A program made the translations under genes and the position numbers. The notes beneath the pieces were generated by a model. The model was not told where the DNA came from and did not search any database. It saw nothing but the letters and a program-made list of their open reading frames with translations. DNA of 64,000 bases from Neelides folsomi (taxonomy: Eukaryota; Arthropoda; Collembola; Neelipleona; Neelidae): the NCBI GenBank assembly GCA_034687125.1, contig JAQGBZ010000004.1, forward strand, positions 124,001-188,000, in the 5' to 3' direction. Each line of letters opens with the position of its first letter. Position 1 is the stretch's first letter. Below are positions 1 through 64,000 of the stretch, in pieces.

Positions 1-301
1 ACTTAATAAATAAAAGTAACAGTATGATACTTTAACACAGGATCCCTATTCCCATCACTTTCGGTTTTGTAATTGACTTTCAGCGTCGATTGCTCTCCGG
101 TGGACAATTGGGGAATAGGGCTCATAAGGTTCCGCTATGCTTGATATAAATAACAATATTAACCTAGCCTAACAAAGTACGTAATAATTTAAGGGTTAAA
201 TGTTTTAACAAAAACACAACGGTTACTGAAAACTGAAAAAGTTTTATTCATTTTAATTTTTAAGCTATACGAGGGATGAATGTTAAATAAGAAAGATATA
301 G

Positions 302-429
302 GCTTCCACTTAATAAGTAAACATAGGGAGTATCAAACTATGCGAAAAATAACAAAAATTTCTATGGATTTCCATATCATTTTCAATATCCCTATGCTTA
401 CTTATTAAGTGGAAACATTAAGTGGAAGC
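302..429. repeat. Short inverted repeat (foldback/MITE-like)
   Basis: The left arm TTCCACTTAATAAGTAAACA continuing into TAGGGA is answered on the right by CCCTATGCTTACTTATTAAG followed by TGGAA, an imperfect inverted repeat with about 25-bp arms. A second partial copy of the right arm (ATTAAGTGGAAGC) follows directly. No clear target-site duplication was found, so this may be a small non-autonomous transposon or only a foldback sequence. Confidence 0.55.
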
Positions 430-1530
430 ATATTCAAAGAATGAGCTCCCCATACAAAGTCAATATTAAAATAAGTACATACTGTACATAAATTTAATTA
501 AATAAATTAGATACATTTATTTGCCTTTACGATGATCCACATTATGTAAATCTCTTAAGCTGAATCTGAACAAGTGTCTTATTTAATGCATTGATCGCAT
601 CATCTTATATAATTATGTATGAACCAAAAGTCATGTTGAGTGATTGCATACTGATTATAATTATATCATGATTTAAAAGTTATTATTTTGCCAGACAATT
701 TAACGAATACATACATATAGTGGAGATTAAATCTGAGAGAACATTGTGATAAGATGACGAGAGAAACAAGGTATAAGTGTATGTGTATGTAAATATATTA
801 TCAATTAATAAAGTGAATATCGAATATAAAAGATATTATTACATTCATGTATCTTAACCAATTACTTAATTTATACGCACCACTAAATTGATAATTAAGT
901 TGATAATTTTAAGCAATAATAACGTTATTAAAGCAATATAGTTAATATGTGTCTTATTGCATGATACATTATGTATGCAATACCTTCTTATACCCGAACT
1001 TATACCCATTGTATAGATAACTATTATTATCTATAATTATAATCATGATTAATAACATGTGTACTAAATAAAATTGAACAATAAATTGTTACAAAGTTGA
1101 ATATTTAGTTTTTAGTTTCGGAAATTTATTTTATTCATAAAATGCATAAAGGCAGAAAACATTAAGCGCTGGAATTAAATTTCATTGTTCTATCTCTAAA
1201 TCATAAGGACGGCAAATTGTTAAGAATTGAGATTTATGAGTTTAAAATTAGGGCAATTAGACTGATCTTTCCATTTTATCCCTGATCATGAAATACTTAT
1301 TTAAAACATTTCGTAAAGCCTTTGTTAATTTTTTTTACTTTGATCTTTGAATGGAGATTCATTTGAAAATAATTGGCAATTTAACTATAAATAATAAACC
1401 AGTTAACTGACCAACTGCCTTTGAGTGATGAATATAATTTACATGCATAATCAAAACTAGATAAATAATAACAAAGAAGCGACAAATGGCAAATATCATT
1501 AATAATCATACAAGGTTTTTTACTTAACTG

Positions 1531-2354
1531 CAGAGAACGAAAATATGGTCAGATTTCCTATGATACAATGTAAATCAGCTCAGATTGGGATCTGAGCTAA
1601 TTCAGCTCAGATATTTCAGCTCAGATTAATAACGTCAGCTCGGATTGAGAAATAAAATAAAAGTTTTCTTAAATTTATAAATGTTTATTTATAGTGGACT
1701 ATATAGGGAGACTCAAATCAATTAATATTATAGCGAAGGGACGAGTTAGCCTATTTTAAGAAAAAGACGGCCTAGGAGGTTTAAATGACTAATTAATTAG
1801 CGATCATTAAATCAGAAGATTAATTGTCTTAATTGAAAATATCAAAACATTTTCACAATCCACATCTTCGAACCTCCACACCCGAAATCATTCAAGTGGC
1901 TTATTAAAAAGTAAAAGCAAACAAATTTCGACATTTGCGATAAGTTGTAGGAAGCTCAATCAATATATTTGCAACATATTATATTATACATTTTTGTATC
2001 ATGGGATGTAATATTTATATTGGAAAATGTAAAAACGTTTTCTCTTATAGTGAAAGGATGGTATATAGAATCAATATATACTCAATATAATAAATAAATA
2101 TACATATAAGTATATAAATAATAAGTATACATATACATAGGTATATAAATTTATATAAATATACACATATAGGCAAGGATAATAGAAGAAAGATGTAGAT
2201 ATATACATTATTAGCTCCGCCCTTGCTCCTCCCACTCCTATCTGCCAAAGTTATAAAATTCCAATCTGAGCTGAGGTAAGAGATGAACTTAATGTTAAAT
2301 CCCTATCTTAATTCAAAAAATATCGTTTTAGGCCAGATTACTTTTCGTTCTCTG
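1531..2354. mobile_element. Putative non-autonomous DNA transposon, CAGAGAACG termini
   Basis: The left end CAGAGAACGAAAATATGGTC is matched by the reverse complement of the right end (CAGAGAACGAAAAGTAATCT). A subterminal motif TCAGCTCAGATT is tandemly arranged inside the left end and appears inverted near 2251-2265. The interior is AT-rich with no transposase. I could not find a convincing target-site duplication. The CAGAG start would suit a hAT-type element, but that is inference. Confidence 0.5.
1573..1650. repeat. Degenerate tandem repeat of TCAGCTCAGATT
   Basis: Four to five copies of a 12-bp unit (TCAGCTCAGATT and variants such as TCAGCTCGGATT) occur within about 75 bp, one of them in inverted orientation (ATCTGAGCT). 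They lie just inside the left end of the 1531-2354 element, where many DNA transposons carry subterminal transposase-binding repeats. Confidence 0.6.
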
Positions 2355-2570
2355 TGTCATTTAAGTTAAACGACAATGTTAGGACTTATGTTTAATAAAT
2401 AAATTTACTATTTATTTTAGCAAGAAAAGAATCTACTTAAATATAATACATAATACATGTGAGTTTGTACATATTATATGATATGTTAAAAATAAATAAA
2501 AAAATACATTATAAGCTATTATATAAAATATAATATATATATCTTACCTACTCTAATATATGTATGGTTC

Positions 2571-2944
2571 GGCTGAGTTATCGTTTTCTGGCTGGGATTT
2601 CCGGCAAATTTAGGTAGTTGCCGTGACGGCATCTGTCTTCAGTATTAAAGTTATTCAATTTTATTTGTTTATGATTAATTTAGGATAGGTTAGGTTAGTA
2701 TTGATGGGAATTACGACTTTAGTTCTTTTTACCTAACCTAACATAACATAATATAAATGAAATAAATCGAATCGTGGTAGTTGCCATTAAAGTGTACCTA
2801 GTGCCGTTGCGGTAGCTACCGTGACGGAATTTGCCTAAATGTTCGACGGTAGTTGCCGTTACGGCACCCGGCAATTGCCGTAATTTATATCTTCCAACTA
2901 CCTGAATTTGCCGGAAATCTAAGCCAGAAAACGATAACTCAGCC
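2571..2944. mobile_element. MITE with about 50-bp TIRs and 9-bp target-site duplication
   Basis: The left end GGCTGAGTTATCGTTTTCTG is the reverse complement of the right end, and the match runs about 50 bp with two or three mismatches. Both flanks carry the same 9-mer GTATGGTTC (2562-2570 and 2945-2953), a perfect target-site duplication. Long TIRs with a 9-bp duplication are typical of Mutator-like (MULE) elements; the family assignment is inference. The interior has repeated GGTAGTTGCCGTGACGGCA-like blocks and an inner inverted repeat built on TAGGTTAGGT. No transposase is encoded, so the 374-bp element is non-autonomous. Confidence 0.8.
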
Positions 2945-4878
2945 GTATGGTTCATAATATAATGTACGTATATGTAATACACATACCTACATACGGATAC
3001 ATACAGTAGTATGAAAACAAGATTAAAAACTTCATCGCTTTCAATTTTCAAGATCACCCATTTTTATGCCTATGCCTAATTGATATTTTACTCTACATAA
3101 AATAACTATGTATAAAATACTAATACATAAGTATAAGTATATTTAATTTACGCACATATACGAAATATGTTGAACTATTTATTTATACCCATTTAAAAAC
3201 TTTTATAACTTTTTATAGTTATATGGTATTTGCTCTCGATACAGTCAGCTTTATCTTGTGTGATTGATAGCCACATTAACTTAACTGTTCCATTATCTTT
3301 AAATTCATTAAGGTCAACTATCCAAAAATAAATTCAAAGAAAGCAAAAAAAAACATTAAATTGGATCAAGGGATGAATGAATTAAAATAATAAAATTCAA
3401 TGAAGAAATAAAAAGCGTATTTTATAAAAGAATCATGAGAAATTTAGTGCAAGAAATTATTTTAATAAAAATAAATGTTTAAAAACAATATTAATTCACT
3501 GTAGAATACGTGAATACAAAATAAGCAATGAAGGTGAGTTATGAAATAAATGCATATAATAATGCTCCTACGTAAGAAATATCCCATTATATAAAGTTAT
3601 AAAGATTTGCCCACTTAGGCATTATTATGATTATGCAAAATGAACATGGCTAGTTTGATCTCGAAGTTTAAACTAAGGGTAATTTGTTTAGAGTTCATTT
3701 GTTTGCAAAGTCAAATAAGGTCTCTTCGGCCACTCTCAAGCTATTGAAATTAAGTATGTGTTGAAGTGTAGTTCAGACACATTATAAAGGTCTTAATGTA
3801 AGAGTAAACCTATGTCAAGTAAAGTAATCTATGAATGCTCATATTTAATATGTACAAAACATTATGAGTGTGGTTGGAAACATTACATGGTTGGACCTGG
3901 CGTTGGTTATGGACGGAATAAAATGAATCTCTATTAGAAGAATTGAGGTTGGGAGAGTCATTGAGATACCAGTCGTGGTGATGAATGAATAATATTGGTT
4001 AGATGTAAATGCTCACAGAACCATCAGAGTCCGTTTCTCTGTTGAGGTCTGAGGATGTGAGGAAGTGAATCCCATCCAACTCCACGTCTTTAATCTCCAT
4101 CCCTTTCCTTCAAAGGGCCAACACTTAAAACGACCATTTTTATACAGAGACCTTAGTGCATTTTTATACAAAGGCCTTAGATTTGCATTTTCATATGCAA
4201 GTTCTTAATTGGGAATCTTTATCTAATACAATATTGTAAGGTATATTGTATAACCTGTTTTAATTTCTCATTATAAACCTCTGAACGTCGAAAACAAGAC
4301 TTATTGAGCTTGCACTTTGCATTCCTTATCGTGTTTTGATCTTATTTTCCAATCTTCCATTTTGTCTAGCTAACCATTTGTGGTTTGGGAATTTTATAAA
4401 TATTTTGATTTATCGTTTGACTCCTACATACAAATACATCTTCCCATGATTCATTATCACACTGACCACTCCACAGATTTAAAAGGTTCGCCAATATCTT
4501 TAATATTCAGTTTAGCAGCTTAACAGCAACAGCCCACACCAAGTTCTTCATGTTCATTTAAACCAAAGTGTATTAACTCCACAATTTAAATAATAAAATA
4601 ACGTGTTATTAAAGTTAATATCAGTGAAGTGTATTAGACAGTCTTACTAAATTACAAGTCGTTAACAAAATACTAAATTACTTCTGTACACTGAGAACTT
4701 TTCATTTTAAATTAAATTATTATTATAAATCAAAAACTCACAAAATTAATTTTTGAACAATTGTGATTGTGTTGATCTTATAAGCAGCAAAAACAGCAAA
4801 AACAAAACAAAGTTTAATTGGTTAGTTGGTTATATAATAACACTAAAGTTGATACAAACTATAAGATCTTCATTTGAC

Positions 4879-4890
4879 ATTGACGTCAAT
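4879..4890. promoter_or_regulatory. Palindromic CRE-like site ATTGACGTCAAT
   Basis: A perfect 12-bp palindrome contains the full cAMP-response element core TGACGTCA. It lies 67 bp upstream of the Kir start codon. CREB/ATF-family bZIP proteins bind this core in animals; whether it is used here is inference, and it may be inside the transcribed 5' UTR. Confidence 0.45.
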
Positions 4891-4956
4891 CAACGAGCAA
4901 GTTTTATCTGGATTTAATTCTTTGAGTTAAGGTGTGTATGTGTAAGGGAAAAAAGA

Positions 4957-7900
4957 ATGCCATATAAAATGAGAGGATCCAAAAGTAATGGTGACATTGA
5001 GAATGGCAATGCAGGAGATGTTTGGAGGCCCAACGTAAATGAAGGAACAGAAGGAACCAAATTGCTTGAAAAATCTCAACCAAATTCTCTCATAGATCCT
5101 CAAATTGTTCCACCAAGGGGACTTGACCCGATTTTACTTAACGGCGGAGCAAAAGGTCAACCAGACCAACCTGGAATTGCAGAGGCTGATGATCGGAGAC
5201 CTTGTTCTTCTTCAGGAAGTCCGACCTCTGAACCAGACACGCCCTCGTTTTTTAAACATGAAGTTTCATACAACGGGATTTCTCTTGTTCATGGACACAG
5301 TCGGGTTTTATCATGCCCGGAATCTCCGAAACTCCCGCGACGAAGACTCGGACAGAGAGATAAAGGGAGCGGGAAATACGGGCGTCAGAGACGACGCGTC
5401 GTTTTTAAAAATGGGGAATGCAATGTTCATTTGACGAATATTTCTAAAAGAAAACGACGGTACCTGGCTGATATCTTCACGACCCTTGTGGACATCCAGT
5501 GGAGATGGACCATTTTGATCTTCACTGCGAGCTTCATCCTCAGTTGGCTCATCTTTGCCATGGTTTGGTGGATGATCGCTTTCACTCATGGAGACCTTGA
5601 ACTCAATCATCTTCCTGACAAGCAGGAGGAGTCAGGTCAAATATTCTTTATTTTATTAACCTTGAAGTTAATTAGATTAAATAGTGTAGTGTAACAGGTA
5701 CTAATTTGGAATAGTTTCAAGGTAATAAAACCTATAAAGAATGACCGATTTAAATATTTTACATGCTCTCGGTTAATCATGCAACGTTATAAATTATATA
5801 ACTTGATTCAAACAGACTTCATGTTACATTACTTTTTTTTATTTTGTAGAGTATAAAACCAAAATTCTTAATTTCAATTTCAAAATATTGTATAACAAAA
5901 CTTAACCAAACCACATTAGATAATTAGTGTCAGTGCTTTCATTTAGTTCTTTTTCTTTTCAATTTTTAATGTTTAGAATTGTCCTAATTAAATTGACAAT
6001 GATTATAATTTTAAAGTGGTGAATATGATGAATAATTTACGTATTTAATTTTGTAGAATGGAAGCCCTGCATTGGAAATTTTTTCAGCTTCACCAGCGCA
6101 TTTTTATGTAATTGGTATTGCATGTTATTTTACCTTTGATTTATTAAACGTACTTATAACAAAGATTTTTCTTTTCAGCTTTTCAATTGTTAGCTCTAAT
6201 AATATTTTTGTCAATGTAGTTTCAATTGAGACCCAACATACAATTGGTTATGGTTCCCGCTATACAACAGAAGGTATGATTCGTCAATTATGCGTACTTT
6301 TTCTATTATTATATTTTGTGATACCTTTCATAGTACAGGTATGTATTATGAATACTATGAAAGAAATGTACATATGTATTAGGCAATAAGCAATATTAAA
6401 TTTACAGTTAAAATTGTTAAAATATTAGTAGATACTAGATAGGATAAGGACTTTAATGTTTATGTATATAAAAATATTTCAATATTTCGCTGATATATTT
6501 AGGTATGTATATTCTTTATTTGTCGTTTGTTCTTTGATGGCTTTAGTCGAAAAGGAAAGTTATTATCCTAATTAATCTAAAGGGACATGTAGAGAATGAG
6601 TTGATGTGTCAAAAGGAAATTTTGCAAGGGAACTCTTAATGATGCCTATTATTTCTTACAATTAGAGTGTCCGGAAGCTATTTTCGTCATGTGCATTCAA
6701 AGCATTCTCGGAGTCATGATTCAGGTAAATATAATTACTTAAACTACTTCTAAAATAATTGTATGTTTATTACGAAGCTTTATAATTTGTATGCTAGTCA
6801 AATCTTCATGATTAAATTGTCGATCTCAACTCTGTACACATACTGTAGATAACAACATTATTATACAAATTATATTTATCGTATCTCACTTTTAAAAGAA
6901 AGGTCTAAAATTATCCGATGATAACAGCTAAACAATATAATTAATAAAGTAATGAAAACAACCCCAATCACTCTTTTATTTCTTTAAATTTTAAATTCTA
7001 TTCATTTTTGTCAGAATTGATTTTATAAACCTTCACTTTTAATAATAATAAAATCTACTTCGAAAACAAATAGCAAATAATTGAATAAAATTATACATAC
7101 TTACATTTAGTATTTGTATTTTATCTGAATATGTTTTTTTTGATTTCAGGCCTTCATGGTGGGAGTCGTCTTTAGGTATCAATTCTTTCTTATCTGATAC
7201 TAAATAAATATAAATATAATAAATTACTAAATTAAAAAAATAATTAAATGATAGCAAAGATTTAAAATATTTAATTGTTATTAAAGCAAAATGAGCAGAC
7301 CCAAGAAACGGAATCAAACTCTGATGTTTAGCAAATACGGAGCAATCTGTCAGAGAGACGGAGAGCTTTGTCTCATGTTCAGAGTGGGCGACATGAGAAA
7401 ATCCCACATCATCGCAGCTTCCGTTCGAGCTCAATTGATTCGCAAACGAGAAACCAACGAAGGCGAATCACTCCAATTTTACCAATATGAAATGAAAGTC
7501 GGAGTTGACAGTGAACAATCAAACATTTTCTTTATATGGCCAATGATCGTGGTCCATAAAATGGACAAAGAAAGCCCTCTGTATGGAATGTCCGCTGAGG
7601 AACTTTTAAGAGAGAAATTCGAAATTGTTCTTATTTTGGAAGGTGTGAACGAAGCAACGGGAGCAACCACTCAAGCAAGGTCAAAAAACACTCTCACCAA
7701 CTTTGTTATTACTTTTATCAATAATGGGATAAAGAAGGAGATAATATTGAAAACGATTCAATGCTGTTAAATAGTAAAGTTTTGGTTCTCTTTAAAGGTC
7801 GTCTTACTTGCCCTCAGAAATCCGATGGGGTCATCGGTTTGAACCTCTTGTCGGCTTTAGTAAAGACTTGGGAGAATATGTCGTCGACTATAGTTTCTTC

Positions 7901-8154
7901 AACAAGACATATGAGATTGATACGCCTTTATGCTCCTCAAAGAATCTGGACGAGTTGAGAGAAATTCAAAAAGAGATGAAGAGACAAGGTTTTTAAATAC
8001 ATATTTAAATAATTCAAAAATTCAATATCTTTTCCTTACATTTCCCATAATGAAATTCTCTTCTATAAAAAAGTATATTTTATTCACTTTGTATTTTTTA
8101 GCCTTTCAACAAAGAAATGGAAGAGAATTGCCAAAAATGATTCGCTGTGAATGA
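4957..8154 (+). CDS. Irk: Inwardly rectifying potassium channel (Kir/Irk)
   Basis: Plasma-membrane K+ channel subunit, expected to tetramerise and set resting potential or epithelial K+ flux. Exons 4957-5635, 6057-6107, 6220-6273, 6666-6724, 7150-7175, 7287-7679, 7798-7988 and 8102-8154 join in frame (501 aa). An N-terminal tail of about 150 residues with no recognised domain precedes the Kir-type CNVHLTNISKRKRRYLADIFTTL start; the first helix M1 is at about 183-208. The selectivity filter TIGYG (about 251-255) is flanked by the two extracellular cysteines of the family (KPCIG and EECPEA). M2 ends VGVVFSKMSRPKKR, followed by the PIP2-binding cytoplasmic core (VGDMRKSHIIAASVRAQ, FVIL-type EGVNEATG, SSYLPSEIRWGHRFEP). 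The sequence is close to insect Irk1/2. The pore-lining rectification position in M2 is Gln. If intron 7 is retained the protein stops at 7996. Confidence 0.95.
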
Positions 8155-8361
8155 TGATGTGTGATTCGAAATATGAAGTAAAATAATTATCATATTGAGA
8201 TTTCATTTACCTTTCAAAGTGATCGATTTAGGGACCAATTAATATATTAAATAATGCATTATTAATAGTATATAAGACCAATTAAGAATTATTAATATTT
8301 ATAAAACATAATATATAAAATATGTAAATATCAGATATAAACCTTATATGTAAACTTTGAC

Positions 8362-8367
8362 AATAAA
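8362..8367 (+). terminator. Candidate poly(A) signal of the Kir gene
   Basis: AATAAA lies 208 bp after the Kir stop codon, with T/G-poor AT-rich sequence following. It is the first consensus hexamer downstream that I noticed. In sequence this AT-rich such hexamers also occur by chance. Confidence 0.4.
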
Positions 8368-8663
8368 CTGACAAATAAACTTTTAAAGCTTTTAACATTA
8401 GTTTAAAATAGTTATTTATTCAAATTAACCGAAGATCTTATTCAAAATCAAGCAGATCTCCTATATCTAACATCAATGTTTTTTTAAATAAATAATTCCA
8501 TATCGAATACCAATAAGTACATACCATATAAAAAGTGCACTATATTTAAGTCTCATGTTAAATGTACCAGACTTTGTCCCTTATTATCTCTTAAATTAAT
8601 TAACGAATCTCCCTATGTAACATAGTCTCCAGATACACATACACAACACATTATAACACAATA

Positions 8664-9232
8664 CAGGGAGGACCATAAGTAACTTTCTTTTTTAATCTTA
8701 TTGTATCTCTTTTAATCATTAACCAATTTTTCTAACATTTGGCAATGGTAATGCTTATATATTATATAATATATTCAGTAATATTATTTTGTCACTTGAA
8801 TTCCATCGGCTTCGAGGCAGCGCTGCAAACGCAAACAAACGACAGCTTCACATCCACGTTTGCAACCTGAGCTTCTGCAAACGCTTGGACTATTCCAGCC
8901 TGATTTCATCAAGTGTTGATGGAATCTTGGCGTAAACCTTGCTTTTGACTAAACCCCATAAAAAGAAGTCCAAGGGAGTGAGATCTGGAAAGCGTCGAGG
9001 CCATTGAAAAGCGCCTCGTCGGGCTTCGTCCTACCTTTGGGTTCAAAGTTAGCGCTTTCTCACAGAAAAGTAGCTGTCGTTTATTTACGGTTTGACCATA
9101 TCAGTTTTTAGTTTGCTTCATAGTAGAGGGATATATTTAAGATCAATCGCCGTTGTTTAAAGATTTTTATCTTTAATCACATTAAGATGGTTATCCATTT
9201 AAAAAAAGAAAGATACTTATGTGTACTCCCTG
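8664..9232. mobile_element. Deleted mariner/Tc1-like element with TA duplication
   Basis: The left end CAGGGAGGACCATAAGTAAC and the reverse complement of the right end (CAGGGAGTACACATAAGTAT) match over about 30 bp into a shared CTTTCTTTTTT stretch. TA dinucleotides flank both ends (8662-8663 and 9233-9234), as in all mariner/Tc1 insertions. At 569 bp it is under half the usual 1.3 kb. It keeps only the last part of a transposase on the minus strand. Confidence 0.85.
8792..9030 (-). pseudogene. Mariner-type transposase C-terminal fragment
   Basis: Read on the minus strand, this fragment gives FQWPRRFPDLTPLDFFLWG followed by VKSKVYAKIP, the block around the third catalytic Asp of IS630/Tc1/mariner transposases (SPDLTPLDFFLWG type). 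A stop codon (TAG at 8890-8892) interrupts it, and the expected C-terminal tail continues in another frame (VQAFAEAQVANVDV...) to a TGA at 8792-8794. The N-terminal DNA-binding region and first two catalytic residues are absent. It is a dead remnant. Confidence 0.8.
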
Positions 9233-9309
9233 TACATTTAATCCAAAGTTATCCTATACCATAATATTTATTTTTATGTTTTAAATACAAGTGAAAAGTG
9301 GTGGGAGTA

Positions 9310-9677
9310 CCGTAAAAATCCAATTAAAAGCAGGGTCAAAATAGTGAAAGGTCGTAATAAAAGCCGGGTTCGATTAGAAGCCGGGTATATATATATAATG
9401 ATATAAGCGAGAATAATTTAATTGGTGCATTCCAATTTTCACCCTGCCCTTCAAATATTAAATGATTTGCTAAATACCAATGAATATATCCATGAAAGTC
9501 ATGAAACAGAAGAAGAGGGCAAAGATGAGACAGAAAACAACGAAATTCTGTTAAAAATGACAGGAGATCTTGGCTCGAATTCTTCGCATTTTTAATAGAA
9601 GCCGGGTTCAATTAAAAGCCGGATCTAGGGGGTCTCATTTTTAATAGAAGCCAGGGCTTCTAATTGGATTTTTACGG
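9310..9677. mobile_element. CCGTA-type MITE (element A), TA duplication
   Basis: The ends CCGTAAAAATCCAATTAAAA and its inverse (…TCTAATTGGATTTTTACGG) form TIRs of about 22 bp, flanked by TA on both sides (9308-9309, 9678-9679). Inside each end are direct or inverted copies of a phrase like AAGCCGGGTTCGATTAGAAG, so the subterminal zones are repeat-built. The 368-bp element has no transposase. Element B at 43795-44361 has the same plan. The flanking TA suggests mobilisation by a Tc1/mariner/pogo-type transposase (inference). Confidence 0.75.
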
Positions 9678-10103
9678 TAATTCACAATTTCAAGATTAAT
9701 TTTTCTTTGAAGAAAATTCTCCTTTATTAATGAAATAATAAGCATTGAACTTATTAAACTGATAACCAAAATTATGAAAATTCCATATCAGACAATTCCA
9801 AAATAAACGCATTCATACACAAATAAATATTAAGTTTATTGCCGTTTATATTAAAAAAAAGTAAATGATAGTAAAAGGGAGATATATGTGACCTGCGCGA
9901 TTGAATAGAGTGTAGATTGTGAAGAGACGGCGTGGTTTCATCTCGTATCATTTTAGTTGGCTCAAGATCTTTCACCGAACCTCTGTTCCTCTTCCTTCCC
10001 TCTTCAAACACATTGGGAACGGCAAGTTCAGTTAACCCCTTCAGAGGAACTCACTTAAGAACCCAGAGCTTAAGATGTCGTTTAATTAATTGTAATTATT
10101 AAA

Positions 10104-13100
10104 ATGAACCCACGGTTGATATTTGTCCTATTTATATATTTAACTATTCAACAATGTTCTGCCAAGAAAGAAAAGGAAACGTTTGGTAAGTTAAAACTTT
10201 CATTTTATAAGAATGTATTTGGTAATTTTAACAAGGTTCTTTAAATTTCTTTCTTTTTATACCCTAACTGTTGTTTTAACTTTTCTAAATTTCATCAAAA
10301 TATTCTAAAACTATTGATTTACGTTTCCCTTAATTTTTCTATATCAGAATGACATATCGATGTGGTAAAGGTCGCTTATACATTTAGACATTGATAATGA
10401 ATTTATGCAGTTTAATTATATAATTCTAATTACAAAACCATTACACAGAATCGACGATTCTCTATCACATATATTTTTTGCATTTGTATTCAATATGAAA
10501 TGAGAAATGAAGTATGAGCACATGTGGGTTTTCTTTTTCGACGTATTGCCTATTAAGACTATTAACGGTTATATTTCAATCAACAATTCCATTCCATATT
10601 CCATATACATATGATACATACATTAATCAATATCCAAAAGCCAAATGCACATTTAATTAGCTTCACTGCTTCAACGTTGAAAGATATATTAGTTTTCGTC
10701 GTCATCGAATAAACCCATGTCTCTTAAACTTTAGAGTCTAAAGGATGCACTTTCTAATAGGATTATTTATAAACCCTACAAGCCCTCTGTATATGAGACA
10801 TCTTTTTAATTTTGCTTAAAAAACTTTAAAAATCTCGACGTGATTCTCAGCTACCAAAAAATCCTGGATAAAACCAATGATCATCATGTAAAGTTATAAT
10901 TTGTCCCTCGGGAAGTGCAACCGGGTAAATGAATATTAACTGGTAAGCTCGGGGGTTGGAATGAGTGAGAGAGGAAGGAAGCCATACATCATGAAGTCAA
11001 TTTATTGATGTTGAGTCTTTCAAAAGAGCTGAACATACAAAAAGGAGTAGATCAGAGTCAGGATGAGCAGACGCTACTTATTATACAACTTAAACGGAGA
11101 AGATGACGAGGAGCAAGTGGATCCTTCATTATATTGGCCATTTGCCCATCGGAAGTCTTAAGCACTTCCTATCCGTCACCAGAACCCCGACGGAAGGAGT
11201 CGTGAATGAGAACATTCCGAATGATCTTCAGATCCTTCTTTTAGACCTGTTGTATGGATTCTTCATTCGAATCCCAATGTTTATTATGATAAGAAAAACA
11301 GATGAACTCCCATTTCCTCATATGTGTACTTTTTCTGCTCATCTTCACAATATCTTAATACAAATATATATTTGGTCTCGTCTTCATACAAATCGTATTT
11401 TTGGTCTCATCTTCATACAAATATATTGGTCTCATAACCAGACCTCAAAATTTTAGTTGGAACTGGATATGAATTTTAAGATTGAAATTTCCGTAAACAC
11501 CAAAACCATTTAAGACTGAAAAGAAAGAGACAGAAAGAAGAAGCAGATGAGTTTGGCGTAATAACTAAACCATTTATTGTAGTCTTTGTAGTAGTTTTTA
11601 AAACAAGAAGAAATGTATACCTAAAGGTCTTCTTAAATGTCTTCTCATTTCCTCTCGGGTGGATGTGGATATTAATAGGCTCAAACAAGGGAATTGAAAG
11701 CCTTATCTCTCTCCCATGTGCTACATTTCTTGAGGCCATCGGTGGGGCTGAAGTGATGCGGAGAAAAGGAGCGGTTGGATATTAAGACGGCTTTTCTTAA
11801 ACATCATCAAGAAGGACGGGGCTTCTCTGTAGAGTGATTGATGGGAAAGATAAGAACTCAATTGAGCGTCTTTAAAGGTTTTTAAATAGGGATTAAATTG
11901 ATATTGAGGTCTAAGAATCCAAGATGGATAAAAGAAGGGCAGTTAAGGATGGGGGAGGATTTGGATTTAATATTGGTGAAAAAGGTTCCTTTTGTGAAAT
12001 GTAAATTGCTTTAGGATTCAATTGGATTGATAAGAATCATATCATATGATATGAATACAATTCATAAGACATATGAATACATATGATATATGAGCCGAGT
12101 AAAGGAGATTTGAGAACTTGGAAATCTGATTCGCTTTAAGCCCAGGCCTGGTAGATCATTTTCCTCACACGGGTCTAAGGGGCCTTCTTAATGTGGATTT
12201 TTGGGGAAATTCTATCTTTTACCAGGGACCTGACCCGGCTAAAAGGAGGAGTCTGGTTGGCTAATAGAATTAGATCTTGCTTGAGGCCTTAAACTTTGTC
12301 CCAGATGTGGAATCCCAGATCCCGTCTGGCTAAATTGAGAGAGAAAAAAAGGTTGTTGACTGCATATAGGGCTCCTGCGAGAGTGATGGGTCTCAGGGCT
12401 TGGGGTCGAGACACTTCTTGTTATTGACTTTGGAAAAGTTGCCCCTTTCTCCATCATTTTCCTTCACTTGCTTCTCTCAGTCTTCTCTGACAGACCCTGA
12501 GCTTTGTAATGCAATCTCTCCAATCCCTTAGCATATATCCTAATACTATGATGTTTACCAATAGTTTACTCCTTGTTTCTTACACATCCCTTCGGGTCGT
12601 AGAGTCGTAGGACCCTTGAGCGGGAATTTGGGAATAGTGGGGGAGTATATGGATTCAATATTAAGGGACAAGAAGGATCTCAACGGGAGAGAGTCAAGTG
12701 AGAAAAAAGGTATTATGTACAATATGTACTCTGTATAGTATTTGTATTTATGTATGTAGGATATATAATACATATGTAAAAAGGAGACCCTCATTGGCAT
12801 CCAAGCTTGAATCTTGGCAATTTCGGTTCTCTTTTGCCGTCTTCCAAAACACTTCTCGAACTTCAATGTTCTTTGATGGGTTTTTAGTGAGGTTGAGTTT
12901 ATTAGCTGAGGAAACTGGTTTGGAAGAAGTATTGAATACGGCCACTTGGTTTCTCACTTTACTCCATACGATTAGTTAAAGAATTTAGTGATGTGGTAGG
13001 TGGAAAAGAAGCCGACTTATTGCTTCTCACTCCAACCATCATCTTAGATGTCTTAGAAGAAGAAAGAAGGAAAATGAATGTTGTTGGGATCTCTTCAACC

Positions 13101-16100
13101 TTGTTTTAACATTATTACCTTTTTACCTTTCCACGAGACTCGAGAGAGAGAAGAGAGAGACTTTGGAACTTGGTTAATACTTGGACCAACATGGGTGAAT
13201 TCATGCTAATTCATATGGGGTAGGTTTTGAGAAGTGTAGCTGGAAGCTTTTGCATACCACCTCACATTCCTACAATAATGATTCACAGATTTCATTTTTA
13301 TTAGTTAGAGCCTTCCTATTCACACGTTATTAAGAGAGGAGCCCATTGAATTCCATCGCGTTTTTCATTAGGATCAAACACTCCGTGTTTTTGCTCCTTC
13401 AAACTTGAATCTCGAGTTTATGTAAAGTTTACTCTTAAAGTTATATTTCATTTTGAACAATGCCAACCATTCATGTTCCTTTCCATACCTATGAATCTAT
13501 GAAGTTCGGACCATGTTATATTGTATAGGTTAATGGAAAACTTTTTTCTTCCTTTCTTGGTAGAAATCGAACTGACGGATGAAGTTGAGAAAGAATTGAA
13601 CACAACAGTTGGAGACAATGTGAAACTCATCTGCGGAACACCAGTGGAGATTCCAACATCAGCCCGAACCTCATGGTTCCTCAATGGAGAATTCATGGAC
13701 CCAATTGACTATCCAAACATTATCATAACAAACATGAGGTGAGCAAATGGACTGAAGATTTAAAATGTTGTCAATTGTTTAAATATTATTTTCCTTCTTG
13801 TAGACTGAATATTAAAAGAATCAAATTGAAACAAAAGGGATCAATTACTTGCCAAGTAGTAGCCGATGAAAACAAAGATCATATTATTTTGACAAGATCT
13901 ATCATTGTAAATGTTGATCGTAAGTATGAAAAAAATATCTCGATTGACAATGAAGAGTTTCTGTTTGACGAAGGGGAAATTTATGCTGATGGTGAGGATG
14001 AGATTGAGAATGCAAAGAAAGACAAGGAATTGCAATGTCCGGAAAATGTTAAATTGAAGAATGAGACTTTTCTTTGTTTTGACATCGATGCCAAGAAGAA
14101 ATCAATGACACATTTTTTAATGAAAGCTGCTGGATCTACAATGACACTTTATTGCAATGCCAAAGGTAATTTATCATTTTAACTAATTTATTAAAACTAA
14201 TTTTAATAATGAGGTTAATTAAATGCAGTTAGGAAGTTAATGATAATTATAATTATAGTTTAATTTTTTAATTGTGTAGGAAATCCTAAACCAAAAGTCC
14301 AATGGTTTAAAGAAGGTAAAGCAATAGAGAAAAAAGGCTATCAACATCAAGTAAAGGGCAATGTTCTTGAGATTCTCGATGTTACTCATTCAGATGAAGG
14401 GAATTATCTTTGTTTTGCATCAAATGATCATGCAAGTCTTACATATCCAATCCATGTTGAAATTGTCGGTAAGTGAAATTTTTATCTTTTTGAGCCTTCA
14501 GAATTCGCTTCTTTTTCCCTTCGTGTTATTGGCATGTGGATGTTTTCTTTCGGGTGTCTATTTTTGTTTTATTTGTCTTGTCTCTTGCACATTTCGCAGT
14601 TTCTCCTTTTACTCTTTTTTTTAAATGTTGCGTCTTTACCTTCATTTTACCAATTTCATTTTCCTTTCGAGCTTATTTTCCTCTTGAGGTCTTAAACTTG
14701 TCAATGGCCAAGTGAACTTTATCTTAACTCGCTGCTTTTTTAGTTTATTGGTGAGCCTAAAAAATTAGTACATGCATTCCTGTAGGTTTAACATGCACAA
14801 TAAAATTTGAATATGACTTCTAGTTTTTATGTGTTTTCTCCTTCCATTAAATAGGAATAAGTACATAAACTTTTTTGTACTTACTACTTACATTATTATT
14901 ATGTATGTACATACATAGGTACATTTGGTATAGTTATAGTTATTCATACTGGTGGAGGCTTTGGGGCAAATTTGCTTTTTCTGTATTGACATAGATTGAA
15001 GAAATTGGTGGTGGAAATTCTCTCGGTGTTGGTGTCAACTCTCAGTCAGTCCATGGAGGTGATGGGAATTCACTGAATGAACCAAATCTTCAATTCAAAC
15101 AACATTTTTCTTGCATGAAATTTTCAGTTCGAGAACCAAGATATGTCCAAGTTCATCTTGTCAATCAAACCCTACTCATACAAAGCCGGTTATTAATTGA
15201 ATGTTTAATCGGAGGAGGAGATCATGAATCGTTTCTTGATTTTTATAAGTCTGATTTCAATTTTACTGATGTCAACAACACGAAGGAAATGGCCAAACTC
15301 GTGAAAGTAGAGGTATGTGATATTTCTTAAGTTCAACAAAGGATCTGGAATTATTGAAGATGTCCGCGTTATTTTCATCATATTTTTCATATACCAATAC
15401 TTGAATACTTGTACCAATACCATATTAACTCCAAACAGTGAAATTCATAATGTTCGCTTGTGTGTGTGCTTAATGCAAACAGCATTCATAATTTATAAAC
15501 TCCAAAAGTGTTGTCCAGAAGTTCATTTTATGAACGCATGGCTTTAGGCGAATTTAATCAAAAGCTGTCATGAGTTTTCAACGCTTAAGTTAATTAAGAA
15601 ATTATTAGATATAAAGCATATGGAAAAAGCATTGGGCAAGTTTGATTTGCAATGATTTTCTGACTTTGCTGCTAATTTTTAATTTATGCAGTTTTCCTAA
15701 ATAAGAATATTTTCGGTGTTTTTTAAATGAATTACACGAAAGGGATAATAAAATGTTAATAAATTGAAATTTTAGAAAGATCAAACTCACAACCAATATT
15801 TACATTGAGACCGTCGAACGTAACAGCATTAGTAGGCCAAACAGTTGAGTTAGAAGTGGACATATTGAGCGATCCAGAATATTCTGTCGTATGGCTGAAG
15901 CATTCTCATTTGGATTCTCAGGACGCAATCAGGGTTCAGGTATTTAAACAAGTTTTTTTGCAAAAAGTTGAGATTTTACTGCCGTTTTTATATTTTATGG
16001 TTGTTTGATGCATCGCTACTCAAATTCCTCTCACAAAAGTAATCAAGTAATCATTGACCGCCTGAATTTACTTAACTTTTCAATTCTCCCAACTCCATCA

Positions 16101-18879
16101 TGAATATTTACAATTTTGGCAAATGGCCAACTGTTGAATTAATTTTTACCACTTACTAATAAATAATAATATTTAATATACCTCAACATAATTTATGTTA
16201 AACTATAAATTAACGAATGAAACTAATTAAGGTACCATTAACTTTAAGAAAAAATTATTATTACTTCAGACCAAAAAATTCCATTGCGTTGAAAAAACTG
16301 TTGAATTAATCCAATTAAATTAGTTTTAATTAACTGACATGTAATTAGACTAATTTTAATTAGCCCTCAAATTCATTTTACAAATTCATTGATTTTCGTC
16401 TTATGAATATTATTTCTTTGAAAATAGTCGAGGACGAGTAATCGAGATTTGGACGCTGCTTTTAACATTTTGGTTCTTGATAATGTAACAGCGAGCGACG
16501 AGGGTTGGTATACCTGTATAGCAGGAAATGCTGTGGGAAGAGTTGCAACAAACGCTTATATCAAAGTTGTCGAAGGTTTGAATGAAATCTCTTTAAAATT
16601 TAAAGAATGTTCATTAACGATGTTCGTGGATTTAAAGGAATTTCCTTAATATGAATCTTCTTCCCACCCTTTAGAAATTCCAATGGAAGTGACAGAGAAG
16701 AAAAAACTACGAGATCCCAATTTATTCATTTACTTGATGATTGGTGGATTGTCTTTTATCTGTTTCCTCATTATTTCCATTGCTTTATGGAAAAAGAAGT
16801 CAGAGTGAGTTTTTTGAATTCTTCGGATCTTATTTCCTATACTTATTTTACAGTTTTAGCAGATTTCGCAAAATTTCGCATTATGCAAATGCATGGTTTG
16901 TTTATTAATAGTTCAAGATGGAGACGACATTACGAAGAAAAGAAGTTGGCAATCGTGAGAACAAAACAAGTTGTTATCGAACGCCGCCCAGCAATTGACA
17001 ATGACGAAGGAGCAATTGTAATTCAAACTCCCTTTGACTTTGGCATTTGAAATCAAATATTTTTTTTCAATTCTTTCCAGCTCATACCTGAAGTGAATAT
17101 TAAGAGTGTGGAGTGCTTTGGGAAACCTGGTCAAGAATATGAACTCCCTGTAGACTTGACTTGGGAGTTTCCAAGAGTGAAACTTGAGCTTGGAAAATAT
17201 TTGGGCGAAGGAGCTTTTGGTGAAGTGAGAATGGGCGTGGCGAATGGAATCCTCTTTGAAGGCGTTGAAACCACAATTGCAGTGAAAACACTTAAAAGTA
17301 TGTCTTAATCTTAAATTGATGATTTAATTAAAATTTAATTCATTTTGATATAATTTTCTTTTAATCTTGGTAATTAATCTTGTTTTAATTAATCTTATTT
17401 AATTTTCTTAATCTTAATTTTTATAGAGACTCATTCTGATGCCGAGTTAATTGATTTGATTTCCGAAATGGAAACGATGAAGGAATTAGGGAAAAACGTA
17501 AATATCATCAATCTTCTTGGATGTTGCACTCAAGGCGGTGAGCTCCTCGTATTAATGGAATATGCGGAACATGGGAATTTGCGAGATTACTTGAGAGACA
17601 AGCGGAATGAATTCATGTACGAAAGACCCCGAGTTCCTAACTTTGCCCTCGGCCTAGTTGACCAAAGACGAGAAGAGGAGTACAATGAAGCTGATGATGT
17701 TTTAACCTTCTGTGACCTGATGTCATTCGCATACCAAGTGGCTAGAGGAATGGATTATTTAGTACAGAGGAAGGTAAGAAGGAATATTTTACCACTACAC
17801 AATATCTACTTATCTACACAATATCATATATAATAAGATACATAATAATATATTATTTACATATGAGTGGATTCAGTGGATGGATGACTAATTTTCCCAT
17901 TTATTTCCAGTATGTCCACCGAGACTTGGCAGCTCGGAATGTCCTCGTGACGAGTAACAAAGTTGTGAAAATTGCCGACTTTGGAATGACTCGAAGTACC
18001 TTTACGAATGATTACTATCGAAAGAAAAGCGATGGTCGAGTTCCTGTGAAATGGATGGCTCCTGAAACTCTGTTCCATAGGATTTACACAACCCAATCTG
18101 ATGTGTAAGTTAAAATGACTCGTTTATTATTTAATAGGTTATGAAGGCAGTTATGGAGCATACAACTACATATGGTTAAATATATGGTTAAGAAATAAAC
18201 ATTTGGGATTGATTTATAGCTGGTCTTATGGAATACTCCTATGGGAAATTGTAACTCTGGGGGGAACTCCATACCCTTCGATGCCAGATGCTAATAAGCT
18301 CCTAGACTTTTTAAAACGAGGGAAAAGGATGGAACAACCAGCTAATTGTCCAACAGAACTGTAAGTTACCATAAACTATTTAAACTGAAATTAACCTTAA
18401 ATCCAAATTAAACTAAAACATCTTTGCTGATCATGACCCGGTTTTTCGAGTTGTTAAAAAAATAATTATTTCAGCTACCTTATTATGCGAGACTGTTGGA
18501 TGGATGCTCCATACTCAAGGCCTACCTTTACTGATTTGGTTGAAGACATTGGAAGGATTCTTTACATAGCTTCGGGGAAAGTGAGTTGAAACTTTTTAGT
18601 ATTCAAAGACTGCATTTGTTAGATAACAAAACAAGCTGGCATAATACTTGAATATAATAGACCATTTTTCTAATACAAACTTGATCACTAAATATTCTAA
18701 TGAATGTCTCATTAAGAGAGCGGTCCATAATTGAAGTTTTTTTAAATGATTAGGATTACATGGATCTTGAAGGAGTTCGGCCTTTAGAAGATGTTATTAC
18801 TCCTCCAAGCAGTCCAGAAAATTCACTTGGACGCGTAATGTTTGATCCTGATTTTGTGCGATCTTTCTCAGAACCTTGA
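10104..18879 (+). CDS. FGFR: Fibroblast growth factor receptor tyrosine kinase
   Basis: Type I membrane receptor for FGFs. Exons 10104-10185, 13564-13738, 13804-14165, 14280-14468, 15776-15939, 16428-16575, 16675-16804, 16912-17017, 17081-17297, 17427-17773, 17911-18104, 18220-18360, 18475-18580 and 18754-18879 join in frame (828 aa). A signal peptide exon ([20 protein letters not shown]) is followed by Ig1, an acid box ([15 protein letters not shown]) diagnostic of FGFRs, Ig2, Ig3 (VVWLKH ... YTCIAGN) and one TM helix (LFIYLMIGG to IISIALW). The kinase has [25 protein letters not shown], paired activation-loop tyrosines NDYYRKK, WMAPE, and a kinase insert. The tail DYMDL resembles the vertebrate YLDL PLC-gamma site. 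Ig3 lacks the usual first cysteine (ELEVDILSD). Intron 1 is 3.4 kb. An extra coding-like exon lies in intron 4. Confidence 0.95.
10186..13563 (+). other. Long first intron of the FGFR gene
   Basis: This 3.4-kb intron separates the signal-peptide exon from Ig1; both border it in phase 1. It has more GC-rich, purine-rich stretches (about 11.0-13.2 kb) than its surroundings and a small tandem repeat (11371-11438). A 33-codon open frame starts at 11063. I see no exon required by the receptor model. First introns of developmental receptor genes often hold enhancers; nothing here proves that. Confidence 0.6.
11371..11438. repeat. Short tandem repeat, about 29-bp unit
   Basis: Two and a half copies of a unit TTGGTCTCATCTTCATACAA plus a variable AT tail sit in FGFR intron 1. 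A partial, more diverged copy may precede it from about 11340. Confidence 0.6.
15128..15330 (+). other. Candidate alternative exon of FGFR (truncated secreted form)
   Basis: Inside FGFR intron 4 a coding-like frame follows a good acceptor (pyrimidine-rich run ending TTTTCAG at 15127). Spliced to exon 4 (phase 1) it reads on in frame, [20 protein letters not shown]..., for 67 codons to TAA at 15328. A strong donor, GAG/GTATGT, sits at 15313, but joining it to exon 5 at 15776 shifts the frame and stops after about ten codons. Either use ends the protein after Ig2, before the membrane helix. AATAAA at about 15747 could serve as a poly(A) site. The frame is also open upstream to 14995. I do not recognise the peptide. 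It could be an alternative last exon, a poison exon, or chance. Confidence 0.4.
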
Positions 18880-19865
18880 AGTTCCCCTTTGACTAAATAT
18901 TTATATTACATATGATTTACTTTTTACATTTTATTTATTTACTTAATTTGTGTTCTTACTGCCAAATTTTCAAAGACTACTAAAAGTACTGTACTTTTGA
19001 TAATTATCCTATTTGAAATACTTTTGTTCATAGATGTACAACAATGTTATTTGTACATTTAATTAACTATAAGTTTTTTGTAAACTATAGACTGGAGGAT
19101 CCTCGATATTTATTATTATAAACAAATGTGTTTCTAGTTTATATTTTAAAACTTTGACTTCTCACTATTAAAATATTTACTTAATCATTAACCTCACAAA
19201 GAGGTACAATTAAATTTTAATGAGATTTATAAGTCGTATTACTCAATTTTTATAAGTCATGTAAAGTCCATTAGATATTTAGAAATATGTCACAACTACT
19301 ATCAATAGTTTTAATTTTCATAAAAAAGTATTTATATACATTAATTGTAGATTAAAACTATAACTTTTTGAATATGTTTCTCGAATTAAATCTATAAATT
19401 AATAATGAATTAAATGATCAATTTATCTACAAAATCGTTATTTATTGATGTCCATAACATGAAAATCAATTCAGAATAAAGTCCAAAAAATGTTTATTTT
19501 GTCTAATGTCTGTTAACAATCTGATATGGCGTCACGAACTTGTTCCGAGAATTCTGAAATGGATCATTTATAACCTCTCGCGATTCACACGTCTAATGGG
19601 CCAAATTTTTGGCTCTTACATAGGTGAAACTTCTTGGTGTATTTTTGGATCATCGTTGGATGGATGGGAGGTCGACCTCTTCCTATTTTCAGCTTTAACC
19701 CAACTGACATTCTCTGTCTTCCTCAATATCTTACAAACTTCTCTTTAACTCACCGAACTTCGAAATATTGAATCGCCGATTATTAAAGAATCTACTGAAT
19801 ATTTAAGAATTTACTGAATATTAAATTTAGCGATTATTACAGAATTTACCGATTATTAATTTTAA
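18880..19865. other. Spacer between the FGFR and esterase-like genes
   Basis: It holds the FGFR 3' UTR and the promoter of the next gene. A direct repeat of GAATTTACTGAATATTAAA-like units lies at 19790-19858, just upstream of the esterase start codon. An 80-codon frame at 19506-19748 has no recognisable domain and I do not call it. Confidence 0.6.
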
Positions 19866-22326
19866 ATGGATAATGTAAATTTCCGAAGTATTAATTGTTG
19901 CTCTTGTCCATTTTACATGATTTTCTTAACCATCTTTATAATCTTACTCTCATTGAGTCAATTATTTGAGAGTTCAGTGATCGAGGAAGTTGGGAGTTTT
20001 GGACTCATTCCTAGTACATTGCGAAATCCTAAAAAGTTTGTTCGAGTTGATGGAGGAGAACTTGGAATATTTATTGGAACAGAAGAGGAGTTAACAGAAG
20101 GGTCTTCTGCTTATTATTCATTCCTTGGAATTCCGTATGGAAAAGCTCGTCGTTGGGAGGTATGTGTAAAATTTACAGTGAAAATACAATCAGAACTGTT
20201 GTATTAAATTCATTTATTCCTATCAACTCCTCTAAGAGAATTTCTTTAAGATTTCTTTAAGAGAATATCTTTAAGAGAATTCTTTAATGACCTTTGAGAT
20301 TAACTAATAGCATGTTTGAAATTCAGGATCCAAAACCCGTTGAGATTCGTACACGTGGAGTGGATTGTACAAGATATAGACCAATTTGTCCTCACTGGAG
20401 TCATAAAGAAAAAAAAGGACTTGGACACATTGACTGTCTATTTCTCAATGTCTTCACGCCCCATTTACCTACAAAGAACACAGGGAAATATTTGAACCTT
20501 ACGGAGACTGCCAGAAAAAGATTTTTAAAACCAGTCATTGTATATTTTGACTCGAGATACTCAGCAGAATCTACTGAACACAATTACAAGCCTGAAGGGT
20601 TAATGGGAAATTACGACACCCTTTTTATTAACATCAATTATCGAACGGGTGTTCATGGGTTTCTTTCAAATAACAATAGGTCATTGGCTGGTAATTATGG
20701 GCTTTTGGATCAGCTCGCGTCTCTACGATGGATCAAGAAAAATATAGGAAGATTTGGAGGAAATCCTTTAAAAGTTACGATAATGGGGAATGTAAAATAC
20801 ATTCTTGTGTCGCCATTATCAAAAGGGCTTTTTCACAGAGCTGTCATTCTCTCTGAATTTCATGGGAAATTATTATCAAATTTTCATTTTAAATTAAATG
20901 ATCAGTTTACGAGTGCAGAATTACTTGGAAAGAAACTTGGATGTTCGTTTGAATCTGAATCAACACTTCTTGATTGTCTTAAAATTACTCCGATGGATAA
21001 AATTCTTGAGGCTGAACATTTGATCTTTAAGATGGATTCTATTGAAAGGATTAGTCCTACGATTGATGAAGGAATTCGGCCCTTTCCAGTTTTGCCTTTA
21101 CATCCGATAGATTTAATTGAAAATGGGAATTTCACAAAAGTTCCAATTATGTTTGGGACTTTTGTTGATAATGAAAATTCTTTGGCTCGGACATTTTTTA
21201 GAGATGTGATTCGAATGGAAAATGATCTGCCTTTTGATTTTCTTAATAATACGGAATCTAAGTTGGATTTGTATGAAAGATTGTTTGAGTTTCTTAAAGA
21301 AGTACTTGAAGCTTCATCATTAGAATTAAATGAAAAGGATTTTAAGAATATTTGGGAATATTATTTTGAAAATGACTTTAAAGTTGACCAAGATAATTCG
21401 ACAATTTTTAATAGAATGTCAAAGGTAAAATATCGTACTTATAACTTATGACTCATACGCAATACTGCAGAATTAAATTAATAGTTAAATTCTTAAATTA
21501 ATAAAATTAAAAGATGATTAACGTCCTTTTAATTTTATATAGATGTTTGACGATTTTCAAATATACTTTCCAAATTGGAGATTGATTCAGAAATTAGCAA
21601 AGAACTTGAAAATTAAACCATTTTATATTTACATGTTAAATTATAAGGATGAACAAAAGAGTTATAGTGGTTCAAGTACAAGAGAAAATTCATTCCGAGA
21701 AATTGATATATTGAGACTTAGGAGAAGAAATAAAGAAGACATTGAAAGTTTAACACAGGAAAATCTTTGGAAAATCTTTACTGCTTTTTCCGAATTTGGG
21801 TATGTTTATCTGCAATATTACATTTGCTTAAATATTTAAAAATTCTCACTTTATTAAAGTGAGACACATGTTCTTATGGCTTATTGCACTTCACAAAAAA
21901 CATATACTATGTTTTGTGCTATAAAACCTGTGTCTCACTTTAATTGCGTTATCCATAAATCTGTAGTTGATAGCTTTATTTGGACTTAAATTAACCATTT
22001 AAATTAAGGATTCCCAAAAGCGCTATTTCGAGTTTTGGTAATTGGACCACTTGGAAAAGGGTTGATTTCAAAGAAAATTATTTTCCCTTCTATGATTTAA
22101 ACCAACAAGGAAAAAACACATTTGTGAATTATAGAAAAAACGTAAGTTATTTGACTTAAAAATACAAACAACTGTTAACTTTACTTTTTACTTTCAGGAA
22201 GCGTTATTCTGGGAGGGTATTTATGATTCAATAGTGAACGGAGGAAATTTATTCCTTGGATCTCTCAAGCTCAATATTTTATGCATTTATTTAAGCTTTT
22301 ATAATATCACTTTATACTTAAGATAA
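19866..22326 (+). CDS. Catalytically inactive carboxylesterase-like membrane protein (neuroligin/esterase fold)
   Basis: Exons 19866-20159, 20327-21424, 21543-21799, 22009-22141 and 22198-22326 join in frame (636 aa). A hydrophobic N-terminal segment (FYMIFLTIFIILLSLSQLF) is a signal peptide or anchor. Type-B carboxylesterase landmarks follow: YYSFLGIPYGKARR, HIDCLFLNVFTP, NINYRTGVHGF, GNYGLLDQLASLRWIKKNIG, FGGNP.KVTIMG, SPLSKGLFHRAV, and the distal WTTWKRV and FWEGIYDS. The nucleophile elbow GESAG is missing: TIMG runs into NVKYILVSPLS with several residues deleted. In the catalytic-His region (usually G.SH.D) one reads YSGSSTRENS, with no His. It therefore cannot hydrolyse esters; a ligand-binding or adhesion role, as in neuroligins, gliotactin or glutactin, is inferred. 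The last 25 residues are hydrophobic and may be a GPI signal or anchor. Confidence 0.85.
20229..20290. repeat. Tandem repeat of TCTTTAAGAGAA
   Basis: Four imperfect copies of a roughly 12-18 bp unit (TCTTTAAGAGAAT and variants) lie in intron 1 of the esterase-like gene, about 40 bp before the exon 2 acceptor. Confidence 0.65.
21854..21943. mobile_element. 90-bp foldback MITE in an intron
   Basis: The left arm TTAAAGTGAGACACATGTTC and the inverse of the right arm (TTAAAGTGAGACACAGGTTT) are nearly identical, and looser pairing continues inward. It sits in intron 3 of the esterase-like gene. The target-site duplication cannot be told apart from the AT-rich ends. Confidence 0.6.
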
Positions 22327-22677
22327 TGTTGAGTAAAAAAGTTTTAGATGTAAAATTAATATAAGACTTTGAGATATTCAAAAATTAAATACAAACCTAA
22401 CATAAAAGATAAATAATTGATGTGATCTTTATTAATGCTTGTAAAGAATTGGTCAAATGAAAAGAACAAATAAGATTTTTGTACTTCTATTGAAAAATGT
22501 TTATTTGAATTGTTCATTTCACATTTAAGTAAATGTGTTAAATAACTAACAATAATTTATAGTATATTTAGAAATTCAAAATTATTTTTAAAACATTTAA
22601 TAAATTGAATAAAGAGCTGATAAATCACTTAATTTGACAAATGTGTCATGAATGTAAAAATATTACTCTTGAAAGTT
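22327..22677. other. Convergent 3' spacer between the esterase-like gene and CWF19L1
   Basis: AT-rich 351 bp shared by two gene ends. AATAAA hexamers on the plus strand at about 22599 and 22608 and their inverse at about 22424 and 22500 are candidate poly(A) signals. Nothing else was seen. Confidence 0.55.
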
Positions 22678-24804
22678 CTATCCCTCTTCTAACGTAAAAT
22701 CATACTTTTTGAAGTCTTCTCTGAACTTTTTCGTCCAATTCGATTCTTCATCTTTTGTCCCTTTGCAGTTTTTCCAGTCAATTTTATCTGGGATGTTGAG
22801 AATGGGTTGACTTGCTAGCAATTCTCGTCCAAATTGAAGAGGAAAATTGTTTCTTATAGGACAAAAAAGCTTACTTTTGTCAGGCAATTCCATGAAGAAA
22901 TAAGGAAATCCAACTTTGGTCATTTGAAACAATTCAGCATTTGGTGGAAAGTCTTGCATTTCAATACCTTCACTCTCGGCATAATCCTAAAATAAATAAA
23001 AATTAAAATTAATTGTAAGTTAGTTAAAAAATTGAAAAATCCTTATCATGTTATCATCAATTTAGTTAATCATTGTGTCTTTATAGAATTATGTCATTTA
23101 AGAAATTAATTGTTCTCAAATTATAATATTTACTCAATTGACTTACCAAGCAAATAGACTTTAAATGTGATCCAATTTCTTTCGGCACAGGAACAGCTTG
23201 GATCTGAAGATGAGGACTACGAAAGTTTCTTTCATAAAACACGACAGCTTTGTTTTGTGCTGCAAAATGCTTCACAATCGAACTTTTAAATTTTTCCAAT
23301 TCTTCAGAAACTTCTTGGGGACATTCTAAGGTTGATTGAAAGTGTCCAATGGGGAGAATTAAGGAATGATCTTCGTTTAATCCTCCTTTGGCCAATGTTA
23401 AATAAACCTAGATATAAATTAAATAAATGATCATTTTAAATGATTTTATTAATTGATTTAACAATTTTCTCTTAAAATAATGAGCGGAAGAAAAATATTA
23501 AGCAATTTACATTTTCTCCAACTGAAACGACCAGATGCTTTTCAACTTCTGGACTTGAAAGACAAAACCAACATGATCCCGGAGGAGGCGGACGAGTTCT
23601 TGCATTTTTCCCACCGCCCCTTCCTTGTCCCTGATGAGGTCTTTTATTCCGATTGTTTTCTCCAGTATAAGACGAATCGTAAAAGAATTGCTGTTTTGAA
23701 GCTGTCTTTGGCTCATCTTTTGCATGGTTCCCTTGAGATGTCGATCTTGGTTTTGTTATGGCCTCAATTTTTGAATATGGATTCTCTGTTACATCAGGAG
23801 GTTGCTTAACCAAATCAGCATTTGGCAAATCTTTCATTGGAACGATGTTAAAAGCATACAACCACTTTTTCTTCCCAACATTTCCAACATTTGACAAAGC
23901 TATGAATCGCGTAGGATGTTTAGAAGCCTCGGCAAGAACTTCATGATTTCGATATGGCGGTCTTTCGTAATGAATTCCTTCAAGTCCGCAAAAGTGATAT
24001 CGCGGTTTAAGACTAATGGCAAGTCGTGAGATCAACGCTGAACTGTTTTCTGAATCCTTATCCTTTAAAAAATAAATGGCTCTTTAAAGAATTTTCAAAC
24101 TTTAAAAATTGAATTGATATAATTATTAATTTAATATATTGTTATAATCTTAATTGACTTCTAGAAATAATATATCGTTAATAATAAAGTATTATTTAAA
24201 AGTTAAGTGAATACCGGCACAATTGCGGAGAAACTTTTTACTCCTAGTGGCCATTGTGATGTTAGCAGAATGTCAACCCCTTTAAACCCAGGTTCATTGA
24301 ATAAACGGATTTCCATGTTCTTAACATCTTCAAAATCAAATTCAGAAGATGAATTTCCTTTAATTCCTTTCGCCTCATTTCCGCTGAAATAAGCGATTCT
24401 CAATCCTGAAGACTCTGTGTAAACTCCACGTTGTCCTATATGGAAATAAATGAATAAAATTACAAATACTTAAAAAGACCATTGAATGTTAATGTCAATT
24501 AAATGTCAAATAATGTATTTAAATGTCAATTACCCAAATAAGTCACATTTCTTGAAAGTTCACAACCAGTGAGATTTGGAAAGAAATTAACTTGAGCTGA
24601 ATTTATAGGACCAAGAATAAATGTTGGTATCGGAGCTTCCGGAATAAATACGTTTTCGGTGAATGCTTCAGGGAAAAAATTTCCTACACACAGAAGCATT
24701 TGAAACGGGCCACTTTTCTTATTAACCACATTAACTCTGTTAAATAACTCTTGGAATTTTCCATTAACGTCACCCGCGACTAATAATTTAACCGATTCTC
24801 CCAT
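22678..24804 (-). CDS. CWF19L1: CWF19-like protein 1 (CwfJ/Drn1 family)
   Basis: Nuclear protein of the family tied to spliceosome disassembly and lariat turnover (Drn1 works with the debranching enzyme). Exons on the minus strand are 24804-24534, 24435-24215, 24062-23511, 23407-23147 and 22986-22678 (537 aa, the family's usual length). The N-terminal metallophosphatase-like domain begins KLLVAGDVNGKFQELFNRV with LLCVGNFFPE. After a basic, disordered linker (GRGGGKNARTRPPPP) comes the HIT-like CwfJ domain: CWFCLSSPEVEKHLVVSVGE, GGLNEDHSLILPIGHFQS. The CwfJ C-terminal region 2 ends FREDFKKYDFTLEEG. Start ATG at 24804 begins MGESVKLLV as in homologues. Divergent from PGS1. Long plus-strand frames opposite it are shadows. 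Confidence 0.95.
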
Positions 24805-25396
24805 TTTTGACTATAAACGAATGAGCTTGAAATATGAAACTACAACTTGTAAAAATAAACCTGGATAAAAAAGACAATTAATATGCGATTAATAATTATG
24901 TCTAAATGGACATTGCTAATCTTTATGCAAAATTCTTCGCCTTAACCGAACCGGCGTCAATAATTAATTGTCAGCTCAAGCACAAATGCACAAAACCAAA
25001 ATCGTCCCAATTTGAATGCAGCAGGGAAACTAAAAAGTGAGCGCGTTTTGCACATCCTATGTATTTCCAATTTGCCCATTTTCACGTGTTAGATTTTGGA
25101 ATTGGTTAACTTTTACTTTTAAAGTTAAATAATGTAAACATCAACAATGGTTAAAGGATAATTTTGTAATTTGTTTTTTAACGATTCTTCAAAAAAAGGT
25201 TCGCTTCATTTATGTCTTATTAAATAATTAACATTTTATATTTTAAAACTATTGAATTGATATAATTTTTGTTGATGGTGTAAATTTTTGAATAATTGCA
25301 TTATTTATTATTTCTTTAAAAATTTCAGGGTCGCTTTGTTCTAATAATGATTGTTAAGACTGTTAACCAACTAATCCGTAACAGAGTCCTGGTAGA
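24805..25396. promoter_or_regulatory. Shared divergent promoter region of CWF19L1 and PGS1
   Basis: Only 592 bp separate two head-to-head start codons, so both promoters must lie here. The centre (24940-25060) is the least AT-rich part and probably the core. A pyrimidine tract ending TTTCAG at 25324-25329 looks like a splice acceptor, so PGS1 may have a 5' UTR intron. No TATA box stands out. Confidence 0.55.
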
Positions 25397-25409
25397 ATGC
25401 CTCTTATAA
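25347..25409 (+). promoter_or_regulatory. Upstream ORF overlapping the PGS1 start
   Basis: An ATG at 25347 opens a 20-codon frame (MIVKTVNQLIRNRVLVECLL) that ends at 25409, thirteen bases inside the PGS1 coding sequence and in a different frame. Overlapping upstream ORFs usually reduce translation of the main ORF. It counts only if transcription starts upstream of 25347. Confidence 0.4.
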
Positions 25410-27674
25410 GATATGGAAAAGTTTATTCCAGCTTTCCTGACTTGATCTCAACTCGTCCTATATCGGCTATATCCAACCTCATTCCCAAGAAAAACATAAG
25501 CTTTATTCATCATACCGAAGGGAAGGAAAAGTTTAATAAGAGCAATGTGAATTTATCGGCAGTTCTTTTCGAGAAAGCACGTCGGAGCAAGGTCCCGTTC
25601 CGAAAGGAATCTCTACTTTTAAATGTCTTAAAATTAAAGGAGAAATTGCAAAATTCAAAATTAGAAGAATTGGAAAATGGAAAGATAAGTGAATGTCTTC
25701 AGAAAAAAGTGCCATTGGATTCGGACAAATCTGCAGAATCGGACAAATCTGCAAATAAAAGAATGGCGAATTTAAATTCTTGGAAGTGGTTAACTGACAT
25801 CAGCCCTGGATTTTCAATGAATGGTTCTCAAATGCAAATTATCCATGATCCCAGAGTTTTCTACACAACGGTTCTCGAAAAGTCATTGAACGCCAAAACT
25901 CGAGTGTCATTTGCTTCGTTGTACATTGGAAATGGAAATCTTGAGAAGGAACTTGTAACAGCTTTAAAAAATAATATGGAATCGAATGAGAAACTCAATG
26001 TTAAAGTATTACTTGATTATTCGAGAGGATCAAGAGGAATGGAGAATTCAAGATCAATTCTTTCTCCACTCCTTCAAAATGACCAATTTCAAGTATGTCT
26101 TATATTTAAAATACTAATTAATTGCAAAAATTTACAATTTAATTAATTTTCATGAGTGCTATGAATGTGTATAGAATTTAAAGCACTTCAAATTTGTATG
26201 TAACATATTTAAGTTTTTTTACTTTTAGTTGTTTCTTTATCATACTCCAACCTTGAGGGGATTTGTGAAAAGATGGCTTCCGCAAAGATGGAATGAAATA
26301 ATCGGATTACAACACATGAAGATTTATATATTCGACAATACATTAATAATTACTGGGTAAAAGATAAATATAACATTAGATTGATCTCATATAAATGTTC
26401 ATAGATAAGTATTTTGTATTGTTATATGTGTTTTTATTTCAATTAGAGCAAATTTGTCAAACGACTACTTTTCGAATCGCCAGGACAGATATTTCCTTAT
26501 TGAAGACTGCAAAGAATTGGCAGATTTTTACGATGGGCTCATTGATCAAGTTGGAGACTTTTCATTTAATGTTGATAAAAACAATAAAGAACATCTTCAT
26601 CCAAATTGGGACATCCATCCTTCTCAAGGAGATCAATTGGAGTTTGTCAAAGTAGCCAAAGAAAGAGTCACTTCTTATTATGACGCCTGGCAAAAAGGAA
26701 ATGAAGAAAGAATCATACAATTTTACAAGGCTTCTGAAAATGAGGATAAGAAAAGTTCGGGAGACGGGAAGTGTAAAGAACAAGACACTTGGGTTTTTCC
26801 ACTCATTCAAATGGGTTGTATTGACATTGGGCTCGACAATTTTGCCACAAGTAAAATCTTCGAAGAAGCTTCTGCAGACTCAAACATTAAATTGGCCACT
26901 GGATATTTTAATTTAACGTCAGATTATATTCAGAAAATTATTGAAGATTCTGCTGCCAATTATGATATTCTTATGGCTCATCCAAAGGTATTTAAAAATG
27001 AAATTTTTCTGTATTTGATCTAAACAAAATAATTTGATTTGAATTTGAATAACTCAATAAAAAGGGGGGAAAAGAAAATCTTTTAATATACTGCATAATT
27101 TTAATATAATATAATAAAAAATATTTTTTTAAACAGGCAAATGGATTTCTTGGTGCAAAGGGGTTTGCTGGTGGAATTCCCGCTGCTTACACTTTATTGG
27201 CAAAAAAGTTCCTAGATCGAGTCAAAATTTCCAAACAAGAGTCAAGAATTGGGATGTGGGAATACATTCGACCTTCATGGACATTTCATTCAAAAGGATT
27301 GTGGTTTTTTCCACCAGGAAAAACTTTACCATTAGTCACATTAATCGGATCACCAAATTTTGGTGAGTTTTATTGTAATTCGATAATTTTTGTTAATTTT
27401 TAGTATGCTCAAAGTTGAAAAATCATATTTTAATATTTTGAGATATTTTAATTATGTATTTTATAATTCAGGTCATAGGTCAGTTTATCGAGATTTGGAG
27501 ACGCAGTTGTACGTCATTTCTACAAATTTGGAACTTCAAACTCAAATGAACGAGGAACAAAAGGCTTTATTCAGAGAATGCAAACATTTTGGAGAGGAAA
27601 CGCTCGTCCAGCGTGATCGCATTGTTCCGCTTTGGGTCAAAATGGTCATCATGTTTTTTAGAAACTTTTTCTAG
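25397..27674 (+). CDS. PGS1: CDP-diacylglycerol--glycerol-3-phosphate 3-phosphatidyltransferase
   Basis: Mitochondrial enzyme that makes phosphatidylglycerophosphate, the committed step to cardiolipin. Exons 25397-26092, 26229-26356, 26447-26987, 27137-27362 and 27472-27674 join in frame (597 aa, somewhat longer than typical). The N-terminus is basic and hydroxylated without early acidic residues, compatible with a matrix targeting peptide. A disordered insert at about 45-130 carries a doubled ESDKSA motif from an 18-bp DNA repeat (25721-25753). PLD-superfamily HKD motif 1 is LQHMKIYIFDN with TGANLSNDYFSNRQDRYFL; motif 2 is FHSKGLWFFPPGK with LIGSPNFGHRSVYRDLE. The C-terminus LWVKMVIMFFRNFF matches the family end. 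Confidence 0.95.
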
Positions 27675-27746
27675 TGATTGAAATTTAATCGTGTAATTGT
27701 TGAAAAATATAGATAAATTATATGTATAATACAGATACATTACTTA

Positions 27747-27752
27747 AATAAA
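27747..27752 (+). terminator. Poly(A) signal of PGS1
   Basis: AATAAA lies 73 bp after the PGS1 stop and is followed by a T-rich stretch, the arrangement expected for cleavage and polyadenylation. Confidence 0.6.
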
Positions 27753-28086
27753 GAATTTTTTTACTAAATTAGCATCATGCTTAAGAGCATATTTTATCTT
27801 ATTGGCATTCGCTCATTGTTAGAAGTTGGCAAACATGGTTTATAAAATACCAATTATTTTTATTGGTCATTGATCGAATTTAGAATGTGTTAAGATGTTG
27901 CTAAGGTCTCGTTGCTCTGCCTTGAAGAAAGTAACAGCGGCAATATTGGTAATCGATAATAAGCAAGTTCACCGGTAATTGATAGTTCTTGTTATTCCTT
28001 TTGAAACTTGCGTTAGTTTCATATATTTTTCTTTAGCTGTTTTATAAACATTTATATCAATAAATCAGTATCATATTACAATTGTG

Positions 28087-31000
28087 ATGAGCAAAAGATC
28101 CAAAAAGCCGGAAACGGCAAAAGACATAAAGCCCAATACAACTTTCTCATCAGGAGCTGATGAAGATGGAGATTTATCAGCACGAGTTCAATCAGATTCA
28201 ACACCTCCTTCGTCAGCATCTTCGGGCAACAATAAGATCAACATGAAAAAAGAATATTTGCGCTGTAATGGTCTAACTCTATTTTAATAAAATAATTAAA
28301 ATAATTAATAATTAAATCATAAAAACTAAAATCATTAAATGTGGAGCATATTGTAATTGTTAATTATATTGATTTTAGATTGTAAACTTTATTCTTGTGA
28401 AGCATTGGATTTGGTAGCTAATCCATTAGAGAAAGCAAGTTTAATTGGAAGAGATTCAGTTCTTGTTGATCTTAAGGGAAGAGGTCTTCGTGGTGTTGAT
28501 TGCATTGCTCTTGGAAAAATCCTTGCGTCTGATTGCCCTATTGGACATCTTAATCTTAGCGATTGTTTGCTAATTCCTCAAGGATTTCAGGTATCTTTAA
28601 TAAATACAAACTTTCTCTTTCGCTTTCTTAGATTATTATATACCTACATAATTTACACTATTATTATTATTACTCTCATTAAATTAATGCTTTCATTATT
28701 TTGTCTATAAGGCGTTGATGGATGGTCTTTGCAAAAATGTCAAACTTCATACATTGGAACTGAGGGGAAATAATATTCAAGGGGAAATGATCGTCCATCT
28801 ATCTAAATGTATTAAGCTTAATAAACACCTGAAAAAGTAAGGACAAATAACTCATTTTCTTTAAAAATTAGCTTAATTACCTCTAATGATTAATATTATA
28901 ATGGACACGTTCTTAACATAGAGAATTTGTGTTTCTTTAAGTTTGCATTTAGAGTGGAATTGCGTTGGAATTTGTCTTCAGCATTTTGATCTCTTTGCTG
29001 AATCCATCGGAGTGAATTCTGGGCTTGAATATTTAGATCTTCGGAATAATCAAATCACGGCTGAGTCGGCCGGTGCTCTGAATGCTATTCTTACCAGGAA
29101 TAAAAATCTGAAAGAAATCGACTTAAGATGGAATACGATTGGGCTCGTTGGTGCGAAAGGAATTTGGGATGCTCTGAGACACAATTTCACCTTAAGCAAA
29201 ATACATTTATGTGGAAACTTCATCCCAGAAGACGTCGTTTCTTACATTGGTACATAAATAAGTTAAATAACATAAAGATATAATAAATATTTTGTTACAC
29301 GGTTAAGTTTATATACATAACTAGATTAAATTGACAATCTTTCTCTATCGATTTCAGAGGAATGTTTGAGCAAACACCATGAACGGGAAACTCTTGTTGA
29401 AGATTACGAGAAAAGAACGACTGTTTTGACCAGGCAGCTACAATTTACTGAAAATGAATACAAACAAGAAATTCAAATGCTTATTAAAAACTTTAGAGCT
29501 GAAGAAGAAGAGCTTAACAATATTCTCAAGTGACTAAATAAACGACAATGATTAAATTAGCATTGGTTTAAGTAAAATGAAATCTTAATTAAATTAAACT
29601 TATGTTGATTTTTGAAGGGAACAAGAAAGCAAAATAGAATATTTGGAATCAAAACTTAAAGATGAAACTCTCATATCCCATGGACAAGTTCTTGAGGTTA
29701 ATTAAGTGTATCTATTTTTTTCTAACTTTACAAATAAATACAAACTTTACGGATATTGAAGTGAACAAACCTATTTATTACTAATCTAGATTGATAAATT
29801 AAAAGCCAAATTAATTTGTTCAAGCGACAAAGAAGAAACTCTTAAGAAGACAATAGAAATCAAAGAAGAGCACATTGAACAACTTGAAAAGATGTACAAA
29901 TCCGAATTAGATACAATTAAGAACTCGTGCGAGTTTAAACTTCGGACAGCTCAATGTGACCAAGTAGAGAAATCCAAAGAATTAACTCATTATGACAATA
30001 AAATTAACAAATTGGAAGAGGAAATTGAACAAAAGTCAAATGAGATCAACAATCTTAAAGAGCAAATTGAAACTATGAGAAAAAGTGCAGAAGAAAACAG
30101 GATCAAGTTTGAAGGTATCATTTAATTACTAATATATAAATTATCATAATTATCTCTAATTAAATAATAATTAAAATGGGTATTTATTAAATTATCATTG
30201 TTAGAGCGAGTTAAGTTTGAGAAAGAAAAATGGACTAATTGGAAAAACGAAGTCGAAACAACCGAAAAACGCGAAATTTCTCAATTGGAATCCGAGATCA
30301 AAGAAATGCAAGCGAGTTTAATGGACCATATTAAATTACTGGAAAGAGGAAAAGCAGATGCTGAAGAAGAAGTTCGAATTATGAAACTTTCCCTAAGAAC
30401 AGCCAAATCAGAAGCTGAAGAGGAAATGACACAATTGAGGATCAAAATGAAGAATGAACAAGACAAAATTGTTGATTCCCATTTTGCCCAAATTGCGATC
30501 CTCAAAGAGCAAAATGAAAAGCTGGAAGCCGAAGTTCAAAGAATTTCCTGTCTTATGAGGAAATTCGAAAGCGAAAATGGGACACTCCTTAGGCAGAATG
30601 AAAATGTACGACAACAAATGTCACATCTTGAACAGGTTCGATTTAAAGACTCATTCATACATAAATATTTATTTAACATACTAGAAAAACCCACGAATAT
30701 TTTACTCATTTATAAAAAATACGAAATGATTTTTCCAGGAGTTAATGAGTAAAGAAACAACTTTACATCTTTCGCTTAACCGTACAAGAGCAGATCTTAA
30801 AGAACAAATGGAGCAATTGATAAAAGAAGAAGAAGCTAATAAAACATTAAGATGTCAAGTTTTAGAACTACAAGAACAGGTAAAAAGAACAGATGGAATA
30901 ACATTAAGAATAAGGAATTTTAATAAAATAACGTTCTTTTAGTTGGCAACTCTCACAATGAAGCAAAACAGAGAAATTCAGGAAAAGTTTTCTGAAATGG

Positions 31001-31406
31001 ACCATTGGAAAACTCAAGTGGAGAGACGTGAAGGAGAATTGAACAGACTCAAGTAAATAATATAATCATTTTGTTAAAAGATTGATTATTTCCAAATTGT
31101 TTACCTATTAAACTATTAAAATTAAATACGCGTTAATCTAATTGTCATTTAACTTGTAGAGAGGAAGATATGAGACGTGCTGGATTACTCCATGAAGCTT
31201 TTCTTGCTTACATGAGATCAACTTCTGCTGCTACTGGACTTCCTCTTCCACAATCATATTACAATCCAAATTTTACCAACAAAATAGAAACATTTTCAAA
31301 TTTTCCACCTCATGGGGATGGTGAAAGTGGAATTTTTCCTTCACCGATCCAAAATCTCGGAGAAGGAGACGTAACCTCTGCCCAAGAAGTCGGAAAAATT
31401 GATTAA
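28087..31406 (+). CDS. LRRC45: Leucine-rich repeat-containing protein 45
   Basis: Centrosomal linker protein; in vertebrates LRRC45 holds the proximal ends of centrioles together and also acts at the cilium base. Exons 28087-28270, 28379-28590, 28712-28836, 28942-29249, 29358-29529, 29618-29696, 29790-30114, 30205-30635, 30739-30879, 30943-31052 and 31160-31406 join in frame (777 aa). A Ser/Thr-rich N-terminal tail precedes RNI-type leucine-rich repeats (LHTLELRGNNIQG, LHLEWNCVG, LEYLDLRNNQIT, LKEIDLRWNTIG, LSKIHLCGNFIPE). From about residue 280 it is nearly continuous coiled coil (Glu/Lys/Leu-rich heptads) until a short Pro/Gly tail. I chose ATG 28087 (MSKRSKK), the first in the exon. It lies 412 bp after PGS1 on the same strand. 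Confidence 0.93.
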
Positions 31407-32302
31407 ACACATAATTATGAATTGGTCATGCAATCAGATAACATTGGACAGACTTTCATGCATTTCATTATAAGCAACGACAATTCATTTACATTTTTAA
31501 AACACAAATAATACATGTATGTAGACATTTCAAAGTTTAGGATAATTTATAATTCAATTGGATCAAACACTTATCAATATTAAAATGTTAATGTGATTGA
31601 AAGTGAATGCAATTTCTATTACTTATTTATTACATTACCCAATCAAAGTATTTAAAAAACGTACATTCCTCATAATAAAGACAAATTCAGAATTAAAGAG
31701 CAAATTGCAGTATTAATATATTATATATACAGATATAATTAAATGATTATGAAGGTGTTAAATAAATAAGATGCCAATAAATTCCAATTAAATAATTGTA
31801 ATAATTAGCATTATTTTCATGCATATTTTTTATTAATAATATTTCTAAAATGGCAAACATTTGCTAGGTTTATACCATATACGCTTATACTTTTCGTTCG
31901 TAATATTTAATTAGGTAATATATCTAATTACGCATATTATACATACATCATACATAATGTATGTATTTATGATTGATTGATAATTTAATTAATATTGAGT
32001 AGGTAGTCAGGAATAAAAGTAAGGCAGAAAGAGGAATTGTTTAATAAAATGGAAAATACATTTTTCAAAGACTAATATTTAGCATTTTGTCGGAGAATCA
32101 TGAAAATTGTGAATTGTTAAGTTATTCACTACAGCATTGATCAATTGATAACAATCTATAGTAGTCCCTCTATCCCTCTATTATGATGATGTTATTAATA
32201 ATAACATCATCATAATAGCGCTATTATATTTGGCTTATTTAATTAATGAATAAAATGACTAAAAGTAAATAAGAAGGATGCAAATGAGAAAGGACGACGA
32301 GT
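31407..32302. other. Convergent spacer between LRRC45 and CLEC16A
   Basis: AT-rich 896 bp between two 3' ends. AATAAA at 31674-31679 is a candidate LRRC45 poly(A) signal. A perfect 19-bp hairpin lies at 32178-32218. No coding sequence seen. Confidence 0.6.
32178..32218. repeat. Perfect 19-bp-stem palindrome
   Basis: CTATTATGATGATGTTATT, three bases AAT, then its exact reverse complement. The stem carries no mismatches. It lies 85 bp beyond the CLEC16A stop codon, so it could be transcribed in that 3' UTR and fold. It may also be a tiny foldback element. Confidence 0.8.
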
Positions 32303-35300
32303 TTAAACAGTTTCAATCGAACCCTTTTTCCTCCTCCCTCCGCCCGTTAAACTTGGAATGAATGGGATGTTCGAAGAAGTGGAAGTTTCATATGAGGACT
32401 CAATCCCGTTATTTCCCGACCCTCCTGACATGGTCATGAAAGAAGTTTCAGACTGAGGAGTTGTCAAGCCCTCGGACCCGCTCGTAGGGCTCACTAACAC
32501 ACTATCAAAAACTTCATCCTCTTTAAAATTTATATGATTTGGAACTGACTTGTGGACATTTTCTTCTTGTAAGGAACTCGACGCAACTTTACGAAGAGGA
32601 ATTTCTTCTTCACTTTTTAACCCTGTGGTGGAAACTTGATTTCCTTCTCTTGCTTTTTTCTTTTCAGCATTGGCGCTTCCTTTAAATTAAATCAAAAACA
32701 TTGTAAAACAATAAATATAAGTAAATTAGTAAACATATGTATTTAATGCAATTTCATTACTTAACAAAATTAACAATGTTAATAAGATAATTAAGAATTA
32801 AGAATTTTAAAATTAAAATATTTACCTTTAGACGAATCACTCACAACAGCCATTGCGAGACCCGGAACAGTTTTTCCAATTTGAGTATAAAGGGGCCCAG
32901 AACGCGAAACTATTCTTTCTGATAAATCATATTTAATTATTAATCAAAGATGTATAATTAACTGTTTAAGTATTTAATTTTAAGCTAAAAAAAGTTTGGA
33001 TTAGCAATATGAAAAGCATGTCAAAGTACTTTGTTGTCTTCGCGAGTTTGGAGGTGACGGTGATGAACCAATTTCTAAAAGACGAGCAATCATATGAAGT
33101 TTCCGTTCTCTTGCTCTTTGTTTCCCTTTGATAAGCCTTTGTTTCGCTGCCATGCATCGGATATAATCTTCAAACATGAACTTGGCGACGAGAATCGGAG
33201 TTTTCGTTTGAGAACTCCTTTGACAAGTCGGAGAAGTTTTAACAGTAATGTGGAGGGCACGAGAATCAGACTTATCACCCAAAACTTCGATATCCTAATT
33301 AAATAAACTTTATTTAGCAACTTTATTAAACCAAATTATATTCTTATGAGTCAATTAAATGAAACTACAGAATACTTAAGCTAGTAAAGTTAACTAAAGT
33401 TGAGTTTGTAAAGTTAACTAAATAACTAAAGTTAAGTTAAGTAAAGTTTGTATAAATTTTACATTGAGAACTTACTTGCAAAAACCCAACAAACTTCGCA
33501 ACAGCCCAACCAGAACGTTTCTGACTTGGTTCAACCAAAATCAATTGAAAAACGTCAATAACAAGAAATCTCCTAACTTTTGCATTGTCCTTTGTAATAA
33601 CTGTGCAAGCCACCAAGTCACTATTTGCTATAAAACAAGAAAAATCATAATTAACAATCTTAATAATAATTAAATATTCATTATTAAATAACATATGATA
33701 TAGTGCTGTATTTATATTAATATTGTTTATGTTTACTTACTCAAATCAAGATTATCTTCAACATGGACACAATTTTGCGTATTTGTCAAAGGTAAATAAC
33801 GTTCCTTTTCTTTCTTCAAAGTGAGTGATAAATTCCTTAAGATAAAATAGACCCTCATCAGTCTTCTGCTCCGTTCAACTTCTCCACAAGGAAGACGCTT
33901 ATCAAAAGTAATTCCTGTGAGTGGCGATCCAGCCGGAGGAAGTAAAAGGTTCGAATCCATGAGCAAATGTTCAACACTCAGTTTTTTTCCATTTGACATT
34001 TCCAGATTCTCGTCCTCAAAAACTTCGAGAAAAATGTCATCTGTGTTGAAATAGTTTTGAAGAAGAAGGATGTTTTCTCCTCTTGCTCCTTCTATGCACT
34101 CCAGATGCTTCTTACTAAGAACGCAATCTCCAGTAAATTCATCTCCATCTCCATTTGCCATCACACTTTTCAAAAGTAGAGAAATAACAAGTTGGAGAGT
34201 TACAACTCGAACTTTGCTATCTGTAATACCAAATGGTAAATTTTAATATTAATCAGACTTTAATTCTCTCATTCTGCTTCTAAAGATTTTAAACACAGCT
34301 GAGGGAAAATGGAATTATGATTAAAATATGAAAAGTTTCCTTTACCAAGTTTGACCGTCTGGGCGATAATGTTAATGAGTCTTTCAACCAATTGTTCATT
34401 ATATTTCTTTACTTCTTCTTCATTCTGATTTGTGCAGTCGTCCTCATTTCCATTATACCCAGCATTGAAGAAATTTGTAAGAAGTTCCAAATTGATTCCT
34501 AAATGCAAATATTATAAAGTTTAAAATAATTAGTGCGAATAACATTAAAAGACAAAAATATACAAAGCAGTGTCAATTAACATTTTGATGTACATATATG
34601 TATGTATGAACATTCAAGGACTAATATCAGATAGATAGTATACAAAAAAGATACGAAGAAAAGAGTAGAAAAAACAAAGCCTACCGTCTACTTCCCATGG
34701 TGGAATATTTTGCGGAAAACCCAAAGATCATCAGAAATGTCTCATTAAATCTGATTCTCACATTGGTTCATATTTTGGTGTATATATATTTACATTTATA
34801 AATGAATAAACTTTCCTTACCCTTATTTTGATGTAATGAATGAAGAAGGCAAAGGGAGAACAAAGCTGCGTAGTCATTTTCCTCCGAGTCCAACGCATCA
34901 AAAATGGATGAGAGGAAAGGACGAGTTTTTAGATCGTAGGTTGAAAGAGGTTCTTGAATTACTTGAGAAAGAGATTCTCGTCTTTCTTCCGGACTCATTT
35001 CTGAGGAATCCTCCATTGGAGTATCTTCAATAAAGCTGGTCAGAATCTCTTCTTCTTCTTTCGAATTGGATCTTGAGAACATTTCATTTTCGTTTTCTTT
35101 GGTGAGCATTGTAATTGCGGAGCTATACATGGCGCTATTTACATTTTTGGGCTGGATTTGAAACACAGCCTCGTTTCCATTTAATAATATCCGAGCTAGG
35201 ACTCTGACTAGAGGAGAATGCGTCATAATTAGGAATACTTGTGAGAGAAGAAATATTGCTAAGATGCTGCTCACTTTAGGTGGAACATTTTTGCCCTGAA

Positions 35301-36797
35301 AAATAAATAAAAGTCCATCAGATGTTTATATTATTATTTATGATTAAATTAAATTAAATTATAAAAACGATTCCTACCTTTGGCACATAATTTTTGTCAA
35401 GTGAAGTAATATAAAGAGGGATAAGAAGACGATGAAGTAAATGATCTGTAAGAACTTGATTCAAATCATCTATTTCTAATAAAAGGATGTCATTGAGATA
35501 ATGAAGATGGTCGAGATGTTCAGCGACCAAATCGGCGAGTCTTGGTCGAGCTTCTTGACTTCCTGCATTTTCTGTTATACAATTATCCAGCTCTAAAACG
35601 TGGTTGCCGATGAACCAAACGAGATTGGAAAAATATGGAGCTGCAGTTTTATCTCGAATGAATTTTAACATGGATTTGTCATCCACTTTGTACACATTTA
35701 GCGTGAGTGTTCGGACTGCAATTCTCACCATACTCTCGGAATTGTTGAAAAATTTAATGGCTTCGGTATAAAGTGGGAAATCGTTTGTATGCTAAAACAA
35801 AAACACCAATTAAATTAATATAAAAATTCCAAATTATAGATTTATTAGAATATTTAAATAGTTTTGAAAATAACGAGGTTGTACGAACCTCATTATAGAA
35901 GAAATGAATAGTGTGCGGATTCAACTTTAACGACAGCGTCTTCAGAAACGAGATGTAATAGGCCATGACTTCTTCATCAGAAAAGTCAAACTTGTGCACG
36001 ATAATTGAATTTACATGATTATTGGAGAGTAAATAATCTGAAAATAAAAATTTTCAATCATTATTTTGCCTACAATAACCAAATTCGAAATTGAAATTAT
36101 AAAGATAAATAATAAAATAAGGAAAATTGTTTGAATTGTTTACATAAAGAAGTTTCGTTTCTGATGTTCTCAAAAAGAATATTGAGTGTTTGTAGCAATT
36201 GTACGCAAACGTAGCTGCCACATTTTTGTTTCATAATTGTCAGGAAAAAGGAAAGCATGTTCTTCTCCAAAAAGAAGCTGCAATTTGCAAAAATGATATT
36301 ATTACAGCTTTATATTATAAATACCATCAATGAATATTATCCAAACGCAAAATTTTATGACCATTGATAAAATTCATAAAATTTAGACAATTTATTAAAT
36401 CTTACTCAAACACAGTTGAATCATTTTGATCTCCCCAAATTAAAATTTCTGCAATTGATCTCAAGGTCTCAACCAGGAGGCTCCGATTATTTTCACTCAC
36501 CGTTTGATTCTTCGAGAGAACATTGTACAAATATCTAAATTGTGAATTAAATTATTAGAATTAAATTCTGCACAATAATAAATTATCATATTTTGCTCAA
36601 AATAATATCACAATGCAATGTTCCAAATAACGTACTGTTCCAAATAATATCATACTGTTCAAAATAATGCCACATTGTTCATAATGATATCATATTATTG
36701 AATATAATTTTAATTGTAATTACTTGAGGTGTTCCAAAGAATGGGGATTTTTGGGTTTCCATAATCCTCCTCCAAACCAGCTTCTACTTCTGAACAT
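32303..36797 (-). CDS. CLEC16A: CLEC16A / endosomal maturation defective (ema) homologue
   Basis: Endolysosomal membrane-associated protein needed for endosome maturation, autophagy and mitophagy in flies and mammals; despite the name it has no lectin domain. Twelve minus-strand exons: 36797-36724, 36534-36406, 36277-36144, 36037-35889, 35791-35378, 35295-34821, 34498-34346, 34220-33741, 33627-33476, 33294-33030, 32918-32826 and 32679-32303 (964 aa). It begins MFRSRSWFGGGLWKPKNPHS. The FPL domain follows with strongly conserved blocks: LLVETLRSIAEILIWGDQND, LLQTLNILFENI, YYLLSNNHVNSIIVHKFDF, MAYYISFLKTLSLKLN. Later blocks are ECIEGARGENI, LLPPAGSPLTGI, KRLPCGEVERSRR and CMAAKQRLIKGKQRARERK. 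The C-terminus is a poorly conserved Ser-rich tail, as in homologues. Divergent from CHPF. Confidence 0.95.
36595..36700. repeat. Tandem repeat, about 20-bp unit
   Basis: Five imperfect copies of TACTGTTCAAAATAATATCA (variants CTGTTCCAAATAATATCATA, TTGTTCATAATGATATCATA) fill CLEC16A intron 1 between exon 2 and the exon 1 donor. Confidence 0.75.
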
Positions 36798-38756
36798 TGT
36801 TCGTTATTTATTTCCTTATTTGAGCTGAACAACATTTGTACGTGTTCTATTGAATGGAGTGATGCGATTCCATAATGCCCATCGTAAGTAGCTATATATA
36901 TATATATATTATATATATAAATAAAGGTGAAGTTTAGAAGTAATATAAGAACAGTTGAATGGAGATTAAGATTGAAGGACAATCGACTACCTTTAAAAAT
37001 AAGATTTCCCCATTTCTCAATTCCTCTCTTCTGCCCTTTTTCTCCTAAATGGATTGAATGAGAGCCGGGAAATATACGAAACGCATGTCAGATGACTTGA
37101 ATCGATCAAAGTACATTACACATACACTGCAGACATGGCATATATACTTAATACATATTATATACCTAAATATATAAAAGCTCATACAAGTCATACAACA
37201 AAGCATCAAATAAACGGTTTCATTTCTCCTTATGTTTTCCTTTACATCTCCCCAATTGCTTATTATTTGACATTGGTCATAATCTCAAGAACATTTATTT
37301 AACTATCCGAGTAAAATTCCCTGACTCGTTGCTGCAGTCGGATCTCTGATATAAGCCATTTAAATATATTATTGTGGAATAATTTAACTTTATCTAAATG
37401 CATTCATATTCATATTCAGATGAAATAACCATATTCAGAAGGAACGACATATCTAATAGTGCTAACTGAATATATTAAAATGTTGATTCAGGAGGTTCAT
37501 GTAAAAGGTTCATGTAAATGTATAATAATTATTCTTGAAAAATAGTTATATTTAAGTTAATGTTGTGCGAAATTTAAGAGAAACCAATCATAATTAATGT
37601 CTGTAAAGACAAGGATCAGTTCCCAATAAGAAATCTGCACTGTTTAATGTATTTATTATATTATTGATCAGTGAGGGCAAATACAAATAATTGAAAAAGG
37701 AGAATGAATTCAGGTAATATTTTGAAACACATCTCATACTTTTTGCAATTAAATTACCCTCACTGGCTTACAATAATACAAAAATTGCTGCAATTTACAC
37801 CTTTTACAGTTAATTGTCGAAAAGGTGTCAAAAGGACATTAAGGACGAGCCTTAATTAAATCTATAGGTTAGGTTATGTGAGAGCAGTTAAACTGACGTC
37901 CTTCCACACTCACCAATATGCAAGCAATGAATCCTGAAAAGACAAGAAGGTTCTTTTATTGAAATGAAAGTCAGGCAATAGGCTCATACAACCATTTGGG
38001 GAAATAAAAGAAATTCAAATCATTCTCAATCCCAAAAATTCATTTCCATTCCATATCCATCCCATAAATAAACGGTTTTAATATTAATATAATCTGCTTA
38101 AATTCCTCACAAATCTAAATATATTAAATACATAAAATATGCTGTATTTCTTATATAACCACTTCCTATGCCAAGATAGACCTTAATAACAATTTTAAGT
38201 AATTTAAGTATGGTATTTACTTTAAGGTACTTTCAAGAATAAGTAGGATGAAATGAGGATGTGTTAAACTTTATTATCTCTTTGTAAGTATTTAGGTATC
38301 TGTATCAGTATACAGATAAATTGTATTCGAATAAAACATGTCGTGGCATAAACATTCTCCAATAGGTTTACTTGAGATAAGGTTGCACAATGAGACTCCC
38401 TTAAGATTCTTATATGAAAGGAAGCAGAGGGTCGGAGAGGGTGGAGGGCAGATTTCATGAAAACAACTTCAAAGGACCTTAAATTATCAGTGGGATGTTT
38501 GGTTAGATCCTTTTCGGTTCAGTACTGTTTTAAACTTTACAGGATTTGTAAAAACAATATTACTCTCGATTTCAATATTATCTCTGTCTCTTAAATTCTA
38601 ATTCAATTTCTAATGTAAAGCTGCTAACAAATTTCAATGAGAGTATCATTAATAAAAATATCAAACGTATAATAAATTATCAATAAGAAGTATCCAACTT
38701 TATTTTGTTTTTATAACAGGAGTGTTTACAAAACAAGTGATATCTTTAATACCAAC
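36798..38756. other. Divergent spacer upstream of CLEC16A and CHPF
   Basis: About 2 kb between head-to-head genes. It holds a TA microsatellite at about 36895-36918 close to the CLEC16A start, a TTAGG-like doublet (37866-37876) and a small inverted repeat (37669-37765). No coding exon was seen. Confidence 0.55.
37669..37765. mobile_element. 97-bp inverted repeat with CAGTGAGGG ends
   Basis: The arms CAGTGAGGGCAAATACAAAT and, inverted, CAGTGAGGGTAATTTAATTG pair over about 25 bp with gaps. A CAGTG start would suit a hAT-type MITE, but no 8-bp target-site duplication is visible, so the class is uncertain. Confidence 0.45.
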
Positions 38757-41700
38757 ATGAATTTATTCCCGCCGTTTGTAATAGACAAGCGGAGGTTTTA
38801 TGCTCAAAAATCTAAGCAGCTTTTCTTCATCAAGTCAAGAAATGGATCGTCTGGAAGAGACAAAAATAACATTATACAAATGCTGCTCATTGGAGTTTGC
38901 CTTGGGGTGACTTTTGGGATTGCTCTTATTCCTATCTTCGAGCTAGACAAAGAATGTAGCAAAGAAACAAATGCCATATCTCATTCAATGTTTTCCGTTC
39001 TTTCAGTATATGGATCATCCTTTTGGGATTTCAAACAAGTAGAAAATCCAAATATTGTGGAAATGAAATCTGAAGACAAAATTGAACACTCAAAGGAGAA
39101 TTCTTCAAAAAAAAAGAAAATAAGACGACCGAGATTTTATTCATCTGAACTTGGGATAAGAAAAAGATTAATTGCGTCAATAATTTATTCTGATTTAAAT
39201 TCTGATCCTGAAATGAGAAAATTAATGGCAATTAATCGAACACTTTCAAATCAAGTTGACCAAATATTATTTTTCTTTAATGGAGTGGATTTAGGATTGA
39301 AAGCTAAAAGTTTGGGTTTTCCATCTGAAAGTGTTGTAATTGTCAATGGGAATTTGTCAGAGGTGTTTTACAAATCGTTAAACAAGAAGTCATTGAGAAC
39401 ACAAATGATAATGAAATCAACTTATAATAATATTGCCCTAAAGGCAATCAAACACCTTGGACAGAAATTCATCGATAGCTTTGATTTCTTTTTCATTTCT
39501 CTTGATTTCTATTATGTGAATGGCCGAACATTGTCAAGAGTTTTGAACCAAGTTAGTGTAACACAAGATGACAATACTGCTTGGGGGATTTCTACAACAA
39601 TCGATGATTCTTCTTGCCTTTTAGGTATGACAAAACCGCCTATAATTATTATGCCAAAATCTAATTATTATAATCCAATTAAAGTTTTTGAGACTTTCAA
39701 AATTACATTACATTTAATCATAAGTTGAACTTTTAGATCAAAAATAATAAAGTGGTAATTTTTTCCTGTTTGGTTTGGTAATATCAGTTAAATGTTATAT
39801 TTAAAGTATAAGAAACATTTGTAGACTTATTTGTTTCTTTTTATGTTGAGAGCATTATAAATTGCATTTTTATCGCTCCAAATCTGCAATAGTGTTCGAT
39901 ATCATGTCAAAGGCTCTTTTTACTTAACAATTATTTTTTTCCTCACATTACAAACCTCTTCTTGACTTCATGCTCCCAGCCATTTCAGATGGTGTATATT
40001 CAAATGATGTATGATTACCTCTTATGTTCATAATAATGGCTAATAGACATACTCAAAGGAACGTGAGCTTGAGAAAAAATTTTCATTTTTATTTCCCTAT
40101 TTGTATTTTTTTAATTTCGTGAGACATGTCATGCATGATCTAAACCAATACAATAAGTCTAAATAAGACTACATTTAATATTACAAATATAAAGTTATGA
40201 GACATGATACAATATAAAGCATACTGAACAATATATACAAAATATACTGTATTTAAGTAGGATATATACAAAACATAAGTAAGTATACTTATTACATATA
40301 ATTTACATCTCGATTTGGGTGAGTATAAAAAGTGGTGGGTTAGTTCCGGTGATCATAAAAATGATTTATTAAATCAAGGGTCTGACTGAAAATGGCAATT
40401 ATTTTATATCATAGAGAAGGGTTTCATAATGAGCCGAAGGGTTGTCCAGAAACTCTCATCGCGTGTCGACCGGTGTCTCGCGAGCTCAATTTTAGCCCTC
40501 AATGGAAATCTGAACAAGTGCTTTCAACACCTCTCGAAATTCAATTGCTCTCGTTTACTTCAGGTTCATTCTCGCATTATACAACTGGGAATTAGGGTTT
40601 ATTATTCTTAATTTATTATTACAGGGCCATTTATACACTTCCTCTAATCCTGCCATTGGAAATGAAAATGATATTACCATCGGACCCTTCATAACTCATG
40701 TTCATATTTTATTAATTCACAGAAAATTTGTAAATGTAAGTACAAATGCCTTATATGATATGTGCAAAATAATGATCAAATTTTTCTAATCATATTTATG
40801 CATTTAATGTTAATTATGATATTTTATTTATTTATTAAAGGACCATTTGACAGAGGTTAAGAATGAAATAGGAATCTTACAAAAAGAAATACAAAGTTGT
40901 AGTCAAAAAATGGAAAATTCGGCTGAATTCACCAAATGGCCATTAGGAGTTCCGAGCCCAAGAATTCCAGAATCAAGATTTGATCTCCGCATTTGGGAAT
41001 TATTCACGTTGAACAATATTTTTCCAAAGAGTGAACATAATCCAGTTTTAGAAATCAATAAAAATTCTATTGATTGGATAGACATTCTTAATGTTGTGAA
41101 CAAATCACTTTTGTTGCTTTCTAATGAATTAAAACAAAAATGTCATTTTCAATATGGATATCGAAGATATGATCCAACAAGAGGCATGGAATATTTATTA
41201 GATTTCCACGATAAAAATAAAAATATATGGAGGTGATTGAATTTAATTTTTTTAGTAATTTAATTGATAAAGTTAACTATTTTATTACATTAATTAGATA
41301 TTCATTTTCTGCTAGTTTTTATTTTTCTCCTTGATTTAATTTTTCTCTTTATTTTTTAGAATTGAAGGATTGCGCCCATTGAGTAAAGTTGAAGTTATTC
41401 CAATTCCATATGTGACTGAAAGCCGAAGAATCATAATTTATTTAATAATTACTGCTAAGAATTTTGAGAAAGTTGATGCTTTTTTAGAAAATTATTTCGA
41501 TTTGTCTTATGATAAAAAACACAATGCAATCTTAATTCTTGGATTTATCACAACATCAAAAGATTTTTCCCAACTGCGAGACTGTAATATTTGTTTAACC
41601 AAAGAGCAAGTCGAGAGAGCAAAACAAACAATTAGTCAATTTAATTCAAAGACGCCGGATCCGTCTATTGGGGTTCAAAGCGAATATCCCAAAATTGGTC

Positions 41701-42451
41701 TCATTTCCATTAATTTTGACCACAGTTTATTCCTTTCAATCACACTTAAATCCCTTGACCTCTTAATAAAAAAGCTAAATCTCAATGAGAATAAAACTAA
41801 TTCTTTAATTCTCCTTCTCCAAGAACCCATTACAGTAAGTGATGAATTTCTCAACAGGGCTAAAATGAACACAATTCCAAATTGGCAAATATTCAATCCT
41901 GTTCCATTCGCCCTTTACCAATCCAACATACAGGGGGTTGTATTCAGAAGTCATCCAGGACTGAGATCTGATTCAAATGTGAAGGAAATCGATATTCATA
42001 AGAACAATGGATATTTCAATGGTGATGACTTCCGGTTCCTTTCTTTCTACTCGGATGACTATATCAATGGTAATAGTTTAATATTATTATTTCCCAAAGA
42101 AGGGATGACTCTTTAATTATTCAAACTTTCTATTAAGATGAGTTTGTATGGTTTATTTATGATGAATTTGAGTCTTTGGCAGTGAGAAAGAAAATGGACA
42201 AGACAGAAATTGCGGACAATGCACATGGGAAGAAAGTGAGGGGATCTTTATTGGATCTCTTCGTCCAACATTCGCCCATTCATATTTTCAGAGCCCCCGA
42301 CCCAGGTTTGAAGATTGAGTTCAATCAAGAGTCCTGCTATTCTCAAGTTCCTATGTGCTTAAACTCTATGTGGGCCAGTAAGACACAACTTGCAAAAATA
42401 ATTTTCTCGTCGGATACGCACTTCGATGAAATGAATGATCATAAAAGATAA
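38757..42451 (+). CDS. CHPF: Chondroitin polymerizing factor-like glycosyltransferase family protein
   Basis: Golgi type II membrane protein of the chondroitin synthase family, which builds the GlcA-GalNAc chain in hetero-complexes. Exons 38757-39624, 40415-40563, 40625-40735, 40841-41232, 41360-42069 and 42138-42451 join in frame (847 aa). A short cytosolic tail is followed by a TM helix at about 39-61 (IIQMLLIGVCLGVTFGIALI). The N-terminal domain resembles beta-3-glycosyltransferases (FFISLDFYYVNGRTL, CLLEKGFIMSRRVVQKL, ..LLQGHLYTSSN). The CHGN domain follows (QYGYRRYDPTRGMEYLLDF, FLNRAKMNTIPNWQIFNPVPF, NNGYFNGDDFRFLSFYSDDY). Neither usual DXD site is present (LDFYY, LLQEPIT), which fits CHPF, the non-catalytic partner, better than a synthase. 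A frame continuing past 39624 to 39728 is intron read-through. Confidence 0.9.
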
Positions 42452-42578
42452 ATTCTTATATGGGAATGGTAATTGTTAGAGCTTTTGAATGATCGTTCAA
42501 TGGTTTGTTGACGTATTTAAATGAAAATCTCAAATCTCATGCGTGTAATACATACCTGTATATCTGTGCATATTTTAT

Positions 42579-42584
42579 AATAAA
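42579..42584 (+). terminator. Poly(A) signal of CHPF
   Basis: AATAAA lies 128 bp after the CHPF stop and is followed by a TGTG-rich stretch, a normal downstream element. Confidence 0.5.
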
Positions 42585-43794
42585 TGTGTACTTAAATTGT
42601 TTATGCCATTTGTTAAAATATTGAGATACAATTAATTAACATTACTAAATCAAAATGTATGAGATATGTGCAGCGCATAATATTTACGTGGGTGTGAAAA
42701 AATTTATTTATACACCTCATCATTTTTTATTCTGATAATTGACAGACTGACATTTGGTGTGTGGTATGTACAGATAAATACATTCACATACTTCATCATA
42801 ATTTTCATTATCATAATATTATTTATTTATAAACAACAATGTTAATTATTAGTACTTTTCTTCCTTAAAGATCCTAACTTTGTGAGCTTCAAATGGGCTA
42901 ACAAATAAAGTCAATAAATACTGTACACAAAACTATTCAAATAATGTACTTATTATATTTTAATTAATAATTATCATTTTCCATACTTAACAATATTATT
43001 ATTTAACGATAAAATTATAATACATTTTATGAGATATAATAAATAAATACTTAATTTATATTTATAGCTAATCTTATTCATAATTTACCTAAATATTATG
43101 TACCATATTTACACTAATTATAACATCTAACATTTAAGCATTTTTAGAAAGAATTGGTGTTAAATAATTCATTCAATTTTTTAATGGTTGTACTTTCATA
43201 TTTAGGAATACACATAAATATCTTAAAAGTAGGGTTAAAAGTATTTAATATGTTTTATACATACATATCTGCTATATATGTAATTGCAATTAATGTTTAC
43301 AATATTCTTAAATATCATACATAGTCCAATAATTAAATATCAAATTGAGAGGTGATGGTTTATAGTACTAATATACATACTATCGTAAATACATATTTAT
43401 GGTTTATATGAATTTATCACTAGATAATAGTGATTCACATATTTTAAAGGTGGAATGACAATTATTTATATATTTCCTAAATGCATTACTATATTTAATA
43501 TACTTAAAACTTTTGCATAAACTGTTATATATACCCTTTTAAAAATGGTTGTAGTAGAGTTTTTACGTGATATGCTAAATTCTACATTCATAATAATATC
43601 ATTATTTTTCTAGCAAAATCAATCCATGCATGTAAATTTTATATTTTTATAATAAAATGCCGATAAAATAAGATTGTCTTTTCCCCCAAAAAAACTCTCT
43701 AACCTGAACAAGATTAATTTAAAGTATGGTTAATTGAAATATTTATATAATAAGTTAAATAGTTTTATTTGTTCATTTTATTTTATATCAGATA

Positions 43795-44361
43795 CCGTAT
43801 TGTCTCGATATCTGCCCGGTACTTGATATGTATCCGGGTTCGAAATGTACCCGAGGGTCTAACATGAGATTTTAAAAGGTACCCGGGTCTCGAAAGGTGC
43901 CAGGGTTTAAATCATTAATAGTTCAATTTATGAACTTGGAAAACGTTATATTTAATTGACAGAGCTATCAATTTAGTCTAAGTCTAAAATTCAATTAATT
44001 TGTAACTTAAATAAGTTTAAGCAGTTTAGAGGAAATTTACATAGGATTTAAACTTTTTAAAAGTAAAATATGCTGAAAATATAGTAGAGAAACCGCTCCA
44101 CATCATTTTAACGTTGACGTAAAGTGTATCAAACAATGGAAAATGGAGTAATCATGAATTATATACATTTAAAATAATTATATTAAAGTTACTTATTAGG
44201 ATTTGTCGTCAACTTAACGAAAAAATAAAATTTTCAATTGGCATTTCCTCAAATTTTTAAAGGTAACCGGTATTCGATATGTACCCGGGTTCGGTATGTA
44301 CCCGGGGGTCAGGGGTAGGATTTTAAATGGCACCCGGGGGGCAAATTTCGAGACAATACGG
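43795..44361. mobile_element. CCGTA-type MITE (element B), TA duplication
   Basis: The left end CCGTATTGTCTCGATATCTG and the inverse of the right end (CCGTATTGTCTCGAAATTTG) form TIRs that run into a CCC(C)GGG block. TA flanks both ends (43793-43794, 44362-44363). Both subterminal regions are repeat-built from TACCCGGGTTCGATATGTAC-like units. The 567-bp body has no transposase. It shares terminal bases, TA target and repeat design with element A at 9310-9677 but not the rest of its sequence. Confidence 0.8.
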
Positions 44362-45731
44362 TAATAAGATCAAATTACAAATGTCTGTATAATGCCAAAA
44401 TTATTTAATGTATAATTTTGGTATTTTTATGCACAGTGCTTTTTATTACCCTATATGCCTATAATCTTTTATGTGTAATTGTATACTTAAATGTATTCTA
44501 AATTAATCATACCTCTCATTTCTCGACAAGTAAATCACTGGGGATTGAGTTAGGTAAATCGACATTAAATTTGGATTAACTCATTGAGCTCACTCATAAA
44601 CCGTGAAAAACGCTATCAGTAAAGTCCATCTTACATACTAAACTGAAGATAATCACATGGCAGAATATATTAGGGTAAAATAAAATCAAAAACGGAAACA
44701 TTCTTGACACGCAAAAACTTCACCAACTTAATATTTTTTTGTAAAGATCTTGAAAAGCATATTTTACTTTTTTATACTAAGCCAGTGTAGGTATATTAAA
44801 ATTTGTAATAAGCTCTACCTTACATAATATTATATGCTTTTATCGTATATCATAATTATGAATGTATTTATCTAATTATTTAATGTGTATTGTTATTAAC
44901 CTAATATTAATTTTTTAAATATATTCTAATTATAGTTTTAGAGAATTATTCAGGTTGGCATTTTTTGTTATTTGCCAGCTTCAATTGCTGAGCCAAAAAT
45001 TCAGCTAAACATTTAGATCTTTGAACTAAATACACACAATATTTATCTTTATGACACTCGTTGAACTAATCTTGCCAGTGTTTATTAGAAAAAGTTTTAT
45101 TTTGGATAGTATAATTTATAGATGCCATCTTTTATATTAACGTAATTAATAATTTCGATTCAAGATTAAAATGTGATGTGAGGTGAATAGAGCTGAGAAG
45201 AGATAATTGCGGCAGATGAATAGGATGAAAGTTTCAAGATTCAATAGCTTTGAAATCCTTTGAGTAAGAAAAGGCCTCGCTGTCTAGGACTAAATGAAAG
45301 GGATTTTTCACTAATGTGTTACTTTTAAAAGTAAATTGAATTATACCTCATTTTAATTGTTATTTAAATGCCAATACTAAAATTACTAAATTACTATTTT
45401 ACTAAAGTTTAAAATTATGTTAATTTCAAGTGCATGTCTTATATTCAATTCTAATATTTTATAATTAGTAATATTTTTAAAACTCCTAATAGTAATACAA
45501 TGTATTTTAATATGGAGATATATGGAGATAAATGTAGTAAATACTTTAACGGTGTTTAAATATTAGAGATAGTATATAAGTATATATAATTATGAATATC
45601 TGTAAAACATTGTCAAAAGGTCATCGATGAATTTGGATAAAAGATGAAGCTATATTTATAATGTAAATAGTAAGTACATAATATGTATGTACCTATATCA
45701 TTTGTTAATTAATTAATTAACTATGTAAAGT

Positions 45732-48700
45732 TCAAATGGGCGAAGAGGCTTTGGACATCATTCGAACTGTATTTTTGAGAGCTTGTCGCTTGTTGCAGAA
45801 CCAAATGCGAATAACTTCGCGTTCGTATCCGAGCTGATGAGCTAAAGTCGTGATTTCGGCTCCTGAAAAGACACCAACCAATTTATTATTAAAGGGGTGA
45901 AATCGGGTGAAATAGACAATTGGAAAAGACAGGAGACTTTTGGGAGAGCAAAGGGGAGATCGATAGAATCAACTAGAGGGACCTCCGAAGGGGGATCCGG
46001 ACACCGGAGGAAATTAATTTACTTAATTAATTAATTAGCGAGACTCGGCTAATCAATTACCAGATGGGTGAGTGTTCCGCTCGAAATGAGTATTGAGTAT
46101 CTCGAGAGCTTGTGGGGTGAACGAGGTCCGACGTTTCCGTTTCTTGGACGGTTCCATTCCAACAAACTCATTGAGGTTCTGGTTCCCGTTCTTGAACCGA
46201 TCCTCGGCCTCCTTCATCCATCGCTCAAGAACTGGTTTGATCTTTTGGGCGCTTTTTGGAGTGATGTCGAGTTTCTCAAACCTTTATAAACAATTAATAT
46301 TACATAATTAACAATACAATTAACATTAGAATCCAAGAGATTTTTTTAAAGAGGAATAAATTGAAATCATTTAATTTTTATTAGAAGAAGAAATTAGAAC
46401 GGGAAGGAATAGTTTGCAATAATTATATTTCTCGCAAAATATAACATGTTTGTAAGCAAGAAGTGAACATAATAAATGTTTATTTTGTTCATTAAATATT
46501 TAATTAATATTTAATTACATTTATTATTTAAATGTCAAATTGAATTTTATTAAATATTTTAATTCATTTTGATCACATTCAGAGCATTTTTCATAGAAAG
46601 TTCATGTGAAAGTTACAGAGTCGGGAAAATGATCAATGCAGTTTATAATAATTAATTAATAATTACATTTGTTAATTTGATGTCAGTCGAAATCATAAAC
46701 GTGTGACAAAAGGGAGAATAATGACTGTATATTACATATTATTATTAATAATACTTTTTATGATTAATTATGTTCAATTTGTATAGTTTATGTACAGTAT
46801 ACATTTACAATGTCATTCTGAATGAATAGATATAAAACTGACAGAAAAAGCATTTTGATTCTCTTTGAACAGTGCTCTGGCTTATGAACATGTTGAGGGT
46901 ATTTATCAGAGTCAGGGATTAATTGAAATTGAAAGAGGAGAGAGGAGAAAGATTTTAAATTAAGAGGAAAGTTAATTATTTTAAAATGACAACAAAACTG
47001 ACATACATGGATTGCTGCGGTATGGATGTACGGTTAGAGTGAGATTGAGACTGGGCCAGCTGCCAAGCCAGGGCACTGTACAAAATATCAATTTTAAGTA
47101 TAGAAAATACGTAACAACACAAATTCCAAATTCTCAGCAAACAAACAGAGTGAATTTTAAGGGATTGATAAACTTTATTCACTTTATTAAATCTAGGCGT
47201 GACTCTTTCAAAGTGATACCAAAACGATAAAATATAAACACACAGAGTAGATGTAAATGTTAAATAGCAAATCAAAATATCTATACGAATCTCGTTGAAA
47301 TTCGATAACTGACGCTTTTCCTACTCAACGATAAAAAGCCGACTTATGTTTTAAATCAGCATTTAATAAATTAATTCAAATGAACTAACTACCTTCAATG
47401 TAATATTAATGTAAATATTAAATATTATGTACTTAAGGTATGTAATGAACATTTACAAATTTACACATGGAGAGTGTCAATATAAATATAATATTGTAAA
47501 TGGTAAATGCACCTCGGTTATATTAAAAGGTGTTCCTTATTGTCATTTCCACCATTCAAGATCTTTGACATATTTGTAAACATAATTGATAAACAAAGCT
47601 TTTCATGCGCTTTATACTATTCACAATCAGTACAGAGCAATGTGCAAATCATACAATATTTATTTATTTAAACATTGGCAAAGCTATACAGGTACATATT
47701 TATATGTATACCATAAGTATTGAACATATTGAAGCTATAGGGTATTGATAGAAAGCGGATTAAAGCAAAAGCTGTTTGGATATTTGCAGCGCACAAAACT
47801 AATTTCAATTAGAGATGTCAACAATGACAAGTACAACTTTTATAAGATTGATTATTTCTCACATGATGTGAATGACTCCTAAATACACATTTGGTTGTAC
47901 CAACAATACACGTATGGGTAGCATGTATTTTTGTACCATTATTCTATGTATAGCTATGTATTGAATTACAGAATTGTATACAGATTATTCTAGATAGGAT
48001 GCCAAAGAAGATTTTGATGATTAAACTTGACGGTATTTCGCATTGTGATAATAGTTTAATGTTTAATGATTTATTATATTTATACGATATTATCGTCAGC
48101 ATCTAACTTCTATTAATGAGGAGCATAATCATCAATAAGTTGTATTGAAAATAACTTTCATTTATTGGCAAGATGGAAAATTATTTTAGAAAACATGTAA
48201 TTAAAATTCCTCAATCGGCCAACACCATTAATTCAATAAATATTAAAAAAAATAATCGACAAAATAATTAAAGTGCTTAATTTCAACACAATTGCTTTTA
48301 AATTCATTTGCCTTCCTCCATAATTATATTCATGGTAAATTAGTAATAAATTATTTTACAAAAATTGCGTTTAAATAAGTTCAATATTAACAGGACACTG
48401 AGCATTTATAATATGCATTTATAAATCCAGTGGCATAAATTTTTTTGTTTACTTTGTGAGAATGAAAGTTGATGGAAAGTAGCATCGTACTTATTTCAAT
48501 GACCACTTCCCTTTATTTATATTTACTTGTTCTATTTTTAACAAAAAAATTCGTGTCATTTGTAACAAAAAAATATGATGTAGAAACAATGAGCCGCCAT
48601 TTGAGAATAAATATAGGTAGTATGGAAAGAATGACAGACTACGCGCTACAAGACTCGTGTGCATAATTATACAAATAATGTGAGGACTTTTAATCTTTAG

Positions 48701-51700
48701 AAATTGTATGCTTTATAATCTTCATACTTAAGAGAGATGAGCAGATATCCAATAATGCATTATAATTATCCATCCATGGTTGACTATATGACCACTTTTA
48801 AATCGTTCAGGTATGAATGAATTCTGAATATTAATACGTAGGTTAAGCCAAAAGGCTCATTCATCTTCTTTAAAGTCGAGAACTTATTAGAATTTTTATT
48901 CACTGCATCTCTCATTATTTTTAACTATATTCTCTATTATTATCTTCTCTTTAAGAATTTTAAGAAGGTACATAGGTACATACCTGTTTGAGCTTTGAGT
49001 ATTTATATAGGAAGTGTAAGTACAAGCGTGAATTGTGCGTATTAGAAAATAAATATGAATTTATTTGAAATATCCATACGTGTCCTTTTATGTACTTTAA
49101 TATTATAATAATAATGGTAAGAGAAAGTACTCACATAACAATGATAATCGGGTTCTTATATCTTAAAGATATGTAAGATCTCAATGGTTGATTAAAACTA
49201 CTGACGTTTTCTCTGACTAATAATATCCATATTAGAGGCATACATTTAATTATGTTGTACATCAAATCTAAACTTCTCCCAAGATTTCGCCCAATGTAAG
49301 CTTCATGAAATTCATATGAAATTCATAAAATGTACATACGACATATTGGTATCAGTATCAGTGCATATACAAATAGGTACATGTACATGTATGAGTAAAA
49401 TGCCTTAAATGGTATTTCATAGCATAATCATTTCAATACAAAGTCAATCAAACTTTATACAATGCAGGAAATCATACGTTTTATATCCGTGAGCTATTAC
49501 AACCATATACCTATTATATCTGTATTTTTTGCATATGATTCTTGTGATATAATGTAAATACGACTCTTACTACAGTACTGTATTTACAGATTCTTATTTA
49601 GTCTTAACTTAGTAGTATATTTTATTAACTTACAGATAGCTTTGTCCAAATGAATAAAATCCGTGTCATTCTTATTCCATGTAAATAGTTAAAGAATGAC
49701 AAGTGATTTGAATGTGGCAGATGAAGCGAAATGGTTTCTCCTTCTCGGCATCTCCTCTCAATCACATTTACTTTTCATGATCCTTTTATTACTGTATGGC
49801 TCGCGAAACAAATAATGTTGGACATGGGATGCGCCTCTCGATTAAAAGTAGCTTACAGGTACACTTTATTAGTGTAGTGAAATATGAATAAATTATGATA
49901 ACAAAGAAATGATTCATGTCAAATTGAAAAGAAATGAAGTCTTCATTCATTTAAATTGTACATATTAAAATACGGTGACAATTGGCTGGTGTAAGAAATC
50001 ATCAATATGAGTAATATGACGATATCAGTATGAGTTCCTTAATGTAAGTATCTACCTAATTAGTATTTAGTGTCTTTTGTACATTAATATTATTATACTT
50101 GATTAGGTATTACATAGAATATCTTGTATAATAATAAGATTATTGCAATCTCATTAAAGTATTAATTATCTATAAATAATCTTGGTATACATATTATGCA
50201 TACTATATACAGATTCAGTATACCGATAAGCCAATTAAGTCTGAGTCTAATATGTAGAAAGATGTATGATCATTATGGTTTTTTAAAAAGTGATTAGATA
50301 TAACAAGCAATAATAATAAGGAATCCCTCTGGCTGAATCGAAAGGACGAAGATGAGTTAAAAGAATTATTTATAGGACGTAGATTATTTTCGATGTATAA
50401 ATCAAGCTACTTTCTTTTCTCAGGTGCCAGTCTCATCCTCATCCTCGAACAAGACATTAATCTCTCTCATAATCTTCAGTGAAGATTGTCCACTAATAGG
50501 TTAGAACCACAACATGGGGCCAAATATCAGATTACATTTATTTACCACCGTCTTCGTTTCTTTCTCCATTTTGTGCCAAGTTAAAAGTCAATATTATGGA
50601 CAAGGATATCGACAACCGCCGCCTCCACAACATTACAAAAATGCCCAACCGCCCCAAACAATCTACGGAGCTCCTGCCCAAAAACCATTAAATATCCAAT
50701 CCCCGCCGCCTTTACCGCCAGTAAGACAACCGCCAGTTTCTTATCTTCCAATACCGCCAGAACAAAATCAATATGCTTCGCCATCAAACCCATGGCAAAA
50801 CCAACAACCTCCAGCTACAACAACAACAACAACAACAACAACAACTCCAAGACCAACTACGACAGTAAGAGCTTTACCGCCAGTTGTCGAAACCGAAGAA
50901 CATATTAGTTCATCCGCTATAGGAATGATGTCGATGGATTCAATAAAGAAAATTGACGTGCTTTGTGGGTTGAAAAAAATGTCAGTTTTCTTGAAGTTTG
51001 ACAAACCATTCGAAGGAACAATTTACGCTAAGGACAATTACAATGATCCAAGTTGCCAATATGTGTCTGGAGAATCTCCATCGACTGAAATTAATTTCGA
51101 TATGGTCACTGGAGAATGCGGAGTTTCTTATGTTGACCAAGGTAAATAAATAAGTCAATTAATTAATTAATTATAATAAAAATATTTTAATTTCCTCCAA
51201 CAATTAAAAGTATTTTTTTATAGAAAGATTAAAATATTTTGAAATTATCTAAAATATCGCAAATTGTCAAAATAATAAAATAAATAATTTTTTTACTAAT
51301 TTAATAGTAAATGTAAGTAAATGTTGTTAAATTTTAAGGATTAACATCTGGAGGTTCATCATATATTGAAGGAGTATTTGCTGTCAATAACGAACAAGGA
51401 ATTGTTGAAGCATGGGACACGGAAAAAACCATCAGATGTATTTGGAAAGGGAATTTAGAAGAAAGTGTAATTTCGCCCGTCGCAGTTCTTCCACTTGACT
51501 CAAATTCGCCACCTTTATTATTTAGTGGTGACATTGCAATGGTCACAATGGAAATCCGCCAAGGGCACACTTTATCCTCCCCGAATGTCCGAGGTCCGGT
51601 CAGAATTGGTCAACCGCTCTCAGCCGTTGTAACGGTTCATGGCGACAACGAGTTTGACATTTTTGTTAAAGATTGCTATGCCACAGATTCATCCAAGCTC

Positions 51701-54700
51701 GTTCGGTATCTTTTAACAGATACTCAAGGATGTGCGAAAAAATTGAAAGTTATGGGCGGATGGAAAAAAGAGAAAGTTGATGGGAAAAGTGTGGCCATTG
51801 CCTTAATAAGTGCATTTAGATTCCCAGACGTCATGGAACTTTACTTTGAATGCACTGTCGACCTTTGTAAAGGGAAATGTCCAGAATGTTCACAATTCAT
51901 GGAACTCAAAGATGCCCATGCTCAACATTCCCACGACCACGATGATGACCCCGAATCTCTCATTGACCCAAGAGCCAAAAATGCGTTTTCAAGATCAAAG
52001 AGATTTGTTCAATTTCTCAACCAAACACATATTGCTAATATCGAAGGAGAAGAAAACAGTGAAGAAAACAGTGCAGAAAGGGTTTTGAAAAATGGGGAAC
52101 AAAATGCGAGAAGTCAATTGATCCGAATTCTCGATTCTGATGAAGATTACGCTCAATTTGAAGGAAGAAGAGAAAATGAAAGATTTAAGGAATTTTCATT
52201 GTATTCAGGAGAAAACTTTTTCATGTTTTTATTACTTAATTTCATTTCACTTCTTTGTGTCTTAATCCTGGTCATTGTTGCTGTCTCTGCTGCTTATTGT
52301 TTAGGATGGAAAAAATCTTTGAATTTCGAATCTAAAATATAAATCTCTCGCTATGAGCCATATCCTGTTTTTTATGAATTTTATTTAACCTTAATTATAT
52401 TTTATATCGCTATTTCAACTTTAACTCGTGATTTTTATTATATTTTTTATAATCGATAATATACGAGCGTGACTTTTTTCATTCATAAACATTTTATGGG
52501 TCTGGAAATTAAGTTACGTTTAAGGAATTGAGGTCTACGGTACATTTACCCTTCGTATAAAAACTCAAATAGGTTGGTACAAATCAATCTGAATTGAATT
52601 AAGAGAATGATTTCTCTTATTACAATTAATAGTGTATGAAAATGAATGCTCAATAATAAGAACAATTAAACAATGCAAAATTTTAATACCAATTAAAAAC
52701 ATTATGAATCTACGCATACCTTTCTGTTCTTATATTAATTAAGTATTTCTTTAACTCGTATTATGAAATATGCTTAGCCATTTGTATTATCTTCAATCAC
52801 TCTATAATATTATGTACTTACTATTATTTTTGTATTTTTGTATTTTTGCAATTTTTAATGTTTTTTAAAAGAAAAAAAATTACAATATTTTACTGTGATG
52901 TGTAAATTTAATTTTCAATTATGCACCCATTTCATTAAAATAATAATGTAAAAAATATTATCTTATTTGATAAGATAGTTTAGTGTATTTCGAATTAGCA
53001 GTTTACTTAAAATTCCTCAGGACTGGTTGCACTAACGTAATGCGTATTTACATAAATGCTGATTAGAGGCAAGTAAATGAAAGTAAATAGTAAAAGCATG
53101 TAATAAAGAATGAATATCAAGTTTGAAAGGCATCTATTTTACATTTTATTGATTGATTGAGATGTTTTATCGTTACATACCTGCAAATTGCGCTCTGGCT
53201 ATAGGCCGGTCCTTCAGTGATCGAGAGAGCTTGTCCGACCTGAGTTTGGGTCAATCCTAATGAGAGTCTTCGAAGCTTGAAGGCTTTCGCGAACTCTTTG
53301 ATCTCGTCCAAATTGATACCATCCACCATTTGATCTGAGTCATCTGATTATTCACACGTTCATACATTAATTAGTTGGTTTTAATTACTACGCCTGGAGC
53401 CAACAACCACGTGTTCCTCTTTACTTCTCTGCTTTCCCTAATCAGACTTCTCTTTTAATCCTCAACACATCAATACCTATTGTACCATACATGGACCCTC
53501 AATAAATACAAACTTTATTCATTTCAAAATCTACAATATATAGAGATATACTCTATACCATATAATTAATACACTTCCTATTAAATTCATGTTATACATT
53601 ATATTCTTTCCATATACCATAATCTGTATTATTGAGTTATCAGTATTTATAAAATCCAATTTCTCGTCCTAAACATTGAAATTGCCATCAAAGGAATTTA
53701 ATACTTAATTAGTGGCAAAATTTATATTTTATCAGACTCCTTAATGAATAATGAATAAAAGAAAGAATTGGCATTTTCATCTCTTTGTGCTAAATATCTA
53801 CTAATTACCAAATCTGATATAATTGATATGTATAAAAAAGGCTCGTGAAAGTGAAAGATTGTATGAATAAGGCATTTCATGCAATTGAACGTACTTAAAC
53901 CTGACTGTGATTGTTTATTATTGAAAAGTATGGGAGACACCTTCTAAACTGCCTACAGGTGAAGAAGAGAAATGATTGATGGATAAAAAATTGATGTGTA
54001 AGTACCATTATCAGAGAACCTGTCTTCATCTTCATCATGGAGGCTGCTTCCACTTCCACATGGGCTCATCCTTGGACACATTGCGGATATGCTGAGGCCT
54101 CCATTGGAATTAATAGACCCATGGGAGGGATTGTGATGGGAAGTTGTGTGATGGGAATTCCCACTATGACTTTCCCTCCGTCCGTTCATCCCCCGAACTC
54201 CGTTGAGACAAGATGAGATTGTTTTTTCCATGGGATGCCCTAATTTCTCATGGATCTGTTTAATTATAAAATCATAGACATTTATTAACTAATTAATTAA
54301 CTGTTTTGTTAATTTTAATTATTGGTTAATTTACTCTAAATTAATTATTTAATTTTACCATCGGTATATGTGCCCCCATGTGTTGACTGACTAGGTGTGG
54401 AGCGAGGTTCAAAAGCGGGGCCGGAAGTCCTCCTACCGGTCCAGGAAAATCCGGGCTTTGGTTAGAAGGCGGGACGGTGGGAGCAACCGGCGGGGAACAC
54501 GGATTCGCCCCCGCCGAATTTCCGTTTAGGCTCGAGAGGAGATTTGAAGCTCCTTTGACAGAGGTTTGGGTGGAGCCATTAAATAGGCTTTGAGGACTTC
54601 CAGGTTGAGTGAGCGGAATGGTGAGAATCGTCTGAGTCATGATTCCTAAAAGTCATAATTCTCATAATTATGGAAAATTGAGGAGGTTGGTAATAAATTG

Positions 54701-57700
54701 GCCTAATTCTCCCCATCCCTTCCATGAGAAGTGGGTGTAGAGTGGAATAATTAATTAGCTAATTATTATGAGGAGGGGCTTCCGAAATTCGGATTTTCCA
54801 CATCGGGTCGCTATATTTCACAATAAAGTGTAATTACGGGAAGGGGAGAATAAACAGGAGGGTAATTAAAAGTCAGTTTCATTCCATTTCTTCAGCCCCA
54901 GATTGAGTTTTATTTATAATATGCCACATGAGTTTTTAAAAGCCCTGACATTTACTCGGATAGGAATTTACGTTAAATCCAAACTTGCCCGGGTTTTGCT
55001 CAGGACGGGTTTTGTGGTAATTTGTGGCCGTTTTTGGAGTTATAATGGAAAGAAGTGTAGTTATAATTATCAATAATGAACGTCACCGGGACTTGAGGAA
55101 ATTTGTCTATTATTTTCCAGTGTTGGTTTGAGTTATGCGAAGTAATTATTATTCCTTCACATGTCTGGAGAAACACACGTGTAGGGAGGAAATTGGGCGA
55201 TGTTCACTCAAAGAGTAATACCTGATAATTATATTAATTTATTTGGAGGTAGCATGACAATCCCCCTTGCCCGGCCATTGTTTAATTATTCGGAGAGCAA
55301 TTAAGAATCGTCTGAGGGGGGCCGTTGTTTATGAACTCCATCACGGAGGCTAATCTCTCATCTCCCCTCGACTTGTTTATGAATTTTTGCAAAATTTCGC
55401 GTGCAATTAAGACGTTCGTCTTTTTCACAGCAATTTCGGAAAATGGGGACTGAGAGGCCGGGAGATTGAAATTGCATGTGAATAAATAACATTTCCATAA
55501 ATGGTTGGCAATTATCCGGCAGAAAAGGAGTCAAAAGGAGAATTTTCTCCTCCTCGCACAACACCAAAACCCAAACCCGATTCTGTCACGGGGTTTCGTT
55601 CATAAATGTAAAATGCAAATCCCTCCACCTCAAATAGGTTCAAAGAAAAGGCAATTAGACTCTCTCGACTATTTAATACACATTGTACCCCTAAACCCCT
55701 TAATTGCCTCGGACTCATGTTTCTTAGCCAGAATAACTCATCTTGGATTCTATCACACATACAATTCTATTCCACATACCTGTACATACATAATAATATA
55801 CTGTGCATATAAATATGTAAAAAGAGTTAAAACTGGAGGGACGCCACTAAAACACCCGAACCGTCTCCACATAATTATTTATAAGCGTCCGACACAAATT
55901 TATTATATCGCAAATTATACATCATTCTCCAATCCTCATTCTCCAGCCCCTCATAAATATTCATATTAAATGGACATTTTACCAGAGTCGGCATGATTAC
56001 CTTGTGACGTGGGAATGACTAATTGTGCACCTTGGATCCCTTGAACAATTTGACCAGAAGCCAAGATGAGCTGCGGCATTGTTCCGCTCCCGCCTGTCGG
56101 TCCCACATTGTTGCTGTTGAACAAGCTGTTGTTTTGGCTAATGTATTGGGCCAAGGACTGGGAATGGGCAAAGGAGCTGGAATTGGTAAGATTGAGCGGT
56201 GCGTTGAGAACTCCCGCCGACGAGGAAGGAACACTGTTGGGAGGCAGAGGAGATCCGGCAGAACTCATAAGGTTGGGAAGGGATTGCTGAAGAGCGGCGA
56301 GCCCACCGAGAGATGCGAGATTCAAAAGAGCGTTTCCGATGTTGACTGGATTTTCCGGTTTGACTGCTGGAAAAATTAAAAAATTTAAATTTTTCATTTT
56401 TACTGGTCGGTAAATTTAAAGCGCTGAGTGAATGTGAGTGAATGGATTGAGTATAAATGGGAACTTTTAAGACTTCACAATCAGTTTGTATTTTTCACAC
56501 AAACACCGAGAAAGCCATTGGTTTACGATTTCACATCGTCACTGAATGATTACATAGAAATTCATAGAATGTACATAGACTGATTATATAGAATAAGTTT
56601 AAAGTTTATATAGGACATTGGCGTAATCTCCCCTTGTCCACTTTGTAAAATCATTTACATTTTATAAGCCTTCAAGGAGGCATTTGGGGAGTGTGAGTAT
56701 AATCGCCCATTCTGTATAAAATTCTATATGTAGTTCTCCTGTAGGCATCCATTATAATTGCATCATCAATCCTTATTATGATCAAAACTCACCCTGAATA
56801 TGAAAACGAAAAAAGAGCGTAATATTCAATGACGGCCAAATATTTCACGTATATTATGTGTGGTTTTTTTTAATATTTATTGAATGGTGATAACGACGTG
56901 CTGCCTCCTCCATGAATCGAAATCACTTGTTAAAAATTCTCCCAGTCCCTCAATACTAAGCTAATCTGTAAAGGTTAAGAAGGGGAATTTATGTAAGTAT
57001 TTAAGAGGCTAAAAGCCCTTTGTTATATTCAATCTCGTTTTTCTTACAATACATTTACAATGGCTATCAGTAAACCAATGGAATTTCTTCTATTTTATTA
57101 TTACTCTGGACAGTCTGGACAATGCAAATGAACAACGTATATTTACGAGGTTTTTAAATTTTATTACTATTAGTCTTCAAATTATACGTACGATGGAAAA
57201 AGAAGCGAAAAAATTGAAACTAAATCCCCTTGTTATGACGTCAAAATCCAAATTTCATATAATTAATAGGGAACTGATTTGTTTCGAAAAAGCTCCCTTA
57301 TTTGGACGTAGTGAAAAGGGGTCGTTATACAACTAATATTGACCGAAGGAGTCGAAGGGCCAAACCTGTAATTTCCTAACTTATTATTTATAATGGATGA
57401 GAATTGGATTAGGAACATGGAGATATTGGCGGAGATAAGAGGCGGGGGCAAAAATTGGGTTGAGTCAAAAAAAGTGATAATTCCATCCACGTCTTTGACT
57501 TTAAACACTTTGGGAGACTCAGAAGTGGAAGTCTGGGAGTAATGAGGCTACTTTAACTTATGTTATTATGACCATCATCATTCCGGGGTCGGATAGGTTA
57601 GATATATCGGGAGAATAAGGGCCGACCGGTCACATTTGCATCCATTCAATATTCAATAGACATTTCCTCTTTTCTTTCTACCCAACATATTTCATTATGG

Positions 57701-59009
57701 CTCCTCACATTATTATGCATTAAATTATTTTTCTCCTTCCTCTCCTATTAAGTATAATGTGGGTTGGGAGGAGCCCAACCCCTTTGAGTCCAAACCTCCA
57801 ACAGATTCTTCACAAAACAGATTCTTCACACAAGAGATTCCCAAGAACAATTCTCCCACTACTATCTTATATTGAATACCCAGGTATATATTTTTTTACC
57901 TTTTTTCCAATCATAAAACTTGATTATCCCCTACTTACCACATTACTAATGTACATATAGAAAATGCTCTAATCTCGATCTTTAACTTAACTCCCATTTT
58001 ATTTATTGTTGACTGGCGAGCCCTCATAAAAATTATATTACATCGGCCATTACGTTACCATTACGCCTTGTACACGACAGTTTACCTCAAATCACTCGCA
58101 TTCACATGCAGGACGGATCTCCGCTCATCTTAAATCCTCGGCCGGCCTCTTCCAGACTTTTATTCCCTTTCTGCCTTATCTAATTCAAATCTGTTGGTTT
58201 GAATTCAAATCTCTTGGGTTGAAACAACGGCGGAGGTCTCTCCATTGCCAAAATCTCTCGATTTACGATTAATAATTTATTTGACTTCTCAATTGATGGG
58301 GAATTCCTTCTATCAATTAAGGTCTTGAATGCTTTATTGCTCCACACACATAATTATTACCAACGTGTAGGGTGGTACAATTCGAGTCAAAGACCCATGA
58401 GAATGTTCTTCTTTATTCCTTAACAATATTCATCTTATACTTATTCATCTTAAGAGAAATAAAGTGGCTCGCGATAATTGCCTCTTTATCATCAAAGTAG
58501 CTATTGTGCTTAACGATTTAACCTTGTAGGAACTTTTATTTTATGTGTGGTGATGTTTCTTAAATTTAAACTGCTTTTTTAATTTCCAACGAGGACTTCG
58601 TTTATTGTAAGATTAATAAGATTCTGATAGTTCTTGTGAATTCATTTTGGTTCTTAAATACTTGTTGATTTCTCCATTTTACAAACTTACCGTCACAAGG
58701 AGAATTGGGCTGAGATTTCCTCTCCGATTTTATAAGTGGTTCCGAATGGCGGTTGTGGTGATGGTGATGATGATGATGAGACCTTCCAATGAACCCTTGA
58801 TGAAATTGTCGTTGTTGCTGTCTATGGGAACTCCCATGGAAATTCCCGGGATGTTGACCATGACCGTTGACGATTCCGGTTCCTTTGATCATGTTCAGAG
58901 AACTGCTTCCGTTATTGTTGTTATTGTGCCCAGGAGTAGAAGGAGCTCCAGGCGGTGATGGAGAAATCATTTCACATTCACCCGAGCCAGATCGGCCGGT
59001 TCCGACGAG
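45732..59009 (-). CDS. pdm3: POU class 6 homeodomain transcription factor (5' end not seen)
   Basis: Nuclear DNA-binding protein of the POU6F/pdm3 class, which in flies controls neuron identity and axon targeting. Minus-strand exons: 59009-58691, 56366-56001, 54645-54359, 54255-54006, 53343-53181, 46281-46061 and 45862-45732; they join in frame for 578 residues. The upstream part is low-complexity: an eight-residue His run, Asn and Gln runs, then SQGIMTQTILTIPLTQPGSP, a block typical of POU6F. The POU-specific domain is DGINLDEIKEFAKAFKLRR, LGLTQTQVGQAL and YSQSAICRFEKLDITPKSAQ. The linker KKRKRR leads into the homeodomain, whose helix 3 is YEREVIRIWFCNKRQALKN. It ends 13 residues later. The first exon opens in phase 0 with no Met, so the start lies in an upstream exon, probably beyond or within 59-64 kb. 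The 6.9-kb intron hosts the ZP gene. Confidence 0.93.
50396..50402 (+). promoter_or_regulatory. Candidate TATA box of the ZP-domain gene
   Basis: TATAAAT lies 112 bp before the start codon, and about 25-30 bp later a pyrimidine-rich stretch with CAGTCTCATCC could hold the initiator. The motif is common in AT-rich DNA, so position is the main support. Confidence 0.35.
50514..52342 (+). CDS. Zona pellucida (ZP) domain apical-matrix protein, nested gene
   Basis: Exons 50514-51141 and 51339-52342 join in frame (543 aa). A signal peptide (LFTTVFVSFSILCQVKS) is followed by a Pro/Gln/Tyr-rich tract with a ten-threonine run. The ZP domain starts IKKIDVLCGLKKMSVFLKFD and continues DPSCQY, TGECGVSY, IRCIWKG, VKDCYATDSS, QGCAKK, FRFPDVMELYFECTVDLCKG with the eight-plus cysteine pattern. 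A basic furin-type site (SRSKR) after the ZP domain and a C-terminal TM helix (FLLLNFISLLCVLILVIVAV) match the cleaved, polymerising ZP proteins of arthropod apical extracellular matrix (cuticlin, miniature, dusky, papillote type). I cannot tell which subgroup. A His/Asp-rich stretch (HSHDHDDDPE) follows the domain. It lies wholly inside a POU6F intron on the opposite strand. Confidence 0.92.
50817..50846 (+). repeat. ACA microsatellite encoding poly-threonine
   Basis: Nine ACA codons plus ACT encode ten threonines in the ZP-protein mucin-like linker. Nearly pure codon use points to recent slippage, so length is likely polymorphic. Confidence 0.85.
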
Positions 59010-60358
59010 CTAAAAATACAAAAAGCGGTTGAGAACCTTGCGGAAGTTCCTTCAAAGCGAAATCCCCTCTTTGTCTTTTATGATAATGCGGATTTCCCAA
59101 TTTATCCTTAAATGGACCCTCAAGTGCGGCTTAATGTGTGGGGAGATGAGGTGGGAAGGTGAGGTCTTATGAAAGTGAGCAGATGAGACGGGGAATCAAA
59201 CTTGAAATTCAATTTGACTACTTTTGTTCAGTGAAAAATGAAGAGGGCCGAGAGGAACAGTTGGCTAATACCATTTCCTCAATCGCCGCTCATTTCACCC
59301 TCACATTACACAGAGCGATCCATGGAGTAAATGAGATGAATAGAGAAGGGGAGACGAGTGGAGCCAGCAGGGATGGATTTCTAATTCCATGGACAAGTGA
59401 CAGAACGCTCCCATCATAATTCCATTAACTCACTTCATTTTAGATCCCTAAAGAGGAAGGAGATAATTGGGACTTTCTTCCGCGCGAAATCCAGGTCCAT
59501 TATTCCTCTCAATCTCGCCACGAGCCATTTCACCATATAATCCAAAATGAATATTTATGCAAAATCAGTAAGTGTCCAGCTACGTAAACTCTGACTATGT
59601 TTTCCCATAATGAATTCAAACCTCGATAGTTGGTTACTGGCATAATATTAGATAAATTTAGATAGAGAAACACACGTGTGTAAAAGTTGGTGAAACTTTG
59701 GGATTTTGAGTACAGAGCAAATTAAAAGCAAAGTTTTATTCCTATCAGCTTTGTCATAATGCTATTTATTAGAGTGAAATGAACTAATGATTTGGTGACG
59801 CAAATGTCAAACACACATTTGACCAGTGAGTTTCAAACATATCAAGTAATCATCACTTTTAATTTTTCACTTTAACCCTATTAGGTTAAAGGCTAGTGTA
59901 TGTAATACATATGTATCTGTATATTGTTTATATCGTATATTGTTTATGAAAATCTATTGGACCATTGTCCATCTAAAAAGGCCAAATATTTGTAAAGTCT
60001 TATTTTATGTTTTACAACTCGTTAAATGAATAAGTATTTTGTTAATTACCAAGCTAATTAATTACCCTCCTTGGTTAATAAGCATGTAAATACTTTAAAT
60101 AAGTTTGTGGTTAAATAAGTATGTACTTTAAAGTAAGTGTGTACTTGTGTACTTATTGATATTGACCCAAGATATTAATAAAGAAATTTTTATATTCAAT
60201 TATCCTAAATGTACGGTATGGTCTTAAATGTATGGTACATGCAATGGTACACTTAATGTACTTGTATGTACAGGTTGGGCTTCTAACTTTTGAGCATTTA
60301 CAATCGACTTTAACTTTAATGTTTATGAACGAATATTTATCAAAATTTAATGACACAC

Positions 60359-60716
60359 TCTTTAAATATCATGTTATAAGAGGCTAAACTTTATTTTAAG
60401 ATTTGACTTCCGTTGACCTCAATGCAGTGAAATATCGAAAACTTCGACATATTAAGTAGATGAATTTCTATAAATTTCAATGGTAGCAATCGCTTCATTG
60501 ATTCTTTAACTTAACCCAAACGCTGGATCCTGGAATACAATCACTGAACAATCACTGATTGCGATTTAAACAATGAAAGTTGAAGCATTTGAGGAAATTC
60601 CCTTCTAGACGCGTAAAATGCATGTAAAGTTGAGTTTTGCTGTTGCACTGGATTGAGGTCAACAGAGGTCAAGTCATAAAATATAATTTAACCTTCAATA
60701 ACATGTTATATAAAGA
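60359..60716. mobile_element. Inverted-repeat element with about 60-bp arms carrying AGGTCA half-sites
   Basis: The left arm runs TCTTTAAATATCATGTTATA and on through GACTTCCGTTGACCTCAATG to CAGTG. The inverse of the right arm reads TCTTTATATAACATGTTATT and on through GACCTCTGTTGACCTCAATC to CAGTG. The match spans about 60 bp with scattered mismatches and small gaps. No transposase or clear target-site duplication is visible. It is probably a MITE. Confidence 0.65.
60656..60671. promoter_or_regulatory. DR4 nuclear-receptor-type element
   Basis: Two perfect AGGTCA half-sites in direct orientation are separated by ACAG (four bases), a DR4 arrangement. It is part of the right arm of the inverted-repeat element; the left arm carries a degraded version. 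Binding by a nuclear receptor is inference. Confidence 0.4.
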
Positions 60717-63700
60717 ACATGTCAGCATAATTTGATGAATATTCATTCATAAACATAAAAGTTATCTTCGATTAAAAATACTCAAAACTTAGCAGCCCAC
60801 CCTATATAGTACGCAATTAATTATTCACTCATTAGTAGAAAACAATTGAGTAGGTGAAATTTGTCGGTATGTGAAAGAAGTTGATTTAATTGCTCTTAGA
60901 TCCTCAATTAGAGTGAGAGGGTTCTGGTGAGTAAACGAAGGGTGAATGGAAGTCCCAAGGCATCGGAATCTCATTTGATTTCCGCCTAGATGGTAAAAAG
61001 AAGGTCTTCACAGTCAAAGTATAAGAAAGGGATTGGGTCCATCGTGTGTTTGGCCTACAGCTCCTCTTTTCCAACTCTCCACTTCTGGGTTTGGTGAAAA
61101 GGGCGCATTAATATTTCAAGATGGGTCTCATTTGCATATAAATGAAGTGGCACCCCCCTAATCACACTCACTCGGGCTCCCGACACACAGCCCCGACCTT
61201 CCTACCCTTCTTTTGCTCCCAGCTCCTGATAATGAATAAGTTTCGCCTTAATTCCCGGACACCAATTTTTCCAATTCTGATCCCAGCTAAGTAACCTTCC
61301 CACGTCTTGGAAAAGGGCGAGCGTGAAGTGGAGGAAAAAAGGAATGGAAATCAAATATATCTCTCGATTCTCTCCTTTACCTTTCCTCCTCGCCCGATTT
61401 CATTTGAGGAAACTTTTCTTTTACGCTCATTATGTCCAACTGAATGGTCTGTAACTCTTTCTTCCCTCCCCGCTCCGCGAAGCTCCGGACCAAATGAGTG
61501 AGTGAATTGAATTAAGAGAAATTTGCATTTTTCTAAAACCTCGCCTCCTCTTCATTTTATTATTGGAGCTTTTAATAGAATTTTAAATAATTAAACGTAC
61601 TTTTCTTCTTCTCTTCAGAACATGCTAATTTGGACTGAGGGCTGCACAGGGACTTTGCCTTCACTCAGTGGACTAAATTAAAAAGAGCTTTCATTCCCCT
61701 TAAAAAAACTTTTCAAAAGGCCCGGCGTGTGCGGAGAAGAATGGGAATTGATAGATAAAACTAGGTTGGTAAATAATAAAACCTCTCTAAAGGTCTCCCC
61801 TGTTCCTCTCTCCCAAAGACCAACTTCCAGGACCGTGAAATATATATTTATGTATGTATGAGAGCTGGGTGAGGGAAAACGGCCTGACACCCAATTCAAA
61901 ATACATAATGCAAAGGGTTTTCACACCGAATTCATCATTATTCCGGCCAACACTCTTGACAAACAATTGTCAGCGATTGCCTTCCAGCGTCCTTCTATCC
62001 ATCTCTATATATTTCTATGTATCTCTATGTATTTTCCCTATGCCCTCGATCTCGATAAATAAATTTCCCTCGATTATCCTTCCATTTTACACCAAATTCA
62101 ATATACCTATTTGTAGTAGCGTCATAAATACTTACACTCTGTTACCCTTACATTAGCATATTGGACGTGGGCAGAGGAGATGAGTAAAAGTCGCCACTTG
62201 ATGATGTCAGGATTTCATTACTTTTCCCAGTCCCATTACCGTTAGGAATTGCTGGACACGAGGCGTGTAATGGAGTGAAGGCAGATTGGTCAAACAACGT
62301 CCGTCCATTTCCATTCCCAATTCGCCATCAAGGGAGGGAGTAAATGATAATGCAATGAAAATGAATAAAACTCGACACAATACTGAATGGGAAAGTGGGC
62401 TTATCGGAGAAGCTTATAAAATATCCTCATATAAATATACATATAGAATACATAAGTACAGATTTGAACTCTGTTTACTCTTCCGGAAGGACAATGGATG
62501 TAATTTAGGTTGAGCATAAGATCGGAGTTGGATGGACCAATGGTAAGTTAATACTTTTCAAAAAGGGGAATTGGATCTTATTTAAAAGTATGGCTAAAAT
62601 ATATACCATATATGTATATTATATACAATATGACTAGCTAATGTAGGTATAGCTCAGTGGACAAAAGTGACATTACGGTCATTGACAAATACTGTTATTG
62701 GGTATATGGACAGTATAAATTTATATAAAGCAAATTAATAGTAAAAGTTGTAAATCGGATGGATTCTATCTCTGTACAAATCGTCCGTCCCTACAGTGAA
62801 GGAACAAACAAGATTGGAATTGGAAATGGGGAGATGAAAGACATGCAAAAGGAGACAGAGGGGAGATGAATTGTCCGCGAGCAAATTTTACCAATGACGA
62901 ATTTCTAATTCTCCCTTGTCCGAACATATGAGCTTTTACCTTCTATACTTTATATGTGAATGTACTATATTTTATATGTACCATAATATATGTATTACAT
63001 ACATGTCCTTTCCATTATTGTAAAGCGGATTGTATGTTATATAATGGAAGAGACGTCTAACCTCATATGGGAGTGGAAGTGTAAAAACAATAGCAGTTGT
63101 CAGCCCTTGTCATCTTCCTTTCACTCTTCGCACCCCATCATTACTTTATTTTTACTTACTACAAAGGGGAATTTACGCATAAATTATACCTTTCGTTTCC
63201 CACAGACTCATTAAAAATCTCATTTTAATTAATGAATCCAATTCTCGCTTCAATTACGTTGCAATTATCTTCATGAGTAGGCCTGGAATGGACTTTATTA
63301 GATTGTTCAAACTAACGGGTAGAACTCTATTTAATACATTAATGGATAAATACTAACTAAATATCCATTCAAGACTCACAATACTGGATAAGCATATTTT
63401 GTATTATGCAAATATATTACATAAATTAATTATTACGTTGAAAATTGAAAAGTAATAGAGATTGGAAACAATAATTTGGAATATACCTGTATTATATCAG
63501 TATTAAATAAACCTGTATTTACATAAATCATACGTAAAATATATTAAACTTAATAAATAAAAAATGTTGAGGTTTGGCCCACTTTGGATTTTTGGATGAT
63601 TCAAATGAAGAAAAATTCTCATTTAAAAAACTTTTGCTCGAAATTTACTTTATGTTGAATTTTAATTAAGTTTTTTTTCCATAAATTTGTAGTTTGAAAA

Positions 63701-64000
63701 GAGAGGTGAATTTGTGATAAAAATTGAAAGAACCGGCCGTATAACGTGTATAGGATTAATAAACCCGGGAGAATTTCCACGATGAAAATGATGGCATTAG
63801 AATCAACTCTCATCCATATGTAGACAAGAAATGAGATGAAGAGGAGAGGATTTGGAATTTGAATTGAGTTAAACACTGAGGCTCCCTTTTTCCCTCATCT
63901 CGATCCGAAAAATGCAAATCACTCATGAAGAACCTCTTTATTATGCAAATACGCTATTTTTAATTTTCGCTACTACTCCCTTAAAAAAGGTTCCCGATTA

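Follow-up and report, generated by a model that had tools for sequence, protein, structure and literature searches.

A putative second version of the FGFR IIIa exon in Neelides folsomi, predicted to be spliced in place of the recognised one

Known splice variants of FGFR ectodomains and the Neelides gene

Soluble FGFR variants occur, and two isoforms of the Tribolium (beetle) FGFR were reportedly described by Sharma et al. in 2015. In vertebrate FGFR1-3, exons IIIb and IIIc are mutually exclusive halves of the third Ig domain (Ig3), and a full-length receptor is made either way. The single FGFR of C. elegans, egl-15, has an alternative ectodomain exon (5A or 5B), located between Ig1 and the acid box (PMC11519726). 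In insects a mutually exclusive splicing event is found at FGFR exon IIIa, and Burguera et al. 2017 (PMC5703972) present this event as insect-specific.

The FGFR gene of Neelides has a candidate exon (5a) in intron 4, upstream of the recognised IIIa exon (5b). Like the insect event (PMC5703972), the predicted 5a/5b pair concerns the first half of Ig3, has its alternatives upstream of a single IIIb/IIIc-type exon and would give two isoforms from one FGFR gene. Since insects are reported to do the same, 5a/5b is probably a new example of a splicing type already described and not a new type. With the vertebrate pair it would share mutually exclusive Ig3 halves and a full-length product either way, but in vertebrates the second Ig3 half varies, whereas in Neelides the alternatives would concern the first half, with one exon for the second. 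The resemblance to egl-15, an alternative ectodomain exon in an FGFR gene, does not extend to the position, which is Ig3 in Neelides. A parallel with the soluble variants lies in the stop that the 5a frame meets when its donor is unused; there is no sign that this end is preferred.

The features of the gene, given as positions in the window (the whole stretch of DNA analysed, 64 kb), are:

10104..18879, + strand: FGFR gene, 14 exons per isoform (GT-AG borders, unbroken translation)
14280..14468, + strand: exon 4 (Ig2), ending in phase 1, the upstream splice partner common to 5a and 5b (from frame and GT-AG borders)
15128..15312, + strand: exon 5a, putative alternative IIIa exon (first half of Ig3), phase 1 to 0, 185 nt
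15776..15939, + strand: exon 5b, recognised IIIa exon, phase 1 to 0, 164 nt, aligning with FGFR4 Ig3
16428..16575, + strand: exon 6, second half of Ig3, the downstream splice partner common to 5a and 5b

Spliced translation yielded 828 residues for isoform A (exon 5b) and 835 residues for isoform B (exon 5a); the gene is thus in frame without the candidate segment, as an earlier sequence-only reading of this DNA had stated. The domain order is signal peptide, Ig1, acid region, Ig2, Ig3, membrane helix and kinase. Pfam detected the tyrosine kinase at 494-784 of the 835-residue form (314 bits) and three Ig_3 stretches, with Ig matches for the Ig2 of exon 4 at residues 194-266; the signal peptide, acid region and membrane helix were recognised by eye. 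All features of FGFR membership (Ig domains, acid region, membrane helix and tyrosine kinase) are therefore present, and the Ig3 of isoform A can be aligned over its full length with that of FGFR4.

The genome (75.1 Mb, 840 contigs) was searched with Ig2-Ig3. Among 59 candidates scored (E up to 0.01) there were 13 matches, three from the FGFR gene and ten weaker ones of Ig type (best E 2e-6, 30% identity); for exon 5a itself the genome gave one match, with no second copy among the candidates scored. A tyrosine-kinase search of the same 75.1 Mb gave 103 matches, many of them short and covering the same stretch (e.g. C682, C206, C563, C532), which possibly reflect an expanded kinase family and may include a second FGFR-type kinase gene. 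Six homeobox matches lie on contig C20, among them Ubx, which reads on into an Ala/Gln-rich tail, and a likely abd-A homeobox lies on a separate contig, C93 (names assigned by eye). In the first 9990 of the 15157 bases of the mitochondrial contig, inspected by eye, ND2-COI-COII-ATP6-COIII-ND3 lie on one strand and ND1 on the opposite one. The Ubx tail and this gene order are both compatible with a pancrustacean, perhaps a hexapod. Elsewhere in the window, carboxylesterase/cholinesterase-like ORFs lie directly downstream of FGFR (19866-21451, + strand), and long ORFs at 50505-52342 (+ strand) resemble a zona-pellucida-domain membrane protein, both by eye.

Splice sites, coding potential and reading frame of exon 5a

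Intron 4 (14469-15775) contains the open stretch noted in the sequence-only reading (14995-15330, + strand, 111 codons plus stop). The acceptor AG with its last base at 15127, the donor GT at 15313 and a phase compatible with that of exon 4 were confirmed as well. Both splice sites had been called strong. This holds for the donor (8.9 bits; the gene's 13 others range from 3.3 to 9.0), whereas the acceptor, at 1.9 bits, is of middling to low strength (13 others, -4.1 to 6.8). Exon 5b scores lower than 5a at both sites (donor 3.3, acceptor -1.4). All these scores are rough, because the scoring was trained on sites of the same FGFR gene (13 of each, with 5b itself left out when scored). Gene-like codon use, also claimed before, was found for 15128-15312 (+0.07 bits per codon in frame, the two alternative frames scoring -0.48 and -0.77); the part of the open stretch upstream of the acceptor scored -0.07, and the coding part is 15128-15312 only. 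As a yardstick, the 14 real FGFR exons, each left out in turn, ranged from -0.25 to +0.38. A codon score as good as that of 5a was reached by 24% of a set of 326 open windows that also contains real genes, and by 4.4% of 320 overlapping open windows from the FGFR introns.

When the 185-nt exon was shuffled with its dinucleotides kept, the needed frame was open in 99 of 5000 cases; among 5000 sequences drawn from the shuffled flanking intron it was open in 74. Pseudo-exons of phase 1 to 0 whose splice scores exceed those of 5a or differ from them by no more than 0.5 bit were counted in 128 kb (the 64-kb window, both strands), and five were found, including 5a itself. Of the remaining four, two overlap one another, and one, at 19978-20159 in the esterase-like ORF downstream, is probably a true exon. 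Six other loci (tyrosine-kinase regions of the genome, 119,710 strand-bases) held four comparable pseudo-exons, two of which resemble true receptor-kinase exons by eye. With 5a and the probable true exons removed, stray loci of 5a quality number about four in 248 kb of strand sequence (~1 per 60 kb), so that about 0.02 are expected by chance in a 1.3 kb intron. From these properties, 15128-15312 is very probably a real exon.

The phases of 5a and 5b are equal (1 in, 0 out). With 5b replaced by 5a, translation continues unbroken to the normal stop, and the 835-residue product keeps the membrane helix and kinase. Inclusion of both exons leads to a stop after 341 codons and skipping of both to a stop after 273 codons; the reading frame thus permits just 5a or 5b. 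This pattern (equal phases, a full-length frame with each exon, and no full receptor with both or neither) marks a mutually exclusive pair and not a secreted receptor. It had been proposed that the membrane helix and kinase would be lost whether the segment served as last exon or as cassette, a claim that fails because a third outcome, 5a replacing 5b, was overlooked. The frame shift foreseen for cassette use with 5b kept does occur, and it is normal for a mutually exclusive pair of such phase. Since 5b encodes the IIIa half of Ig3 and shares its phases with 5a, exon 5a stands at the position of a second IIIa exon.

A vertebrate-type pair of second-half Ig3 exons was sought in 15313-16674. Seven open candidates of phase 0 to 1 were obtained; each of the three high-scoring ones overlaps exon 6, and the four upstream of it score 46.9-47.6 versus 107.3. 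No second exon-6-type exon was thus found upstream of exon 6 in this interval, and exon 6 is the single counterpart of vertebrate IIIb/IIIc. Overall, we assign a probability of about 0.8 to exon 5a being another IIIa exon of this FGFR gene that replaces 5b on splicing, as judged from the DNA alone.

The peptide encoded by exon 5a and competing explanations

The tail peptide had been described as resembling nothing recognisable, yet within its Ig3 context it lines up in register with the N-terminal half of an Ig domain. Exon 5a was joined to the end of exon 4 on one side and to exon 6 on the other, and the construct was compared with 3000 shuffles and with 198 open stretches of 62 codons from other parts of the window, beyond the gene. 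Using a ten-sequence profile (FGFR4, FGFR2, the gene's own isoform A and seven I-set domains), the Ig3 of isoform B scored 58.9 bits, and the match extended across 5a as well as exon 6 (residues 15-117). The shuffles averaged 50.6 (sd 1.3), and 58.9 was reached by 2 of the 3000 and by none of the 198 open stretches. Because exon 6 is part of every construct and isoform A part of two profiles, just the gain over the shuffles counts. With the seven I-set domains alone the score was 34.3 bits, equalled by 4/3000 shuffles and 1/198 open stretches; with the three FGFR-type sequences 5a was equalled by 41/3000 and 1/198; and a profile of the two vertebrate FGFRs gave no signal for 5a (918/3000 and 42/198 as good). 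A wider null comprised 1158 phase-compatible open AG..GT candidates on both strands, 1033 of them outside FGFR exons (about 121 clusters). One cluster scored above 5a, a non-Ig stretch at 63649-63893 (- strand), and the next reached 57.0. A shorter version of 5a (end at 15270, GT at 15271) scored 60.1, slightly above the full exon.

Other comparisons gave less. Pfam Ig_3 matched the construct at residues 19-104 with 25.9 bits, below the cut-off of 30 and 2.9 bits above the construct without the exon (23.0 bits). The 5a peptide alone matched no Pfam family, and among PDB chains (E up to 10) no FGFR, the one match being irrelevant (E 1.2). Global alignment of 5a gave z 1.3 with 5b (567/5000 shuffles and 8/198 window ORFs as good), z 2.0 with FGFR4 IIIa (167/5000 and 4/198) and z 2.0 with FGFR2 IIIa (180/5000 and 6/198); when the three scores were summed, 101/5000 shuffles and 1/198 ORFs did as well. 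The control, 5b against FGFR4, gave z 9.6. As few shuffles reach the in-context score of 5a but one cluster lies higher, the Ig fit is significant, not overwhelming, and on balance 5a appears to encode the first half of an Ig domain.

The cysteines of the two forms differ. Exon 5a has the strand-B cysteine of Ig3, which 5b is without, and its spacing from Asn-x-Thr to Cys is 13 residues, the same as in FGFR4; 5b has Val there. Ig3 accordingly has the canonical cysteine pair with 5a and one cysteine with 5b, and the ectodomain (from residue 21) has 8 cysteines with 5a (even) and 7 with 5b (odd). The N-glycosylation sequons also differ (three in 5a versus one in 5b).

Several other explanations of the segment were weighed. 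The secreted receptor, formerly the first choice, was dropped as such because the 5a-for-5b swap preserves the frame. It is quite unlikely that 5a serves as an alternative last exon, giving a soluble two-Ig FGF trap, or as a poison exon causing decay when included with 5b. An in-frame stop at 15328-15330 would end the product if the donor were unused, AATAAA occurs at 15747 and 15758, and double inclusion stops the frame early (after 341 codons). A last exon, however, would need neither a strong donor nor an exact phase match to exon 6, and for both uses the fit of the peptide to half an Ig domain in context argues against them; moreover, AATAAA is present six times on the + strand of 10104-19400, so that last-exon use is not singled out by it.

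A duplicated IIIa exon that has gone out of use and is decaying would account for the weak pairwise similarity to 5b and FGFR IIIa, and for the canonical Ig Trp, which is absent from 5a by eye. Such a relic is very unlikely, given a frame that is intact (open in 99/5000 exon shuffles), two intact splice sites scoring above those of 5b, gene-like codon use in the right frame alone and a Cys at the FGFR4 spacing. The most improbable reading is that the AT-rich intron happens to contain an open stretch flanked by splice sites that arose by chance: similar pseudo-exons do occur elsewhere (the about four loci per 248 kb of strand sequence given above), but the expectation of about 0.02 for this intron has to be multiplied by the chance of the Ig fit, 2/3000 by shuffles or about 1/121 by unrelated clusters.

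Candidate regulation and the two predicted receptors

With 5a as a second IIIa exon, one gene would produce two membrane receptors that have Ig1, Ig2, the second Ig3 half, the membrane helix and the kinase in common. They would differ in the Ig2-Ig3 linker and the first Ig3 half, which belong to the surface that binds FGF. Both the linker and IIIa contact FGF and set its fit, and altered ligand choice is a likely outcome of the swap. We infer that both exons are used. In the simplest model exon 5a, which has the stronger sites, would be the default, and a Fox-type protein at its acceptor would block it and lead to the use of 5b; the choice would most likely be controlled by cell type, altering which FGF is answered. 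The genome has one FGF match above the family cut-off and a stretch resembling a Fox RRM (88% over 33 residues, with a single TAG inside it). The putative binding site is:

15112..15117, + strand: UGCAUG, Fox-1/Rbfox motif (PMC2880598), 10 nt before exon 5a

The motif was sought post hoc, only after the Fox literature was known. It is one of 10 + strand copies in 64 kb, and the 25 copies on both strands compare with 24.1 expected, i.e. it is not enriched; a further copy (16890-16895) lies 16 nt before exon 8. According to one report (PMC2880598), the single-exon choice in FGFR2 needs unbalanced 3' splice sites and the exons are switched by Fox2 and ESRP1, and in worm egl-15 exon 5B is repressed by Fox-1/ASD-1 with SUP-12. 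Fox-family regulation of the 5A/5B pair is thus reported; UGCAUG near 5a is a motif match.

Base pairing was considered as well, with one candidate duplex:

14515..14535, + strand: candidate pairing arm in intron 4, 86% complementary over 21 nt to part of 5a
15269..15289, + strand: candidate pairing arm in exon 5a, partner of 14515-14535

A pairing as good was found in 4 of 400 shuffles, against 82 to 384 of 400 for the other six of the seven pairings tried; three yardstick pairings gave 31, 223 and 337 of 400. By a coarser whole-duplex energy, 1 of 60 shuffles equalled the intron 4/5a pair. A regulatory role of this pairing is possible, the signal being weak and faring poorly after seven tests. 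The RNA fold of 14950-15330 is less stable than that of shuffles (z +2.07; 99/100 fold at least as well), and Rfam gave no family at its gathering score in the 64-kb window.

The cysteine pattern suggests a further, more specific idea. A mutant human FGFR2 with an unpaired cysteine shows ligand-free activity through an intermolecular disulfide (PMC10267317). In view of this precedent and the odd cysteine count with 5b, a splice choice between receptor types is conceivable. The exon choice would then act as a disulfide switch, with 5a giving a ligand-dependent receptor, 5b a disulfide-prone or pre-dimerised one, and a Fox-family protein at UGCAUG blocking 5a. We regard this as unlikely; the cysteine difference would tie splicing to receptor activation in a testable way.

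If 5a is indeed a second IIIa exon, a gene model with 5b only omits one of the animal's two FGF receptor forms. The Neelides gene would also add to the view (PMC5703972) that alternative splicing has repeatedly targeted the Ig3 region of animal FGFRs.
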